Shown here: piece by piece, positions 1-64,000 of the stretch
Position numbering within the stretch: the first letter of the stretch is position 1
How the letters are laid out: each line of letters begins with the position of its first letter
Assembly: GCF_015277775.1 (NCBI RefSeq)
Contig: NZ_CP063849.1
Coordinates: 6,215,501-6,279,500, forward strand
DNA: 64,000 nt
Source of the DNA: Paludibaculum fermentans
GTDB lineage: Bacteria; Acidobacteriota; Terriglobia; Bryobacterales; Bryobacteraceae
Direction: 5' to 3'
Translations under genes and position numbers: made by a program
Notes under the pieces: generated by a model
What the model was told of the DNA's origin: nothing
Databases searched by the model: none
Seen by the model: the letters and a program-made list of their open reading frames with translations, nothing else

Positions 1-411
1 GACCGCATCTACTCGAACTTCACCCGCAAGGTAGCCGAAGGCCGCAAACTGCCGCTGGCGCGTGTCGAGGAGATCGCCCGCGGCCGCGTCTGGAGCGGTG
101 AAGATGCACTGGCCCGGGGCCTGGTCGACGAGCTGGGCGGCTTCCCCGCCGCCATCCAGGCCGCCAAGAAGCTTGCGCATATTCCTGAAAAGGAAGACAT
201 TGAGCTGCGCATCTACCCGCCGGCCAAAGGCCGCATGGAAGCTCTCCTGGCCTTGTTGAACGGTGAGGGCGAAGATAGCAGCGATCCCCGCGACGAGGCG
301 ATGCTCAGCCTGCTGCGCAGCGTGCAACCCATGACCCGCATGATGCACCGCCTGGGCCTCACCCAGCGCCGTCAAGGGTGGCTGCGGATGCCGCCCGTGG
401 GTGTCGAATAA
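1..411 (+). CDS. sppA: Signal peptide peptidase SppA, C-terminal part (5' end outside the window)
   Basis: The frame is open from base 1 to the TAA at 409-411, giving 136 residues of a protein that begins left of the window. The residues GRVWSGEDALARGLVDELGG match the C-terminal end of the peptidase S49 (SppA, ClpP-like) fold, where the last helix pair packs against the active-site domain. The same block is present in the complete SppA at 39999-41741 (GRVWLGVHAQQKGLVDELGG), so this strain has two paralogues. SppA is a membrane-anchored serine/lysine protease that degrades cleaved signal peptides. The catalytic Ser and Lys would lie upstream and cannot be checked here. The tail after the S49 fold is about 50 residues longer than the core needs. 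Confidence 0.85.
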   Translation, partial: DRIYSNFTRKVAEGRKLPLARVEEIARGRVWSGEDALARGLVDELGGFPAAIQAAKKLAHIPEKEDIELRIYPPAKGRMEALLALLNGEGEDSSDPRDEAMLSLLRSVQPMTRMMHRLGLTQRRQGWLRMPPVGVE

Positions 412-767
412 ATTCCTGATAGGGTTTTCCCGCCGATCCCGCGTTCCAGAGTGACGAGATATTGAATCGGAGGAGACCACCCAGGTATCCGCGGAGGGGC
501 GGATGCCGGGTGGATGCCTTCTTTTCTCACGAACCGCGCACGTCAGTAAGCGGGCGCCGGCACCCCCGGACAACCGGAAGTGCGCCACCCTTGCACCCGT
601 GGAGGAGCGGGTGCGGGATGGTTGTACCCGGGTCCAGTCATCAACTGTCACCTTCGACCGGCATCGTTCTCCCGCTAGCCGCCGCAAAAAACCGCCGAAC
701 CTGAATTCCCAGCCAGTCAAACACGCATCCGTCAACCCGAAGGGCAGCGTCTCCCCGTGGTCCCCCC
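412..767. other. Gap of about 356 bp without a convincing gene
   Basis: This stretch lies between the sppA 3' end and the left inverted repeat of the IS element. Short overlapping reading frames exist in both directions but none has a Shine-Dalgarno sequence, a recognisable product or a plausible codon pattern. No tRNA, riboswitch or clear terminator was seen. Confidence 0.5.
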
Positions 768-816
768 TACGGCCGCGGACATGGGTGACAATCTGGTCTA
801 CCGACATGGGTAACAG
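768..816 (+). repeat. Left terminal inverted repeat of the IS element
   Basis: Bases 773-816 match the reverse complement of 2239-2282 over about 44 positions with scattered mismatches. With a one-base indel the match extends to TACGG at 768-772. Two copies of the ACATGGGTRACA motif occur inside it. Confidence 0.75.
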
Positions 817-881
817 TCGTCGCGGGGGCTTGTCTGATCGCCTTTCGCGATTCTAGCCGGATTCGTACGCCTGTGGAAATG

Positions 882-955
882 TGGGAATCGCGTAGCGATT
901 TCCAAGCGCGGTGGGAAGCGAGGGAATCCTGTTTTTGGATTTCCTCGCTTTCCAC
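882..955 (-). terminator. Tandem stem-loops downstream of the transposase
   Basis: Two palindromes sit 20-95 bp beyond the transposase stop. The first is 882-891 paired with 895-904 (10 bp, 3-nt loop). The second has 19-nt arms, 911-929 and 937-955, with two mismatches and a 7-nt loop rich in T (A on the transposase strand). They could end transposase transcription or shield the element from outside transcription. No long U tract follows on the minus strand, so termination is inferred. Confidence 0.5.
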
Positions 956-976
956 GGTGCGTCATTTCCATGGGCC

Positions 977-2158
977 TTACTCAGCGGCCGGCACCGCCGC
1001 GGATTCGTCGTCCTGTTGCTCCAGCGCCTTCGGCTTCTTCCTCATAAACCGATTACGCTCTATGTCCAGCCAGCCGAGCAACAGCATGCCGTAGAACACT
1101 TCGAAATAGCGATCGTCAACCTGCCGCAGTCCAAGCAACTGACGCGCAAAGATCTCGCTGATGAAAATCCTCTGATCCTTGTAGTAGAGATCTCCGTGAT
1201 TCTGGATCCGTCGTAGCACGAGCCCTGCCGGGTACTCCACCTCCGGGATCCGACGTGGCATCGGGCGCAACGACGGCTGATAGTGTTTTGCCGGCGTATC
1301 GTAGTCCAGGGCTTCATGGGGCCGCTGCTCGTTGTAGATCCTTTGAAAGTCGTGAAATCGCTTCTGCTGCTGGCGCGGGTTGGCCGCCGGCGGATTCAGC
1401 GTGTCCTGTTTCAACGTCCGATGCATGCGCTCGTGGCGGCCGTTTTCCTGCGGTGAGGCCGGTGCTGTGCGCTCCGGCAGAATGCCCAGCCGAACCCAGC
1501 GCATCGACAACCGACTGAGTCCGCCAGGCGCCCGCGTCGAAAACGGCGTGCCATTGTCCGTACGAATCACCTCCGGCAGACCGTACTCTCGAAACGCCGC
1601 CTCGAAGATCGCAGCCGCATGCTTTCCATCCGTCTTCGGCGTAATTTGGCAGCGCAGCAAGTACCTGCTGTGGGCGTCCGTGATGGTCAATGGATCGCAA
1701 CGCACGCCATCACCTGTACGGAACCAACCCTTGAAGTCCGCGCACCACGTCCGATTGGGTCCATCCACGGACGCAAAGGGCTGCCCGAAGGGCGGCGTCC
1801 GCAAGCGTCGCTTTCGTGTGACACTCAGACCCGCTCTTTTCAGGATCATGGCGATGGTGCTGGGCGCCGGCCAGTGCTTCCTCTCCGGCTCCGCCTCGGC
1901 CAACTTCCTCAATAGCTTGCGCGGGCCCCAGTTCCACTTCCGCCGCTCAGCCAGGATGCGCTCTATGACTTCCTGACTGACTTCCTGCGGGCTGGTATGA
2001 GGCGCCCGGCTGCGGTCCTGCAAACCGGCCACGCCTTCCTCCTCTCGACGCTTGATCCACTTGTGGACCGTCTTTCTCGATACGCCATAGGCTTCCGCCA
2101 GTGCGGTCACGGTCTCGCCTTCGTCGTACTCCTGCAATAGTTGAACCCGTTGGTCCAT
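977..2158 (-). CDS. IS481-family-like DDE transposase
   Basis: This 393-residue protein carries out cut-and-paste or copy transposition of the surrounding IS. An N-terminal helix-turn-helix (AEAYGVSRKTVHKWIKRREE) is followed by a second DNA-binding segment and an rve integrase core. The catalytic triad is visible as D141 (WCADFKG), D201 (IRTDNGTPF) and E238 (SPQENGRHERMH), with 36 residues between the last two, as expected for the superfamily. A C-terminal domain of about 100 residues follows. I chose the ATG at 2158 because AAGGAG lies 9 nt upstream; a GTG ten codons earlier is possible but lacks this. The frame is intact, so the element may be active. Confidence 0.88.
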   Translation of the reverse strand: MDQRVQLLQEYDEGETVTALAEAYGVSRKTVHKWIKRREEEGVAGLQDRSRAPHTSPQEVSQEVIERILAERRKWNWGPRKLLRKLAEAEPERKHWPAPSTIAMILKRAGLSVTRKRRLRTPPFGQPFASVDGPNRTWCADFKGWFRTGDGVRCDPLTITDAHSRYLLRCQITPKTDGKHAAAIFEAAFREYGLPEVIRTDNGTPFSTRAPGGLSRLSMRWVRLGILPERTAPASPQENGRHERMHRTLKQDTLNPPAANPRQQQKRFHDFQRIYNEQRPHEALDYDTPAKHYQPSLRPMPRRIPEVEYPAGLVLRRIQNHGDLYYKDQRIFISEIFARQLLGLRQVDDRYFEVFYGMLLLGWLDIERNRFMRKKPKALEQQDDESAAVPAAE

Positions 2159-2238
2159 TGCTCTGGTCTCCTTCCACGGCATCGACACTCATCGTGCCGT
2201 ACCGATAAGGCGGATCAGATCTCTTGCGCCGCTGATCT

Positions 2239-2288
2239 GTGTTACCGATGTCGCCGGTCCAATTCGTTACCTATGTCCGCGGACCGTA
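2239..2288 (-). repeat. Right terminal inverted repeat of the IS element
   Basis: This is the inverted partner of 768-816. It lies about 80 bp upstream of the transposase start, so it may also overlap the transposase promoter. The sequence directly outside it begins the 427-bp direct repeat at 2289. Confidence 0.75.
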
Positions 2289-2715
2289 CCCCAGCCTTAC
2301 CCCCGGCGCAAGCCGGGGGCCCGCCGCAACAACGAAGCCACTTCCAGCTCAATCGGAAAAGCCCCAGAAAACTTCTGTTCGAAACCGCGACGCGACCCAC
2401 CGGGCACCCAAGCCGGGGGCCTCCGCAAAGCCCCGAATCCAACCCCGTAGGACGGCGGACCCCCTGGTCCGCGCGGGATCCCCCGATCCCGCCCCCGTCC
2501 CCCCCCCAACTCACAAATCAAACGCCGTAGCATGCTTCGGCTGATACAGCCCCAACGCCCCTCCGCTGGGCAGCATCAGCCGGGTCAGCCTGCCCCAGCG
2601 CTCTTCCTGGACCGGCGCTAACTCCACTCCACGGGCGCGTAACTCGCCCATCGTGGCCTCCAGGTCGTCGCACATCAGGTAGACCTCGGCCGGCAGCAGC
2701 GAGCCATTCTTGGGC
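2289..2715. repeat. 427-bp direct repeat, copy 1
   Basis: This segment is almost identical to 2884-3310 (offset 595 bp; one visible difference, gcaag against gccag near its start). It begins exactly at the right IS end and stops inside the VOC coding sequence, so it carries the 3' end of that gene plus the palindrome-rich region downstream of it. Confidence 0.9.
2511..2715 (-). pseudogene. Duplicated 3' fragment of the VOC-family gene
   Basis: The last 68 codons of the VOC gene at 3106-3480 are repeated here word for word, ending at the same TGA. Upstream of 2715 the sequence changes to unrelated repeat DNA. The fragment therefore lacks the first half of the VOC domain and has no ribosome-binding site. 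It is a by-product of the 427-bp duplication and should not make a functional protein. Confidence 0.85.
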
Positions 2716-2742
2716 AACCTGCCGCAAGCCTCCGCAAAGCCT

Positions 2743-2845
2743 CCCCAGCCTTACCCCCGGCAGCCGGGGCCCGCCGCAACAACGAAGCCACTTCCAGTCC
2801 CAACCCAAAAACCCCCAGAAAACTTCTGTCCTAACCGCGACGCGC
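2743..2845. repeat. Third, diverged copy of the palindrome-rich repeat
   Basis: About 100 bp here match the start of both 427-bp repeat copies (the CCCCAGCC, CCGCCGCAACAACGAAGCC and AAAACTTCTGT blocks) but with many substitutions and small gaps. Flanking GCCTCCGCAAAGCCT words recur on both sides. It sits between the two copies and may have been the homology that allowed the duplication. Confidence 0.65.
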
Positions 2846-2883
2846 CTCTGGGCAACCCAATCCGCAAGCGTCCGCAAAGCCTC

Positions 2884-3310
2884 CCCCAGCCTTACCCCCG
2901 GCGCCAGCCGGGGGCCCGCCGCAACAACGAAGCCACTTCCAGCTCAATCGGAAAAGCCCCAGAAAACTTCTGTTCGAAACCGCGACGCGACCCACCGGGC
3001 ACCCAAGCCGGGGGCCTCCGCAAAGCCCCGAATCCAACCCCGTAGGACGGCGGACCCCCTGGTCCGCGCGGGATCCCCCGATCCCGCCCCCGTCCCCCCC
3101 CCAACTCACAAATCAAACGCCGTAGCATGCTTCGGCTGATACAGCCCCAACGCCCCTCCGCTGGGCAGCATCAGCCGGGTCAGCCTGCCCCAGCGCTCTT
3201 CCTGGACCGGCGCTAACTCCACTCCACGGGCGCGTAACTCGCCCATCGTGGCCTCCAGGTCGTCGCACATCAGGTAGACCTCGGCCGGCAGCAGCGAGCC
3301 ATTCTTGGGC
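2884..3310. repeat. 427-bp direct repeat, copy 2
   Basis: This is the partner of 2289-2715. It contains the true 3' end of the VOC gene (3106-3310) and its downstream flank, and is probably the original because the gene continues past its right border. Confidence 0.9.
3050..3087. repeat. Pair of adjacent GC-rich hairpins downstream of the VOC gene
   Basis: Arms 3050-3056/3061-3067 (7 bp, 4-nt loop) and 3068-3075/3080-3087 (8 bp, 4-nt loop) lie back to back about 20 bp past the VOC stop. An identical pair is in the other repeat copy at 2455-2492. They look like a dispersed palindromic element and may serve as a mRNA 3' end, but there is no T tract. Confidence 0.55.
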
Positions 3311-3480
3311 GCGGTCCCCGTGGTGTCGGCTGGATGCACGGCCGTCTCCGCCGGCGGCAACTGGAAAATCAGCCAGCCATGCCCCGCATCGACAAACGGC
3401 ATTCCCAGCGATTCCCGTAGAAAGGCGCGGTCCGCCTCGGCATCGCGGCTGAAGAAAAGTACATGGGCTCCAGAGAACAT
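3106..3480 (-). CDS. VOC-family (glyoxalase/bleomycin-resistance-like) protein
   Basis: The 124-residue product fits one vicinal oxygen chelate domain: an N-terminal strand AHVLFFSRDAEADRAFLRESLGMPFVDAG, and a C-terminal half with EVYLMCDDLEATMGELRARG and the closing strand MLPSGGALGLYQPKH. VOC proteins bind a metal and act as dioxygenases, isomerases or drug-binding proteins; the substrate cannot be told here. I chose the ATG at 3480 because homology begins there, although the frame is open to 3591. The 3' half is duplicated at 2511-2715. The gene follows the Ser/Thr kinase gene on the same strand with a 25-bp gap, so it could be read from the same transcript. Confidence 0.75.
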   Translation of the reverse strand: MFSGAHVLFFSRDAEADRAFLRESLGMPFVDAGHGWLIFQLPPAETAVHPADTTGTAPKNGSLLPAEVYLMCDDLEATMGELRARGVELAPVQEERWGRLTRLMLPSGGALGLYQPKHATAFDL

Positions 3481-3505
3481 GCAGCGAGTGTAAACCCAGA
3501 ACCCG

Positions 3506-5944
3506 CTAAATGTGACCCCGGCAGCGCGCGATTCCCGCCAAAGCCTCCCGCCGCATGCGGGCCGGGTCGAAGTCGCCCGGCAGCCGGTCACTCATTGGCA
3601 GTGCGCGGAAGTCGGCGTCCGCCCAGGTATAAGCCTGCAAAGCGCGCGTCCAGTTTTTCCGGCGCACCTGCGCATCACCCAGATTCAGCGCGGCCCAACC
3701 GGCGTGCAGCCTCAAGTCGTGGTTGTCCGGCGCCTGCCGCAGCTCGGCCAGCAACCTCCGCCGCGCCTCACTTAGCAGCTCAATCGCCCGCTGCGCATTC
3801 CCAGCGTCCAGATAAGCCGGAGCCGCCGTGATCATCAGCTTCGCCAGCTCGATCCGTGCCCGGAAGTCGGACGGATCCTCGGCTGCGAGCTCCTCCTGGA
3901 TGGCGAACGTCCTCTGGTAGTCCTCCACGGCGGAGCGGTTGTCCTTCAGCATGTGGTGGATCCACCCCATCTCCACGAGAACGAAGGAGAGTTCCATGCG
4001 GCCCCGCGTGTTGCGCGGCATCGCCTCCACCAGCTTCTTCTGCAGTTGCTCCGCCTGGAGAAAGTGCCGCAGCGCAGCTCCAAGGTCGCCCGCCTGCTGG
4101 CTGGCGCGCGCCAGGCTGCTGTGGCAGCGGGCCAGCGCACGCAGCATGCTCGCGTCCGATGGATCCTTCGCCAGCAACTGGGTGTAGGCGGCGATCGCGG
4201 CATTCCATAGCGGAATCGCGTCCGGCAATTTGCCGTCCATCCCGGCGTCATAGGCGATACGCACCTTGTACAACGCATCCAGCTCCGGGCGGTCCGGGTA
4301 ACGCCGCGACCTCGTCCGCATCAGCCCCGTCAGTTCGGCACGCAGCGCGTTCCAGCCCTTCGCGTCGCCCTGGATCTCGTAGATGTCCGTAAGCCCCGTA
4401 TCCGCATCCACCAGCAGCCGCTGCGCCTCGTCGTTTTGCGAATCAGATCTCAAATAGGCGAGCAGCAACTCACGCGCATGGCGGAAGCTGTCCAACGCTC
4501 CATCGAAATCGCCCAGGTTCGCCCGGCTCTGGTGACCCTGGACATCGCCGATCTTGAGGTACGCCGCCGCGATCTCCAGTTGCAGTTGGCGATTCTTGCC
4601 GCCGGTGGTCTCCAGTTCCCTCAAGTAGTGCAGCGCGCGCTCCACCAGCAGCTTGCGCGCCGGCGTGGAGCCGGGCAGGTCCGCAATCGCGTCGTGCAGC
4701 TCGTAAATCACGGTGCGCGCCAAGCCCCGGGCCTGCTGGAACCGCAACTCGCTCTGCCGCCACTGCCACAGGATCGCGGCCATGAAGATGGAAGCGGCCA
4801 GCACCGCCGCCGCCGAGACCGCCACGCCCCAGCGATGCCGCCGGACGAACTTGGCGGTGTTGTAGGTGAAGGTGCCGCGCGAGGCCCGCACCGGCAGGCC
4901 TAGCAGATGGTTCTCGATGTCTTGCCGGAACTCCTCCACCGTGGCATAGCGCAGCTCCGGCTCCTTCCGCAGCGCCATCAGCACGATGTCATCCAACTCC
5001 TGCGGCAACTTCACCAGATGGCTGGGCGGCTTAGGCTCTACCTCGCACACCGCGCGGTAGGTCTCCAGTGGCGAGGTATCCACGGCGGCGTACGGCCCTT
5101 GGCCGGACAGCAGTTCATACAGCACCACGCCCAGCGAATAAATATCCGTGGCCGTCGAAAGCGGCTCGCCGCGCACCTGCTCCGGGCTCGCATACGCCGG
5201 GGTCAGAAGGGTTGAGGTCGTTTGCGTAGTGGTCGTGCCGACGGCCTCGTCAAAGACCTTGGCCAGCCCGAAATCGAGCAGCTTCGGGTTGCCGGCCTCG
5301 GTCACCAGGATGTTCGCCGGCTTGATATCGCGATGGATCACCAGATTGCGATGCGCGTGCGCCACCGCGTCGCAGATCCGCATGAACAGTTTCAGCCGCT
5401 CGTCGACCGTGTAGTCTCTGGCCCGGCAGTATTCGATCACCGGCCGGCCTTGAATATACTCGAGGACGTAGTAAAGGCGCCCGTCCGCCGTCGCGCCGCC
5501 ATCCATCAAAGCGGCAATGCCCGGATGCCGCAGGCTGGCGAGTATCTGCCGTTCCCTTCGGAACAGCTCCGCCAGGCGCGCCGCACCCGCGCCGGAGCGC
5601 ATGATCTTCACCGCCACCTGCTGCGTATACGCGCCGTCGTCGCGCACGGCCAGATAGACGATCCCCATCCCGCCTTCACCCAACTCGCGCAGAATCCGGT
5701 AGGGTCCCAGCCGCTTGGGCGGTGCATCAGGCACCGGCTCCGGCCCCGCCTCCATCTCTGACCAGCGCGTCACCGGCAGCCTCTCCGCAGCCTCGGGTTC
5801 GTACCGCAGATATGCCTCGACCTCGGCTCGCAGGGCGGCATCCCCCGCGCACACGTCATCGAGATAGGCCGCGCGCCGGTCCGGCTCCAGCTCGAGTACG
5901 GCCGCCAGGATGTCCTTGATCTGGCTCCAGCGCTGGTCGATCAT
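3506..5944 (-). CDS. Membrane Ser/Thr protein kinase with periplasmic TPR repeats
   Basis: This 812-residue protein has a short N-terminal helical region (1-75) typical of acidobacterial kinases paired with ECF factors. A PknB-type kinase domain follows (about 80-350): glycine loop GEGGMGIVY at 89-97, ATP-anchoring K113, catalytic HRDIKPAN with D206, DFG at 224-226, and the activation/APE region TPAYASPEQ near 248-256. One membrane helix spans about 372-393. The remaining 420 residues form TPR-like helical repeats outside the membrane. It probably senses an envelope or protein partner through the TPR part and phosphorylates cytoplasmic targets. The ATG at 5944 overlaps the TGA of the sigma-factor gene (ATGA), so the two are translationally coupled and likely act together. 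Confidence 0.9.
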   Translation of the reverse strand: MIDQRWSQIKDILAAVLELEPDRRAAYLDDVCAGDAALRAEVEAYLRYEPEAAERLPVTRWSEMEAGPEPVPDAPPKRLGPYRILRELGEGGMGIVYLAVRDDGAYTQQVAVKIMRSGAGAARLAELFRRERQILASLRHPGIAALMDGGATADGRLYYVLEYIQGRPVIEYCRARDYTVDERLKLFMRICDAVAHAHRNLVIHRDIKPANILVTEAGNPKLLDFGLAKVFDEAVGTTTTQTTSTLLTPAYASPEQVRGEPLSTATDIYSLGVVLYELLSGQGPYAAVDTSPLETYRAVCEVEPKPPSHLVKLPQELDDIVLMALRKEPELRYATVEEFRQDIENHLLGLPVRASRGTFTYNTAKFVRRHRWGVAVSAAAVLAASIFMAAILWQWRQSELRFQQARGLARTVIYELHDAIADLPGSTPARKLLVERALHYLRELETTGGKNRQLQLEIAAAYLKIGDVQGHQSRANLGDFDGALDSFRHARELLLAYLRSDSQNDEAQRLLVDADTGLTDIYEIQGDAKGWNALRAELTGLMRTRSRRYPDRPELDALYKVRIAYDAGMDGKLPDAIPLWNAAIAAYTQLLAKDPSDASMLRALARCHSSLARASQQAGDLGAALRHFLQAEQLQKKLVEAMPRNTRGRMELSFVLVEMGWIHHMLKDNRSAVEDYQRTFAIQEELAAEDPSDFRARIELAKLMITAAPAYLDAGNAQRAIELLSEARRRLLAELRQAPDNHDLRLHAGWAALNLGDAQVRRKNWTRALQAYTWADADFRALPMSDRLPGDFDPARMRREALAGIARCRGHI

Positions 5945-6471
5945 TTGCGCCGCGCCTCGCTGACGTGGCGCAGCAGCCACAGACGCGCCGTCGCCCACTC
6001 ACGGTGAATGGTGGCCACCGAAATCCCCATCGATTCGGCAGCCTCCTCGGCCGTCAACCCGCCGAAGAACCGCAACTCCACCACGCGCGCCTGCTGCGGA
6101 TCGATCTCCTCCAGCCGCCGCAGCGCCCGGTCCAGATCCAGGATCTGGACCTCCGGACCGCGCAGCATCGCATCGCCGTCGTCCATCGGCACCCGGATCA
6201 GCCCGCCCCAGCGTTTAGCCGCGCTATGGCTGGCGGCATGGTCCAGCAGGATGCGCCGCATCATCTGCGCCGCCAGGCCCAGCAGTTGCGCGCGGTTCCG
6301 CCAGTCGATGCAGTGCTGCCCCGCCAGTCGCAGATACACCTCGTGCACGAGGGCAGTCGGCTGCAGTGTGTGGTCGCGCCGCTCGCCATACATCTGAGCG
6401 GCCGCCAGCCGCTTCATCTCCGCATAGACGGACTGCATCAGCTCATCCAGCGACGGGCTCGAGTCAGGCAT
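5941..6471 (-). CDS. ECF-type RNA polymerase sigma factor (sigma70_ECF, TIGR02999-like)
   Basis: The 176-residue product has region 2 (ALVHEVYLRLAG, then LLGLAAQMMRRILLDHA) and region 4 (LRFFGGLTAEEAAESMGIS followed by ATIHREWATARLWL). It resembles the acidobacterial/planctomycete sigma70_ECF group that is encoded with Ser/Thr kinases rather than with a membrane anti-sigma factor. It overlaps the downstream kinase gene by 4 bp. By family knowledge such factors may be activated by phosphorylation; that is inference here. The divergent TIGR03437 gene starts 86 bp away, so the shared region could carry a target promoter. Confidence 0.9.
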   Translation of the reverse strand: MPDSSPSLDELMQSVYAEMKRLAAAQMYGERRDHTLQPTALVHEVYLRLAGQHCIDWRNRAQLLGLAAQMMRRILLDHAASHSAAKRWGGLIRVPMDDGDAMLRGPEVQILDLDRALRRLEEIDPQQARVVELRFFGGLTAEEAAESMGISVATIHREWATARLWLLRHVSEARRK

Positions 6472-6557
6472 CTGCGAATATCGTATCCGAAACTACTTAT
6501 TTGTTGAGAAGATTCCCGGCCCGTTGCCGCGTTCCGCCCTAGGAAGCCTGCATCCCC

Positions 6558-8471
6558 ATGAGAAAACTCTCCCCCTCTTTCGCCGTCCTCGCTCTCGCCC
6601 TTGCCTGGCAATGTCCCGGCCAAGCCGTGTTCCATCAGAACCTGGTGGTGAACGGCGGCGCCGAGAACGGCGAGGGCGCCACTGGTATCAACGACCCCGC
6701 GGTAAGGCCCATCCCTGGCTGGACCGCCTCCGGCAGCCTCACTGTGGTCACCTATGGAGCCAACAGCCTTCTCGCCGCCGGTGATCCCGGGCCGCAGAAT
6801 CGCGGGCTGAACTACTTCTCTGGAGGGCCGGGCGGAGGCGCTTCCACGGCTCGCCAGACCATCGACCTGTCCGCCCTCGCCACCGATATCGATGGCGGCC
6901 GCGTCCGCTTCTACCTCAGCGGATTCCTCGGCAGCGCCGATGGCTGGGATTCTCCAGTGATCCTGAAGGCGGCTTTCCGCAATGCCGCCGGCGAGGTGCT
7001 GCTGACGTCGTCCGTCAATGGGCCCTCGGCTCTCGAGAAGAACTACACCCCCGAACTCATGAACTCAGCCATGAGCGGCTACCTGCTGCCGAATACCCGC
7101 AGCGTCGACCTGCTGTTGGACATGACCGCCCCCAGCAGCGCGTTCAACTACTTCGGCGCCGACAACCTGTCGCTGATCCTCCGGCCAGAGTCTGTCACGG
7201 GGGTCAACCTGGTGGTGAACGGCGGCGCCGAGACGGCCGAAACCTCCGACGGCCTGATGGGCTATGGCTATCAGATGCCCGGCTGGACCGGCACAACCGA
7301 CGTCTACGCCAGCCCCTATGACGACACCTCGTGGGAGGACGGCGCTTCCCTTCCGGCCGATCGCGGAAAGAACCTGTTCTATGCTGCCGGGCAACGCTCC
7401 ATCGCCCTCCGCCAGACCGTCGATCTCACCCTGCTGCGCTCACTCATTGAGGCCGGAGCGGCAAACTACCGCTTCAGCGCCTGGCTGGGGACCTGCGCCG
7501 GCTGTCTCGACTCGGCCTCGGCTAAGGCCGAGTTCCTCAATGCGGCCGGGGAAATCATCGGCAGCGCGCCGCTGGACGCCGTCGGTGCGGCCGATCTTGG
7601 AGGCAAGGGTGGCCTGCTCCAGCGCCAGTCCGACGGAACCATGCCCGCCGCCGCCCGCCAGATCGTCATCACCCTGCAGTTTGTCAGCAACGATCCGCTG
7701 CAGTTCTTCGCCTACGCCGATTCGGTCTCGTTCGTGATCAAATCGCCGGCCACCGGCCTGTCCATCCAAAGCGGCGGAATCCTGAACTCGGCCAGCGTAG
7801 CCGGCGGCGCCGTGGCTCCGGGCGAGATGGTCACAATCAGAACGACAGGTGTCGATCTCGAGAGCATCGTGCGCATGCAGTTGACGCAGGACGGGCGGGT
7901 CAGCACCAGCCTGGCCGGAGCGAAGCTCTACTTCGACGGCACCCAGGCGCCGCTGTTATACGTGAACTCCAGTGAGATTGCCGCGATTGCCCCGTTCGAT
8001 CTGGCCGGCAAAGCAAAAGCCGACGTGCGGATCGACTACAAAGGCGTACAGTCCAACACGGTCAGTATCGATGTCGCGGCGACCGCTCCCGGCCTCTTCA
8101 CCCAGGAAGGGACCGGCCAGGGAGTTGGCCTCATCTATACAGACGGGTGGCAGTTGGTCTCCGCCGCCAATCCGGCCGCCAAAGGTTCAGTCGTGACAAT
8201 CATTTGGACCGGAGGAGGCCAGACGGATCCGGGCGGCGTCGACGGCCGCATGGAGACCCAGTCGCTGCCTAAACCCAATGCAGGCGTGTCCGTAAAGATT
8301 GGCGGACAGGCAGCGGAAGTGGTGTACACCGGAGCCGTGCCCTACTCCTGGGCCGGTCTGCTGATGGCGCAAGTCAAAGTACCGTCAGGAGTTGCCACGG
8401 GTGTTGTGCCGGTACAACTGACCGCCGGAGGCTCGACCTCGCAATCAGGGGTGACGATGGTAGTGAAGTAG
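6558..8471 (+). CDS. Secreted protein with C-terminal TIGR03437 (Solibacter) domain
   Basis: This is a 637-residue exported protein. A signal peptide spans about residues 1-24 (MRKLSPSFAVLALALAWQC). Two homologous segments of about 185 residues each begin NLVVNGGAE (near 31 and 218) and resemble DUF642-like carbohydrate-binding beta-sandwich modules (RQTIDLS/RQTVDLT, NYFSGG/NLFYAAG). From about residue 400 the GGILNSASVAGGAVAPGE block starts the TIGR03437 domain, a C-terminal domain found in many extracellular proteins of Solibacter and relatives, running to the end. Its role may be attachment or polysaccharide binding, but no enzyme motif is present. It is transcribed divergently from the sigma/kinase operon. 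Confidence 0.85.
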   Translation: MRKLSPSFAVLALALAWQCPGQAVFHQNLVVNGGAENGEGATGINDPAVRPIPGWTASGSLTVVTYGANSLLAAGDPGPQNRGLNYFSGGPGGGASTARQTIDLSALATDIDGGRVRFYLSGFLGSADGWDSPVILKAAFRNAAGEVLLTSSVNGPSALEKNYTPELMNSAMSGYLLPNTRSVDLLLDMTAPSSAFNYFGADNLSLILRPESVTGVNLVVNGGAETAETSDGLMGYGYQMPGWTGTTDVYASPYDDTSWEDGASLPADRGKNLFYAAGQRSIALRQTVDLTLLRSLIEAGAANYRFSAWLGTCAGCLDSASAKAEFLNAAGEIIGSAPLDAVGAADLGGKGGLLQRQSDGTMPAAARQIVITLQFVSNDPLQFFAYADSVSFVIKSPATGLSIQSGGILNSASVAGGAVAPGEMVTIRTTGVDLESIVRMQLTQDGRVSTSLAGAKLYFDGTQAPLLYVNSSEIAAIAPFDLAGKAKADVRIDYKGVQSNTVSIDVAATAPGLFTQEGTGQGVGLIYTDGWQLVSAANPAAKGSVVTIIWTGGGQTDPGGVDGRMETQSLPKPNAGVSVKIGGQAAEVVYTGAVPYSWAGLLMAQVKVPSGVATGVVPVQLTAGGSTSQSGVTMVVK

Positions 8472-8510
8472 CGGCTGCGGGCTCGGCACAGGTTGCGCCA
8501 CAATCTACGT

Positions 8511-9896
8511 ATGGTCAAGCGCGCCGTCTGGATCGGAATAGTCCTATTGCTCGTGGCCGCGCGCTTCTGCCATCTCCATGTCCTTTGGGTGGAAGAGGCT
8601 TATCCAACGGCCGCGGCTCTCGAGCTGCTGCGCGGCAAGGTCCTCTACCGGGACATCTGGTTCGACAAGCCGCCTTTCTTTGCAGGGATTTACATGCTGT
8701 GGGGGGCCCAGATCGGGTGGGGCCTCCGCGTGGCCGGATCGCTGTTCGCAATCTTTACTTGCTGGGTCGCTTCGCGTTCGGCGCGTGTGCTGTGGGGTGA
8801 GAAGACGGAGCTTTGGGCCGCCGGGCTGATGGCCGTATTCCTCACATTCGACACGGCTTCCGCGGTCATGGCGCTCACGCCGGACCTGCTCACGGTGCCT
8901 CTGCACATGGGCGCGATCGCCTTGGCGGCGGCGGGCTTTCCGCTCTGGGCGGGGGTTGTGGCCGGCATCGCCATCCTATTCAATGCAAAGGGTTTGCTCA
9001 TCCTGCTGGTGTGCCTGGCCTGGAGCTGGCCCCGGCGGCTGGAACTGCTCGCTGGTTTTGCGGCTCCTGTTCTTATCGCATTGACCTGGATGGGTTTACG
9101 CGGCTCGCTGGTCGATTTCTGGCAGCAGGTCTGGGCCTGGGGCGCTGTGTATTCGCGAGACACCAACATCCCCCACCCGATGCTCGAAGGGGCGAAGAGA
9201 ACCCTGAACTGGGCGGGCTTTCACATTGCCCTGGTGGTCGCCACCTGCATCACCGCCTGGAAGGAAGAGGACTGGCGATGGGCGGTCTGGCTGATCGTTT
9301 CGGTCGCCGGGGTGTTCCTTGGACTGCGGTTTTTCCCGCGGTATTACTTCCACCTTTTGCCGGTGTTTGTGCTGCTGGCTGCCCGTGGATTTACGCTTTT
9401 TCCGCGGCGGTTCGCGATCCTGGCGTCATTCCTGCTCATTTTGCCGGTGGCGCGGTTCGGACCGCGGTATGTGGCCCTGGCGCAGGACAAGCCTTGGGGC
9501 GACCTGCTGCTGTTCCGGAGCTCCCAGGAGGCCGCCAACACTTTGAAAGCAAAGGCCGCTCCGGGCGATACGCTACTGGTTTACGGCTACCGTCCGGACC
9601 TGTTCCCGCTCAGCGGCCTGCCGGCCGGGACCCGGTTTTTGGACTCCCAGCCGCTGAATGGAGTGCTGGCCGACCGGCATTTGATCAGCGCCAAGGTCAG
9701 TTTTCCAGAAGTCGCATCGACAAATCGCGATATGTTGATGCGAAGTCCGCGGCCCACGTGGATTGCGGACGGGCTGGGTCCCTACAACGGCGTACTGGAT
9801 GTACGCGTCGTTCTCAAGGACCTCATGAAGGACTACCGGCTGGAAGCCGAGACTCCGGGCTACCGCCTCTGGCGGCTTCAGCGCACCGGCGAATAG
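8511..9896 (+). CDS. Multi-pass membrane glycosyltransferase-like protein (GT-C/PMT-like)
   Basis: The 461-residue protein has about ten hydrophobic helices. After the first helix comes LWVEEAYPTAAALELLRGKVLYRDIWFDKPP, the pattern of GT-C enzymes (dolichyl- or polyprenyl-phosphate-sugar mannosyltransferase type). There an acidic residue in the first loop is catalytic and a DKPP-like motif follows. The C-terminal soluble part (from about 350) is likely periplasmic. It would transfer a sugar from a lipid carrier to an envelope substrate. I use ATG 8511; a TTG at 8493 is also in frame. Its stop overlaps the convergent NIPSNAP gene by 19 bp. Confidence 0.7.
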   Translation: MVKRAVWIGIVLLLVAARFCHLHVLWVEEAYPTAAALELLRGKVLYRDIWFDKPPFFAGIYMLWGAQIGWGLRVAGSLFAIFTCWVASRSARVLWGEKTELWAAGLMAVFLTFDTASAVMALTPDLLTVPLHMGAIALAAAGFPLWAGVVAGIAILFNAKGLLILLVCLAWSWPRRLELLAGFAAPVLIALTWMGLRGSLVDFWQQVWAWGAVYSRDTNIPHPMLEGAKRTLNWAGFHIALVVATCITAWKEEDWRWAVWLIVSVAGVFLGLRFFPRYYFHLLPVFVLLAARGFTLFPRRFAILASFLLILPVARFGPRYVALAQDKPWGDLLLFRSSQEAANTLKAKAAPGDTLLVYGYRPDLFPLSGLPAGTRFLDSQPLNGVLADRHLISAKVSFPEVASTNRDMLMRSPRPTWIADGLGPYNGVLDVRVVLKDLMKDYRLEAETPGYRLWRLQRTGE

Positions 9897-10642
9897 GCCG
9901 TGCCTTTGAAGAGCGAGATCTGCATGATGCTGGAGATCTGACCCGCCTTGGCGATGGATTCCGCCCGCGCCTTGATCCAATCCGGATCGGCTCCGAAGGC
10001 CGCCCAGGCTTTTTCGCGCGCGGCGAGGTCGTCGAACGGCGTCAGGTAGACGAGGTTCGGCTTGCTGGGCCCGATCAGCGTGGAACTGTACAGCACCGGA
10101 TGGATTCCGTTGCGGTGGAAGATCTTGATCTCGGGACCGGCGAAGCGTTCGTGCAGTGCCTTCAACTGCTTCTCGGTGGGCGAATGGTAGAGGCGAAGCT
10201 CGAAGATGCGCGGCTTGCCGGGTGTGGTGGCTTCGAGCGGTGGCGTGTACGGAGCGGCCTCCAGGAGTACTTCGGAGTAGCTCTCGTAGGGCGGCTCGTC
10301 CCCCGCTTCCCATTGAGAAAGAGCGGCTTGCAGCTTCGAGTCCGCACTGAGCTTCTTCCGCGCGTCCCGCATTTCGTCGATGGAGGCATAGGCGCTGATG
10401 CACGCGATCTGCGGCATGTGCGGAGCGGCGACGGCCTCCAGGACAAAGCGCGGTCCGGGCACGCCTAAGCGGGCCGAAGCCTCAATCGGGCCGTTTTTGA
10501 GGTAGTCGGCAATACGGGCAGCTTGCGTGCCATTCTTGAGGTAGTACTGTTCGAGCAGGTAGTAATGGGGTGCGGATTCTTTGCCTTCGGCTGGCAGCAT
10601 GGCAGCGACTCCCACGGATTGAATGAACGTTCGGCGTTGCAC
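9878..10642 (-). CDS. NIPSNAP-family protein with Tat-type leader
   Basis: This 254-residue protein begins with a twin-arginine-like leader (QRRTFIQSVGVAAMLP). Two ferredoxin-like NIPSNAP halves follow: HYYLLEQYYLKNG near residue 25, and RIFELRLYHSPTEKQLKALHERFAG near 140 with the YLTPFDDLAAREKAWAAFGADPDW closing motif. NIPSNAP domains are small dimeric alpha/beta barrels of unsettled function, often near oxidative catabolism genes. The start is the GTG at 10642, preceded by AAGGAGG with a short 4-nt spacer; no better ATG exists. It is divergent from the YncE/phosphoesterase gene, 40 bp away. Confidence 0.75.
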   Translation of the reverse strand: MQRRTFIQSVGVAAMLPAEGKESAPHYYLLEQYYLKNGTQAARIADYLKNGPIEASARLGVPGPRFVLEAVAAPHMPQIACISAYASIDEMRDARKKLSADSKLQAALSQWEAGDEPPYESYSEVLLEAAPYTPPLEATTPGKPRIFELRLYHSPTEKQLKALHERFAGPEIKIFHRNGIHPVLYSSTLIGPSKPNLVYLTPFDDLAAREKAWAAFGADPDWIKARAESIAKAGQISSIMQISLFKGTAYSPVR

Positions 10643-10682
10643 AACGCCTCCTTGCTTTGACAGGCTATCAGAAGAGTCACCG

Positions 10683-13358
10683 ATGCGTTTTCTGATTCTG
10701 ATTGCGGCCGCCAATATGGCGCTCTGGGCGGCAGAGTATCGCACGCCAGCCGGGATCCGGCCGGCGGCGCGCAGGCCCGGGGCGGAATCCGTACTGCCCG
10801 GCGGCCGGATGATCGCTCCGCTGGGGCGGCAGTTCATGACGGGTCCGGGCGCGTACGGCATCGCGATCAGTCCCGATGGCAAGATCGCTGTTTCGGCCAA
10901 CGGCGGGCGCGGCAACTTCTCCTTGAGCTTCCTCGACATGACGTCGGAGCCGTGGCAGGTCCGCCAGGTGAACGCCCAGCGCAAGGAAGACAAGGGCGAC
11001 GACGACGATAAGGACTGGCGCAGTGTTTTCATGGGCCTGGCGTTCGTCGAGGATCGCAGGCTGTTCGTCTCCGAGGGCGGAAGCGGGCAGGTGCGGCTGG
11101 TCTCGGCGCCGGGCGGCCGGACGCTCGAAGTGCTGCAACTGAACCAGGGTTCCTGGAAGGACAGCTACTCGGGCGACCTGGCCTATGACAGCGACAAGCG
11201 GCTGCTCTACGTGGTGGACCAGGCCAACTTCCGCGTCGCCATTTTCGACACCCGCAGCCGCAAGCTGGTCTCGTCGGTCCGGGTGGGCCGGCTGCCGTTC
11301 AAGATCGCGCTATCCGCCGACAAACGCAGGGTTTTCGTGACCAACCTGGGCATGTTTGAGTACAAGGCCGTGCCCGGCGCCGATCCGAAGGACGCTCCGC
11401 GGACCGGGTTGCCGTTCCCGGCGTTTGGGTTCCCTTCGCCCGAGGCGGAAAACGGCGCGAAGCGGGCGACCGCGGCCGGCGAAGTGGATGTGCCCGGCCT
11501 GGGCGACCCGAATGCGCCGGAGTCGAACTCCCTCTGCGTGGTGGATGTGGCGGATGCGGCGGCGCCCAAGGTGGAGCGCTTCGTGCGCACCGGCGAGCCC
11601 TTTGGCCCGGGCAGTTTGGGGGGATCCAGTCCGTCCGGCATCGCCATGACCGGCACGACGATCTACGTCTCCAACGGGAATCAGGATTCGATCACGGTGA
11701 TCGACTCGCAGTCGTGGCGGGTGACGGGCCAGATTCTGCTGCGCATTCCGGGATTGGAAGCATTCCGCGGCGTGCTGCCGGTGGGTTTGACCCTGGATGT
11801 TCCCAATGGGCGCCTGCTGGTGGCCGAGGCGGGCATCAACGCAATCGGGGTGGTGGACCTGGGTACAGGGAAGGTGACGGCGCATATGCCGTCGGCCTGG
11901 TTCCCGACGGCCGTCCAGGTGGACCGGGGCCAGATGTATGTGGCCAGCGCCAAAGGACTTGGCACCGGGCCGAACGCCACCAAGACGGGTCCGCTGGAGC
12001 GCAGCTTTCAGGGTGAGATGCGGACCGGCGCGATCAGCGTTTACCCTTCGCCGCTGAACCGGGTGCTGCCAATCTATACCGAGCGGGTCATGAATCTGAA
12101 CGGGTTCCTGGCCAGCCGGGAGCAGCCGCGGCCGATGCCGATGGAGATCCGGCACGTGGTGATCATCGTCAAGGAAAACCGGACCTTTGATGAAGTGTTC
12201 GGGGACATCGAGGACGATTCGACGGGTTCGCTGCGCAGCGCTCCGGAGTTGGCGCGATTTGGGCGGCGCGGCTGGGTGATTCCTGAACCGGGCGCGCTCA
12301 AGAGCCGGCTGGACAAGAAGTTCTACAACATCACGCCGAACCATCATGCGCTGGCGTCGAAATACGCGTTCAGCGACAACTTCTACGCGGACAGCGAAGT
12401 GAGTGTCGATGGACATCATTGGCTGGTGGGCTCGTACCCGAATACGTGGGTGGAGAGTACGCTTGCTGGGGCTACGAAGGAGTTCCGGTTTCCGACGAAT
12501 GCTCCGGGCCGGTTGTCGAATCCGGGCAGCAACTCCAGTGTCCATCCCGAGGATCAGTTGGAAGCCGGCGCCTTGTGGCATCACCTGGAGCGGAACGGCA
12601 TTACTTTCAGGAATTTCGGGGAGGGCTTCGAGCTGGCCGGGAATGTGGAAGATCCGGACGAGAAGCCGACCGGCGCGCGGTTCCTGACGAACATGCCGAT
12701 GCCGGATCCTTTGTATCGCAACACGTCCAGGAACTATCCCGGCTACAACACGAACATTCCGGACCAGTTCCGCGCCGAACAGTTCATCAGGGAGATCGAT
12801 GAACTGTACGTAAAGACGGGCAAAGACCTGCCCCGGCTGATCTTCATCCACCTGCCGAACGACCATATGGCGAAGCCGCGGCCGGAGGACGGGTACCCCT
12901 TCTCGCCGTCCTATGTGGCCGACAATGATTACGCTTTGGGCCGGATTATGGAGTACTTGAGCGGCACGAAGTGGTGGCGGAGCATGTCGGTTTTCATCAC
13001 CGAGGACGACGCCCAGGGTGGGGTGGATCATGTGGATTCGCACCGCACGGTGTTCCTGGTGGCGGGTCCGTTTGCGCGCCGGAATTACGCTTCGCGGACC
13101 AACGCCAGTTTTCCCGCGTTGTTGAAGATGACCTTCCGTTTGTTGGGGATCCCGCCGCTGAACCTATATGATGCGACGGCGGCGGACCTGTCGGACTGCT
13201 TCACGAGTGTGCCGGATTTTTCGGCTTTTGATCCCATCCGGCCGGAGCCTGACATTTTCGTTCCGGAGAACGCGAAGGACCCGGCGGACCCGAAGCCGGC
13301 GCCGAAAATGGACGACCCCGAAGTACTGCGCGAGCAGCACCGCCGGCAAAAGCCATGA
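10683..13358 (+). CDS. YncE-type beta-propeller/phosphoesterase fusion (secreted)
   Basis: This 891-residue protein starts with a signal peptide (MRFLILIAAANMALWA). Residues about 50-480 form a YVTN/YncE-like beta-propeller (AISPDGKIAVSANGG, LLYVVDQANFRVAIFD, YVSNGNQDSITVIDS). The C-terminal half is a phosphoesterase domain of the phospholipase C/acid phosphatase group (PF04185 type). It has HVVIIVKENRTFDEVFG near 494, EVSVDGHHWLVGSYPN, HLPNDHMAKPRPEDG and FITEDDAQGGVDHVDSHRT, giving the Glu-Asn-Arg start motif and the metal-binding Asp/His clusters. It should hydrolyse phosphoesters in the periplasm; the propeller may bind a substrate or partner. The same fusion is frequent in Acidobacteriota. 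I chose ATG 10683 because it starts the signal peptide; the frame is open 60 bp further up. Confidence 0.85.
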   Translation: MRFLILIAAANMALWAAEYRTPAGIRPAARRPGAESVLPGGRMIAPLGRQFMTGPGAYGIAISPDGKIAVSANGGRGNFSLSFLDMTSEPWQVRQVNAQRKEDKGDDDDKDWRSVFMGLAFVEDRRLFVSEGGSGQVRLVSAPGGRTLEVLQLNQGSWKDSYSGDLAYDSDKRLLYVVDQANFRVAIFDTRSRKLVSSVRVGRLPFKIALSADKRRVFVTNLGMFEYKAVPGADPKDAPRTGLPFPAFGFPSPEAENGAKRATAAGEVDVPGLGDPNAPESNSLCVVDVADAAAPKVERFVRTGEPFGPGSLGGSSPSGIAMTGTTIYVSNGNQDSITVIDSQSWRVTGQILLRIPGLEAFRGVLPVGLTLDVPNGRLLVAEAGINAIGVVDLGTGKVTAHMPSAWFPTAVQVDRGQMYVASAKGLGTGPNATKTGPLERSFQGEMRTGAISVYPSPLNRVLPIYTERVMNLNGFLASREQPRPMPMEIRHVVIIVKENRTFDEVFGDIEDDSTGSLRSAPELARFGRRGWVIPEPGALKSRLDKKFYNITPNHHALASKYAFSDNFYADSEVSVDGHHWLVGSYPNTWVESTLAGATKEFRFPTNAPGRLSNPGSNSSVHPEDQLEAGALWHHLERNGITFRNFGEGFELAGNVEDPDEKPTGARFLTNMPMPDPLYRNTSRNYPGYNTNIPDQFRAEQFIREIDELYVKTGKDLPRLIFIHLPNDHMAKPRPEDGYPFSPSYVADNDYALGRIMEYLSGTKWWRSMSVFITEDDAQGGVDHVDSHRTVFLVAGPFARRNYASRTNASFPALLKMTFRLLGIPPLNLYDATAADLSDCFTSVPDFSAFDPIRPEPDIFVPENAKDPADPKPAPKMDDPEVLREQHRRQKP

Positions 13359-13382
13359 TTAGGCGTACCGGAACCGCTGGTG

Positions 13383-13388
13383 TATACT
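13383..13388 (+). promoter_or_regulatory. Candidate -10 box upstream of rimP
   Basis: TATACT occurs 20 bp upstream of the leader hairpin, in the gap between the phosphoesterase stop and rimP. The -35 region (around 13359-13364) is poor, so this is only a candidate for the rimP-nusA-infB promoter. Confidence 0.3.
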
Positions 13389-13408
13389 GAAATTTAGCGA
13401 ACCATGGA

Positions 13409-13431
13409 AGTGGGCGAAAGCCCACTTTTTT
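13409..13431 (+). terminator. Intrinsic terminator/attenuator in the rimP leader
   Basis: A 7-bp stem (13409-13415 with 13420-13426) closes a GAAA tetraloop and is followed by a six-T run. It lies 36 bp before the rimP start and just after the candidate promoter, not directly behind the upstream gene. A terminator at this place occurs in front of rimP-nusA in other bacteria, where NusA level can feed back on its own operon by attenuation. That role here is inference; it could also simply end the upstream transcript. Confidence 0.7.
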
Positions 13432-13467
13432 ATTGGTTGGTACTGTTTCAGCAAAGCAGGAACCGAG

Positions 13468-13944
13468 ATGGCGGGCAGCAACCGGGAAGCCCTGGTCGGG
13501 AAGATCACCGAAATTGCCAATCGCGTTGCACAGCGCGAGGGGCTTGAGGTGTGGTCTCTCGAGCTGCTGGGAGCGGGCCAGAGCCGGATTTTGCGCATAT
13601 TCATCGACAAGCCCGAAGGGGTGTCGCTGGCTGACTGTGAGACAGTCTCGCATCAGGTGGGCGCCATTCTTGACGAAGAGAACTTCATTCCAGGTGACTC
13701 CTACCAATTGGAAGTGAGCTCGCCCGGAGTTGAACGCAAGTTATACCGTCCGGAGCATTTCACACGGTTTGCCGGCAAGAAAGCGCGCCTTGCGCTGCGT
13801 GAGCCGGTAGAGAACCAACGCCGCTGGGACGGCGTGCTGGCCGGCTATGAAGACGGTTGTGTGGTGCTCGAGACGGGCGTGGACAAAGCCATCCGGGTCC
13901 GGATGGAACAAATCGAAAAGGCAAATCTGAAATTCGAGTGGTGA
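13468..13944 (+). CDS. rimP: Ribosome maturation factor RimP
   Basis: The 158-residue cytoplasmic protein assists late 30S subunit assembly. The N-terminal alpha/beta domain carries LEVWSLELLGAGQSRILRIFIDKPEGVSLADCETVSHQV, with the family block DSYQLEVSSPGVERKLYRPEHF at about 75-95. A C-terminal Sm-like barrel follows (GVLAGYEDGCVVLETG to the end). Length and gene order are standard for RimP, and it heads the rimP-nusA-infB cluster. A small gap of 51 bp separates it from nusA. The leader hairpin at 13409-13431 probably controls it. Confidence 0.95.
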   Translation: MAGSNREALVGKITEIANRVAQREGLEVWSLELLGAGQSRILRIFIDKPEGVSLADCETVSHQVGAILDEENFIPGDSYQLEVSSPGVERKLYRPEHFTRFAGKKARLALREPVENQRRWDGVLAGYEDGCVVLETGVDKAIRVRMEQIEKANLKFEW

Positions 13945-13995
13945 AGGCGCCCGGTTTCGTAGGGCAGCCAATCAGTCGGAAGGGGAGCGTACAGC

Positions 13996-15426
13996 TTGGC
14001 ATCCATTTATCAGTCCATTGAAATCCTGAGCAAAGAGAAGGGCATCGATCCTCAGATCGTGCTCGACGCGGTGAAGGACGCCATGCTTGTGGCCGCTCGG
14101 AAACAGTTCAAGTCCACCGACGATCTGGTGGCTGACCTGGACGAGAAGACCGGCAACATCATCATCTATTCGGTCAAGATTGTAGCGGATCCGGTGACGG
14201 ACGCGACCAAGGAAGTAAGCCTGGCGGAAGCGCGGCGCTATGACAAGGCCGCCGAAGTGGGCGCGGTGATTCGATTTGCGAAGCCGACCGAACTATTGGG
14301 CCGGATTTCGGCGCAGACCGCCAAGCAGGTGATTCTGCAGAAGGTTCGGGAAGCGGAGCGGGAGAATATCTTCGCGGAGTATTCCGGCCGGGTGGGCGAG
14401 CTGGTGAACTGCACAATCAAGCGTGTGGAAGGTCCGGACCTAGTAGTAGACCTGGGCAAGACGGAAGCGCGGCTGGGCAAGAAAGAGCAGTCGCGGCTGG
14501 AGAACTTCTCGGTGGGCGAGCGTGTGCGGGCGGTGATCCGCAGCGTGGACAAGACCGGCAAGAATGCGGGCGTGATCGTATCACGCGCGGCGCCGGAGCT
14601 GGTGATGCGCCTGTTCGAGCAGGAAGTGCCCGAAATTTATGACGGCACGGTAGTGATTCGTGGATGTGCCCGGGAAGCCGGTGAGCGCACCAAGATCGCC
14701 GTGCTGAGCCGTGACCGCGATGTGGACTGCGTGGGCGCCTGCGTGGGCATGAAGGGCATGCGCGTGCAGTCGATTATCCGCGAGCTGCGCGGTGAAAAGA
14801 TTGACATTATTGAGTTTAGCGACGATCCGGTGGTGTTCGCGACGCATGCGTTGAGTCCTGCCAAGATCTCGCGGGTAGCGATCATCGATTCCGTGGAAAA
14901 GCACATGGAAGTGATCGTGGAAGACTCACAGCTTTCCCTGGCGATCGGCAAGAAGGGTCAGAACGTACGGCTGGCGGCGAAGCTGCTGGGCTGGCGGATT
15001 GACATCAAGACGGAAGAAGAGAAGCGGCAGGAAGTGGAAGCGCACATGGCGGCGCTTTCGGCCGGGACGCCTCTTTCGGTCCTGCTGGATCATCAGTTGC
15101 CGGAACCGGTGTTGGAGCTCCTTTTGGTGGGCGGCATCGGGACGGTGGAGAAGTTGGGTTCGATGACTCCGGAGGAGCTTGAGTTGATTGCGGGCATTGA
15201 TGCGTCGGTGGTGGAAACCATTGGTGCCTCAGTGAACGCCTTCTACAATCACCTGGACGCGCCGGCGGGGGAACCGCAGGCGGAGGAACAGGTGGAAGCA
15301 GTGGCCGAACCGGCTGTGGAAAACCAGCCGGAGAGTGAGCTGGCAAACGCGCCGGCCGTCGTGGAACAACCAGTGGCGGATGAATCTGATACGATGGGAA
15401 ACTCGGGTCTTCCTGTCGAGCAGTAG
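13996..15426 (+). CDS. nusA: Transcription termination/antitermination factor NusA
   Basis: This 476-residue protein binds RNA polymerase and nascent RNA to promote pausing, termination and antitermination. The N-terminal polymerase-binding domain covers 1-130, S1 about 135-200 (GELVNCTIKRVEGPDLVVDLG), and KH1-KH2 about 230-345 (DVDCVGACVGMKGMRVQSIIRELRGEKIDI, LSLAIGKKGQNVRLAAKLLGW). One helix-hairpin-helix region (about 365-415) precedes an acidic Glu/Ala-rich tail. It is longer than the Bacillus form but lacks a full pair of E. coli acidic repeats. The start is TTG at 13996 with GGAAGGGGAG upstream; no ATG alternative fits the conserved N-terminus. Confidence 0.95.
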   Translation: MASIYQSIEILSKEKGIDPQIVLDAVKDAMLVAARKQFKSTDDLVADLDEKTGNIIIYSVKIVADPVTDATKEVSLAEARRYDKAAEVGAVIRFAKPTELLGRISAQTAKQVILQKVREAERENIFAEYSGRVGELVNCTIKRVEGPDLVVDLGKTEARLGKKEQSRLENFSVGERVRAVIRSVDKTGKNAGVIVSRAAPELVMRLFEQEVPEIYDGTVVIRGCAREAGERTKIAVLSRDRDVDCVGACVGMKGMRVQSIIRELRGEKIDIIEFSDDPVVFATHALSPAKISRVAIIDSVEKHMEVIVEDSQLSLAIGKKGQNVRLAAKLLGWRIDIKTEEEKRQEVEAHMAALSAGTPLSVLLDHQLPEPVLELLLVGGIGTVEKLGSMTPEELELIAGIDASVVETIGASVNAFYNHLDAPAGEPQAEEQVEAVAEPAVENQPESELANAPAVVEQPVADESDTMGNSGLPVEQ

Positions 15427-15500
15427 TCTGAACTGGCCACGGGGGGCGGAGCAAGGAGTGAGTTGGGCTAGCCCTGTCTACAGGGCCGGCAGTCTCAACT

Positions 15501-18980
<3,480 letters not shown>

Positions 18981-18994
18981 TTGAGTGGATCCAG

Positions 18995-19023
18995 GACCCC
19001 GGGCTTCGGCCCGGGGTCTTTTT
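18995..19023 (+). terminator. Rho-independent terminator after infB
   Basis: A perfect 10-bp stem (18995-19004 with 19009-19018) closes a C(TTCG)G tetraloop and runs into TTTTT at 19019-19023. It lies 15 bp after infB and 5 bp before the next start codon, so ylxP needs readthrough or its own promoter. Confidence 0.88.
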
Positions 19024-19028
19024 GCGTT

Positions 19029-19316
19029 ATGGCAGCTATTGGTGTACTGACTCTCGAATTGGAACTGGTGCAGTCGCACTCGTTGAAGGACAAGCGGCAT
19101 TGGGTGCGGGGGCTGAAGGACCGGCTGCGGGCGGGGTTCAACGTGGCCGTGGCCGAGGTGGAGGATCAGAACCTGCTGAACCGGTCGGTGGTGACGGCGG
19201 TGACGGTGTCGGGGTCGCGGGAGAATGCGGCGAAGGTGCTGGAGTCGGCGGAGCGGGCGGCGGCGGCGTTTCTGGGGCCGAATCTGGTTAGCAGTGGGAT
19301 TGAGTGGTTGGAGTGA
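19029..19316 (+). CDS. ylxP: DUF503 family protein (YlxP-like)
   Basis: The 95-residue protein matches DUF503: IGVLTLELELVQSHSLKDKRHWVRGLKDRLRAGFNVAVAEVEDQNLLNRSVV, ending in a short C-terminal helix. In many bacteria this gene lies between infB and rbfA, as it does here apart from the insertion, and it is thought to take part in ribosome or RNA metabolism; the molecular role is not established. I chose ATG 19029, directly behind the infB terminator. A TTG start at 18981 would read through the hairpin and is unlikely. Confidence 0.85.
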   Translation: MAAIGVLTLELELVQSHSLKDKRHWVRGLKDRLRAGFNVAVAEVEDQNLLNRSVVTAVTVSGSRENAAKVLESAERAAAAFLGPNLVSSGIEWLE

Positions 19317-19325
19317 GGGGGGCGG

Positions 19326-19910
19326 CTATGGCCGTCGGTGCAGTGGGGGCGTCGCTTCTGCACAGGATTCGCAGCCGGATTCGCCATGGTGGATTTCCAT
19401 GGGGGCGCCTTGTCCATTGAGTACATAGTTGATCGCCTTGTTGATGGCGTAGGGTGATCCCAAGGGCCGGATGTGGCCGTAGTCGGCCCAGATACGGTCC
19501 CCCCATGTCGCCAAGTTGGCTTCTTTCAGCGCATTCGTACAGGCACGTTTGAGCTCTCCCATCGATCGTTCCGGGGTTGCTGATGTGTCCAGAATGACGT
19601 GGAGATGGGTGGATCGGATGTGAGCGGCCAGGAGCGCCCAGTTCCAGGTCTTACATGCGTTGCAGATAGTCTCCAGGATTAGCTTCCGGTGCGGTCGCTC
19701 CAGGACATATGGGCGAGATTTGGCGTTTTGCTGCCGCCATCGGACAAGGCTTTCGCTTTTGTGGATTGTGGGGTGGAGACCGTAGCCACTCCAGGTTAGT
19801 AGGACTACCACGTCATTGATGTGCGTGCTGGGCGCGATTCCTCTCAGGCTATGGATGAGGACTTCGTTGATGGATTCGGGCGCTTTCGAGATTGGGATGG
19901 TCCCCAGCAA
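19326..19910 (-). CDS. REP-associated tyrosine transposase (RAYT, Y1/HUH type)
   Basis: The product (about 194 residues from the TTG at 19910) carries the HUH motif as THLHVILD and a candidate catalytic tyrosine in AINKAINYVLNGQG, both typical of IS200-like single-strand transposases. The conserved N-terminal strand is VVVLLTWSGYGLHPTIH. RAYTs act on REP palindromes; here a REP-like array lies directly upstream of the gene. The frame stays open without a stop to an ATG at 20201 inside the array, so the start is uncertain. The extra segment translates repeat DNA and is unlikely to be functional. The gene is convergent with ylxP, 9 bp apart, and sits in the middle of a translation cluster. Confidence 0.72.
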   Translation of the reverse strand: MLGTIPISKAPESINEVLIHSLRGIAPSTHINDVVVLLTWSGYGLHPTIHKSESLVRWRQQNAKSRPYVLERPHRKLILETICNACKTWNWALLAAHIRSTHLHVILDTSATPERSMGELKRACTNALKEANLATWGDRIWADYGHIRPLGSPYAINKAINYVLNGQGAPMEIHHGESGCESCAEATPPLHRRP

Positions 19911-19937
19911 TGCCGGAGGGGATGCTGGGGGGACTGC

Positions 19938-20612
19938 GAGGTTGGAGATGTGGCGTTGGTTGAAGGTGGAGGGCGGCGTTGGAGTTGGAATAGGCCCCCG
20001 GCAATGCCGGGGGGAATGCTGGGGGAGGAGCCTGCGAGGTTGGAGATGTGGGGTTGGTTGAAGGTGGAGGGCGGCGTTGGAGTTGGAATAGGCCCCCGGC
20101 AATGCCGGGGGGAATGCTGGGGGAGGAGTCTGCGGAGGTTGGAGATGTGGCGTTGGTTGAAGGTGGAGGGCGGCGTTGGAGTTGGAATAGGCCCCCGGCA
20201 ATGCCGGGGGAATGCTGGGGGAGGAGTCTGCGAGGTTGGAGATGTGGGGTTGGTTGAAGGTGGAGGGCGGCGTTGGAGTTGGAATAGGCCCCCGGCAATG
20301 CCGGGGGGAATGCTGGGGGAGGAGTCTGCGACAGGCTATGGATGAGGACTTCGTTGATGGATTCGGGCGCTTTCGAGATTGGGATGGTCCCCAGCAATGC
20401 CGGAGGGGATGCTGGGGGGACTGCGAGGTTGGAGATGTGGCGTTGGTTGAAGGTGGAGGGCGGCGTTGGAGTTGGAATAGGCCCCCGGCAATGCCGGGGA
20501 ATGCTGGGGGAGGAGTCTGCGAGGTTGGAGATGTGGCGTTGGTTGAAGGTGGAGGGCGGCGTTGGAATTTGAATGGGCCCCCGGCGATGCCGGGGGAATG
20601 CTGGGGGAGAGG
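19938..20612. repeat. REP-like tandem array, six units of about 97 bp
   Basis: Units begin GAGGTTGGAGATGTGG at 19938, 20036, 20135, 20232, 20425 and 20521 (lengths 98, 99, 97, about 98, 96 and a truncated last one). Each contains the palindrome CCCCCGGCAATGCCGGGGG followed by AATGCTGGGGG, a REP-like core with an inverted-repeat stem. Units 4 and 5 are separated by an inserted copy of the RAYT 5' region. Unit lengths are not multiples of three, so open frames across the array are by-products of composition. Confidence 0.9.
20332..20520. repeat. Second copy of the RAYT 5' region plus one array unit
   Basis: Bases 20332-20520 repeat 19845-20035 (offset 487) with only small changes near the end. 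The first 93 bp correspond to the start of the RAYT coding region and contain a variant palindrome (CCCCAGCA ... TGCTGGGG); the rest is array unit 5. The duplication shows that the gene 5' end itself was copied within the array. Confidence 0.85.
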
Positions 20613-20722
20613 TTGGCTTGCCTGGAACGGCTGGCTGACTGGGAAGAGTTGACGTGCTTGTGGGCAGCCGCCGACTGGGAGAGATTGGGTTGTTCCCAGG
20701 CAGTTGGAGGGTTGGCGGGCTC

Positions 20723-22291
20723 CTACTCTTCTTCCTGGTAGTCAGTTTCCGTGTTGACTTCCCAGAGGTTGGATTTGTCGGTGCGGCCTTCCAGGATGTT
20801 GTCTACCGCTACCATGGCCGTCAGCATCGAGTGGTCCTGGTTGTTGTAACGGTGCATACCGTTGCGGCCTATCGGGAAGAGATTTTGCAGGGAATCCAGG
20901 TACGTGCGGAGCACTTCGAAGCGGTCGTAGGTGCCGAAATAGGCCGGGTAAGCCTTCTCTACCCGCAGGACCGTGGCGTCCAGGACATCGCTGGTTTCTA
21001 TGATGCCGATGCGGGCCAGTTCCGTTCGGGCTAACGCCTCGAGGTCCGCGTCCGGGCTGGACCAGAGCGCGTCGGTCTGGTTGCAGAAGTACTCCAGGCC
21101 CAGCCACACCGTGCCGGGATCGGCGACGAGATACGGGCTCCAGTTGTTGTAGATCTGGAGGCGGCCCACCTGCACATCGGATTCCTGAATGTAGATCCAG
21201 TTGTCGCGGATCAGCTTGCGGCCCTGCTCAGTTTCGTCGTGGATCTTGAGGGACCGGACCAGCAGGCCTACGGTGACGAAGTCGCGGTAAACGAGACCCT
21301 GGCTGACTGCCCGGACTTGTGGCGGCGGGGCGGGTGTCATGGACTCGATCAGTTCCGAGAGCGGGGCCGTGGAGAAGAAAAAGTCCGCCGGATACGACTC
21401 CGATTCACCGGTGGCCAGGTTGGTGGCCTTCACTGCGACGACTTTGCCGTCCTCCAGTGTCAGACCGTCGACGCGGCGTCCGGTGTGAATGACTCCACCC
21501 AGCTCACGAACCTTGCGGGCGGTCTCTTCCCACATCTGACCGGGGCCGAATTTGGGGTAGAGGAACTGCTCGATGAGGGAGGTTTCGGTTTTGGCGCTGG
21601 TGCCCTTCCGGCCAAACATCTTGCCCAGGGCGTGGCCGAGCACTTTGCGGACGGAGAGACCCTTGATGCGCTGCCGGCCCCAGGCGGCACTGATGGCCGA
21701 GCAGGGGACGCCCCACACCTTCTCGGTATACGACTGAAAGAACGTGCGGTAGAGTTCACGGCCGAAGCGGTTGATGAAGAAGTCCTCGAGGGACTTCTCT
21801 TCCGGCAGCGGGCGGAGGACGGTGCGCAGGTAGCTGAGGCCGATGCGGAAGGTCGCCCAGAGGCCGAGCTTCCGGATGGTGTCGACGCTGAGGGTGATGG
21901 GGTACTGGAAGAGGCGGCGGCGGAAGTAGATGCGGGACTTGCGCGGCCGCAGCAGCATGACGTTGTCTTCGCGCTCGGGATCGGGGCCGGAGCCACCGGA
22001 CTGGAGCGAGCGCCGCATGCGGTGGTAGGTGATTTCCGGGGTACCGGGCGGAAGTGCCTGGATGGGCAGCATGCGATGCCACCATTCCATGACACGGTCG
22101 GATTTGGAGAAGAAGCGGTGGCCGCCGAGATCGATGCGGTTGCCTTTGTAGTTCGCCGTGCGCGAGATGCCGCCGAAGTGTTCGCTCTTCTCCAGCACGA
22201 TGGGCTGGATGCCTGTGCGAGTCAGAAGTTCAAAGGCAGCTGTGAGTCCGGCAGGGCCGGCTCCAATGATGATTGCTTTTTTGACGTGCAT
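20723..22291 (-). CDS. FAD-dependent oxidoreductase (amine-oxidase/UDP-galactopyranose-mutase-like)
   Basis: This 522-residue flavoprotein has an N-terminal dinucleotide-binding fold ([18 protein letters not shown], then [14 protein letters not shown]). The family block [21 protein letters not shown] follows, with [24 protein letters not shown] in the middle. It resembles the NAD(P)-binding/FAD amine-oxidase superfamily that includes protoporphyrinogen oxidase and UDP-galactopyranose mutase; relatives with GGHRFFSK are often near polysaccharide genes. The substrate is not clear. I chose the ATG at 22291 where the Rossmann fold starts. It lies between the RAYT array and rbfA on the opposite strand to the translation genes, so it is part of the inserted block. 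Confidence 0.8.
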
Positions 22292-22457
22292 CCCCGATTG
22301 AGACGCGGACCCCTCCGAGAAGCGCGCCCATCCGACAGAATCTCTTATCATATCGGAGGAGAGGCTTTAGGCGCTGAGAATCCGCGCATTGGGCCAGCAG
22401 CCCGCGGCAGGAGTTTCGGCTAGCGAGACTTTTGCCGCAGGCTGCTAGGCTTATAGA

Positions 22458-22835
22458 GTGGATCCACTTCGTACCCGCCGCGTTGCCGAGAAGATGAGAG
22501 AGGAGTTGTCGGAGCTCATCCGGTATGAGTCCGACGACCCGCGCATTCACCAGGTGGAAGTCACCGAGGTGGTGGTGTCGCCGGACATGCGGCAGGCGGA
22601 CGTGCTGGTGGTGCTGCCGCAAAAGGCGGAGGAGCGCGTGCTGGCGCTGGCCGGGCTGGAATCGGCGAAGGGGTATTTGCGGCATCAGCTGATGCAGCGG
22701 CTGGAGTTGTTCCGGATGCCGGAGCTGCGCTTTAAATCGAACGTGGGATCGGCGCAAAGCGCTCCAATCGAAAGACTTCTGCGGCGGGTGCGGCGGGGCC
22801 GTCCGAAGGCGGACCCGGGCCCCCTGCCCGAATGA
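22458..22835 (+). CDS. rbfA: 30S ribosome-binding factor RbfA
   Basis: The 125-residue KH-like protein helps 16S rRNA 5' end maturation and cold adaptation. The family signature is seen in RTRRVAEKMREELSELIRYESDDPRI, VTEVVVSPDMRQADVLVVL and the C-terminal LRFKSNVGSAQSAPIERLL. The start is GTG at 22458. It normally follows infB or ylxP directly, but here it is about 3.1 kb away, separated by the RAYT array and an FAD oxidoreductase. It must therefore use its own promoter. Confidence 0.93.
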   Translation: MDPLRTRRVAEKMREELSELIRYESDDPRIHQVEVTEVVVSPDMRQADVLVVLPQKAEERVLALAGLESAKGYLRHQLMQRLELFRMPELRFKSNVGSAQSAPIERLLRRVRRGRPKADPGPLPE

Positions 22836-22940
22836 GCTATCGCTCATCTGCAAGAAAATAAGAGCTTTCCTTGCTCCAGCAAGGGTCTCAGTTGTAGGCT
22901 AAAATCAGGGCGCGCCGCGCGAGGCGCCCAAAACGAACCC

Positions 22941-23987
22941 GTGCAACCCACGCCCCCTGGCCGCAGCCTCAAAATCTGGTCCGTAAATATCACAAAGTGG
23001 GGCTTTTTTGCGGCTTCTGTGCTACTTCTAGTGTTAATGGCCGCATGGCCGGCAGTGGCCGGACCGGGGCCAGGATCCCTGCTGCGGTTGGAACGTTCCC
23101 TGGATTCGATGGGGACGACCTATACGATCGCCGTTTACGGAAGCGACAGGTACGCCTTGGATTCAGCGTTGGACGAAGCCTTTGAAGAGGCCCGCCGGCT
23201 GGACAACCTGTTGTCCAATTACCGGCCGGAGAGCGAGTGGAGCCGGGTGAACCGGGAGGCTCCCCAGCAGGCGGTGAAAGTATCCACCGAGATGTATCAA
23301 CTGCTGAACTCCTGTGTGGAATACAGCCGGCAGAGTGAAGGAGCGTTCGACATAACCGTCGGTCCGTTGATGAAGATCTGGGGTTTTTACAAGGGTACGG
23401 GACGCACGCCGCACAAGGCGGAGATCCGCACAGCCATGCAGCGTGTGGGTTGGCGTCATATCCACCTGGACCAGAAGGCGGGGACGGTGCGGTTTGACGA
23501 GCCGGTGGAGATCGATCCGGGCGGGATCGGCAAAGGCTATGCGGTGGACCGCATGGCTGCGATTTTGAAGAAGGATGGCGTGGCCAGCGGCATTATTACG
23601 GCTGGCCGTTCGAGTATCTACGCCATTGGCGCACCTCCGAACGAACCGCGGGGGTGGCGCGTGACGATTCCCAATCCGCGCAATCCAAAGGTCAATGCGG
23701 CCGAGTATTTTCTGAAGGACGAATCGATGTCCACATCGGGCACATCGGAGAAGTTCTTCATCGCCGGGGGCACGACATACAGCCACATCATGGATCCGCG
23801 CACGGGTTATCCGGCGCAGGGGATGTTGTCTGTATCGGTGATTGCTCCACGGACCATCGACACCGAAGCGTGGACGAAACCCTATTTCATCCTGGGCCGG
23901 CAGTGGGCCGCCCAGCACAAGCCTAAGCAGTTTCGGGTCTTCCTGTGTGAAGACAGATCGGAGATCGCATGCGTGTCCCTCCCATGA
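22941..23987 (+). CDS. apbE: ApbE-family FAD:protein FMN transferase-like protein
   Basis: The 348-residue protein has one N-terminal membrane helix (about 18-40, FFAASVLLLVLMAAWPAVA) and then the ApbE fold. The blocks visible are LDSMGTTYTIAVYG, LDNLLSNYRPESEWSRVNR, GAFDITVGPLMKIWGF and EIDPGGIGKGYAVDRM. ApbE attaches FMN to a Thr of periplasmic redox proteins using FAD and Mg. Two active-site regions are unusual: the glycine-rich loop reads ITAGRSSIYAIG, and the usual ADALATA metal-binding stretch reads TEAWTKP, with Asp to Glu and Thr to Lys. Activity may be altered. The start is GTG at 22941. It overlaps hemE by 19 bp. Confidence 0.82.
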   Translation: MQPTPPGRSLKIWSVNITKWGFFAASVLLLVLMAAWPAVAGPGPGSLLRLERSLDSMGTTYTIAVYGSDRYALDSALDEAFEEARRLDNLLSNYRPESEWSRVNREAPQQAVKVSTEMYQLLNSCVEYSRQSEGAFDITVGPLMKIWGFYKGTGRTPHKAEIRTAMQRVGWRHIHLDQKAGTVRFDEPVEIDPGGIGKGYAVDRMAAILKKDGVASGIITAGRSSIYAIGAPPNEPRGWRVTIPNPRNPKVNAAEYFLKDESMSTSGTSEKFFIAGGTTYSHIMDPRTGYPAQGMLSVSVIAPRTIDTEAWTKPYFILGRQWAAQHKPKQFRVFLCEDRSEIACVSLP

Positions 23988-25006
23988 GCAGCCGTTTTCT
24001 GGATGCCTGCCGCCGCCGTCCCACGGACGTGAGGCCGGTTTGGTTTATGCGGCAAGCCGGCCGGTATATGAAACAGTACCGGGAGATCCGAGCCAAGAAC
24101 AGCATCCTGGAGATCTGCAAACGGCCCGACCTGGCGGCGCAGGTGACACTCCAGCCCGTCGAAGTCCTGGATGTGGACGCGGCCATCATCTTCGCGGATC
24201 TGCTGCTGCCTATCGAGCCGATGGGGTTGCGGCTGAAGTTTGTCGCCGGCGAAGGTCCGCAGATCGACAATCCGATCCGCACTTCGCACGATGTAGACAC
24301 GCTATCGACGGCCAATACCGATGAACTCGGCTATGTTGGCGAGTCGATCCAGATTGTGTCGAAGGCGCTGGCCGGGAAAGTTCCGGTTATCGGTTTCGTG
24401 GGCGCTCCGTTCACGATGGCGAGCTACATGATCGAGGGCGGCGCGTCGCGCAACTTCATCAACACGAAGACGCTGATGTACCGCGACGAGACGCTGTGGC
24501 GGCGGCTGATGGGCAAGCTGGTGGACGTGCTGGGTCCGTTCGCGATGCTGCAGGTGGCGGCCGGCGCGCGTGCGATTCAGGTGTTCGACTCCTGGGTGGG
24601 CGCGTTGGGCGCGGACGACTATGTGCGGTATGTGGCTCCCTATTCGCGGGCGTTGATCGAGCGCATCCGGTCGACGGGTGTTCCGGTGATCCACTTCGGC
24701 ACGGGCGCGGCTGGCTACTTCCGCGAACTGCATGCGGCAGGCGGCGATGTGATGGGTGTCGACTGGCGCCTGAACATCGACCAGGCCTGGATGGACATCA
24801 GCTACCGCTCGGCGATTCAGGGCAACCTGGATCCGGCGGCGCTGCTGGCTCCGCTGCCTGAGCTCAAGACCAAGGTTCACGAACTGCTGAAGCGCACGGG
24901 CACGCGGCCGGGCCACATTTTCAACCTGGGCCACGGCATCCTGCCTGAGACCCCGGTGGAGAACGTGAAGGCTGTCGTGCAGATGGTCCGCGAGTTCAAG
25001 CCCTAA
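23969..25006 (+). CDS. hemE: Uroporphyrinogen decarboxylase HemE
   Basis: The 345-residue enzyme removes four acetate carboxyls of uroporphyrinogen III to give coproporphyrinogen III in heme synthesis. The signature PVWFMRQAGRYMKQYREIR lies near 23-41 (substrate Arg residues), with FADLLLPIEPMG near 95. GFVGAPFTMASYMIEGG and the C-terminal FNLGHGILPETPVENVKAVV are also present. Length is standard. The ATG at 23969 overlaps apbE; the ATG at 23984 is a good alternative. It is followed by hemG after one base. Confidence 0.95.
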   Translation: MRVPPMSSRFLDACRRRPTDVRPVWFMRQAGRYMKQYREIRAKNSILEICKRPDLAAQVTLQPVEVLDVDAAIIFADLLLPIEPMGLRLKFVAGEGPQIDNPIRTSHDVDTLSTANTDELGYVGESIQIVSKALAGKVPVIGFVGAPFTMASYMIEGGASRNFINTKTLMYRDETLWRRLMGKLVDVLGPFAMLQVAAGARAIQVFDSWVGALGADDYVRYVAPYSRALIERIRSTGVPVIHFGTGAAGYFRELHAAGGDVMGVDWRLNIDQAWMDISYRSAIQGNLDPAALLAPLPELKTKVHELLKRTGTRPGHIFNLGHGILPETPVENVKAVVQMVREFKP

Positions 25007-25007
25007 C

Positions 25008-26381
25008 GTGCGTACGGTCATCATCGGCGGCGGCATCACCGGGCTCTCGGCAGCCTATGAACTGGTGAAGGCCGGCCGCCGGCCCACGATTGTCGAGCAG
25101 CAGCCGCACCTGGGCGGCGTCATCCAGACGGATACGGTGGAAGGCTGTGTACTCGAGGGCGGTCCGGACAGTTTCCTCTCGGCCAAACCCGCGGCCAACG
25201 AACTCATCAGGGAAGTCGGGCTGGGCGACCAACTCATCAGCTCGAACGACGCGTCGCGTGTCACCTATCTGGTCAAGAATGGCCGGCTGATGGCCATGCC
25301 GGACGGGCTGATGATGATGGTGCCCACGAAGATCCTGCCGGTGGCCGTGAGTCCGCTGCTGTCGTGGGGCACGAAGATCCGCATGGGTCTCGAGTACTTT
25401 CGCAAGCCGCCCGCGCAGCCGCTGCCGGACCGCACGGTGGAAGACTTCATCCGCGATCACTACGGGCAGGAGACGGTGGACTACCTGGCCGAGCCGCTGC
25501 TGTCGGGTGTCTACGGCGGATCGGTGGCGCGGCTGAGCGTGGGCAGTGTGCTGACTCGCTTCGTCGAGCTGGAGAACCGCTATGGGAGCCTGACGCGCGG
25601 GGTTTTGGAGTCGCGCAAGAAGGCGCCCAAGGCCTCCAAACCGGCGCCGCTGTTCCAGACGCTCAAGGGCGGCCTGGCGCAGTTGACGAACGAATTGGAA
25701 CGCCGCATCGAAGGGCAGTGCGACGTCATCACCGGGCGGGCGGAGGGTGTCGAGAAGACCGAGACCGGATACCGGATCCGCGTGAATGGCGCGGCTGTCG
25801 AGAGCGAAGGGCTGATCATGGCGTGTCCCGCGTGGCAGGCGGGCGTGCTGCTGCGCGATGTGCAACAACGGCTGGCGCAGTTGCTGGAAGGTATCGAGTA
25901 TAGCTCGTCAGTGACCCTGGCGCTGGGCTACCGGCGGGCCGATTGCGGGCCGATTCCTCCGGGATTCGGGTTCCTCATCCCTTCGAAAGAACGCAAGACC
26001 CTGGTGGCGTGCACGTTCGTGGGCGCCAAGTTCCCCTTCCGGGTACCGGACTCGCACGTAGTGCTGCGGTGTTTCCTTGGCGGAGCCGGGCACGAAGAGA
26101 TACTGGATCGCGGTGACGACGACATTGTCGCCACGGTGCGCGCGGAGCTGAAGCAGTTGCTGGGCTGGGACACCAAGCCGGCTTTTGTCAGGATCCGGCG
26201 CTGGCGCAAGTCGATGGCGCAGTATACGGTGGGCCATGCGGCGCGGGTGCAGGAGATGCGCGGCCTGCTGCGCGGCCTGAACGGGCTGCACCTGGCGGGC
26301 AATGCGTATGAAGGGATTGGGATCCCCGATTGTGTACGCACGGGCCGTGCGGCGGCGCAGGCCCTTGTTCGCACCGCCTGA
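25008..26381 (+). CDS. hemG: Protoporphyrinogen oxidase (HemY/HemG type)
   Basis: The 457-residue FAD enzyme oxidises protoporphyrinogen IX, or in the coproporphyrin route coproporphyrinogen III. N-terminal FAD fold: VIIGGGITGLSAAYELVKAG, then EQQPHLGGVIQTDTVEGCVLEGGPDSFL, the PPO family start. Middle motif EPLLSGVYGGSVARLSV, C-terminal FAD-binding GLHLAGNAYEGIGIPDCVRTGRAA. The start is GTG at 25008, directly behind hemE. No ferrochelatase gene is in the window, so the branch used cannot be decided. Confidence 0.92.
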   Translation: MRTVIIGGGITGLSAAYELVKAGRRPTIVEQQPHLGGVIQTDTVEGCVLEGGPDSFLSAKPAANELIREVGLGDQLISSNDASRVTYLVKNGRLMAMPDGLMMMVPTKILPVAVSPLLSWGTKIRMGLEYFRKPPAQPLPDRTVEDFIRDHYGQETVDYLAEPLLSGVYGGSVARLSVGSVLTRFVELENRYGSLTRGVLESRKKAPKASKPAPLFQTLKGGLAQLTNELERRIEGQCDVITGRAEGVEKTETGYRIRVNGAAVESEGLIMACPAWQAGVLLRDVQQRLAQLLEGIEYSSSVTLALGYRRADCGPIPPGFGFLIPSKERKTLVACTFVGAKFPFRVPDSHVVLRCFLGGAGHEEILDRGDDDIVATVRAELKQLLGWDTKPAFVRIRRWRKSMAQYTVGHAARVQEMRGLLRGLNGLHLAGNAYEGIGIPDCVRTGRAAAQALVRTA

Positions 26382-26448
26382 AGTTTACGCCTAAGATACG
26401 TCCTCCAGGCCTCGCGACCGGCCGTGGGCGTTGCTACCATCAACACAT

Positions 26449-27120
26449 ATGAAGAAGTTTTTACTTGCTGTTCTCGCCGCTTCCACGGTCTGGGCCGGTG
26501 AAGCGGAGGATAAGCGGTTGCAGGAAGCCTCGACGGTCCTCGGCGAAATCATGTCGACGGGCGACAAGGCGATTCCCCAGGACCTGTTTTCGAAGGCACA
26601 GTGCGCAGTGATTGTACCCGCCATGAAGAAGGGCGGATTCATTCTCGGCGCGAAGTATGGGCGCGGTTTTGCGGCTTGCCGGGAGGCGGACGGGAAGGGC
26701 TGGACGGCTCCGGTGGGCGTGCGTGTAGAGGGTGGCAGTGTCGGGTTCCAGATCGGCGGCGCGGAGAGCGACGTGATCATGCTGGTGATGAGCCAGAAGG
26801 GCATGGAGCGCCTGCTGGCGAGCAAGTTCACCCTGGGCGGTGAAGCGACGGTGGCGGCTGGTCCGGTGGGCCGCGATACGACGGCGCAGACGGATGCGTC
26901 GATGCGGGCCGAGATCCTGTCGTGGTCGCGGTCGCGCGGTGTGTTCGGCGGTATCGCGCTGCAGGGTGCGACCCTGCGGGCGGATGAGGATGTGGATACG
27001 GCGCTTTACGGCTCCGGTGTCGATCGCAAGTCCGTGCTGCAGGGCAAGAAGCCTGTGCCGCCGGCTGCGAAGGGCCTGGTCGACCTGTTGAACAAGTATT
27101 CCGCCTACAAGGGAAACTAA
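26449..27120 (+). CDS. Secreted SYLF-domain (Ysc84/DUF500-like) lipid-binding protein
   Basis: This 223-residue protein has a signal peptide (MKKFLLAVLAASTVWA). The SYLF domain follows: ASTVLGEIMSTGDKAIPQDLFSKAQCAVIVPAMKKGGFILGAKYGRG near the start and SWSRSRGVFGGIALQGATLRADED near residue 160. SYLF proteins bind phosphoinositides in eukaryotes; bacterial members are secreted or periplasmic and of unknown role. I chose ATG 26449 because it starts the signal peptide. It is convergent with the following Gfo/Idh/MocA gene and stands alone. Confidence 0.85.
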   Translation: MKKFLLAVLAASTVWAGEAEDKRLQEASTVLGEIMSTGDKAIPQDLFSKAQCAVIVPAMKKGGFILGAKYGRGFAACREADGKGWTAPVGVRVEGGSVGFQIGGAESDVIMLVMSQKGMERLLASKFTLGGEATVAAGPVGRDTTAQTDASMRAEILSWSRSRGVFGGIALQGATLRADEDVDTALYGSGVDRKSVLQGKKPVPPAAKGLVDLLNKYSAYKGN

Positions 27121-27137
27121 GCGGTTCGCGCGGCGGC

Positions 27138-28304
27138 CTAGGATTGGATGGATACCATCCGGCCGCCGTCGCGGATCGATTGACGGGCCGCCTCGACAAC
27201 GGCCTCGTTGTAGCGTGAATTGGCCGGCGTCGCCATTACGCCGGCCGCATCCCACTGGGTGAGTAGCTGCTGACGGGCAGCCAGATCCCGCCCCTGCATC
27301 TCCAGGGCCCGCTCCACGATATAGGCGGTGGAACGGTAGCCGTAGCCGACGGGCGTCAGCCCGGGGCCTCCCACATCCACATACTGGAAATAGTCCGGCG
27401 ACGGTTCGGCATAGGTGTTCATGCCATCGCCGCCCGGGTTGGCGGTGTAGCAGTACTGCATGCCGCGGAATTGATCGGAGTGATGGAGCCAGCCGCCGAC
27501 CTGGCCGTTGGAGCAGTACATCGTCAGGCTCTGCATATTGGTGCCGGGCGCGGCGTCGGGGAAGCCCAGGGCGTTCTGGACATTGAGACAGGCACCGTTG
27601 TTCCAAATCACGCGAGCGTCGGTCCACAACCAGCCTTCGTTGCCGTTCGGGAACTTGTCCTTGATGCCGTAGACACTGACGCTGGTGGGCCGGAGGCCCG
27701 TGACGAAGGCGACGAGGTCGATGTAGTGGCAGCCGATGTAGGTGAACGCGTCGGACGCGTCGACGGTGAACCAGTTCTGGAAGTTGGAGTGGCGGTAATA
27801 CCATTTCTCCAGCAGGCAGGCGGTGCCGAGCTTGAATTCGCCGAAGAGGCCGCTCTGGTAGCGGCGGCGGGCGAGCAGCGAACGGTCATCGAAGCGCTTG
27901 TGGTATTCGATGCCCACAACGAGGCCGCGGGTCCTGGCTTCGTTCTCGATCTCGATGGACTGGGCGACGGTGAGCACCAGCGGCTTCACGCAGAGGACGT
28001 GTTGATCGTGCCGCAGGGCGGTCATGACCGCATCAAAGTGGAGGTCGTCGGGCAGGGCCACGACCACGAGCTGCCGGGGCGGGAGGCCGGCAATCACCTC
28101 GGCGTACGGCTGAGTCCGCGCCTGGAACAGATGGCCGGGGAAGGCGCGTTGGATGATGTCGGAAGAGGCGAGCTTCTCGAGCGTTTCGGCGTGACGGGCG
28201 CAGACCTCGACGGGTCCAACCAACCCCAGCCTCTGCATCTGGTAGATGGTGGGCAGGATCTGATCGTGGGCGATCATGCCGCCACCGATAATCGCGATTT
28301 GCAT
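27138..28304 (-). CDS. Gfo/Idh/MocA family oxidoreductase
   Basis: The 388-residue NAD(P)-dependent protein opens with a Rossmann fold (IAIIGGGMIAHDQILPTI) and continues with VALPDDLHFDAVMTALRHDQHVLCVKPLVLT. The family EKP motif appears as VKP. The C-terminal alpha/beta domain contains GIEYHKRFDD and the histidine pair in YIGCHYIDLVAFVTG. Members oxidise or epimerise sugars and cyclitols. There is no export signal. It starts 19 bp after a class III aminotransferase gene on the same strand, so the two are probably an operon that oxidises and then aminates (or the reverse) one substrate. Confidence 0.85.
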   Translation of the reverse strand: MQIAIIGGGMIAHDQILPTIYQMQRLGLVGPVEVCARHAETLEKLASSDIIQRAFPGHLFQARTQPYAEVIAGLPPRQLVVVALPDDLHFDAVMTALRHDQHVLCVKPLVLTVAQSIEIENEARTRGLVVGIEYHKRFDDRSLLARRRYQSGLFGEFKLGTACLLEKWYYRHSNFQNWFTVDASDAFTYIGCHYIDLVAFVTGLRPTSVSVYGIKDKFPNGNEGWLWTDARVIWNNGACLNVQNALGFPDAAPGTNMQSLTMYCSNGQVGGWLHHSDQFRGMQYCYTANPGGDGMNTYAEPSPDYFQYVDVGGPGLTPVGYGYRSTAYIVERALEMQGRDLAARQQLLTQWDAAGVMATPANSRYNEAVVEAARQSIRDGGRMVSIQS

Positions 28305-28323
28305 GGTACGGCTCCGTAGTTTC

Positions 28324-29721
28324 TCAGGCCTGCGCAACGGCGTCGGGTGTGGTGGCGGCGCGCTCGGCGAGCACTTCCTCGAACGCCTCTTCGAGCACCG
28401 CGCAGCCTTCGCGCACTGCTTCCGCCGTGATGTTGAGCGGCGGAGCGATCTTGATGGTGCAGCCAGCGGGGCCCACCGGCGAGAACATCAGCAGTCCCTT
28501 TTCGACGCAACGCCAGACGATGGCGTGGGCCAGTTCTCCATCGGGCTGCTTGTGGGCTTTGACGCAGGCGAGACCGGCGACCAGGCCCTTGCCGGCGAGG
28601 TAGGCGGCCTGCGGGAAGCGGGCCTTGATCTTGCGTAGGCCTTCCTGCAGCACCTCGCCGACGACAGCGGCGTTGTGCGGAAGGTTCTCTTTCACGATGA
28701 GGTCGACGTTGGCCAGCGCGGCGGCGCAGCAGACAGGGTTGCCGGTATGGGTGGAGGAGGCGGAACCGGGGTTCGGCAGATCCATCAATTCGGGCTTACC
28801 GACGATGGCTGAGATCGGCAGCGAGCTGGAGATGCCCTTGCCCCAGGTAGTGAGGTCGGGCAGGACTCCGTAGTGCTCGAAGCCCCAGAGCGTGCCGGTG
28901 CGGCCGAAGCCGGCCTGGACCTCGTCGAAGACGAGCAGGGCGCGGTGGCCGTCGCACCACTGGCGCAGGGTCTTGATGTACTGCGGCGGCGCGAAGGCGG
29001 CGGTGCCGCCCTGGTAGGTTTCGAGGATGACGGCGCAGACCTGGCTGGGCGCGACGCCGTTCTCGGCGAGGGTGCGTTCGAAGAGCTCGAAGCTGGTGTC
29101 CTCGGTCCAGTAGCCGTCGGGGAACGGGACCTGGACGAAGCCGGGATCGAGATTGCCGATCCATTCCTTCAGGACGGGGATGCCGCCCACCTGCTGGGAG
29201 CCCATGGTGCGGCCGTGAAAGGCCTTTTCAAACGAGACGATGACGTTCTTGGAACGGCCGCCGATTTTGTGGCCGTGGATGCGGGCGATCTTGACGGCGA
29301 ACTCGACGGTTTCGGAGCCGGTGGTGAGCAGGAAGATCTTCTTCAACGGCTCCGGCATGAGGCCGACGAGGCGTTCGCAGAGCTCGGCGCGGATGGCCGA
29401 GGGGAAGCAGTAGTTCGTGAGCAGCGTGTGCTGGGCCTGGGCGCTGATGGCGTCGGCGATCTCTTTGCGGCCATGGCCGGCGTTGGTGATGAGGACGCCG
29501 GACGACCAGTCGAGCCACTTGTTGCCCCAGGCGTCATAGACCTGGAAACCTTCGGCGCGGTCCCAGACGACGGGCGGTTGGCCCGCCATGGCGCGCAGCT
29601 CGAAGTCATGCAGCTTCTGGAGGATGGGGAGTGACTCCGGCACCGGAAACTGGGTGTGGATGCGACGGAACTGGGTCTCCACGGCGGGGACGGGGCGCGG
29701 TGTAAAGGAAGGGTCACTCAT
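28324..29721 (-). CDS. Class III (PLP-dependent) aminotransferase
   Basis: The 465-residue enzyme belongs to the ornithine/4-aminobutyrate aminotransferase group. FQVYDAWGNKWLDWSSGVLITNAGHG marks the N-terminal fold, and LLTTGSETVEFAVKIAR the phosphate-binding turn. LLVFDEVQAGFGRTGTLWGFEHYGVLPDLTTWGKGI holds the cofactor Asp and the Schiff-base Lys. HTGNPVCCAAALANV closes the site. The amino donor and acceptor are unknown. The ATG at 29721 is preferred over one 36 bp upstream. The partner downstream is a Gfo/Idh/MocA oxidoreductase. Confidence 0.9.
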   Translation of the reverse strand: MSDPSFTPRPVPAVETQFRRIHTQFPVPESLPILQKLHDFELRAMAGQPPVVWDRAEGFQVYDAWGNKWLDWSSGVLITNAGHGRKEIADAISAQAQHTLLTNYCFPSAIRAELCERLVGLMPEPLKKIFLLTTGSETVEFAVKIARIHGHKIGGRSKNVIVSFEKAFHGRTMGSQQVGGIPVLKEWIGNLDPGFVQVPFPDGYWTEDTSFELFERTLAENGVAPSQVCAVILETYQGGTAAFAPPQYIKTLRQWCDGHRALLVFDEVQAGFGRTGTLWGFEHYGVLPDLTTWGKGISSSLPISAIVGKPELMDLPNPGSASSTHTGNPVCCAAALANVDLIVKENLPHNAAVVGEVLQEGLRKIKARFPQAAYLAGKGLVAGLACVKAHKQPDGELAHAIVWRCVEKGLLMFSPVGPAGCTIKIAPPLNITAEAVREGCAVLEEAFEEVLAERAATTPDAVAQA

Positions 29722-29831
29722 GAGATCTATTGTGAGGAATGCGGAGCGGGGGTGCAAATTGCGGTTCGGGTAGTGCCAGAAAGCTGGAGGAATTGCGGTT
29801 GGGTCCCGCGGGGCTGGCGACGAGCGAAAGT

Positions 29832-32402
29832 CTACTCGTCGCGCAGCACTTCGAGCGGGCGCTGGTTTAGGATGCGGATGGACGCGGCCCAGCCGGCTAT
29901 TACGGCTAGCAGCGTCGTCATCGCGATGGTCGCCGCATTGGGCAGCAGTTCGAACTGGAAGCGGGCGTCCAGCAGGCGAAGGAGCAGCACCCTGGCGAAG
30001 ACCGTGGCCATGACGCCGCCCATCAGGCCGGCTACCGCGCCCAGGATCGCGAATTCTACTGAGAAGATCGAGACCAGGACGTTGCGGCGGGCTCCGATTG
30101 TCTTAAGGACTGCCGATTCGCGGGTGCGGCGCAGACGGGTGCCGGCTACCGTCGAGGCCAGGATAATCGCGCCGGCCAAGATCGCGAAGGCCGAGATGAA
30201 GCGGATCACCAGGGCGACCTGGTCGACCACCTCCTGCACGATGTTCATCACATCGGCGGCGTTGATCACGGTCACCGTCGGGAACTGTTTGTAAGCGTCG
30301 CGCTGGAACGCCGAAACCTTGGTGGGCGGCAGGCGCACGGCGCCGAACCACTGCGTGGGCAGGCCTTCGAGCGCTACGCGGTTGAAGACGAAGTCGGGCT
30401 CTCCCCCGAAGCGGACGGCCTCGACACGGTGGACGGAGACGACTTTCACGTCGAACTCACGGCCGACGGAGCTCCAGTGGAGCGTCATGCCGGGTTCGAT
30501 CTTCAGGTTGGTCGCCGTGCGCTCAGAGACCGAGGCGGCGGGGACCTTTTCTCCCGGCTGCCACCACGTTCCCTTGCGGATGATGACGTCGTCGAGCTTG
30601 TTCTCTGACCAAGTGACCTGGGTGGTGAAGCTGCGGCGGCGGCGCGGGCGGCCCTGGTTGTCGGTAGCCTGCGGGCCCTGCATGGGCAGGTTCAGGTCTT
30701 CGATCGCCGTGCCATTGATGGAGACGAGACGCGCGGCGATGAGCGGCGTGAGGGTCGGTTTGGCGGTGAGATCGGTGCGGCTGTCGAGGAACTGTTTTAC
30801 AGCTTCCTGGTCGCGGCTGGTGATGTTGATCATCAGCACGTTGGGCGAGCCCTTTGGAGCGGCTCCGGCGACCTCGACCAGCAGCGATTTCTGCACCAGG
30901 TAGATGGTGAGGGTGAACATCACGCCGATGCCGAGGGCGACCAGGACGCTGGTGGCGTGGTTGCCGGGGCGGTAGAGATTGGCCATGCCGTGCCGCAGGG
31001 CGACGGGCAGGCGCACCGGGGTCCAGCGGAGGAAGAGCTTCAGGCCGCGCAGGAGGAGCCAGGCGACGCCGGCCAATAGGAGGAGGGCCACGGCCAGGCC
31101 TCCGACGAAGTACGAGCCCATCTTCACCGATTCGGCCAGCCAGGCGGCCACACCACCGAGTCCGGCGAGGATCAGCACGCCGCTGAGCAGCGCGGGCCAC
31201 TGCATGCGCAGGCGCTTGCCGAGTTTCGGTTTTACTTCAGCCATTTCACGCCGGAAGATCAGGGCCGGCTTCACCTGACGCACGGCCAGCAGCGGAGGGA
31301 TGGTGAACAGCAGGGTGACCAGGACTCCGGCGAGAATGCCTTCCACGGCGAATGACGGATTCCACGGAATGCTCTGGAACTGGAAGTAGCGCGCCAGCAG
31401 GATGGGGAACAGGCGCTGCACGATGCCACCGACGGCGACGCCGGCGAGGCCTCCGGTCAGCCCGAGCAGGAGTGTCTGGAGCGTGTAGATACGGATGATC
31501 TGCGAAGAGCGCGCGCCCAGGCACTTCAGGATCGCGATGGTGTCCAGGCGTTGCTGGATATGCGAATAGATGGCAGTGGCCACGCCCAGGGCCCCCACGA
31601 TGAGGGCGATCAGCGAGACGAGGCTGAGGAACGTGGTGGAGCGATCGAGCGCGCGCGTGATGAGCGGATGGGTGTCGCGATAGTCCACCACCATCGATTC
31701 CGGGAAGGCTTTCTTCAGCGCATCGAACATCTGCGCCACTGGAATGCCCTGGGCCGGCAGCTTGAAGAGGAAGCGGTGGGAGGCGCGCGAGCCGAAGGTC
31801 ATGAGGCCCGTGCGATCGAGGCCTTCGCGCGTAATCATGATGCGCGGGCCGACGTTGAGCGAGCCCGTCATGCGGTCCGGTTCCATGCGTACGACACCGC
31901 AGACCCGGAACTGCGCTTCGCCCAGCTTCACCATGGATCCGACGGAGAGGTTCAGCCGCAGCAGCAGATCGTCGGAGACGGCCACGGTGTCGGGCGTCAG
32001 GGCTTTGGAGAGAGGCTCGTCCGGCTCCAAACGTACTTTGCCGTAGTAGGGATAGACGCTGGGATCGACCGCCTTCACGGAGACCAGTGCGGGGGTGGCG
32101 CCCTCGGCGCTCAGCATGGAGACGGTTTCGGTAATGCGCGTGAGCTGGGCGCCCTTTTTCAGCCAGGACTGGATCTCAGTGTCCTGCGCCGGGGTGAAGG
32201 GCATGAACTGGCGTATGGTGAGGTCGGCCGCCATGAGCGTGCGGGCTTCCCGGCGCAGTGCCTCATGGAAGGCGGCGGAAAAGCCGCGGACTCCGGTGAG
32301 CGCACCCACGCCGGCGGCCACGCCGAAGATGACGAAGATGAACTTGGGGGCGGACGCGCGGGCTTCGCGCCACGCCATGCGCCAGGCAGCGGATTGGAGC
32401 AT
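29832..32402 (-). CDS. ybbP: ABC transporter permease, YbbP-like (FtsX family)
   Basis: The 856-residue inner-membrane protein has an N-terminal helix with MAWREARASAPKFIFVIFGVAAGVGALTGVRGF. It carries two FtsX-type core modules, with helix groups about 270-370, 410-500 and 760-850, and a large periplasmic region between them. This is the size and layout of E. coli YbbP (804 residues). Its start codon overlaps the stop of the ATPase gene (TGATG), so both are made together. The YbbA-YbbP complex is related to LolCDE and to mechanotransmission ABC systems; its substrate is unknown. A TesA-like esterase is divergent, as in E. coli. Confidence 0.85.
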   Translation of the reverse strand: MLQSAAWRMAWREARASAPKFIFVIFGVAAGVGALTGVRGFSAAFHEALRREARTLMAADLTIRQFMPFTPAQDTEIQSWLKKGAQLTRITETVSMLSAEGATPALVSVKAVDPSVYPYYGKVRLEPDEPLSKALTPDTVAVSDDLLLRLNLSVGSMVKLGEAQFRVCGVVRMEPDRMTGSLNVGPRIMITREGLDRTGLMTFGSRASHRFLFKLPAQGIPVAQMFDALKKAFPESMVVDYRDTHPLITRALDRSTTFLSLVSLIALIVGALGVATAIYSHIQQRLDTIAILKCLGARSSQIIRIYTLQTLLLGLTGGLAGVAVGGIVQRLFPILLARYFQFQSIPWNPSFAVEGILAGVLVTLLFTIPPLLAVRQVKPALIFRREMAEVKPKLGKRLRMQWPALLSGVLILAGLGGVAAWLAESVKMGSYFVGGLAVALLLLAGVAWLLLRGLKLFLRWTPVRLPVALRHGMANLYRPGNHATSVLVALGIGVMFTLTIYLVQKSLLVEVAGAAPKGSPNVLMINITSRDQEAVKQFLDSRTDLTAKPTLTPLIAARLVSINGTAIEDLNLPMQGPQATDNQGRPRRRRSFTTQVTWSENKLDDVIIRKGTWWQPGEKVPAASVSERTATNLKIEPGMTLHWSSVGREFDVKVVSVHRVEAVRFGGEPDFVFNRVALEGLPTQWFGAVRLPPTKVSAFQRDAYKQFPTVTVINAADVMNIVQEVVDQVALVIRFISAFAILAGAIILASTVAGTRLRRTRESAVLKTIGARRNVLVSIFSVEFAILGAVAGLMGGVMATVFARVLLLRLLDARFQFELLPNAATIAMTTLLAVIAGWAASIRILNQRPLEVLRDE

Positions 32403-33100
32403 CAGGCGGCGTCCTTGCGCTCGTCGGAGACGACGGCGCCGTCTTTGAGGGTGATGATGCGGGTGGCGTAGGTGGCGAGGTCGCGGTCATGCGTGACCAG
32501 GACCAGCGTGGCGCCTTCCTGCCGGTTCATCGAGAGAAGCAGGTCGAGCACCTGGCGGCCGTTGACGGAGTCGAGGTTGCCGGTGGGTTCGTCGGCGAGC
32601 AGCAGCGGGGGCTGGCGCATGAAGGCGCGGGCGAGGGCGACGCGCTGCTGTTCGCCGCCGGAGAGCTGGACGGGGTAGTGCTCGCGGCGGTCTTCCAGGC
32701 CGACGGTGTCGAGGAGCTGGCGCGCGCGGGCCATGGCTCCGCTGGAGACGTCGCCGGCGAGTTCGGCGGGCAGCAGGACGTTCTCCTCGGCGGTGAGGGT
32801 GGGGATGAGTTGGTAGCTTTGGAAGACAAACCCGATCTTGCGGCCGCGCAGGTCCGCCAGCGCGTCCTCGCCGAGATGTGAGATCTCTTCCCCGTCAAGA
32901 TGAATGGTGCCCGTGGTGGGGGCGTCGAGACCCGCCAGCAGGCCCAGCAGGGTGGATTTGCCCGAGCCGGAGGCGCCCATGATGGCTACGAACTCGCCTT
33001 CCTGGATATCCAACTCGATGCCGCGCAGGATCTGGACGCGGTGCGTTCCGGTGTCGATGGACTTGGTCACGCCGCGGAGGGAGAGGATGGATTTTGCCAT
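32402..33100 (-). CDS. ybbA: ABC transporter ATP-binding protein, YbbA/LolD-like
   Basis: The 232-residue ATPase contains Walker [13 protein letters not shown] near 42, Q-loop FVFQSYQLIPTLTAEENV, signature LSGGEQQRVALARAF and Walker [15 protein letters not shown], followed by the H-loop LVTHD. It energises the permease encoded immediately downstream (1-bp overlap). The Q-loop and signature are those of the MacB/LolD class rather than importers. It is divergent from the esterase at 33165. Confidence 0.92.
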   Translation of the reverse strand: MAKSILSLRGVTKSIDTGTHRVQILRGIELDIQEGEFVAIMGASGSGKSTLLGLLAGLDAPTTGTIHLDGEEISHLGEDALADLRGRKIGFVFQSYQLIPTLTAEENVLLPAELAGDVSSGAMARARQLLDTVGLEDRREHYPVQLSGGEQQRVALARAFMRQPPLLLADEPTGNLDSVNGRQVLDLLLSMNRQEGATLVLVTHDRDLATYATRIITLKDGAVVSDERKDAA

Positions 33101-33164
33101 GCTTGCAGGTACTTCCCTTATGATTGCAGTTGAGGGCCTTTCATTCTTGAAAATCCGATCTGGG

Positions 33165-33860
33165 ATGCGCTTCCATTGGAGAATCTACTGGGTAGCAGTG
33201 GTGTTGTGTGTGGCTGCCTGTTCGAAGCCGGAGGCCAAACCGGAGCCCGCGGCCGGTCCCGCGCCAGCCGCTGCGGCCCAGCCCGCGGCGCAGCCCGTCG
33301 AGACCGACACACGGCCTGTGATCGTGGCCTTCGGCGATAGTCTCACTGCCGGATATGGCCTGGAGCCTGGGCTCAGCTACGCCGATTTCCTGCAGAAGCA
33401 GCTCGACGCCAAAGGGTACCGCTACCGGGTGGTGAACCAGGGCATCAGCGGCGATACGACGGATGGCGGGGTCACGCGGGTCGCTGAGGCTCTGCGGCTG
33501 AAGCCGGCCGTGGTGATTCTGGAACTGGGCGCCAACGACGGGCTGCGCGGGCTTCCGGTGGAGTCGACCGGAGCGAACCTGACCGAGATGGTGGATTCGT
33601 TCCAGAAGGCCGGAGCGAAGGTCGTTCTGTGCGGCATGACGCTGCCCCGCAACTACGGGCAGGATTACATCCGGAACTTTGAGAAAGTGTTCCAAGAGCT
33701 CACCAGGACCAGGAAGCTGACGACGATCCCCTTCTTTCTGGATGGTGTGGCGACCAGGCCGGAACTGATGCAGAGAGACGGGATGCACCCCACGGCGAAG
33801 GGAACTGAGAAGGTGGCGGGGACGGTGATGAAGTATCTCGAGCCGTTGCTGAGGAAGTAG
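33165..33860 (+). CDS. tesA: GDSL esterase/lysophospholipase, TesA-like lipoprotein
   Basis: The 231-residue protein begins with a lipoprotein signal (MRFHWRIYWVAVVLCVAACS, lipobox VAAC) and an Ala/Pro linker. The SGNH hydrolase fold then shows block I AFGDSLTAGYG, block II NQGISGDTT, block III LELGANDGLRG and block V RDGMHPTAKG, giving the Ser-Gly-Asn-His catalytic set. It hydrolyses acyl esters or lysophospholipids in the periplasm. E. coli tesA is likewise divergent from ybbA-ybbP, which supports the name. ATG 33165 is used because the signal starts there; an in-frame ATG at 33120 is possible. Confidence 0.88.
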   Translation: MRFHWRIYWVAVVLCVAACSKPEAKPEPAAGPAPAAAAQPAAQPVETDTRPVIVAFGDSLTAGYGLEPGLSYADFLQKQLDAKGYRYRVVNQGISGDTTDGGVTRVAEALRLKPAVVILELGANDGLRGLPVESTGANLTEMVDSFQKAGAKVVLCGMTLPRNYGQDYIRNFEKVFQELTRTRKLTTIPFFLDGVATRPELMQRDGMHPTAKGTEKVAGTVMKYLEPLLRK

Positions 33861-33883
33861 GGCCGGTGGTTGAGGCCGGCCCT
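33859..33883. terminator. Hairpin between convergent tesA and ABC ATPase genes
   Basis: An 8-bp perfect stem (33859-33866 with 33876-33883, 9-nt loop) begins on the last bases of the tesA stop and ends 8 bp before the stop of the convergent gene. There is no T tract, so it is a candidate shared 3' end only. Confidence 0.45.
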
Positions 33884-33891
33884 GAGTCGGA

Positions 33892-34656
33892 CTAGCGGTT
33901 GAGAGTGGCCGCCGGATGCGGGTTGATCTCATCGCGAGACACCTTGCCGTCACGGATGGTGATGATGCGGTGGGCGTACTCGGCGATGTCGCGCTCGTGG
34001 GTGACCAGGACAATGGTGTTGCCCTGGGAGTGGAGCCGCTCGAACAGCGCCATGATTTCCACGCTGGTGGCGGAGTCCAGGTTGCCCGTAGGTTCGTCGG
34101 CAAGCAGGATCGAGGGGTCGTTAACCAGTGCGCGGGCGATGGCGACGCGCTGGCGCTGACCGCCGGAGAGCTCGTTCGGCTTGTGGTACATGCGCCGTTC
34201 CAGGTCAGTGATGCGCAGGGCGTGCTTGGCGCGCTCCAGCCGCTCTTCGGCCGGGATGCCGGAGTAGATGAGCGGCAGTTCGACGTTGTGCAGCGCGGTG
34301 GCGCGCGGCAGCAGGTTGAACGTCTGGAAGACGAAGCCGATTTCCTTGTTGCGGATGCGGGCGAGTTCGTCGTCCGACATATCGCTCACCAGGTTGCCGT
34401 TGATGTAATAGTCGCCCTTGCTGGGTGTGTCGAGGCAGCCGATTAGATTCATCAGTGTGGACTTGCCGGAGCCGGAAGGTCCCATGATGGCGACGTACTC
34501 GCCGCGCTTGATCTCGACATCGCAACCCGAAACAGCGTGGATCTCCTGGTCGCCCATGACATAGGTTTTCCAGAGGTCATACGTCCGGATAACGATGTTG
34601 TTCTGCTTCAGCTCCGCGCCGCGGGCATTCTTTTCCTTGATGATCGCACTAGCCAT
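33892..34656 (-). CDS. ABC transporter ATP-binding protein, MacB-type
   Basis: The 254-residue ATPase has Walker [14 protein letters not shown]-loop [22 protein letters not shown], signature [15 protein letters not shown], Walker [15 protein letters not shown] and H-loop LVTHERD. The sequence class is that of MacB/LolD exporters. It follows a periplasmic adaptor gene by 45 bp, but no permease gene lies next to either one. The permease must be encoded elsewhere or be shared. There is a short N-terminal extension of about 20 polar residues. Confidence 0.88.
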
Positions 34657-34701
34657 TGGGATCTCGTTCCTTCTTTGTTCCGTTCGGCGCTCCGGCCTGC
34701 T

Positions 34702-36123
34702 TTAGGTATCGGCCTTAACTGGAGCTTTGTTGTCGACCTTCACCTTCGCCTGGTTGCGCAGGGTCCGGATGATCTTGTAGCTGCCGGTGATGATCTCTTC
34801 GCCATCTTTCAGTCCGCTGAGCACCTCGATGTCGGTTGCGCCGGTGATGCCGGTCTTCACCTCGCGGAACTCGGCGGCGCCGTTTTTGACGACGAACACC
34901 CCCTGCAGCTCTTCCTTCATCTTTTTCTGCTTATCAGGATCGGCGTTGGTTGCGGCCTGAACGTTACCCGGTTTCGCTTCGGGTTCGAGATCGCCACGCT
35001 GGCGCACGGTGAGCGCCTGGATCGGAATAGCCAATGCTTTCTGTCTGGTAGCGGTGATTACCTTGGCCGTACAGGACAAGCCGGGACGGATTTCCGTGGG
35101 CGGATTGTCGAGGGCGATCACCACCTTGAAGTCCTTCGCCTCCTGGCTGGAGACGGCGCTCTGGCTGGCGGCGAGGCCGGTGGAGCGCAGAATCGCGGTG
35201 TTGCCGATCTCGATCACGTGGCCCTTGAACGTCTGGTTCGGGATGGCGTCGATTGTCACATCGGCCAGTTGTTCCAGCTTCACGTTCACGATGTCGGTCT
35301 CGTCCACCTTGACCTCGGCCGTGATGAGACTCATGTCGGCGATGGTCATGATGAGCGAAGCAGCCGAATTCTGGACGCCGGGCACCACGGTTTCGCCAAC
35401 CCGGACAGGCAGGTTGGTGACGATTCCGTCGATGGGCGTCACGGCATTGTGCTTCTGCAGGACGTCGGAGAAGCGGCTGAGGGTGGCGCGCGACTGGGTG
35501 ACACGGCGCTGGCTGCCGGACAATTGGGCGGCGGTCTGCTCGCGTTGCGCCTTCATCTGGCTGAGCTTGGCCTCGGATTCCCGCAAGGTCGCGGCGGCCG
35601 AGTCGTAGGCGGCCTTCTTGGAGTCGAACTCCTGCTTGGCCACCAGCTTCTCGTTGAAGAGTTGGCGGGCGCGCTCGTAGTCCAGGCGCGCACGTTCCAG
35701 TTCGGACTTGGAACGGTCGATGCCGGCTTGTGAGGTCCGCAGGTTCTCGTCCATGGCCTTCAGGCCAGCTTCCGAGGCGGAAGAATCAGCGAGCGCGGAG
35801 TTCAATCCAGCCTGCTGGGCCTGGACATCCGCTTGAGCCTGCACGGCTTCCAGGCGTGCCAACACCTGGTCGCGGTGAACCCGGTCGCCTTCCTTCACGT
35901 TAATGTCGACAATCCGGCCCATTACGTTTGCGCCAATATTGACGTAGTTCTTGGGCTTGATTTCGCCCGACGCAGTCACCAGACTCGTCAGGTCCTGTTT
36001 TGCCGCCTTGCCGGTTTGCACGGAAACGATACCGCGCTGACTCATCTTGACGCTGGCAATCGTGCCGCCGCCGACCACGAGAACGGCACCCACTCCTATG
36101 ATCCATTTCCACTTGCTCTTCAC
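34702..36123 (-). CDS. Periplasmic adaptor (HlyD/MacA-like membrane fusion protein)
   Basis: The 473-residue protein has an N-terminal membrane anchor (WIIGVGAVLVVGGGTIA), then a lipoyl half (GRIVDINVKEGDRVHRDQVLARL). A long coiled-coil hairpin follows (about 95-220, rich in Q/A/S/E), the second lipoyl half (SDVLQKHNAVTPIDGIVTNLPVRVGETV) and beta-barrel and membrane-proximal domains. Such adaptors join an inner-membrane pump to an outer-membrane channel. The ATPase gene follows in the same direction. No permease or TolC gene is present nearby. Confidence 0.88.
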   Translation of the reverse strand: MKSKWKWIIGVGAVLVVGGGTIASVKMSQRGIVSVQTGKAAKQDLTSLVTASGEIKPKNYVNIGANVMGRIVDINVKEGDRVHRDQVLARLEAVQAQADVQAQQAGLNSALADSSASEAGLKAMDENLRTSQAGIDRSKSELERARLDYERARQLFNEKLVAKQEFDSKKAAYDSAAATLRESEAKLSQMKAQREQTAAQLSGSQRRVTQSRATLSRFSDVLQKHNAVTPIDGIVTNLPVRVGETVVPGVQNSAASLIMTIADMSLITAEVKVDETDIVNVKLEQLADVTIDAIPNQTFKGHVIEIGNTAILRSTGLAASQSAVSSQEAKDFKVVIALDNPPTEIRPGLSCTAKVITATRQKALAIPIQALTVRQRGDLEPEAKPGNVQAATNADPDKQKKMKEELQGVFVVKNGAAEFREVKTGITGATDIEVLSGLKDGEEIITGSYKIIRTLRNQAKVKVDNKAPVKADT

Positions 36124-36531
36124 GAGTTCACAGCTCCTGTCGAATAAAGACGCTAACCGTCGCCAATTTGTTCTCTTCTTTAATGCCCGAGGTGACTTTG
36201 TTGGTGTACGGCTTGGCGCCCGATAGTTCTCGCGTCAGCCGGTTTGCGGTCACTAACATTATAGACGGGCCGGACGGTGCGAATATTCCGGTCTTGCGCG
36301 GATCCTGCAGAAATTCCTTGGCGGGCACCCGGCACTGGCAGTACCGGTATTGATGCGATTGAAGTGCCCCAGGATAGACCTTACATTGGAAGGGCGGTGG
36401 CGGCTGCGGCCCGTTGGGAGTGTTTCATACGCTCGGAGGAGTCCGGGTCCCCCCACCGCATTTTTGTCCGCCAGCCCTAAGCATTTCCCTGATTCCTAAA
36501 GTAAGTAATCCATAGGACCGATAGGACTCTT
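36124..36531. other. Divergent intergenic region of about 408 bp
   Basis: This gap separates the adaptor gene (minus) from the histidine kinase gene (plus) and must hold promoters for both. Short open frames on each strand lack ribosome-binding sites and do not look coding. It is somewhat richer in A+T than its neighbours. No RNA gene or regulatory motif was recognised. Confidence 0.5.
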
Positions 36532-38250
36532 GTGAAGGCAGTGGAGCATCCCGAAGTTCTGGCCGAAGCCGCGGCGGGGCTCAGTCATCAGTTGCAGGCT
36601 CACCTGCAATGGATGGCGGAGCTGCTGGCGCCGCATCTCGCCGGGCTCGAGCGTAAGTTCCTGGTCCAATTGAAGAAACAGAAGCTGGACCCCAGTCAGA
36701 GGGAGTCGCTGGCTTCGATCACGCCGGGTGCGGCGGCGCAATGCCTGGCAGCGGGTGAGCCGCTGAGCCGCTTCCTGGAAAAGGTTCAATACCGAGGGCG
36801 AAGACTGGCCAAATTGGGCCTTACGCCCTCGTCGGTTGTTTCGGCCCTGGGTGAGTATGACAAACTGCTCAGCGCCGAACTCCAGAAACGGTGTGCCGAT
36901 CAGGCCGCCAACCTGGGTTGGGTCCGCAATCAACTCCACTTCCTGGTGATCCTCAGCCTCAACAGCGCCTTCTACCAGGTGCGCGAGGGCGAGAGCCAGG
37001 CGTTCTACGAACTCTTTCGGGTTGAAGTGGAATCACGCACCCTGGACGAGATGCTGCCGCGGTTCCTGGCGGCCCTCTTGACCTATACGGGCGCCGACGA
37101 AGGACGCCTCTACCTGCTGGAGGACGGCCAGGAGAGCTGGATCTCCCGAGGGACCCTGCCGGGCGAGCCGCAGATCGTCTCTCTGTGCACCACTCCTAAG
37201 GTCAGGCGGGACTTGGCGCGGCCGCGCTGCATCGAGATTGGGACCGACACGAAGCCGATGGTGCTGGACAAGAAGTGGCACCGGTCGTTTCACACCTGCT
37301 GGTCGGTGCCTTTGCGAGCGGATGGGAAACTGCGTGGTGTGCTGCAGTTCGCTTTCCGGAAATCCTACGAATGGATGCCGCGGGAGGTGGAACTCCTCTC
37401 GGCGGCGGCGGAACGCTGCTGGCTGGCAGCCGAGAAGGCGCGCCTGCTGGAAGATCTCGCGCGGCGCGAGGAGCAGGTCCGGCGATTGGCTGAGCACATG
37501 GTGGAAGTGGAAGAGTCGGAACGGCGGCGCATCAGCCGCGAGCTGCATGACGAGGCCGGCCAATCCCTGCTTTGCGTGCGGCTCCAGTTGGAAATGATCG
37601 AGCAGGAACTGCCGCCGGAGTTCGAACCCTGGCGGAAGCGCATGGGCGAAGTGCGCGAGATGACGGAGCACACGATCATTGAGATCCGCCGTCTGATTGC
37701 CGCCCTGAGTCCGGCGATTCTCGACCAGATGGGATTGGCCCCGGCGCTGCGTCAGTTGATCGGGCGCTTCCGCAATCTTCACTCGGCGGAGGTAAGGTTG
37801 CAATTACCTCGGAGACTGGACCTCCCTAAGAAGATGTCCATCATCCTCTACCGGCTGGTCCAGGAGATTTTCAACAACATCGCTAAGTATTCTCTGGCCA
37901 CTCGCGTAAACCTTTCCGTGGATTCCGCCGATGGATGTCTGAGAATGCAAGTCGAGGACGATGGTATCGGCTTCGACGTGGAAGAGGCTTTCTCCCGCCG
38001 GGATTGCTTCGGTTTATCGGGCCTTAGAGAGCGAGTTGCTCTGCTGGGAGGCGCCCTGGAAGTGCGCAGCCTCCGCAAGGCGAAAACCGCAGAATCGGCC
38101 GGTTGGTCGGACCTCAACCAGCGACGGGAAAAAGCACATAGCGGAAGGATCGGCATCGACCGGAGCGGGACGATGATCCGCGTGGTCCTTCCCCTGCCAC
38201 CACGAAATGATGGGGCGGAGCGGTCGAAACGAACAGTGCAAGTTGGTTAG
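36532..38250 (+). CDS. Cytoplasmic GAF-type sensor histidine kinase (NarX/HisKA_3 class)
   Basis: The 572-residue kinase has no membrane helix. An all-helical N-terminal domain (1-150) is followed by a GAF-like domain (about 165-310, LDEMLPRFLAALLTYTGADEG onward). A coiled coil leads to HisKA_3 with the phosphorylated H339 (ISRELHDEAGQSLL). The HATPase domain has N-box LVQEIFNNIAKYS and G-box VEDDGIGFDVE. The N-terminal helices with GRRLAKLGLTPSSVVSALGEYDKLL faintly recall globin-coupled sensors of the RsbR type, but no heme His is evident. It starts at GTG 36532. The cognate NarL-type regulator follows 66 bp downstream. Confidence 0.87.
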   Translation: MKAVEHPEVLAEAAAGLSHQLQAHLQWMAELLAPHLAGLERKFLVQLKKQKLDPSQRESLASITPGAAAQCLAAGEPLSRFLEKVQYRGRRLAKLGLTPSSVVSALGEYDKLLSAELQKRCADQAANLGWVRNQLHFLVILSLNSAFYQVREGESQAFYELFRVEVESRTLDEMLPRFLAALLTYTGADEGRLYLLEDGQESWISRGTLPGEPQIVSLCTTPKVRRDLARPRCIEIGTDTKPMVLDKKWHRSFHTCWSVPLRADGKLRGVLQFAFRKSYEWMPREVELLSAAAERCWLAAEKARLLEDLARREEQVRRLAEHMVEVEESERRRISRELHDEAGQSLLCVRLQLEMIEQELPPEFEPWRKRMGEVREMTEHTIIEIRRLIAALSPAILDQMGLAPALRQLIGRFRNLHSAEVRLQLPRRLDLPKKMSIILYRLVQEIFNNIAKYSLATRVNLSVDSADGCLRMQVEDDGIGFDVEEAFSRRDCFGLSGLRERVALLGGALEVRSLRKAKTAESAGWSDLNQRREKAHSGRIGIDRSGTMIRVVLPLPPRNDGAERSKRTVQVG

Positions 38251-38316
38251 CCGGCCATGGCCCCCGCGAAATGCGGTGAGGCCGGACCGAACTTAAAAGG
38301 CTCTTGGAGTTGACTT

Positions 38317-38982
38317 ATGGCGAAGATCCGCATCTTGTTGGCCGACGATCATACCCTCTTCCGTCAGGGCATCCGGCAGCTCATCTCGAACGAACCTGAC
38401 ATGGAAGTCATCGGGGAAGCCGCCAATGGCAGCGACGCTGTGGACAAAGCGGCGGAGTTGCGCCCGGACCTCGTCCTGATGGATATCGGCATGCCTGGCT
38501 TGAGCAGTTTCGAAGCGACTCGCCAGATGAAGAAGAACCGGCCGGAAACCAAGGTCTTAATCCTCACCATGTATGACGACGAGGACTACCTTGTCGAAGG
38601 CATGGAAGTTGGGGCAAACGGTTATGTCCTGAAGGACAGCCCGGCCAACCAGCTTACGTCCGCCATTCGCGACGTTTGCCGCGGCGGCAGCTACCTCAGC
38701 CCGAGGATGCTGTCCCAGCTCGTCGACGACTTCCGGTCCCGCATCAAGTCGGCCAACCGCCTGCCGCGGTTCGCCACGCTCACCACGCGTGAACGCGAAG
38801 TGCTGAAGTTGCTGGCGGAAGGCAACTCTGTGAAGGAGATCGCGTGCGATCTCAACCTCAGCGTCAAGACTGTGGAAGCCCACAAGTTCAACCTGATGCG
38901 GAAGCTGGACATCCACAACAAGGCCCAACTGGTCCAATACGCCATTCAGAAGAAGATCATCAAAATCCCCAATCTGGCCTGA
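38317..38982 (+). CDS. NarL/FixJ-family response regulator
   Basis: The 221-residue regulator has a receiver domain with the acidic pair D10/D11, phospho-acceptor D56 (LVLMDIGMPG) and the conserved Lys in GYVLKDSPA. A LuxR-type helix-turn-helix follows (TTREREVLKLLAEGNSVKEIACDLNLSVKTVEAHKFNLMRKL). It is placed directly after its likely kinase. A C-terminal tail with Lys/Ile residues (QKKIIKIPNLA) follows the HTH. Targets are not known. Confidence 0.93.
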   Translation: MAKIRILLADDHTLFRQGIRQLISNEPDMEVIGEAANGSDAVDKAAELRPDLVLMDIGMPGLSSFEATRQMKKNRPETKVLILTMYDDEDYLVEGMEVGANGYVLKDSPANQLTSAIRDVCRGGSYLSPRMLSQLVDDFRSRIKSANRLPRFATLTTREREVLKLLAEGNSVKEIACDLNLSVKTVEAHKFNLMRKLDIHNKAQLVQYAIQKKIIKIPNLA

Positions 38983-38996
38983 GGGGAGGAGGGAAT

Positions 38997-39018
38997 ACCG
39001 CGGGGTAACCCCTGCGGT
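38997..39018 (+). terminator. Hairpin after the NarL regulator gene
   Basis: A 9-bp stem with one bulged T (38997-39005 with 39009-39018) and a 3-nt loop sits 15 bp behind the stop. No T run follows, so it may act with Rho or only protect the 3' end. Confidence 0.45.
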
Positions 39019-39110
39019 GTTCAGCAGGCACAGCGGCGCACCTGCGCCGTCACCCGCGCCTTTGCGGATTCCGGGCATCGAGGAGATGTACAATCGACTT
39101 CGAGCCGGTA

Positions 39111-39132
39111 CCGCGAAGCGCGGGCTTTTTTT
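39111..39132 (+). terminator. Short hairpin with T7 run directly before a start codon
   Basis: A 5-bp GC stem (39111-39115 with 39119-39123, AAG loop) is followed by GC and seven T at 39126-39132, and the ATG of the next gene begins at 39133. It has the form of a weak intrinsic terminator or attenuator and leaves no room for a Shine-Dalgarno sequence. Confidence 0.45.
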
Positions 39133-40002
39133 ATGAACAGAAGAGAACTCATTTCCATGACCGCCGCGGCCGTCGCGGCACCCTCCCTCCAAGCGCAATC
39201 AGGCTCCAAACGCCTGCCCATCCGTAAGGCTGTCCTGCTTGGGATGCTGCCCAAGTCGCTGACCATCGCAGATAAATTCGCCCTCGCCAAGGATTGCGGA
39301 TTTGAAGCGATGGAGTGCGGCACCGAGGACAACCAGGCCACGGCGGAGGAGATCAAGGCGGCCAGCGACAAGGTCAAGCTGCCGATCCACTCCGTCATGA
39401 ATAGGGATCACTGGCAGTATCCGCTGTCCAGCCCGGATCCGACCGTGGTCGCCAAGAGCGTAAAAGGCATGGAGACCAGCATCGCCAACGCCAAACTGTG
39501 GGGCGCCCAGACGGTCTTGCTGGTGCCGGCCGTGGTCAATCCCGAAGTCAGCTACAAACAGGCCTGGGATCGCTCCACCGCGGAGATCAAGAAGATGATC
39601 CCGCTCGCCGCCAAGAGCAAGGTGATCATCGCGATTGAAGAGGTCTGGAACAAATTCCTGCTCAGCCCGATCGAGTTTGCCAACTACGTCGACCAGTTCA
39701 AGAGTCCCTGGGTGAAAGCCTACTTCGATGTGGGTAATGTCGTCCTCTACGGCTACCCGCAGGATTGGATCCGCACGCTGGGCCCGCGTATCGCCAAGCT
39801 CCACCTGAAGGATTTCAAGTTCGCAAAGCGGCAGGCCGAGTTTGTCAATCTGCGCGACGGTGAGATCAACTGGAAAGAGATCTACAAGGCTCTGGAAGAG
39901 ATCGGCTACAAGGGTGATGCGACCGTCGAGCTTTCGGGCGGTGACGCCGATTACCTGAAGGATGTCAGTAAGCGCGTGGACATGATTCTGGAAAGCGCAT
40001 GA
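39133..40002 (+). CDS. Tat-exported sugar phosphate isomerase/epimerase-like TIM barrel
   Basis: The 289-residue protein starts with a twin-arginine-type leader (MNRRELISMTAAAVAAPS). It folds as an AP-endonuclease-2-like (xylose isomerase) TIM barrel. IADKFALAKDCGFEAMECGTED lies near 50, the metal-ligand Glu is in IIAIEEVWNKF, and AYFDVGNVVLYGYP and KLHLKDFKFAKR near 220 supply the Asp/His ligands. Members isomerise or epimerise sugars, or act on inositol derivatives. Its stop overlaps the sppA start (ATGA). The start codon follows a T7 run without a ribosome-binding site. Confidence 0.82.
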   Translation: MNRRELISMTAAAVAAPSLQAQSGSKRLPIRKAVLLGMLPKSLTIADKFALAKDCGFEAMECGTEDNQATAEEIKAASDKVKLPIHSVMNRDHWQYPLSSPDPTVVAKSVKGMETSIANAKLWGAQTVLLVPAVVNPEVSYKQAWDRSTAEIKKMIPLAAKSKVIIAIEEVWNKFLLSPIEFANYVDQFKSPWVKAYFDVGNVVLYGYPQDWIRTLGPRIAKLHLKDFKFAKRQAEFVNLRDGEINWKEIYKALEEIGYKGDATVELSGGDADYLKDVSKRVDMILESA

Positions 40003-41741
40003 AGAAATTCCTTCTTGGGATTCTCGCCGGGCTCGTGATCGCCGTGGTCACGGGCATCGTCCTGACGTTCGCGGCGGTGAAGTTCGCTCGCAGGCCTCCG
40101 GAACCGCCGAAAGAGGCCTGGCTCTCTCTCCGCTTGGAGGGTGATCTGCCTGAGGCGCCGGAGGTGGGTGCGCCCATTCCGGCGTTGGAAGACAAATCTC
40201 CCATGACGGTGGCCGAAGTGTGGAGCGTCCTGCGCCGCGCCGCGCGCGATCCCAAGATCAAGGGTGTTCTGTTCAAGCCGCGCGGTCTCACCGTCGGCTG
40301 GGGCAAGATCGAAGAGATCCGGCAGGGGCTCGAGCTGGTGCGGAAGGCGGGGAAACCGGTCTACGCCTGGCTCGCGTCCCCTGGCACCAAGGAATACTAT
40401 GCGGCTACGGCGGCGGACCGGATCTTCCTCTCGCCAGAGGACTTAGTCGACCTGAAGGGCCTGCGTATCGAGGCTGCCTACTACAAAGGCACGCTCGATA
40501 AGCTGGGCGTCGAGGTCGAGGTTGAGCACATCGGCAAATACAAGGACGCCGGCGACAGCTACTCCCGCACCTCGATGAGCCCGGAGACGAAGGAATCGCT
40601 CAACGCGGTTCTGGATGAGCTCTTCTTCCGGCTGTGCTCCACCATTGGACAGTCGCGCCACATGACTCCGGAGCAGGTGCGCGCCCTGTTGGATGACGGC
40701 CCGTTCCTGGCGCCGAATGCCAAGAGCCGCGGGCTGGTGGACGAGCTGAACTACGAGTCGACCGTCCAGCAGCAATTGGCTTCGGCCGCCCATTTGAGTG
40801 AAAGCCAATCGATCGCCGCCCGGGACTATCTGAAAACCATGCCTGAGCTGGGCGGCCGGAAGACGAAGAACATCGCTTACCTGGTGGCGCAGGGCGATAT
40901 CGTGCGCGGACCCATCGCCAGCCTGCTGGGCGACGAGCGCGGCATCAATCCCCAAACGATGGGCCGGCAGCTCCGCCAGATCGGGAACGATCCGACGATT
41001 CGCGGCGTGATCCTGCGCATCGATTCGCCAGGCGGGGACGCGATTGCGTCCGACGAGATCCTGGATGAAGTGAAGAAGCTTTCCAGGAAGAAGCCGATGG
41101 TCATCTCGATGTCCGACTTGGCGGCCTCCGGCGGTTACTACATCGCCATGAGCGGCGATCCGGTGGTGGCCTATCCGGGTACACTGACCGGTTCGATTGG
41201 GGTGATCTACGGTAAGGTCAATCTGAAAGGGCTCTACACGAAGATCGGGGTGTCGAAGGAGATCCTGAAGCGGGGGCGCTTTGCCGATATCGATTCCGAT
41301 TTCCAGTCGCTGACTCCGGAAGGCCGCGCGAAGCTGCGCGAGTCGCTGCAGTTTATCTATGACGGATTCCTCAAGAAAGTCGGTGAGGGGCGCCATAAGA
41401 AACCGTCCGAGATTGACCCGGTGGCCCAGGGGCGAGTCTGGCTGGGCGTGCACGCCCAGCAGAAGGGGTTGGTCGACGAACTTGGCGGTCTCGATAAAGC
41501 AATCGCACTACTGAAAAAGAAGGCTGACTTGGCGGAGACGGATGGAATCCGGCTGGTGCCCTTCCCGGCCCGCCGTACCTGGTGGGATGAGCTCTTCACC
41601 AAACGAGACGCTTCCGGGCATGGGTGGGGCGGCGGCGAAGGCGAGGCTTCCATGCTGTTACGCCAGTTGCCTGTTGGGGTTGCACCCTGGCTGCAGGGTG
41701 GCGTACTCCGCGTGATGCCGTTCAGCCTGCAAATCCGTTAG
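39999..41741 (+). CDS. sppA: Signal peptide peptidase SppA, 67K type
   Basis: The 580-residue protein has one N-terminal membrane helix (LLGILAGLVIAVVTGIVLTFAAV) and two tandem S49 domains, as in E. coli SppA. The general-base lysine is K182 (IGKYKDAGDS) in the first half and the nucleophile is S377 (SDLAASGGYYIA) in the second. Both catalytic residues are thus intact. It degrades signal peptides left in the inner membrane. It is coupled to the upstream TIM-barrel gene by a 4-bp overlap. A bidirectional terminator follows. A paralogue ends at base 411 of this window. Confidence 0.93.
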   Translation: MKKFLLGILAGLVIAVVTGIVLTFAAVKFARRPPEPPKEAWLSLRLEGDLPEAPEVGAPIPALEDKSPMTVAEVWSVLRRAARDPKIKGVLFKPRGLTVGWGKIEEIRQGLELVRKAGKPVYAWLASPGTKEYYAATAADRIFLSPEDLVDLKGLRIEAAYYKGTLDKLGVEVEVEHIGKYKDAGDSYSRTSMSPETKESLNAVLDELFFRLCSTIGQSRHMTPEQVRALLDDGPFLAPNAKSRGLVDELNYESTVQQQLASAAHLSESQSIAARDYLKTMPELGGRKTKNIAYLVAQGDIVRGPIASLLGDERGINPQTMGRQLRQIGNDPTIRGVILRIDSPGGDAIASDEILDEVKKLSRKKPMVISMSDLAASGGYYIAMSGDPVVAYPGTLTGSIGVIYGKVNLKGLYTKIGVSKEILKRGRFADIDSDFQSLTPEGRAKLRESLQFIYDGFLKKVGEGRHKKPSEIDPVAQGRVWLGVHAQQKGLVDELGGLDKAIALLKKKADLAETDGIRLVPFPARRTWWDELFTKRDASGHGWGGGEGEASMLLRQLPVGVAPWLQGGVLRVMPFSLQIR

Positions 41742-41762
41742 CCGGCTATCCAACAGAAACAA

Positions 41763-41797
41763 AAAGACCGCGGCACGGGAAACCGGCCGCGGTCTTT
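41763..41797. terminator. Bidirectional terminator between sppA and the sigma factor
   Basis: A perfect 12-bp stem (41763-41774 with 41786-41797), loop of 11 nt, has A-rich sequence on its left and T-rich on its right. It therefore reads as a terminator in both directions between two convergent genes. Confidence 0.88.
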
Positions 41798-41815
41798 ATT
41801 GTACTCGTCAGTATC

Positions 41816-42631
41816 TTAGAAGGCGTGGCTGGAGTTGATGCCGCTGCTTTGCAGCACGACGGCCATTTTCTCGAGGGCGGACTTGTGGATCTGGGAAACG
41901 CGGCTCTCGTTGATGCCGAGGACGCCGCCGATCTCCTTCATCGTCATCTCGTTGGTGTAATAGAGGACGACGACCTTCTTGTACCGCTCCGGCAGGACGG
42001 CCATGGCGATTTCCAGCTTTTCCTTCATCTGCTCACGTGCGCACATGGAGTCAGGTTGAGTTTCGGGCTTGCTGGGGAATTCGGGGGCGGGCAGGTCTTC
42101 ATTCTCAGGAGCGCGGGTGGAGGCGGAAACGAGGCCGACGTTGCGAAGGTCGAGAGCCATCTGCCGCCAGCGGGAGACTTCGACGCCCATCTTGGCGGCG
42201 AGTTCATCTTCCGTGGGTTGGCGCTGCAGGGTGGCGCAGAGGTCGCGAGTGATCTGTTCCACTTGCTTGTGGCGGCGGCGGAGGTCGCGGGAGGCCCAGT
42301 CTAACTGGCGAAGGCTATCCAGGATTGCACCCTTGATCCGGTGCTTGGCGTAGCTGGAGAACACGACCTTCTTCTCGGGGTTGTATTTGGTGGCTGCATC
42401 GAACAGCCCGAGAATCCCGGCATGCACCAGGTCGTCGAGTTCCACATGGACGGGCAGGCTCTCGTGAACGCGAACCGCAATCGCCTTCACTAGAGGAAGA
42501 TGTTCCATTACTACACGATCCCGCCGCTCTTGCCGCGATTCCCTGATCAGGACAGGTCTCGCGGATCTTCTCCTCACGGGTTCGGGGCCGGAATCTTTCG
42601 CCAAAACCACAGCAGTCGCTCTTGCAGCCAT
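41816..42631 (-). CDS. FliA/WhiG-type alternative sigma factor
   Basis: The 271-residue group 3 sigma factor shows region 2 (VHVELDDLVHAGILGLFDAATKYNPEKKVVFSSYAKHRIKGAILDSLRQLDW), region 3 (TRDLCATLQRQPTEDELAAKMGVE) and region 4 (LPERYKKVVVLYYTNEMTMKEIGGVLGINESRVSQIHKSA). That is the FliA/WhiG pattern. No flagellar or anti-sigma gene is nearby, so its regulon is not obvious; it may serve a stress or developmental role. I chose ATG 42631 because GGAGAAGGTC precedes it, but the frame stays open a further 366 bp upstream. Confidence 0.87.
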   Translation of the reverse strand: MAARATAVVLAKDSGPEPVRRRSARPVLIRESRQERRDRVVMEHLPLVKAIAVRVHESLPVHVELDDLVHAGILGLFDAATKYNPEKKVVFSSYAKHRIKGAILDSLRQLDWASRDLRRRHKQVEQITRDLCATLQRQPTEDELAAKMGVEVSRWRQMALDLRNVGLVSASTRAPENEDLPAPEFPSKPETQPDSMCAREQMKEKLEIAMAVLPERYKKVVVLYYTNEMTMKEIGGVLGINESRVSQIHKSALEKMAVVLQSSGINSSHAF

Positions 42632-43158
42632 GACCTTCTCCTTCACCTTCTCGCCAAAAATCGGTCCCACTTGAGCCTCTCTTTTGGAAGCCTTTTCGTG
42701 TTTTTTCTGGACCTTCGGGCACGTCCGGTTTCGGATGTCATCGCCCGACATACTTACATATGCAATCGGGCGACCACTCTGGCTGCTACTCAGGGATTCA
42801 CTGCAGTTCCCCTGATTATCGGCTGCAAACCCAAGATTCCTTAGGCTCTCGCGAAATTCCGCCGCCTCACCCTCGAAGAGCGCCGTTGGACGCCCTGCGC
42901 TGGAATGAGACGCACCCGATTTCGCTCTGGCCTGCCTGGATGCCAACACGACCGTTGATGCCCTCAACATGAAACAGCCAGTTCCATTCCGGAACAAATA
43001 TCCCGTCTACAGACCGAGGAATATTCGCTACTACCTCGACCTGTGGCCGATCGTACCGTGTTTCTGAGGATTTCCCACTAGACGACACCCCTCAGGGTGA
43101 CACCCAGAATGTACTTATATGGAACTAGGGAGGGATCGGGCGGAAATGAGGAGATGCC
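42632..43158. other. Region of about 527 bp upstream of the sigma factor gene
   Basis: It holds the promoter and leader of the sigma factor gene on the minus strand. The in-frame open stretch up to 42997 might encode an N-terminal extension of the sigma factor, but no strong start is seen. A small palindrome (CACCC/GGGTG) occurs near 43085-43102. Base composition is more A+T-rich than in the genes around it. Confidence 0.45.
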
Positions 43159-43326
43159 TTAGCCGAGCTCGTCGCGGCGGACGACCACCCAGCTTCTGAT
43201 CGCGAACACACCCAATAGAATCAATATGATCAGCCGGAGCTGCCCATCGAGCGTGAACCATGCGGCTACCCCAATAGTGCCATAGGCGGCTAGGGCCCAC
43301 TTAAAGCGTTTGCGGATGGGTATCAT
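43159..43326 (-). CDS. Small two-helix membrane protein, 55 residues
   Basis: The frame ATG 43326 to TAA 43159 encodes MIPIRKRFKWALAAYG at its start, then a hydrophobic stretch WALAAYGTIGVAAWFTL. A second one, LRLIILILLGVFAIRSWVVV, is followed by the charged end RRDELG. The positive N-terminal (RKRFK) and C-terminal (RR) residues suggest both ends are cytoplasmic with a hairpin of two membrane helices. AAGGTG lies 8 nt before the ATG. No family was recognised. It stands alone between the sigma factor and the tonB-like gene. Confidence 0.65.
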   Translation of the reverse strand: MIPIRKRFKWALAAYGTIGVAAWFTLDGQLRLIILILLGVFAIRSWVVVRRDELG

Positions 43327-43409
43327 TCTTAAATCACCTTAATTGTCTCATTAAGTGTCACTGACGTCAGATCGTCTCAATCTGTCACACCCGGTAGCAC
43401 CTAATGCTC

Positions 43410-44492
43410 TCATCTGGGCATGTTGTACGTAAAAACGAGTTGGAGCCGGATCTCGGTGCCCGTGAACTCCGCCGGCAGGGGCGGGAAGGGGTTTGAGGCG
43501 CTGATGCCAGCAACCGCCGCCCGATCTAGCGCTTCCGTACCAGAAGGGAACGCAATGACTAGTTTCGGTACACCACCAACCCTATTGATTGAGAACTGTA
43601 TGGCCGTCCGGCCCTGCCGCCCGAGCCGTGCACTCTCCGGGAGCACCGCCTGCCAGTTCCTCTTCACCGCGGCCAGCACCTGAATCAGGTAAGGCCTGAA
43701 GTCGACGCCCTTGGGATCGCTAAGTAACTCCAGGCTACTGCCGTGGCGGCCGGGCGTTGGATTCTGGATACGGCCCTCGCTCAGGCTCCCCAGGCCGCCG
43801 CCCCCGATATCCCCTACCATGACACCGTGTCCACCGCCGCCCTGGGCGACTGCCCGGATCGCCTCTTCCACTCCGGTCTTGGGCGGCGCGATGGCGACTC
43901 GGCCCACTCCCTGTGTGGCGCTGGTGCCCGGTTGGGGTCCGCCTACTCTTTCGAACGGATTGGTCTTTGGAGGCTCGGCTGCCGGGGGCGGAGTGGTGGG
44001 CAGCTTCGGCGTGAGGCCGGCCGGGACGTTTGGCGGAGCCTGTTGTTCCGCGACTTCAATCTTTGGAGCCTCGACCGCCTGCGGGCGCGGCACGGGAGCG
44101 GCGGCCGGCCCCGGCGGAGGGGTGAACGGCTTTCCCGGCGGAGTGCTCTGCGGCTGGATGATCGCTTTCTTTGGCATCAGCGCGGCCATGTCCACTTCGG
44201 TGGCCGGCTTCTTGTGCTGCTCTTCCTTTTGAGTGACCTTGAACTCGGGCAGGTTCCTGGGCGCGATCAACGGGGTGGAGCGCCGGACGTCGACGTGGAC
44301 TTCCGCACCGCTATGGAACCGCATCGCACCGCCCGGTGCGTTCAAAGCAAAGAGGATCACCGCCAACTGGTAGAGCACGGCCCCGCACGCGGCCAGGCGG
44401 CGGCGCCGGGTTTGCTCCTGGTCACCGTAGTCCAGAAGCAGTTCTAGCTGCTCCTGGTCGCCGTGCCAGTACCGTTGGAATGACTCGAGCAT
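43410..44492 (-). CDS. TonB-like energy transducer with Pro-rich spacer
   Basis: The 360-residue protein has one membrane helix near 33-50 (LAACGAVLYQLAVILFAL) and a long Pro/Ala/Gly-rich periplasmic spacer (about 95-270). The C-terminal TonB/TolA-like domain shows FRPYLIQVLAAVKRNWQAVLPESARLGRQGRTAIQFSINRVGGVPKLVI and ends SNPFPPLPAEFTGTEIRLQLVFTY. It would transmit proton-motive force to outer-membrane receptors or act in an envelope complex. ExbB/ExbD are not in the window. It is the last gene of the fabZ-lpxA-lpxI-gfo operon, 22 bp after the oxidoreductase. Confidence 0.8.
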   Translation of the reverse strand: MLESFQRYWHGDQEQLELLLDYGDQEQTRRRRLAACGAVLYQLAVILFALNAPGGAMRFHSGAEVHVDVRRSTPLIAPRNLPEFKVTQKEEQHKKPATEVDMAALMPKKAIIQPQSTPPGKPFTPPPGPAAAPVPRPQAVEAPKIEVAEQQAPPNVPAGLTPKLPTTPPPAAEPPKTNPFERVGGPQPGTSATQGVGRVAIAPPKTGVEEAIRAVAQGGGGHGVMVGDIGGGGLGSLSEGRIQNPTPGRHGSSLELLSDPKGVDFRPYLIQVLAAVKRNWQAVLPESARLGRQGRTAIQFSINRVGGVPKLVIAFPSGTEALDRAAVAGISASNPFPPLPAEFTGTEIRLQLVFTYNMPR

Positions 44493-44514
44493 GGAATCGG
44501 GAAAGAACGGGCTC

Positions 44515-45480
44515 TTATGAGATAGACGTGGAAGCGAGCGATCGGGCTACTACAACGCCGTGTTCTTCGATCTTTGCCTCAATCATTCGAGCCAGTTCCA
44601 GGGCCAGGGTCGCGGCTTCGCCATCCACGTCCGGCTTGGCCCGGGTCACGATGCAGTCGAGGAAGGAAGCAAACTGACGCTTGAGCGGCTCCTGCTTGGT
44701 GACCAACTGCGGCATCAGCTTCACCTGCCGGTTGTCGTCGACACCTATGGCGAAACACTCCTGTTTCGCATAGTCTACGGACACATACTGCCTGGGCTGG
44801 AAGAACCGCATCTTGCGGACCCGCTCAGTGGAGACCCGTGAGGCCGTGAGGTTGGCGATGCAGCCGCTGGGGAACTCCAGGCGCACGTTGGCGATATCCG
44901 CCTTGCCGGAGAGGACGGGGATGCCGGCGGCACGGATTTCGCTGGGCATGGTGCCGGTCATGGCCAGCAGGATATCCAGATCGTGGATCATCAAGTCCAG
45001 AACGACGTCGACATCGAGGCTGCGCGGGGAAAACACGCTGAGGCGGTGGATCTCGAAGAACAGGGGCACGGTCACCAGGGCCCTGGCGGCCGCGACCGCA
45101 GGATTAAACCGTTCCAGGTGACCCACTTGCAGGATACGTCCGCGCTGCCTGGCGGTCACGATCATCTGATGGGCCTCTTCCAGGGAAGAGGCGATGGGCT
45201 TCTCGACCAGGACGTCGAGTCCGGAGTCGAGCAACTGGCAGGCGACCTTGCAGTGGGCTGAGGTGGGAACGGCGACAATGGCGGCCTGGGCATGACCCGC
45301 CAGATCCTGTAGGGAGTCGTAGGCGCGGCAGCCGAACTCCCTGGCCGCGGCCTGGGCGCGCTCCGGATCGAGGTCGTAGACTCCGGCCAGCTCCACGTGG
45401 GACTCGCGAATGACACGCAAGTGATTCTTTCCAAACGCTCCTGCGCCGGCGACGGCGACAAGGACTGCTGGTTCGCTCAT
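44515..45480 (-). CDS. Gfo/Idh/MocA oxidoreductase of the lipid A gene cluster
   Basis: The 321-residue protein opens with a Rossmann fold (VAVAGAGAFGKNHLRVI) and has AIVAVPTSAHCKVACQLLDSGLDVLVEKPIA with the EKP motif, and GHLERFNPAV. MIHDLDILLAM carries the conserved His-Asp pair. It overlaps lpxI by 4 bp, so its role is likely in lipopolysaccharide precursor metabolism. GnnA, which oxidises UDP-GlcNAc for 3-amino lipid A, is in the same superfamily, but no GnnB-type aminotransferase is adjacent, so this is only a possibility. Confidence 0.83.
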   Translation of the reverse strand: MSEPAVLVAVAGAGAFGKNHLRVIRESHVELAGVYDLDPERAQAAAREFGCRAYDSLQDLAGHAQAAIVAVPTSAHCKVACQLLDSGLDVLVEKPIASSLEEAHQMIVTARQRGRILQVGHLERFNPAVAAARALVTVPLFFEIHRLSVFSPRSLDVDVVLDLMIHDLDILLAMTGTMPSEIRAAGIPVLSGKADIANVRLEFPSGCIANLTASRVSTERVRKMRFFQPRQYVSVDYAKQECFAIGVDDNRQVKLMPQLVTKQEPLKRQFASFLDCIVTRAKPDVDGEAATLALELARMIEAKIEEHGVVVARSLASTSIS

Positions 45481-46292
45481 GATTCCTCCGGCGGGTAGCC
45501 GACGATCGAGATGTCGTGCTGGGCGGCCAGGGCGAGCATCTCGTCCTTGTCCAGCAGCAGGGTTCGGCCGGCGTCCACGGCGAGAGCGGTGGTTCCGGTC
45601 TCGGCCATGGTGAGAATGGTGCCCGGCCCGGCCACGGGCACGTCGAACAGGAGATGTTTGCGGCGGTTGGACGCCTTGACCAGCCGCAGCGGGCGGCCAT
45701 TCACCAGCGACGCCGCCCGGCGCAGCATGGCATCCGTGCCTTCCATGGCCTCCACGGCAACGCAGGCGCGTTCCGAGATGGCGACGCTCTGGCCGATGTC
45801 GAAGCCGGAGACAGCGCCCGCGACACGACGGCCGTAGTGGATGTCTTTCCGTTCGTCTTCGGTCAGTTTCCGCCTGGAGATCTGGCCTTCGGCGGCCAGC
45901 AGCGGTTTCAGCAGCAGGGTGGAATCCGCCAGAGTGATCCCCTCTTTCTCCAGCTCCTTCTGGACGCCGCCGATCAGGGCATCGGTATTCCGGGAAGGCA
46001 GGGAGAACAGGAGTTTGGCCAGCCGCCAGTCGGGCCGCAAGGTGCTGAAAAGAGAGGTGTGCCGCACCTGCCCGGCCATAATGACCTGAGTGATCTTCTC
46101 CTTCTGGAGGATGTCGATCAACTTACCGAGTTCGGCGATGGTGATCCAGTAGCAGCGGTCGGCCAGGGCTTCCACTTCCGGAGGGGCGTTGTCCTTCAGG
46201 GCAATCACCACCACCTCGTGTCCCAGTTGGCGGGCCGTTTGCAGGGCGAGGATGGGAAAGCGGCTGGAGCCGGCGATGAGACCGTATCTCAC
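45477..46292 (-). CDS. lpxI: UDP-2,3-diacylglucosamine diphosphatase LpxI
   Basis: The 271-residue cytoplasmic enzyme (DUF1009) hydrolyses UDP-2,3-diacylglucosamine to lipid X and UMP, replacing LpxH. Family features: GLIAGSSRFPILALQTARQLGHEVVVIALKD at the start, TQVIMAGQVRHTSLFS near 75, and the C-terminal VDAGRTLLLDKDEMLALAAQHDISIVGYP. It overlaps lpxA at one end and the oxidoreductase gene at the other, each by 4 bp. That indicates translational coupling along the whole lipid A operon. Confidence 0.92.
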   Translation of the reverse strand: MRYGLIAGSSRFPILALQTARQLGHEVVVIALKDNAPPEVEALADRCYWITIAELGKLIDILQKEKITQVIMAGQVRHTSLFSTLRPDWRLAKLLFSLPSRNTDALIGGVQKELEKEGITLADSTLLLKPLLAAEGQISRRKLTEDERKDIHYGRRVAGAVSGFDIGQSVAISERACVAVEAMEGTDAMLRRAASLVNGRPLRLVKASNRRKHLLFDVPVAGPGTILTMAETGTTALAVDAGRTLLLDKDEMLALAAQHDISIVGYPPEES

Positions 46293-47065
46293 TTGATGAA
46301 ACCACGCTTGGCGGTCCGGATGAACTCAGTCAACTCGTCCACCTCGGCACAGGGCGCGACTTCCGCCTGGATCTGTTCCAACGCCTGCGAAGTGTTCAAC
46401 TTATCGCTGACGAGCAACCGGAAGGCCTTGTGCAGCCCGGCGATGGAATCCGCCGGGAAGCCGCGCCGCTGCAGCCCGATCTTGTTCTCGCCGTAGACTT
46501 TCGACTGCCGCGGAGTCACCGTCTGCGAATAGGGCAGGACGTCCTGGGTGACCACGCTATAGCCGCCGGTGAACGAGTGCCGACCGATGCGGCAGAACTG
46601 GTGGACACCGGAGAACGCCTCGACGATGGCCCAGTCGCCGATGCTCACATGCCCGGCGAGCGTAACCGCATTGCCCAGTATGATATGGCTGCCGATCTGG
46701 GCATCGTGGGCGATGTGCGTGTAGGCCATCAGCAGGTTGTCGTCGCCGATGGTGGTCAGTGAACCGCCACCTTCCGTACCGCGGTGGATGGTGACGAACT
46801 CGCGGATCTTGTTGCGCGAGCCGATGCGGGTCTCGGTCCGTTCGCCGTGGTACTTCAGATCCTGGGACGCGACCCCGACGCTGCCGTACGGATAGAAGAT
46901 GTTATCTTCCCCGATCCAGGTTGGTCCCTCTATATAGAGGTTGGCCATGAGCCGGGTGCGGGCTCCGATTTCGACTTCGGCGCCGATCACGCAGAACGGG
47001 CCGATGTCGGCGTCCGGGTGGATCCGAGCCGCGGGATCGATGATCGCGGTCGGGTGAATCGCCAT
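46289..47065 (-). CDS. lpxA: Acyl-ACP:UDP-N-acetylglucosamine O-acyltransferase LpxA
   Basis: The 258-residue trimeric enzyme makes the first step of lipid A synthesis. Left-handed beta-helix hexapeptides run from about residue 5 (HPTAIIDPAARIHPDADIG) to 180. The catalytic His is in AYTHIAHDAQIG and the C-terminal helical domain begins near VYGENKIGLQRRG. Length is normal for LpxA. It starts 4 bp after fabZ and overlaps lpxI. The helix contains GGSLTTIGDDNLLMAYTHIAHDA, a diagnostic block. Confidence 0.95.
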   Translation of the reverse strand: MAIHPTAIIDPAARIHPDADIGPFCVIGAEVEIGARTRLMANLYIEGPTWIGEDNIFYPYGSVGVASQDLKYHGERTETRIGSRNKIREFVTIHRGTEGGGSLTTIGDDNLLMAYTHIAHDAQIGSHIILGNAVTLAGHVSIGDWAIVEAFSGVHQFCRIGRHSFTGGYSVVTQDVLPYSQTVTPRQSKVYGENKIGLQRRGFPADSIAGLHKAFRLLVSDKLNTSQALEQIQAEVAPCAEVDELTEFIRTAKRGFIK

Positions 47066-47069
47066 GGAA

Positions 47070-47531
47070 TTACGCCTGTGGTGCTGCGGCGCTGCCGGGC
47101 CGGTCGATTACCTTACACATGACGATCGCCTCGGCGACCACCTGGCCGTCAACGGTCGCGGTGCCCTGCATCTTGACGACAGTGGACTTGCGCTTCAGAG
47201 TCTTCAACTCCAGGCGCAGCGTGTCGCCGGGCAGCACGGGTTTGCGGAACTTGGCCTCTTCAATGGACGCGAAGAGGACGAGCTTGGACTTGCGGTCGGG
47301 CAGATCCTTGAGGACCAGCGTGCCGCCTACCTGGGCCATGGCTTCGATGATGAGCACGCCGGGCATGACCGGAAAGTCCGGAAAATGACCGAGGAAGAAC
47401 GGCTCGTTGGCGGTGACGTTTTTGATGCCGACGATATAGTCTTCACCAAATTCGACGATCCGGTCCACCAGCAACATGGGGTAGCGGTGGGGCAGGACGT
47501 CGCGGATGTCGATGTTTTCTAGGACTGCCAT
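47070..47531 (-). CDS. fabZ: 3-hydroxyacyl-ACP dehydratase FabZ
   Basis: The 153-residue hot-dog enzyme dehydrates 3-hydroxyacyl-ACP in fatty acid synthesis and balances acyl supply with LpxA. IRDVLPHRYPMLLVDRI has the catalytic His, and FFLGHFPDFPVMPGVLIIEAMAQVGG carries the catalytic Glu and central helix. It heads the operon fabZ-lpxA-lpxI-gfo-tonB-like. The divergent peptidase gene starts only 24 bp away, so the promoters of both must overlap coding DNA. Confidence 0.95.
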   Translation of the reverse strand: MAVLENIDIRDVLPHRYPMLLVDRIVEFGEDYIVGIKNVTANEPFFLGHFPDFPVMPGVLIIEAMAQVGGTLVLKDLPDRKSKLVLFASIEEAKFRKPVLPGDTLRLELKTLKRKSTVVKMQGTATVDGQVVAEAIVMCKVIDRPGSAAAPQA

Positions 47532-47555
47532 CGGAAACAGTTATTCTAACAAACG

Positions 47556-48710
47556 ATGGACTCAATCCTTCCTCACGCACTGGCGCAACAGCCCGCAATC
47601 GTCAATTTTCTCAAAGACTTGGTGGAGTGTGAGTCGCCCAGCGACGATGCCGCCGCCGTCAACCGATTTGTGGACCTAGTGGCGGCGCGAGTCGAGGGAC
47701 TGGCCCGCGTCAAGACCTTTCCCGGCGGCCGGTTCGGCCGTAACCTATTGTTGACATTTGATTTGCCGGGGCCGAGGAAGAAGAAGCCGGGGCGTATCCT
47801 GGGGGTCGGTCACAGCGATACGGTGTGGCCGCTGGGCAGCTTAAAGTCGATGCCGTGGCGGGAAGCCGACGGCCGTTTGTGGGGGCCCGGGGTCTTGGAT
47901 ATGAAATCCGGACTGGCCTTCTTTCTTTCGGCCATGAAGCTGTTGCAGGCCCTGGACCTGCCGGTTTCCCGCCAAGTCGCGCTGTGGATCGTCTCCGATG
48001 AGGAGGTGGGCAGTGAAGTCTCCCGCCCCCTGACCGAGAACCTGGCGAAAGAGAGCTCCGCTGTATTGGTGGCGGAGCCGGGCACTGGACTGGCCGGTAA
48101 ACTCAAGACGGCGCGCAAGGGCGTCGGCGACTATACGGTTGCAGTCCGCGGCATGGCGTCGCATGCCGGAGTCGATTTCGCCGCGGGCGCCAGCGCGATT
48201 GTGGAACTGGCCCGGCAGATCGAAAAGATAGCCGGATTCACGAACCTGGCCAAAGGGCTGACGGTGAACCCGGGCGTGATCGCCGGTGGCACGCGGACGA
48301 ACGTCATTGCCGCGGAGGCGCGGGTCGAGGTGGACATACGCATCGCGAAGATGGCGGATTATGCCGGGCTGGACCGCAAGTTCCGTGGCTTGAAACCGGT
48401 CGACAAGCGCTGCAGCCTGGAGGTCACCGGCGGGTTGAACCGTCCGCCCATGGAGCGGACGAAGGGCGTGGCGGCGCTGTACAAGGCAGCCTCCGAGCTG
48501 GCCGGCAAGTATTTAGGCCTGAAGCTGGAAGAGTCAGCCACGGGCGGCGGATCTGACGGCAACTTTACGGCCGGGTTGGGCGTCCCTACCCTCGATGGCA
48601 TCGGCGGGGTTGGGGAAGGAGCGCATGCGGCGAACGAGAGCATCCTGGTGGACCGGATTGCCGATCGAACAGCACTGCTCGCCCTTCTCGTCCGGCATTT
48701 GGGACAATAA
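47556..48710 (+). CDS. M20 family metallopeptidase (glutamate carboxypeptidase-like)
   Basis: The 384-residue di-zinc enzyme shows GVGHSDTVWPLGS (zinc His, Asp), LDMKSGLAFFLSAMK (bridging Asp), VSDEEVGSEVSRP (catalytic and zinc Glu), VAEPGTG and a C-terminal GGSDGNFTAGLGVPTLDGIGGVGEGAHA (zinc His). A dimerisation lid domain lies between about 190 and 295. It resembles CPG2/ArgE-like exopeptidases that remove C-terminal glutamate or deacylate amino acids. The substrate is not certain. It is the first gene of a plus-strand run that ends with holA. Confidence 0.85.
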   Translation: MDSILPHALAQQPAIVNFLKDLVECESPSDDAAAVNRFVDLVAARVEGLARVKTFPGGRFGRNLLLTFDLPGPRKKKPGRILGVGHSDTVWPLGSLKSMPWREADGRLWGPGVLDMKSGLAFFLSAMKLLQALDLPVSRQVALWIVSDEEVGSEVSRPLTENLAKESSAVLVAEPGTGLAGKLKTARKGVGDYTVAVRGMASHAGVDFAAGASAIVELARQIEKIAGFTNLAKGLTVNPGVIAGGTRTNVIAAEARVEVDIRIAKMADYAGLDRKFRGLKPVDKRCSLEVTGGLNRPPMERTKGVAALYKAASELAGKYLGLKLEESATGGGSDGNFTAGLGVPTLDGIGGVGEGAHAANESILVDRIADRTALLALLVRHLGQ

Positions 48711-48728
48711 GAAGATCACGGTTCACGC

Positions 48729-49355
48729 ATGGTAGTCACCGGAATCTATTACGCATTATTTCTGACGGGGGCCGGAGCCCTGCTCGGCTACTTCACGAAG
48801 GGTTGGGCGGGCATCCCGTTCTATATTCTGGCCGTGTTCTGCCTATGGTTCTTCCGTGATCCTGAACGGCAGGTGCCGCCGGGTCCGGTGGCCGTCTCGC
48901 CGGGCGACGGCAAGGTGGTGCTGATCCGGCGCGGGCCCGACTCGACGCGCGTGAGCATCTTCCTGAATGTGTTCGACGTTCACGTGAACCGGGCGCCGAT
49001 CGCCGGCAAAGTGATTGACGTTCACTACAAGGCGGGCAAGTTCCTGGTGGCGAGCAAAGAAGAAGCTTCCGTTGATAACGAGATGAACACCATCACGATC
49101 GACGGCAGCGTGGGCGGGCAGCGCACTCTGGTGACGTTTTCGCAGATTGCGGGGCTGATTGCCCGCCGCATTGTGTGCACGAAGAAGCCCGGCGATTTTG
49201 TGACCGCCGGTGAGCGCGTGGGTCTCATCAAGTTCGGCTCGCGCGTCGATGTGACATTTGGACCCGAATGGGAGATCGATGTGCGTGAAGGCCAGCGCGT
49301 CGCCGCCGGCTCCAGCGTGCTGGCTCACATCGGTGCCGGTAGGAACAAACCATGA
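48729..49355 (+). CDS. psd: Phosphatidylserine decarboxylase proenzyme (short form)
   Basis: The 208-residue membrane-associated enzyme makes phosphatidylethanolamine. Two hydrophobic helices lie at the N-terminus (3-40). Conserved parts are SPGDGKVVLIRRG, FLNVFDVHVNRAPIAGKVIDVHYKAGKF and the self-cleavage site IKFGSRVDVTFG, where the Ser becomes the pyruvoyl group. The short (archaeal/Bacteroides-like) class is about 200-220 residues, so length fits. It overlaps pssA by 4 bp; the two enzymes act in sequence. Confidence 0.93.
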   Translation: MVVTGIYYALFLTGAGALLGYFTKGWAGIPFYILAVFCLWFFRDPERQVPPGPVAVSPGDGKVVLIRRGPDSTRVSIFLNVFDVHVNRAPIAGKVIDVHYKAGKFLVASKEEASVDNEMNTITIDGSVGGQRTLVTFSQIAGLIARRIVCTKKPGDFVTAGERVGLIKFGSRVDVTFGPEWEIDVREGQRVAAGSSVLAHIGAGRNKP

Positions 49356-50254
49356 CTCCGCGCTTGTCTCTTCGAGAAAGACTGATCGATCCCAATTCTC
49401 CGGACCGCCGGCCGCGGCGCGCGGCTTACGCGCTGCCAACTCTGTTTACGGCAGGGAACCTCTTTATGGGTTACCTGGCGATTCTGAAGGCTGTGGAAGG
49501 CGCACTCTGGGCCGCGGCGGGCAACTATGGCCCGAATCGCGCATGGGAGACGGCCGCCATGGTGATTGGACTTTCGGTGTTTTTTGATGGGTTGGACGGC
49601 CGCATCGCGCGGCTGACGAACACCACCAGCGATTTTGGCCGCGAGTTGGATTCGCTGGCCGACGTCATCAGCTTCGGCATTGCCCCGGCTGTCCTTGCGT
49701 TTGTGTGGGGGTTCCAGTTTCTCGATCCGTATACCCCGCCGGAGATCCGCAAGTATGTGATGCAGGCCGGCTACTTCATTCTGTTCATGTTCGTGTGCTG
49801 CGGCTCGATGCGGCTGGCGCGCTTCAACATCACGGTGAATCCGGTTCCGCGCAATCCCGGCCGTCCGGACCGTAAGTATTTCGTCGGCCTCCCCATCCCG
49901 GCCGCAGCCGGAATGGTGGCCGCGGTGATCTATGCTGTCGATTCGGTTCCTCTGCGCGGCTGGCCCATCATTACCGCCTGGGCCGCGTTGATGGCCCTGC
50001 TCGCGTTCCTCATGGTGAGTACCTGGCGCTATCGCAGCTTCAAGGACTTCAGCTTGGTGAGCCCGCGCAGTCCCAAGAGCGTCATCGTGCTCTGCATGGT
50101 GATCTATCTGTTCTGGAACTTCTCGAAACCCGCGCTGCTGGTATTGGCCACAGTTTACGTGACCAGCGGCATTCTGGTGCGGCTGGGCGGTCTGATCCGG
50201 CGCTGGTTCAAACCCTCGCCTCCGCCCGCGCAACCCGAACATCAGGCCAGTTAG
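49352..50254 (+). CDS. pssA: CDP-diacylglycerol-serine O-phosphatidyltransferase PssA
   Basis: The 300-residue integral membrane protein makes phosphatidylserine from CDP-diacylglycerol and serine. The CDP-alcohol phosphotransferase signature runs as DGLDGRIARLTNTTSDFGRE then LDSLADVISFG, giving the D-G-x-D-G-x-x-A-R ... G-x-x-x-D-x-x-x-D pattern. Seven or eight hydrophobic segments are present and a Pro-rich tail ends the protein. It is translated with psd through ATGA. Together they form the two-step route to phosphatidylethanolamine. Confidence 0.93.
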   Translation: MTPRLSLRERLIDPNSPDRRPRRAAYALPTLFTAGNLFMGYLAILKAVEGALWAAAGNYGPNRAWETAAMVIGLSVFFDGLDGRIARLTNTTSDFGRELDSLADVISFGIAPAVLAFVWGFQFLDPYTPPEIRKYVMQAGYFILFMFVCCGSMRLARFNITVNPVPRNPGRPDRKYFVGLPIPAAAGMVAAVIYAVDSVPLRGWPIITAWAALMALLAFLMVSTWRYRSFKDFSLVSPRSPKSVIVLCMVIYLFWNFSKPALLVLATVYVTSGILVRLGGLIRRWFKPSPPPAQPEHQAS

Positions 50255-50263
50255 GTGACATCC

Positions 50264-51274
50264 ATGACCAAGCCCAAGTGGCTTCTGCTGGGCGGCGAGA
50301 CGCTGCTCGGCAAGGAGATTCGTGAACTCGTCGAGGAAGGCAAGCTCCCGGTGACTTTGAGCCTGGCCAGCGCCCACCCCGATGACATTGTGCTGGCGCC
50401 GGGCGAGGAAGATCTCCTCGTGATGCAGCCATTGGACAAGAATACGATCGAAGATGCGGACGTCGTGCTGCTGGCCGGCACGATGGAAGCGCACAAAAGG
50501 GCCCTGGCTCTCGCCCACGCGCTGCCGCAACGGCCCGCGATTGTCGACGCCGTGTGCGATTTCGAAGACCTGCCCGAGTCCGTCCTGCGGGCTCCTATTC
50601 TGGAAAAAGAACCGGTTGTGGCGCAGGAGTATTCGATCCACGGGTTGGCGCATCCGGCCGCCATTGCCCTGGCCCGGCTGATGTCGCTGCTGCATACGCA
50701 GCGCCCACTGCGGAGCTCCGTGGTGACCATCCTTGAACCCGCCAGCGAGCGTGGCAAGGAAGGCGTCGATGAACTGCACCAGCAGACCCTGACGCTATTC
50801 AACTTCCAGCAGATGCCGCGCAAGCTTTTCGATGCCCAGGTGAGCTTCAATCTTCTGCCCCGGTTGGGCGCTGAGGCGCAAGTGAGCCTGGAAGTGGCGG
50901 AGCACCGCATTGAGCGTCACCTGGCTTCCCTGTTGGGCCCGCTGGCCGTACCGCTGCCTTCGATGCGGGTGGTGCAGGCGCCGGTCTTTCACGGCTACTG
51001 CCTGAACATCTGGCTGGAGTTCGAATCGCGACCGAGTGTAGACGAGATTAGCGGCTGGTTGAAGGATGCTGGTTTGGATGTTCGCGGCGCCGATCTGGAG
51101 CCGGGCTCCAACATGGGCGTAGCCGGGCAGAGCGGCATCACTGTGAGCGACATCGTGGAAGATCGCGGCAATGCCCGTGGAATCTGGCTCTGGCTGGCGC
51201 TGGACAACATGCGGACGCGCGCTGAGACGGCTTTGCTCACGGCGGGTCTATTGTCCCGCAAGGAGGCTCGATGA
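50264..51274 (+). CDS. Aspartate-semialdehyde dehydrogenase homologue (Usg-like) lacking catalytic Cys and His
   Basis: The 336-residue protein has the N-terminal nucleotide-binding fold (WLLLGGETLLGKEI) and the dimerisation domain with VVTILEPASERGKEGVDELHQQT and FNLLPRLG, clear relatives of Asd. The catalytic block (normally N-P-G-C) reads GLAHPAA at 127-133. The usual G-H-S region reads FHGYCLN at 242-248, so both active-site residues are missing. It is therefore unlikely to be a dehydrogenase and resembles E. coli Usg. I chose ATG 50264, with AGGTGA ahead of it; a GTG at 50255 is the alternative. Its stop overlaps lptE. Confidence 0.78.
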   Translation: MTKPKWLLLGGETLLGKEIRELVEEGKLPVTLSLASAHPDDIVLAPGEEDLLVMQPLDKNTIEDADVVLLAGTMEAHKRALALAHALPQRPAIVDAVCDFEDLPESVLRAPILEKEPVVAQEYSIHGLAHPAAIALARLMSLLHTQRPLRSSVVTILEPASERGKEGVDELHQQTLTLFNFQQMPRKLFDAQVSFNLLPRLGAEAQVSLEVAEHRIERHLASLLGPLAVPLPSMRVVQAPVFHGYCLNIWLEFESRPSVDEISGWLKDAGLDVRGADLEPGSNMGVAGQSGITVSDIVEDRGNARGIWLWLALDNMRTRAETALLTAGLLSRKEAR

Positions 51275-51786
51275 GGCCTGCGCTGCTGGTGTTGGCTGCC
51301 GTGTTGGGCCTGGGAGGCTGCGGGTATCACGTGGGCGGCCACAGCGATCTGCTGCCGGCCACGCTGCAGTCCATTGCGATTCCGGCGTTCGGCAATACCA
51401 CTACGCGCTACAAACTCACTGAGCAGTTGCCGGGTGCGATCGGCCGGGAGTTCCTTTCCCGCACGCGCTATCGCGTGATTCCCACTGTGGATCAGGCCGA
51501 TGCCGTGTTGACCGGCGCGGTCGTGAACTTCTACACGGCCCCGACCATTTTCGACCAGAAGACCGGACGCGCGGCCGGCATTCAGGTGTCGGTGATCATG
51601 AATATTTCGCTCACTGAACGCAAGACCGGCAAGGTGATTTACAAGCGCGACAACATGGAGGTCCGCCAGCGGTATGAAGTGGCGACCGACCAGTTGCAGT
51701 ACTTCGACGAGAGCGCGGTGGCGTTGCAGCGCCTGAGCCAGGAAGTGGCGCGGCAGGTGGTGAGTAGTGTGCTGGAGGCTTTCTAG
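51271..51786 (+). CDS. lptE: LPS-assembly lipoprotein LptE
   Basis: The 171-residue outer-membrane lipoprotein plugs the LptD barrel. The lipoprotein signal ends in LGLGGC and is followed by GYHVGGHSDLLPATLQSIAIPAFGNTTTRYKLTEQL, the LptE/YhfB-like block. An alpha/beta two-layer domain follows, with VDQADAVLTGAVVNF near 75. A perfect AAGGAGG lies 5 nt ahead of the ATG. In E. coli lptE is also directly upstream of holA, as here. LptD is not in the window. Confidence 0.88.
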   Translation: MRPALLVLAAVLGLGGCGYHVGGHSDLLPATLQSIAIPAFGNTTTRYKLTEQLPGAIGREFLSRTRYRVIPTVDQADAVLTGAVVNFYTAPTIFDQKTGRAAGIQVSVIMNISLTERKTGKVIYKRDNMEVRQRYEVATDQLQYFDESAVALQRLSQEVARQVVSSVLEAF

Positions 51787-51792
51787 CCAGGT

Positions 51793-52866
51793 ATGACGCC
51801 GGACCAGTTCCTACGCACATTGTCGAAGCAGGAGCCGGAGCCCGTCTATCTGTTCGTGGGTCCGGAAGGCTACCGGCGGGCGCCGTGCCGCAAGGCGCTG
51901 CTCGAAAAGGTGCTTAGCGAAGAGGATCGCGAAGAGGGTTATGCCCGTCACGATCTGGACGAGTTGTCGATCAATGAAGTCCTGGACGATGCCCGCTCGA
52001 TGTCGCTGTTTGCGCGTAACCGGGTGATCTGGGTGGCGTCGGCGGAATCGGCACTGCCGCGCGGGCGGGCCGCGGCCAGCGAAGAAGAGGAAGGCTCCGG
52101 CAAGTCGGCCGTCGGGCCCGAAGCGCTCGCGGCCTATTGCAAGGATCCGACGCCCGGGGTCGTGGTGGTTTTCGACGCCCGCAAGTGGGACTTCGACGGC
52201 GAGGACAAGACGAAGATGGACCGTCTGGCGAAGTACTACGGAGCAATTCGCGCCGTGGTGGAGTTCGCCAAGTTCACGCCGCAGGACGCGCGCGCCTTCG
52301 TGCAGTCGCATGCGGCGGAACGCGGGCTGCGATTGGGTTCGAACGAGATCGACCTGCTGGTGGAAGCCACGGCGGCTGACGCGTCGCGCCTCGCGAACGA
52401 AGTGGAGAAGTTGGCCCTGTTCGCCGAGGTGAACGGCGGCAAGGTGACGGCAGCCGATATCGCCAACATGGTGCCCAATGCACAGGAGACCACGGTGTTC
52501 AACCTGGTCAATGCGTTAGCGCGCCGCAGCCGTGTGGAGGCGATGCAACTGCTGGACACGCTGGTGCGCGAAGGCGAGTATCTGCCGCTGGCCTTGACGT
52601 TCCTGGGCGGCATCTTCCGCCTGGCGCTGGCTGCGCGCGAACAGGGGCTGCGTTCCTCCAGCGAAGTCCAGAGTTTCTTCCAGCGGCAGGGCACTCCGAT
52701 GTGGCGGTCGCGCGCGGATCAGATCCACACGGCCAGTTCCAAGTTCACGAAAGAGAAGCTGGAAGAGGCGATCCAACTGGTCTTCCGCGCCGATCGCGAC
52801 ATGAAGAGTTCGCGTGTCGACGACCGCATCGTGATGGAAGACTTCGTGCTTCGCCTCACGCGTTAG
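51793..52866 (+). CDS. holA: DNA polymerase III subunit delta (HolA)
   Basis: The 357-residue clamp-loader subunit opens the sliding clamp. Features: PVYLFVGPEGYRRAPCRKALLEKVL at the start, the helical domain DEIDLLVEATAADASRLANEVEKLALFA near 200, and the collar domain at 240-357 with VFNLVNALARRSRVEAMQLLDTLVREGEYLPLALTFLGG. Length is standard. It is the last gene of the M20-psd-pssA-usg-lptE run and overlaps the convergent Gfo/Idh/MocA gene by 4 bp. Confidence 0.93.
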   Translation: MTPDQFLRTLSKQEPEPVYLFVGPEGYRRAPCRKALLEKVLSEEDREEGYARHDLDELSINEVLDDARSMSLFARNRVIWVASAESALPRGRAAASEEEEGSGKSAVGPEALAAYCKDPTPGVVVVFDARKWDFDGEDKTKMDRLAKYYGAIRAVVEFAKFTPQDARAFVQSHAAERGLRLGSNEIDLLVEATAADASRLANEVEKLALFAEVNGGKVTAADIANMVPNAQETTVFNLVNALARRSRVEAMQLLDTLVREGEYLPLALTFLGGIFRLALAAREQGLRSSSEVQSFFQRQGTPMWRSRADQIHTASSKFTKEKLEEAIQLVFRADRDMKSSRVDDRIVMEDFVLRLTR

Positions 52867-54125
52867 ACGCCCGGGTGTTTGTACGGAGCCCGGTAGGCGC
52901 GCGCCAGCAGCTTGTTGGCCGCTGGATCGTTCAGCAGTTTCCCGGACGCCATATCCCACTGCAAGGTGCGGCCCGTCTTGTACGAAATCATGCCCAACTG
53001 CACCGTGGCGGTGGAGCGGAAGGCTTCCTCAGGTGAGACGGAGGGCTGCGTGCCGGCGCGTACGGCCTTGACCCATTCGGAGACGTGCCGCTGGCTGAGT
53101 TCATTGGCGGACTTGACCTCGGTCACGCGCCGCTCGGCGTTCCTGCCCTTGGGCATCACGATCCAACGGCCGTCAGTGACGAAGATGGTCTCTTTCTCGC
53201 CGTAGAAGGTCACGCCGTTGTAGAATTCAGGATCGCGTTCCACCGCGCCCCACAGGCGGTGGCGCCACACCACCGGGCATTTGTCGAACTCGAAGTGGGC
53301 CGTGAGTGTATCCGGCGTGGTGATGCGGCCCTTGTACTCGTAGAGCCCGCCCACCGCGGTGATGCGCTTGGGCATGGACTCCGCCAGCATTTTGCGCGTG
53401 GCGTCGATCAGGTGGATGCCCCAGTCAACCATGTGGCCGTTGCCCGTAGTCTCCTCCAGGCGCCAGGACTTGTGGCCGATGTTGGGGGAGTACGGCAGCT
53501 TGGGCGCGGGCCCGCACCAGAGGTCCCAATCGAGAGTGGCCGGCGGATCCTGCGGCTTGTTGTCGAGCGGCTGGGCGGTGTAGTGGATATTGACGTCCAC
53601 CTGGATGATGGGGCCGGGCGCTCCGGAGGCGATGTAGTCCTTGACTGACTGATAGGCCTCGCTCTGGCGGCGCTGGAAACCGATCTGGACGATGTTGCCG
53701 GCCTTTTTCCAGGCGTTGACCATCGCGCGGCCCTCCCGGATGTCGTAGGCCAGGGGCTTCTCGCAATATATGGGCAGCTTCCGTTCGCAGGCGGCGATGA
53801 ACGGCAGGGCATGCCAGTGCGGAGGCGTGGCGATGAGCAGTCCGTCCAGGCCGTCCATGGCGAGCAAGTCCTTATAGTGCTTGAAGCCTTTCGGCTTGGA
53901 GCCCTGCTGCTTCTCGATGGCGGCGCTCATTTCGTCGAGGTGGGCGGAATCGACGTCGCAGAGGCCGATGAACTCGACTCCGCCGGCCGCAATGGCCGCG
54001 GTGGAATCGACTCCACCGAACCAGCCGCAGCCGATCAGGCCGAGCTTCAGCTTCTTCTCCTGCGCCAACGCGTTGGACGCAGCGGCAGCCGCACCCAGAA
54101 ACTCACGGCGGTTGATGATGGTCAT
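52863..54125 (-). CDS. Tat-exported Gfo/Idh/MocA family oxidoreductase
   Basis: The 420-residue protein carries a twin-arginine leader (IINRREFLGAAAAASNALAQ), then a Rossmann start KLGLIGCGWFGGVDSTAAIAAGG. The EKP motif is in IYCEKPLAYDIREGR. The large C-terminal domain has MVDWGIHLIDATRKML with the conserved His. Such exported oxidoreductases of Acidobacteriota and Planctomycetota probably carry a tightly bound cofactor and act on sugars in the periplasm. I chose ATG 54125 because the RR leader begins there. It is divergent from the unknown gene at 54156, 30 bp away. Confidence 0.88.
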   Translation of the reverse strand: MTIINRREFLGAAAAASNALAQEKKLKLGLIGCGWFGGVDSTAAIAAGGVEFIGLCDVDSAHLDEMSAAIEKQQGSKPKGFKHYKDLLAMDGLDGLLIATPPHWHALPFIAACERKLPIYCEKPLAYDIREGRAMVNAWKKAGNIVQIGFQRRQSEAYQSVKDYIASGAPGPIIQVDVNIHYTAQPLDNKPQDPPATLDWDLWCGPAPKLPYSPNIGHKSWRLEETTGNGHMVDWGIHLIDATRKMLAESMPKRITAVGGLYEYKGRITTPDTLTAHFEFDKCPVVWRHRLWGAVERDPEFYNGVTFYGEKETIFVTDGRWIVMPKGRNAERRVTEVKSANELSQRHVSEWVKAVRAGTQPSVSPEEAFRSTATVQLGMISYKTGRTLQWDMASGKLLNDPAANKLLARAYRAPYKHPGV

Positions 54126-54155
54126 GGCCACTCCTGAAACAGCTAACATATCACC

Positions 54156-55073
54156 GTGCGGGACTACATACTGTCGCTGCCTGAACGGATTCTCCGTTCG
54201 GCCACGGCGCTGGCCGGCGGGTTAGTGAATCAACTCGGCGAGGCGGCGCTGCCCGTTGCCCTGCGCCGCACGCGGCTGTACCGGTCTCTCGTGGAAGCGA
54301 CGCTGCGGTTTTTCATCGAACAGGTTGGCGAGGTGGAAGGTGTGTTTCCCGTGGAAGGGAAGCTTGCCGAGGATTTCCTGATGAGGCGCACGGCGGGCAA
54401 CGGGATCGAACTGATCGGAATTCTCACGTTTCGCGCTTCACCGGTTTGGGTGCTGGCGGCGCTGGCGGATCTGAGCGGTGCGGGCCGAAGCCTGATTGCT
54501 GAAATTGCGGAGAGCCTGAAGCAGGAGGGACTCATCCGTCCGGAGACCCATCCGCACTCGATGGACCAGGTTCTGGACGCGCTGGAGGATACGGCCGGCC
54601 GCGCGGCGGAGACGCTGAACACTCCGCCACTGGATACCGCGAGCCTGCGCAAGGAATGGGCAGCCCTGCAGCAGAGTGCGCGCGGGTTGGCGCCCACGCG
54701 GTTTCCAGGGATCGACCTGCTGGAGCGCAATTGGCGCGACCTGCGGTCGACGGCGCAAAGGGAGCGGCGAGGAGTGTTTGAGCTCTCGGCCCTGCTGGCT
54801 CTGGATGCGGTCACGCGATTGCCCTCGAACATGGCCTGGCTGGGACGTAGTTCCCTGGTGGCTGCCCGGACGACTGGCGGAATGGTGGCCGAGAATATCC
54901 TGGAGCACTACAGCGACACGCTGGAGTCGATTCGAACCCAGGGGGTGGCGCAGTGGTGGATGCTGCAGTTCCGGCCCTACCTGCGGGCTGCGGCGGGCCA
55001 GTTCTCTACGGGCAAAAGCTCATGGACTCAACGAGTTCTGCAGGGTCGAAAAAAGGCCCGGTCCCGGCTTTAG
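54156..55073 (+). CDS. Unrecognised protein, 305 residues
   Basis: I do not recognise a family. The sequence is largely helical and rich in Leu, Ala and Arg, with no signal peptide and no strong membrane helix. There is a weakly hydrophobic segment ASPVWVLAALADLSGAGRSL near 95-115 and a second, LSALLALDAVTRLPSNMAWLG, near 215-235. The middle (about 120-210) is charged and coiled-coil-like. The start GTG 54156 lacks a strong Shine-Dalgarno. The terminator of the following PEP-CTERM gene overlaps its last codons. Codon use and GC match the neighbours, so it looks like a real chromosomal gene. Confidence 0.7.
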   Translation: MRDYILSLPERILRSATALAGGLVNQLGEAALPVALRRTRLYRSLVEATLRFFIEQVGEVEGVFPVEGKLAEDFLMRRTAGNGIELIGILTFRASPVWVLAALADLSGAGRSLIAEIAESLKQEGLIRPETHPHSMDQVLDALEDTAGRAAETLNTPPLDTASLRKEWAALQQSARGLAPTRFPGIDLLERNWRDLRSTAQRERRGVFELSALLALDAVTRLPSNMAWLGRSSLVAARTTGGMVAENILEHYSDTLESIRTQGVAQWWMLQFRPYLRAAAGQFSTGKSSWTQRVLQGRKKARSRL

Positions 55074-55088
55074 GTCTGGGGACCGGGC
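55049..55088 (-). terminator. Intrinsic terminator of the PEP-CTERM gene
   Basis: A 10-bp stem (55056-55065 with 55079-55088, 13-nt loop) is bordered on its left by six A, which read as a U tract on the minus strand. It lies 22 bp behind the PEP-CTERM gene stop and overlaps the 3' end of the convergent gene. Confidence 0.8.
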
Positions 55089-55109
55089 TGCGTTCGGAAA
55101 ATCGAGATT

Positions 55110-56435
55110 CTATTTCCCGCGGCGGCGAGCCGACCATGCCAGGACCGCGAGCCCTGCGGCGACCAAGCCGTATGTGGACGGCTCAGGAATCGGGTTCGGC
55201 GGCGGAATCACCGGCGGTGGTTCCACGGGCGGCGGATTCACCGGTGGCGGCTCGACCGGGGGTGGCCCGACTGGAGGAGGCGTCACAGGCGGCGGCCCTA
55301 CCGGCGGTGTGAGCGGCGGGGGTGTCACCGGAGGCGGCGTCACCGGAGGCGGATTGACCGGAGGCGGATTCACAGGTGGCGGCGTCACCGGCGGAGGATT
55401 CACCGGAGGTGGGTTCACTGGTGGTGGATTCACCGGCGGCGGGTTGACCGGAGGTGGATTCACTGGTGGCGGATTGACTGGCGGCGGGTTGACCGGCGGC
55501 GGATTCACTGGAGGTGGATTCACCGGGGGCGGATTGACAGGTGGAGGGTTCACCGGCGGTGTCGTCGGCGGAGGGGTCACCGGCGGCGGCGTGACCGGTG
55601 GAGGCGTCACGGGCGGCGGCGTCACAGGTGGCGGTGGAATCACCGGCGGTGTGGTGGGCGGCGGAACCGTGCCCGGCGGAGGCGGAACAAACCAGCCGCA
55701 GCAAGGCACGGGTGGGATGATGAAACCTCCGCCGGTGGGACCGGTCGGATAGGGACCGGGCGGATAGAAGTCGGGTGGCACAGCGCCGGGCGGGACACCG
55801 GCGGGCGTCTCCGAGGGCGGGGCCATTTCCGGCGGCGGTCCGGGATAGGGCATGGTCAGGGCCAGGATCGGCAATTCGGGCGTATTCAGGACGTCTTCCG
55901 GCGGCTCCAGGAGACTGAATTGCGTCTGTGGGGCGTCGATCAGGCGGTTGCCGCAGCGGCTGCGGATATAGTTGGTGCCGTCAGTGATCACGCGTTCGCC
56001 GGCTGCGATGGTGAGCTTCTTCCTGGTCCAGTAGATCTTGCCGTTCAGGCGGTAGGAGACGTAGGCGAGGCGCGGCTCGTGCAACGTGGTGACCAACGCC
56101 CGTTCGAAATCGAAGCCGCGGTAGTGCGCCGCGACGAGGGGGTCGCGCTGGGCGGCGGAGAGAACCTCCTCCGGTGTCTCCACGCCGCCAGGCACAACGG
56201 AGTAGGGGAACACCAGGCGATCAGGGATTTCCTGCCGCTGCGTCCACATCTGCTCCAAGAGCGAGAAACCGCCGGGATTGAGAGCTGAAACAGCGTCCGG
56301 GTCATGGCGCTGCTGCAGCGTCAGGCTTCCGGCAACAACTACTATGGCGACGGCCAACAGGATGACCAGTGGCCGGGCACTGGCCCAGTCCCTCTGGCGC
56401 CTGCGGGGCCTCCGCGGTAGTACTTTTGAGTTCAC
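55110..56435 (-). CDS. PEP-CTERM protein with proline-rich repeat stalk
   Basis: The 441-residue protein has an N-terminal membrane or signal helix (LVILLAVAIVVVAGSLTL). A unique domain of about 170 residues (50-215) follows, then about 150 residues of PPPVN/PPPVT repeats (roughly 25-30 units). The end is PEPSTYGLVAAGLAVLAWSARRRGK, a PEP-CTERM sorting signal: PEP motif, membrane helix, Arg cluster. Such proteins are cut and processed by an exosortase, often for exopolysaccharide-linked surface display. No exosortase gene is in the window. The start is GTG 56435. The stalk would hold the N-terminal domain away from the cell surface. Confidence 0.83.
   Translation of the reverse strand: MNSKVLPRRPRRRQRDWASARPLVILLAVAIVVVAGSLTLQQRHDPDAVSALNPGGFSLLEQMWTQRQEIPDRLVFPYSVVPGGVETPEEVLSAAQRDPLVAAHYRGFDFERALVTTLHEPRLAYVSYRLNGKIYWTRKKLTIAAGERVITDGTNYIRSRCGNRLIDAPQTQFSLLEPPEDVLNTPELPILALTMPYPGPPPEMAPPSETPAGVPPGAVPPDFYPPGPYPTGPTGGGFIIPPVPCCGWFVPPPPGTVPPPTTPPVIPPPPVTPPPVTPPPVTPPPVTPPPTTPPVNPPPVNPPPVNPPPVNPPPVNPPPVNPPPVNPPPVNPPPVNPPPVNPPPVNPPPVTPPPVNPPPVNPPPVTPPPVTPPPLTPPVGPPPVTPPPVGPPPVEPPPVNPPPVEPPPVIPPPNPIPEPSTYGLVAAGLAVLAWSARRRGK
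55198..55680. repeat. 15-bp-period minisatellite encoding the Pro-rich stalk
   Basis: Nearly 480 bp are built from 15-bp units that encode Pro-Pro-Pro-Val-Asn/Thr on the minus strand. Unit changes are mostly synonymous or Asn/Thr/Gly/Glu swaps, and the frame is kept throughout. Copy number could vary by slippage or recombination. Confidence 0.85.
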
Positions 56436-56636
56436 TCCGTACTCTCGTTTCTTCCGGCCTACGTCCGCGTGCCCAGAAGGGCGGCGGCGTTGACTCTGTC
56501 GTGAGAACTCTGTCCCCCTCGACTGGAACCAGAGTAACGGTGGGGCCCAGTGAAAGAAAGACCTTATGGTACTGGAGAAAGGCGGTAAGTACCTGCGTGA
56601 CCAATGTGGCGCGCGGCTCTTTGGATCGTGCGTAAG

Positions 56637-58295
56637 TTATTGTTGGGAAATGCCCTTAGCTTCCGTGATGAGGTAGCGCCGACCGGCCGTGAGGGCATGG
56701 TACTCTTCCGTTAACCCATTTGGCCATAGGACCTGAAGCCTATCCACCTTCTCGCGGCGGCCTAGTCCAAGAGTTAGCACCATCTCTGATTGGGATAGGT
56801 AGCTGGATCCTGACTTTACGGTACGCGAGCCCCTCAGATCGCCCGCTTCGAACTTCACCAGGGCGCCTATGGCGTCGCGGTTCGACTTGGTTCCGGTGAG
56901 TTTGATGCGGACCCAACGATTGCCGGTCGACTGTTCGTTGCGGTAGAGGTAGGCGGGCCCGTTGTTGGTGGTGATGAGCACGTCCTGGGCGCCGTCGTTG
57001 TGGATATCGCCGAAGGCGGCTCCGCGGGCGACTTTGGGGATGGAGAACTCGGGGCCGATCAGGCTGGCCACATCACGGAAGCTGCCGTTGCCTTCATTCA
57101 GGAAGAGGTGGGGCGACTGGGCGTAAGTGACGTCGTGGCGCGCTCTGGAGATAGTCTCGTCGATGTGGCCGTTCACCACCAGCAGGTCGAGTTGCCCGTC
57201 GAGGTTGGCGTCGAAGAAGAAGCAGCCGAAGCCGAGGGAGCGGCGCGTCGCCAGCCCCATGTTGGTTTTGGGGGCCTGGTCGACGAAGGCGCCGGACTTG
57301 GTGGCCCGGTAGAGGCCCAGCATCTCATTGTCGAAATTGGTGACGACGATCGAAGCCAGGCCGGAATCTTCCAGGTAGGCGACATCCACACCCATACCGG
57401 CACGGGCGCGGCCGTCTTCACTGAATGCGAGTCCGGCTTTGACGCCGACCTCACTGAAGGTGCCGTTGCGCTGATTCCGATAGAGTTTATTGGGCTGAGT
57501 GTCGTTGGCGACGAAGAGGTCGGGCCAACCGTCGTTGTCATAAGACAGCGCGGCGACGCCCAGCGATTTGGAGGAGGTATCGAGCAGGCCGGCTTTGGCG
57601 GTGACGTCCTCAAAGGTGCCGTCGCCGCGATTGCGGAAGAGCCAGCAGGTGGCGCCCCTGTAGGCCTCGGGCGTGCAGTAGGACTTCTGCTTGCCGTCGA
57701 ACGAGCAGAAGACGTCGCTGCTCTCAGACCACCGCACATAGTTCGTCACGAAGAGGTCGAGGTGGCCGTCGCGGTCGTAGTCGAACCACATGGCCGAGGT
57801 GGAGAAGCCATCATGACCGCCGAGTCCGGACCGGGCGGTGACATCGACAAAGGAGCCGCGGCCAGTGTTCTGGAAGAGGCGGCTCTGGCCGACGCAGGTG
57901 ATGTAGAGGTCGGCGAAGCCGTCGTTGTTGAAATCGCCGACGGCGACACCCAACCCGTAGAGTTCCACGTCGAGGCCGGCGGCACGGGTGACGTCGGTGA
58001 ACGTGCCGTTGCGGTTGTTGCGATAGAGCTTGAGGGTGGACCGGCGGCGCTTGTGGCCGGGCCAGTCCATGGAATTGACCAGCAGAATGTCCTGCCAGCC
58101 GTCGTTGTCGTAGTCGAGGAAGGCGCAGCCCGGGCCCATGGTCTCCGGTAGATACTTTTTGCCGAAGGCGCCGGAGTTGTGGACAAAGTCGATGCCCGCG
58201 GCCCGGGTTACATCGCGCAGGCGGAAGCCGGGGTCCGGATTGTTAGTGGGCGGGGCCATGGCGGCCAGGGCGCCCAGGAAATCGCGCCGTCGCAC
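56637..58295 (-). CDS. FG-GAP/ASPIC-UnbV repeat protein (CRTAC1-like), exported
   Basis: The 552-residue protein starts with a Tat-like leader (MRRRDFLGALAAMAPP). FG-GAP beta-propeller repeats follow with calcium-type loops (FLDYDNDGWQDILLVNS, DFNNDGFADLYIT, SYDNDGWPDLFVAND). A C-terminal ASPIC/UnbV domain contains RWVRIKLTGTKSNRDAIGALV and SGSSYLSQSEMVLTLGLG. Its role is likely extracellular binding. The GTG 58295 is chosen because it starts the RR leader 7 bp after the response-regulator stop; the frame is open to 58355. It is the third gene of a kinase-regulator-UnbV operon. Confidence 0.85.
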   Translation of the reverse strand: MRRRDFLGALAAMAPPTNNPDPGFRLRDVTRAAGIDFVHNSGAFGKKYLPETMGPGCAFLDYDNDGWQDILLVNSMDWPGHKRRRSTLKLYRNNRNGTFTDVTRAAGLDVELYGLGVAVGDFNNDGFADLYITCVGQSRLFQNTGRGSFVDVTARSGLGGHDGFSTSAMWFDYDRDGHLDLFVTNYVRWSESSDVFCSFDGKQKSYCTPEAYRGATCWLFRNRGDGTFEDVTAKAGLLDTSSKSLGVAALSYDNDGWPDLFVANDTQPNKLYRNQRNGTFSEVGVKAGLAFSEDGRARAGMGVDVAYLEDSGLASIVVTNFDNEMLGLYRATKSGAFVDQAPKTNMGLATRRSLGFGCFFFDANLDGQLDLLVVNGHIDETISRARHDVTYAQSPHLFLNEGNGSFRDVASLIGPEFSIPKVARGAAFGDIHNDGAQDVLITTNNGPAYLYRNEQSTGNRWVRIKLTGTKSNRDAIGALVKFEAGDLRGSRTVKSGSSYLSQSEMVLTLGLGRREKVDRLQVLWPNGLTEEYHALTAGRRYLITEAKGISQQ

Positions 58296-58302
58296 GCCTT
58301 TT

Positions 58303-58950
58303 TCACTCCGGTCCAGGGGGTTCCGGAAGAGCCACGAGGCCCTTGCGGATGGCATAGACCACGAGATCCGCCGTGCGGTGGATGCCGAGCGCCTGCATGA
58401 GGTTGGCGCGGTGGACGCTTACGGTGTTCACACTGAGTCCAAGGATGCCGGCGATCTCCTTGTTCGATTTGCCCTGCACGATGTAGCGCAGCACTTCGCG
58501 TTCGCGCTGGGTGAGTTTGCTTTCCTCGCTGGCCGGTTCCTGCGTCGGCAGGTTCAAACCCGGCGCGACCACGGTGCGGCCGGCCGCCACCTCCTTGATG
58601 GCGTAGGGGAGATCGACCTCTAGGGCGTTCTTCAGCAGGTAGCCGCGCGCACCGGCCGCGAAGGCGTTGCGCACGTACGTATCTTCGGAATACATCGAGA
58701 GGATGAGGATTCCGGTGTTGGGCAACTGCTTGAGAATCTGGGCCGTGGCCTGAATTCCATCGAGCTCCGGCATGGCCAGATCCATCACGATGACCGCGGG
58801 CTTCAGCCGCAGCGCCATTTCGATGGCCTGCGGGCCGTTGGCCGCCTCACCCACAACCTGCACGGCTTCGTCGTCTTCCAGCATGCGCCGGAAGCCTTTC
58901 CGCACCAGGGAATGATCGTCGGCGAGCAAAACTGTGATCGCCTCACTCAT
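58303..58950 (-). CDS. NarL/FixJ-family response regulator
   Basis: The 215-residue regulator has the receiver domain with D11/D12, phospho-acceptor D57 (VIVMDLAMPE) and the Lys in GYLLKNALE. A LuxR helix-turn-helix follows (TQREREVLRYIVQGKSNKEIAGILGLSVNTVSVHRANLMQAL). Its ATG overlaps the kinase gene by 8 bp. The UnbV gene follows at once and is a natural candidate target or output. I chose ATG 58950, nine codons inside a longer frame. Confidence 0.92.
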   Translation of the reverse strand: MSEAITVLLADDHSLVRKGFRRMLEDDEAVQVVGEAANGPQAIEMALRLKPAVIVMDLAMPELDGIQATAQILKQLPNTGILILSMYSEDTYVRNAFAAGARGYLLKNALEVDLPYAIKEVAAGRTVVAPGLNLPTQEPASEESKLTQREREVLRYIVQGKSNKEIAGILGLSVNTVSVHRANLMQALGIHRTADLVVYAIRKGLVALPEPPGPE

Positions 58951-60268
58951 GCACACCTCCCGCGGGCAGCGGTACAACCAGCTTCACACGGGTTCCGCCC
59001 TCTGCCGGCCGTTGAAACTCGATCTGCCCGCCCAACAGCTCGGCGCGTTCGCGCATGCCGATGAGCCCAAGGCCCTTGCGGGCGGGCTTGCCTTCCAGTC
59101 CGGCGCCGTGATCCTCCACATCCAGGCAGAGAGTGGCGGGCGAATAAGCCACCTTCACCCAAGCCTCGGTTGTTCCGGAGTGGCGCACGATGTTGTTCAA
59201 GGACTCCTGCAAGATCCGGTAAACGTGGATCGCGACGGTGTCCCCGATCCACGGGCCTATGCCGATCTTCTCATAGTGGACCTGAAAGCCGGTCTGTTTC
59301 TCGAACTGGCGGAGATACCACTCGATACTGTTCTCCAGGCCGTAGTCGTCGAGGACGGGCGGATGGAGCATTTGTGACATGCTGCGGACGCGCTCCAGGG
59401 TCTGGTTAGCGATCTCCCGCACCTCATGGATGTCCTCGCGCTGCCTGGAGGCTTCCGGCAGTTTCTTCTCGACACGCTGCAGCATGACGCCGACCGCGGT
59501 CAACACCTGTCCGAACTCGTCGTGCAGCTCACGGGCGAGGTTGCGGAAGACATCTTCCTGGACGGAGATGACCTGGCCAGCCAGTTCCTTACGCTCTTCC
59601 GATAGGCGCGTGAGCTGCGCGAAGACACGCCGGTCATGGCGGATCACCAGGGCACTGGTGATGGAGATCGCCGCCACAACGGCGGCCAACAACATGTAGA
59701 GGTTCTTCTCCACGCGCCCGTAGATGGCCGTGATCTGTTGGACGGCCGCGCCTTCCGCCTCGCTGTTCTGGACGAGGAGCCGGGCGATGACGGTGGTCAT
59801 CGTGGAGCGCTCGGACTCCAGCCGGGTGCGGATGAGCGCGCGCGCCTCGTTCGTCTGGTCTTGCCCGGCGACGGTCCAGAGATGGTCCACCTCGCCCCAG
59901 AACCGCGAAAACGTGCTGTTGAGCATCTCCTGCTGGGCGGGTGTGCGGGTGGCGGGCATCAACTGCGCCTCAACGGAGAGGGCGTCCTGCAGGTCGCCGC
60001 GCATGCGGTCGAACTCCGGTTTGTAGCCCGTAATGGGATAGGGTTCGGTACCTTCCGCCATGTCGCGCAGGGCCAGGCCGAGCTGGGTCAGATTGTTCTG
60101 GATGCGAATGAGTTGCAGGGAATCGCGGCGGCTGCGATCGACGCTGTCGGACTCCAGGCGGCGCAAGCCGTCCAATTGCTTCAGGGTGAAGATGGAAAAG
60201 ACCGCCACTGCCCCCAGCGTGACGCCGAGGCCGACCAATTGAATGACAGTGGGTGTCCGCGCCGGCAT
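58943..60268 (-). CDS. Membrane sensor histidine kinase (NarL-system class)
   Basis: The 441-residue kinase has membrane helices at about 10-28 and 188-209 enclosing a periplasmic helical bundle of about 160 residues (four-helix or CHASE3-like). HisKA_3 follows with the phosphorylated H249 (ARELHDEFGQVLTAV), then an HATPase domain with N-box ILQESLNNIVRHS and G-box VEDHGAGLEG. The order is kinase, regulator, UnbV protein. What the periplasmic bundle senses is unknown. Its start is 18 bp from that of the divergent M3 peptidase, so promoters overlap. Confidence 0.9.
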   Translation of the reverse strand: MPARTPTVIQLVGLGVTLGAVAVFSIFTLKQLDGLRRLESDSVDRSRRDSLQLIRIQNNLTQLGLALRDMAEGTEPYPITGYKPEFDRMRGDLQDALSVEAQLMPATRTPAQQEMLNSTFSRFWGEVDHLWTVAGQDQTNEARALIRTRLESERSTMTTVIARLLVQNSEAEGAAVQQITAIYGRVEKNLYMLLAAVVAAISITSALVIRHDRRVFAQLTRLSEERKELAGQVISVQEDVFRNLARELHDEFGQVLTAVGVMLQRVEKKLPEASRQREDIHEVREIANQTLERVRSMSQMLHPPVLDDYGLENSIEWYLRQFEKQTGFQVHYEKIGIGPWIGDTVAIHVYRILQESLNNIVRHSGTTEAWVKVAYSPATLCLDVEDHGAGLEGKPARKGLGLIGMRERAELLGGQIEFQRPAEGGTRVKLVVPLPAGGVHE

Positions 60269-60286
60269 ATCGCTATCCTAGTGTAT

Positions 60287-62314
60287 GTGAGCGAAGCAAA
60301 CCCCCTGCTGGGCATACGTCTGCCCCTCCCATTCGATGAAGTTCGACCGGAGCATGTGAAGCCGGCGATCGAGGCACTCATCCAACAGGCGCGCGCCCAA
60401 TTGGACGATCTGGCGTCCTTGCCGGGACCCCGGACCTACGAGAATACGATGGCCGCACTGGATATGGCGGCTGAGCCGCTGGATGTGGCGGTGAGCGTGG
60501 TGCGCCACCTGGAGGGCGTGGTGATGACCGCGGAGTTGCGGGCGGCCTGGAACGAAGTCCAGCCCGAGGTGAGCGCGTTCTACTCCTCCATCCCCCTGCA
60601 CGAGGGTTTGTGGAAGGCCCTGCAGGCCTATGCCGCGACAGAGGATGCAAAGCAGTTGCAGGGTGTGAAGGCTCGCTTCCTGAAGAAGACCGTGGAAGCG
60701 TTCCGGCGTCATGGCGCGGAGTTGGATGAGGAGGGCAAGCGCAAGCTGGAGGCCCTGGACATCGAACTGGCCGTCATCACCACGAAGTTCGCCCAGAACG
60801 TGCTGGATGCGACGGCGGCCTACGAGTATTTCATTGAAGACGAGGCACTGCTGGCCGGATTGCCGGCCTCGGCCGTAGCGGGGGCGCGTCAGGCGGCCGA
60901 AGCACGTGGGAAGCAGGGCTGGCGGTTCTCGCTACAGGCACCCAGCTATCTGGCCGTGATGACCTATCTCGATGCCCGCGAGATTCGCGAGAAGTTCTAT
61001 CGTGCCTACAGCCGCAGGGCCGCGGAACCGAACAGCGAGCTCATCGCGAAGATCCTGGATCTGCGCCGGGCCAAGGCGCGCCTGCTGGGCTTCTCCACCT
61101 TTGCCGACTTCAATCTGGTGGAGCGCATGGCGAAGAACGGGGCCACGGCGCAGGCGTTCGTCCGGGATCTGCGCTCGAAGACCGAGACCGCCTTCCATCA
61201 TGAGAACGACGCGCTGCTTGCGTTTGCCAGGGAACTCTCCGGCGGGGCGTTGACAGCGCTGGAACCGTGGGATGTCGCCTATTACTCAGAGAAGCAGCGG
61301 GCGTCCCAGTACGCTTTTGAGGAAGAGGATCTGCGGCCGTACTTCCCGTTGGAGAAGGTGGTCGCGGGCATGTTCGATGTGGTGCACCGGCTGTACGGCA
61401 TCACTGTCGTTGAAGGGCCGAAGGTTCCGGTGTGGCACCCCGAGGTGAAGTATTACGAGATCCGCGACGAGGACGGTTCTCTGCTGGGCTCGTTCTATGC
61501 CGACTGGTTCCCACGCGACACCAAACGCGGCGGAGCCTGGATGGATGCCTTCATGACCGGCAGTTGGGCGGGCAGCGAGTGGCGCCCGCACATCGGGTTG
61601 ATGTGTGGCAACGTGACGCCCCCGCTGGGAGATGCTCCGGCGCTGTTGACGCACCGCGAGGTCGAGACGGTGTTCCACGAGTTCGGCCACCTGCTGCATC
61701 ACAGCCTGAGCCGCGTGGAGGTGAAGAGCCTCTCCGGCACCAACGTGGCCTGGGACTTTGTCGAACTGCCCAGCCAGATCATGGAGAACTGGTGCTGGGA
61801 GCGCGAGTCGCTGGACATGTTCGCACGCCACTGGCAGACGGGTGAGACGATTCCCGACGAGTTGCTGCAGAAGATGCGCGCGGCCCGCACCTTCCGGGCG
61901 GCCAATGCACAGATGCGCCAACTTGGCTTTGCCACAGTGGACCTGGCGCTCCATATCGACTTCAAGCCTGAGACGGATGGCGATCCGGTAAAGTACGGCA
62001 ACCGGCTGCTGGCCGCGTTCGCGCCGGCGCCGTTCCCCGAGGACTATGCCATGCTGGCCGGGTTCACGCACCTGTTTGCGGATCCGACCGGCTATGGAGC
62101 GGGCTACTACAGCTACAAGTGGGCGGAGGTGCTCGATGCCGATGCGTTCACCCGCTTCAAGCACGAGGGCCTGTTCTCCCGGGAGACGGGCCGTTCGTTC
62201 CGCGACAATATCCTCTCGCGTGGCGACAGTGAAGATCCGGCGGTCCTGTTCCGCGGCTTCATGGGCCGCGATCCGGACCCTGGCGCCCTGCTGACGAGGC
62301 TGGGGCTCGTATGA
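60287..62314 (+). CDS. M3 family oligopeptidase (oligopeptidase A/PrlC-like)
   Basis: The 675-residue zinc peptidase degrades short peptides in the cytoplasm. NPLLGIRLPLPFDEVRPEHVKPAI at the start matches OpdA/PrlC. The zinc site is VETVFHEFGHLLHHSLSR near 460 (HExxH) with the distal Glu in FVELPSQIMENW. Length is close to the 680 residues of E. coli PrlC. The start is one of two GTG codons (60281 or 60287); I prefer 60287 from the match to the family N-terminus. It is coupled by ATGA to the unknown gene at 62311. OpdA also removes signal-peptide fragments, so it may work after SppA. Confidence 0.9.
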   Translation: MSEANPLLGIRLPLPFDEVRPEHVKPAIEALIQQARAQLDDLASLPGPRTYENTMAALDMAAEPLDVAVSVVRHLEGVVMTAELRAAWNEVQPEVSAFYSSIPLHEGLWKALQAYAATEDAKQLQGVKARFLKKTVEAFRRHGAELDEEGKRKLEALDIELAVITTKFAQNVLDATAAYEYFIEDEALLAGLPASAVAGARQAAEARGKQGWRFSLQAPSYLAVMTYLDAREIREKFYRAYSRRAAEPNSELIAKILDLRRAKARLLGFSTFADFNLVERMAKNGATAQAFVRDLRSKTETAFHHENDALLAFARELSGGALTALEPWDVAYYSEKQRASQYAFEEEDLRPYFPLEKVVAGMFDVVHRLYGITVVEGPKVPVWHPEVKYYEIRDEDGSLLGSFYADWFPRDTKRGGAWMDAFMTGSWAGSEWRPHIGLMCGNVTPPLGDAPALLTHREVETVFHEFGHLLHHSLSRVEVKSLSGTNVAWDFVELPSQIMENWCWERESLDMFARHWQTGETIPDELLQKMRAARTFRAANAQMRQLGFATVDLALHIDFKPETDGDPVKYGNRLLAAFAPAPFPEDYAMLAGFTHLFADPTGYGAGYYSYKWAEVLDADAFTRFKHEGLFSRETGRSFRDNILSRGDSEDPAVLFRGFMGRDPDPGALLTRLGLV

Positions 62315-62784
62315 CCTTTGAGGTCAGGATCATCAATCTCGAGGACGGCCGGGTCGAACAGGGCATGTTCGACACCGTGCCCACCCTTGAGCAGGCCGTA
62401 AAGGTAGTCGGCCTGATGCGCGAGTTTCTCTCGACGATGCCGGCGCAGTTCCGGGGTCCGCTGCCTTTCCTGAAGCGCGGGTCGGTGGAGCTGGAATGGG
62501 CCTCGGCCACTGGGGCGGTTGCCTTCGCCACACTCTATGAGTCGGGTCAGGCGGCTACGCTTGCTGTGATGGCCTGCGACCCGAAGGGCGAAGCCGGCCA
62601 GGGTGTGCTGGGCGGGCTGCAGCAGAGCCTCGGCCTGGGACCGGAGGAGTTCGCGCCGACGGACGGGCCGCTGATGGTGGTTGCCGCGCTGCCGGGCGCT
62701 CCAGAGTGGCAGCCCATGCTGCACCTGCTCAATACTTCGCTGGCCGCGGTCTATTTTGCCGCCGTCCTGAAGGACCAGGCCTAA
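62311..62784 (+). CDS. Unrecognised 157-residue protein coupled to the M3 peptidase
   Basis: No family was recognised. The start overlaps the peptidase stop (ATGA), so the two proteins are made together. It has no signal peptide, an N-terminal strand-helix unit (FEVRIINLEDGRVEQGMF, EQAVKVVGLMREFLSTM), a middle strand with GSVELEWASATGAVAFATLYESGQ, and a hydrophobic end (LLNTSLAAVYFAAVL). It looks like a small alpha/beta cytoplasmic protein. It overlaps the convergent DUF4440 gene by 4 bp. Confidence 0.7.
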   Translation: MTFEVRIINLEDGRVEQGMFDTVPTLEQAVKVVGLMREFLSTMPAQFRGPLPFLKRGSVELEWASATGAVAFATLYESGQAATLAVMACDPKGEAGQGVLGGLQQSLGLGPEEFAPTDGPLMVVAALPGAPEWQPMLHLLNTSLAAVYFAAVLKDQA

Positions 62785-63206
62785 CTTCCGATATCGGTGG
62801 TGACTTTCCAACTGCCGTCCCGTTGCCTGCGCCAGACGGTGAGATAGCGGCCCTCGTGTTTCACGAGTTCGCCTTGGTCGTCCCGGAAGCTGATCTGGCT
62901 GACGCCATAGGTGAAGCCGAGCGTGCCGTCCATTGAAGCTTCAGCGTGGATCGGTTGCCAGCGGATGGAAAACTCCTTGCGCGCGAACATCCCGGAGTAG
63001 AACTCGCGCAGTGCGGCTTTGCCGACAATCTCAGTGGGCCGCTGGTTCAACCGGGCGTCGTCGGCGAAGAAGCTCATCCAGCCGTCGAGCCCCCGGGCGA
63101 GGGTGGCGGAGTCGAAGGCCCGATCGGCCTCCATCAGTTGCTGGGGCACATCGGCCGCCAGCAGCGGCGCCGCACACAACAACAGGGAGAGAACAATAAA
63201 CTTCAT
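62781..63206 (-). CDS. Secreted DUF4440/SnoaL-like (NTF2 fold) protein
   Basis: The 141-residue protein begins with a signal peptide (MKFIVLSLLLCAAPLLAA). The NTF2-like fold appears as LMEADRAFDSATLARGLDGWMSFFADDARLN, GKAALREFYSGMF and HEGRYLTVWRRQRDGSWKVTTDIGS, the DUF4440 pattern. Members include ketosteroid-isomerase-like and ligand-binding proteins; catalytic residues cannot be assigned. ATG 63206 is preceded by AGAGGT. It is 31 bp downstream of the response-regulator gene on the same strand. Confidence 0.85.
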   Translation of the reverse strand: MKFIVLSLLLCAAPLLAADVPQQLMEADRAFDSATLARGLDGWMSFFADDARLNQRPTEIVGKAALREFYSGMFARKEFSIRWQPIHAEASMDGTLGFTYGVSQISFRDDQGELVKHEGRYLTVWRRQRDGSWKVTTDIGS

Positions 63207-63237
63207 GACTACCTCTGACGTTTCAGGTTGGCGGATG

Positions 63238-63843
63238 TCACAGCCAGCCGCGCTGCCGGGCAATGCGCGCCGCATCCACGCGGTTGGCGGCGCCCAGCTT
63301 GCTGATGGCCTCGGACAGATAGTTGCGTACAGTGCCCTCGGACAGGCTGAGTTTGAGCGCAATGTCGGCGGACGAACTACCTTCCCCGGCCAGGCGCAGC
63401 ACCTGCCGTTCGCGTTCGGTGAGTAGATCCTGCTCAGTCCACGCCTCCGCGGCCAGATCGGGGTCGATGGAGCGGCCCCCTGCGTATACGCGGCGGATGG
63501 CCGCGGCCAGCGTCGCGGCCGGCGAGTCCTTCAAGAGGTATCCGCTGACACCGGCCTCAAGAGCGCGGCGCAGGTAGCCAGGCCGTGCAAAGGTCGTCAG
63601 GATGATCACCTTCGCGGCACGCTTCTGCCGGCGGATCTCGGCGGCGAGCTCGAGCCCGGTCATATTGGGCATTTCGATATCGGACAACACCACGTCGGGC
63701 TGAGCCGTCTCGAGCAGCGACAGGGCCTCGGCGCCATCGCGCGCCTGCCCGGTGACTTCCAGATCATGCTCAGTGGAGAGCAGCGCAGCCAGTGCGCCTA
63801 GCACCATGGCCTGGTCTTCGGCGATGAGAATCCGGATGCTCAA
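63238..63843 (-). CDS. NarL/DesR-type response regulator
   Basis: The 201-residue regulator has phospho-acceptor D55 (VVLSDIEMPN), the Lys in GYLLKDSPA, and a LuxR-type HTH (TERERQVLRLAGEGSSSADIALKLSLSEGTVRNYLSEAISKL). The spacing and the DesR-like N-terminus (IRILIAEDQAMVLGALAALL) suggest a DesK/DesR-type pair. The start is TTG 63843 in the TTGA overlap with the kinase stop. The DUF4440 gene follows. Confidence 0.9.
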   Translation of the reverse strand: MSIRILIAEDQAMVLGALAALLSTEHDLEVTGQARDGAEALSLLETAQPDVVLSDIEMPNMTGLELAAEIRRQKRAAKVIILTTFARPGYLRRALEAGVSGYLLKDSPAATLAAAIRRVYAGGRSIDPDLAAEAWTEQDLLTERERQVLRLAGEGSSSADIALKLSLSEGTVRNYLSEAISKLGAANRVDAARIARQRGWL

Positions 63844-64000
63844 ACGGCCTCCAGGGGCAATCGGAGCAGTAGGCGCATACCGCTGGATCCGTCGTGTTCC
63901 AGGGTGCCGCCCAACGCCTCGACGCGTTCGCGCATGCCGCTGAGTCCGGCTCCTTCGTTGGCCGTGCCGCCCTGCCCGTCGTCGGCGATCTCCAGTTCGT
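63840..64000 (-). CDS. Sensor histidine kinase, C-terminal end (continues beyond the window)
   Basis: The last 52 codons of a kinase are visible: LEIADDGQGG is the HATPase G1 box and GLSGMRERVEALGG the G2 region, ending in RLPLEAV and TGA at 63840-63842. It overlaps the response-regulator start, so the two form a two-component pair of the DesK class. Sensor domains lie outside the window. Confidence 0.85.
   Translation of the reverse strand, partial: ELEIADDGQGGTANEGAGLSGMRERVEALGGTLEHDGSSGMRLLLRLPLEAV

Follow-up and report, generated by a model that had tools for sequence, protein, structure and literature searches.

What are a Y1/HUH transposase-like gene and a tandem array of palindromes doing between ylxP and rbfA in Paludibaculum fermentans, and how did the array come about? 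The locus lies in the 64,000-nucleotide stretch of DNA analysed here (the window), and a preliminary description proposed that gene and array together make up a self-contained REPtron. Among the explanations weighed below, the best is a class-3 TnpA-Y1 REPtron that spreads its REPs as head-to-tail arrays, a reading to which we assign a probability of roughly two in three.

The insertion between ylxP and rbfA

The region is composed of the following features (coordinates of the window):

19029–19316, plus strand: ylxP (DUF503)
19326–19811, minus strand: RAYT, a Y1 HUH protein of 161 aa from GTG 19811, with THLH and Y----Q motifs
19812–19901, minus strand: RAYT leader, from the proximal REP to the start codon, with a GAGAG element and a spacing kept in most related copies
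19902–20612, plus strand: tandem array of eight REPs in a single orientation, 98-bp period
20723–22351, minus strand: FAD/amine-oxidase-like gene (542 aa), upstream of the array
22458–22835, plus strand: rbfA

The position between ylxP and rbfA given in the preliminary description holds, but the gene-plus-array unit is not the sole occupant of the site, which it shares with the 542-aa oxidoreductase gene. The RAYT converges on ylxP, with a 9-bp gap between the two stop codons. The order oxidoreductase gene, REPs, RAYT, ylxP is common to the focal genome (G000; 9,532,094 bases) and two relatives, G205 and G208, and only in these three genomes do a RAYT and the oxidoreductase gene lie between ylxP and rbfA. 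Comparison of the locus in related genomes, as proposed at the outset, separates G205 and G208, which carry the insertion with its RAYT, from G202, G206, and G203, which have no insertion and in which ylxP and rbfA adjoin each other at distances of 10, 27, and 81 bp, respectively. The two genes are also adjacent in the family genomes G103 and G167, and the G207 contig ends at the locus. The content of the insertion varies: G205 has only two REPs plus one degenerate REP, and G208 has three consecutive RAYT copies, with REPs separating them and further REPs downstream, about half of its ten REPs being located beyond the last RAYT. The ylxP–rbfA junction seems to accept insertions repeatedly.

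In two further genomes, G209 (L129, 5530–6732) and G204 (L130, 5372–6526), the gap between ylxP and rbfA holds a glycosyltransferase-like gene (named by eye) that runs in the direction opposite to ylxP in both. On the other side of ylxP, the infB/ylxP interval of the window contains a strong intrinsic-terminator-like hairpin with a T run (18993–19020), directly before the ylxP start.

The RAYT gene and its protein

The gene had been read as a Y1/HUH transposase-like gene from its HLH motif and late Tyr, and profile comparison agrees: the TTG-initiated open reading frame at 19326–20201 (minus strand) matches Pfam Y1_Tnp (PF01797) at 26.1 bits (cut-off 23; E 1e-5), with THLH as the HUH motif and the late Tyr in INYVLNGQG. 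Scores against two NCBIfam models were 17.8 of the required 80 bits (the REP_Tyr_transpos equivalog) and 19.5 of the required 55 bits (IS200). The 291-aa product of the TTG frame was rejected because the frame extends too far, into the array. Translation most probably begins at the GTG at 19811, giving 161 aa, because a GTG (once an ATG) stands at the aligned place in eight gene copies from three genomes and because the conserved domain of class-3-like relatives, taken from 29 loci where both motifs were sought, starts there.

Residues H69, H71, Y129, and Q134 show no variation in six RAYT copies of the lineage, nor in 19 class-3-like proteins, 12 of which come from outside the lineage and were chosen because both motifs had already been seen in them, the lineage alone being an unselected sample. 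Apart from THIH in one G208 copy, the focal lineage has THLH; wherever the motif was located in other family members, it reads NHVH, THVH, or SHVH. Pairwise dN/dS (NG86) ranges from 0.11 to 0.29 in 20 pairs, the near-identical G208 tandem pair being left out; many of the dS values are near saturation and YN00 failed for several pairs, and within these limits the codon comparison shows the RAYT to be under purifying selection. The RAYTs of G000 and G205 share 65% of their amino acids, compared with 91–100% for the neighbouring genes, and evolution faster than that of neighbouring genes is also described for other RAYTs in the available part of PMC2817692. The RAYT was missed by our home-made gene predictor, which points to atypical codon use. 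An AlphaFold model of the protein, built from two input sequences, reached a pLDDT of 43.9, too poor for use.

The tandem array and the RAYT leader

Within the array, the individual elements are as follows:

19902–19932, plus strand: RAYT-proximal REP, degenerate, its stem decayed in the focal genome
19995–20025, plus strand: REP, exact palindrome with AATGCTGGGGG tail
20093–20123, plus strand: REP, exact
20192–20221, plus strand: REP, exact palindrome
20289–20319, plus strand: REP, exact
20332–20388, minus strand: RAYT leader piece duplicated within the array, identical to 19845–19901
20389–20419, plus strand: REP, degenerate, a copy of the RAYT-proximal REP
20482–20510, plus strand: REP, palindrome shorter by one base
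20578–20607, plus strand: REP with one mismatch, the last in the array

Six palindrome units of ~97 bp facing the gene had been reported. The array is real, but its count and placement required correction: it comprises eight REPs, with a period of 98 bp, and stands upstream of the RAYT 5′ end (TRF: 19902–20609, period 98, 7.3 copies, score 1072). Four of the eight hairpins are exact 19-bp palindromes, two are near-exact, and two are degenerate; the exact palindrome CCCCCGGCAATGCCGGGGG begins at 19995, 20093, 20192, and 20289, and the array contains six exact occurrences of GAGGTTGGAGATGT. The 8-bp stem of the RAYT-proximal REP is perfect in G000b and G205 and, within G208, in the three ylxP copies and one further copy, and the distance from the REP stem to the RAYT start is 91–95 nt in five of eight gene copies. 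Positions 19845–20012 are identical to 20332–20499 (100% over 168 nt, at an offset of 487 bp), and this duplication has brought part of the RAYT leader into the array. A CRISPR-like reading of the array was considered and rejected, the spacers inside an array being for the most part copies of one another.

Standing between the RAYT start and the oxidoreductase gene, which has the same orientation, the array could act as a regulatory leader, its stacked hairpins dampening RAYT expression or insulating it from the oxidoreductase gene upstream. The predicted fold of the leader RNA is more stable than those of 20 shuffled sequences (z −2.9), and REP hairpins are proposed to lower RAYT expression in the accessible portion of PMC3733652. 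Such a role sits poorly with the few REPs of the G205 locus and with the REPs downstream of the last RAYT in G208, and similar arrays also occur far from any RAYT; we regard it as doubtful. A promoter scan of the region found none, with 0.8 expected.

The REP family in the genome and its relatives

A palindrome found only here, together with relatives carrying the insertion but no RAYT, had been named in the preliminary description as the mark of a local tandem repeat. What was found is REPs across the genome and a RAYT in both G205 and G208, and a reading as a local tandem repeat alone was rejected on the genome-wide copies. The exact form did prove rare, the 17-bp palindrome occurring eight times at two loci only, but the suggested genome search uncovered a wider REP family. 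The 98-bp unit used as a query found 29 places in the genome (eight of them within the focal array), and a gapped REP pattern gave 60 matches (five in the focal array) against none in a reversed control, which excludes a chance origin. Across the family, the stem varies in sequence and the AATGCTGGGG tail stays nearly constant.

A covariance model was built from 28 of 41 candidate REPs, leaving out eight chance- or offset-like candidates and five irregular variants. In the 28-sequence alignment, both partners have changed in four of the eight stem pairs, and 97.7% of cells are paired, a level that none of 500 shuffles reaches, the pairing and covariation being partly selected since these REPs were found by a stem criterion. 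Within the tail, AATG-TGG hardly varies. Judged from this alignment, the stem looks to be recognised by its shape and the tail by its sequence.

At E 0.01, the model matches at least 83 sites in G000, at least 72 in G205, and at least 80 in G208, and none in the other six of the nine genus genomes; 150 candidates were scored per genome, which makes the REP counts lower bounds. With stricter filters (E 1e-4), the same three genomes were the only ones with REP matches in a 150-genome sample of the family. RAYT relatives at 56–66% identity were likewise confined to these three among 237 family genomes, 75 of which have a match of any kind when weaker ones (up to 46%) are included. Because G000, G205, and G208 form one clade, the co-occurrence of RAYT and REPs amounts to one evolutionary event. 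A two-peptide-pattern scan of named genomes, which may omit the focal genome itself, returned one relative, the metagenome-assembled Acidobacteria genome JAFKEE010000016.1.

The REP family is mostly extragenic: at 17 chosen loci of the focal genome, 15 of 53 deduplicated REP sites (16 of 71 before merging) fall within genes predicted by a home-made coding score, compared with a coding background of 84%. The window holds one more cluster of the focal family:

2284–3027, minus strand: second REP cluster, with three REPs near 2291, 2745, and 2886

This cluster is opposite in orientation to the focal array and 17 kb from the RAYT, and TRF calls part of it a 145-bp repeat. Tandem repeats with periods of 15 and 45 bp are also present in the window at 55197–55634. 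At another locus of the focal genome (L263, 2432–3300; G000:C1:4635.4–4636.3 kb), a REP array with a period of mostly 125–126 bp was placed by the home-made predictor in a long antisense frame; the repeat may be coding, or the predicted gene spurious.

Head-to-tail arrays across the genomes

Among the 150 matches listed of 235, 121 lie in clusters, and neighbouring REPs less than 700 bp apart have the same orientation in 83 cases and the opposite orientation in one. Many clusters have a regular period of their own (e.g., 99, 120, 144, 198, or 210 bp), and others are irregular. Over 21 arrays, mean spacer identity is 0.785 within arrays (172 pairs) versus 0.46 between arrays (210 pairs), with single-array means from 0.28 to 0.97. 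Certain composite units recur at different places. A 210-bp unit is found at three places in G208 (85–88% identity), where similarity extends past the array and the units lie within larger repeats; a 109-bp unit is found on several G205 contigs (84–88%), and between those 109-bp arrays that match each other best, similarity ends 3–17 nt past the last REP core. Array ends fall on the REP tail side (within 16 nt) in 15 of 32 cases and on the other side in 6 of 32 (Fisher p 0.03), which, with a crude method and a cut-off set afterwards, is only weakly suggestive of array edges clustering at the REP tail. Replication-strand bias of the REPs, considered as a sign of lagging-strand targeting, fell short of significance (20 of 31 hand-merged sites, p 0.15; p between 0.07 and 0.47 with different choices of origin and terminus) and was set aside.

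No transposase is needed for tandem arrays to form, since slippage or unequal recombination can produce them, and this offers a strong rival account of array growth: the RAYT may once have seeded the REPs, with the arrays now growing and shrinking by slippage and recombination at strong hairpins and the enzyme having no part in that growth. The perfect 168-nt duplication in the focal array and the array-specific periods fit such a process, as do units that hold pieces of the RAYT leader (focal array) or of the ylxP tail (G208), which ordinary tandem duplication would also produce. Harder to reconcile with it are the composite units common to different loci and the single opposite pair among the neighbours counted above, a tally of REP hairpins only. 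We rate slippage without the enzyme at a little short of an even chance, and the RAYT and slippage may both act.

Placement among RAYT and TnpA-Y1 systems

In the available text of Quentin et al. (2018; PMC6006769), three classes are distinguished by the context of the Tyr: Y---Q, Y---NP, and Y----Q. Class 3, with Y----Q, is described there as rare (from 10, later 24, proteins), occurring mainly in Planctomycetes, Acidobacteria, and Proteobacteria, and having CnGA-footed repeats; the class 3 system of Solibacter usitatus has about 600 associated repeats. The same text treats class 3 as possibly intermediate between insertion sequences and REPtrons and a link to domesticated RAYTs, and leaves its behaviour open. 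Set against this account, the focal system resembles class 3 in its Y----Q motif, its occurrence in Acidobacteria, its hairpin-flanked gene, and its high genomic copy number. It differs in having THLH where the class has an NHVH consensus (not an absolute rule), in REPs without the CnGA foot 5′ of the hairpin, and in the nearly constant AATG[C/G]TGGGG tail and strong 8-bp stem of those REPs, the published proteins being known by description. By inspection, the foot of the focal REPs is CAGCATT or CACCATT where tails are intact. On its enzyme motif, the focal system is class 3, with a divergent REP type.

Another RAYT of the focal genome (G000:C1:6425.7 kb), 34% identical to the focal one, is a class 3 protein with CnGA repeats, C-n-G-A-GCGTAAGCGACGGGCT (54 matches versus 1 in a control). 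These repeats lie largely in 36–37-bp head-to-tail arrays, and head-to-tail arrays are present in both class-3 systems examined in G000. Thirteen copies stand beside the gene (L189, G000:C1:6425251–6426192) and 21 at G000:C1:2652696–2653430; at a glance, these arrays look CRISPR-like. Near 4253–4945 of L190 (G000:C1:1.218 Mb), a class-3-like RAYT has 35-nt inverted repeats on either side and in this respect comes closer to an insertion sequence or TIRtron. In G208 (L127; G208:C3:2372.5 kb), a related RAYT is bordered on both sides by a quite different repeat, CCCCAAACCGAAGGTTGGGG, which may have changed in concert with the enzyme.

The preliminary description held RAYTs and REPs to be known mainly as scattered elements, a view at odds with print, where a RAYT flanked by REP clusters is the usual arrangement in the accessible parts of PMC6006769, PMC3733652, and PMC3116915. 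Class 2 REPtrons (the RAYT/TnpA-REP systems of E. coli, Pseudomonas, and Stenotrophomonas) likewise have an HUH-Y1 gene beside cognate REPs, but the focal system has neither their Y---NP motif nor their GT[AG]G (GTAG) foot, nor, given the orientations of the matches listed, their inverted REPIN/BIME pairs as a rule. The tandem REP/REPIN clusters of P. fluorescens SBW25 are evenly spaced, contain flanking DNA, and lie beside RAYT genes, as here; in the available portion of PMC3116915 they are a minority beside inverted doublets, whereas here tandem is the main arrangement among the matches examined. The TIRYT/TIRtron genes of Acidobacteria are IS200-like tyrosine transposases with their own repeats, again as here, and are set apart from the focal RAYT, on the partial description in PMC3733652, by long terminal inverted repeats as flanks. 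Among the papers searched, none dealt with the focal REP family or described a RAYT copy that carries part of a host gene.

A displaced RAYT copy with a ylxP fragment

A second RAYT copy (G000:C1:2981569–2982069), 3.25 Mb from the focal locus, adjoins a fragment comprising about two-thirds of ylxP, its 3′ part. The two belong to a continuous 763-bp block (L124:2371–3133) whose ends lie within ylxP and at the outer edge of the REP belonging to this copy; the block is 77.6% identical to the G205 ylxP locus and aligns with the window as far as 3126 at 72.8%. The fragment matches the ylxP of G000 at 177 of 192 nt, that of G205 at 172, and that of G208 at 163, so that the copy most likely came from the focal locus or a recent ancestor of it. 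Its RAYT is nearer to that of G205 (77%) than to that of the window (69%), from which it follows that the window copy diverged faster or was exchanged. Since the second RAYT carries part of ylxP, gene and host DNA were copied together. The proposal of a self-contained REPtron is thereby narrowed: a RAYT with cognate REPs across the genome stands, but strict self-containment does not. Of the flanks of the second copy, the right aligns with G205 and G208 and the left does not, so an empty site was not found there. Published REPtrons apparently do not transpose as a unit, as far as the available text of PMC6006769 goes, and against this background a RAYT copy with a host tail is notable; recombination is a possible origin.

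The displaced copy also invites comparison with an ordinary IS200/IS605-type insertion sequence that moves as a unit and has the REP as its left end. The three near-tandem RAYT copies of G208 and the REP-leader-gene unit kept among copies, with its left-end-like REP, would suit such an element. Copies outside the G208 tandem set are only 51–77% identical, however, and are not recent IS copies, near-identical ones being found in that local tandem alone; REPs are vastly more numerous than RAYT genes, and the IS200 model score falls below its threshold. We consider an insertion sequence of this kind improbable.

A possible origin of the arrays

For a class-3 REPtron, the following course of events may be envisaged. 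The HUH-Tyr enzyme would recognise the single-stranded REP by its GC-rich, variable 8-bp stem beside the AATG[C/G]TGGGG tail. Enzymes of the HUH-Tyr type cleave single-stranded DNA next to a hairpin and join the ends again, as described for the TnpA-REP proteins of E. coli, Stenotrophomonas, and Marinomonas in the accessible part of PMC8266576. Here, DNA would be cut and rejoined at or near the REP tail, and REPs would in this way be amplified and spread; joining like-oriented REPs would yield REP plus adjoining DNA in head-to-tail order and not the inverted pairs of a REPIN. The leader REP, located ~90 nt ahead of the RAYT start codon, would form part of the gene unit, and the focal array would represent local amplification around it. 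Cleavage at the tail, the dependence of amplification on the RAYT, and the movement of REP-bounded segments are what we infer for this REPtron.

A more far-reaching version, advanced tentatively and on balance somewhat unlikely, has the class-3 enzyme itself forming satellites: cleaving single-stranded DNA at the tails of REPs that share an orientation, it would reinsert REP-plus-flank segments head to tail and capture neighbouring host DNA, its own gene and two-thirds of ylxP included.

Implications

If that version were true, the system would be a satellite-forming, host-DNA-moving variant of the REPtron. In the three genomes, which are related and of which two are assembled in two or three contigs, related RAYTs go with differing REPs (AATGCTGG versus AATGGTGG tails), and alongside them stand insertion-free relatives, differing array copy numbers, and a displaced gene that carries part of a host gene. 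With this material, how REPs are recognised and how their arrays originate can be tested directly outside Proteobacteria.
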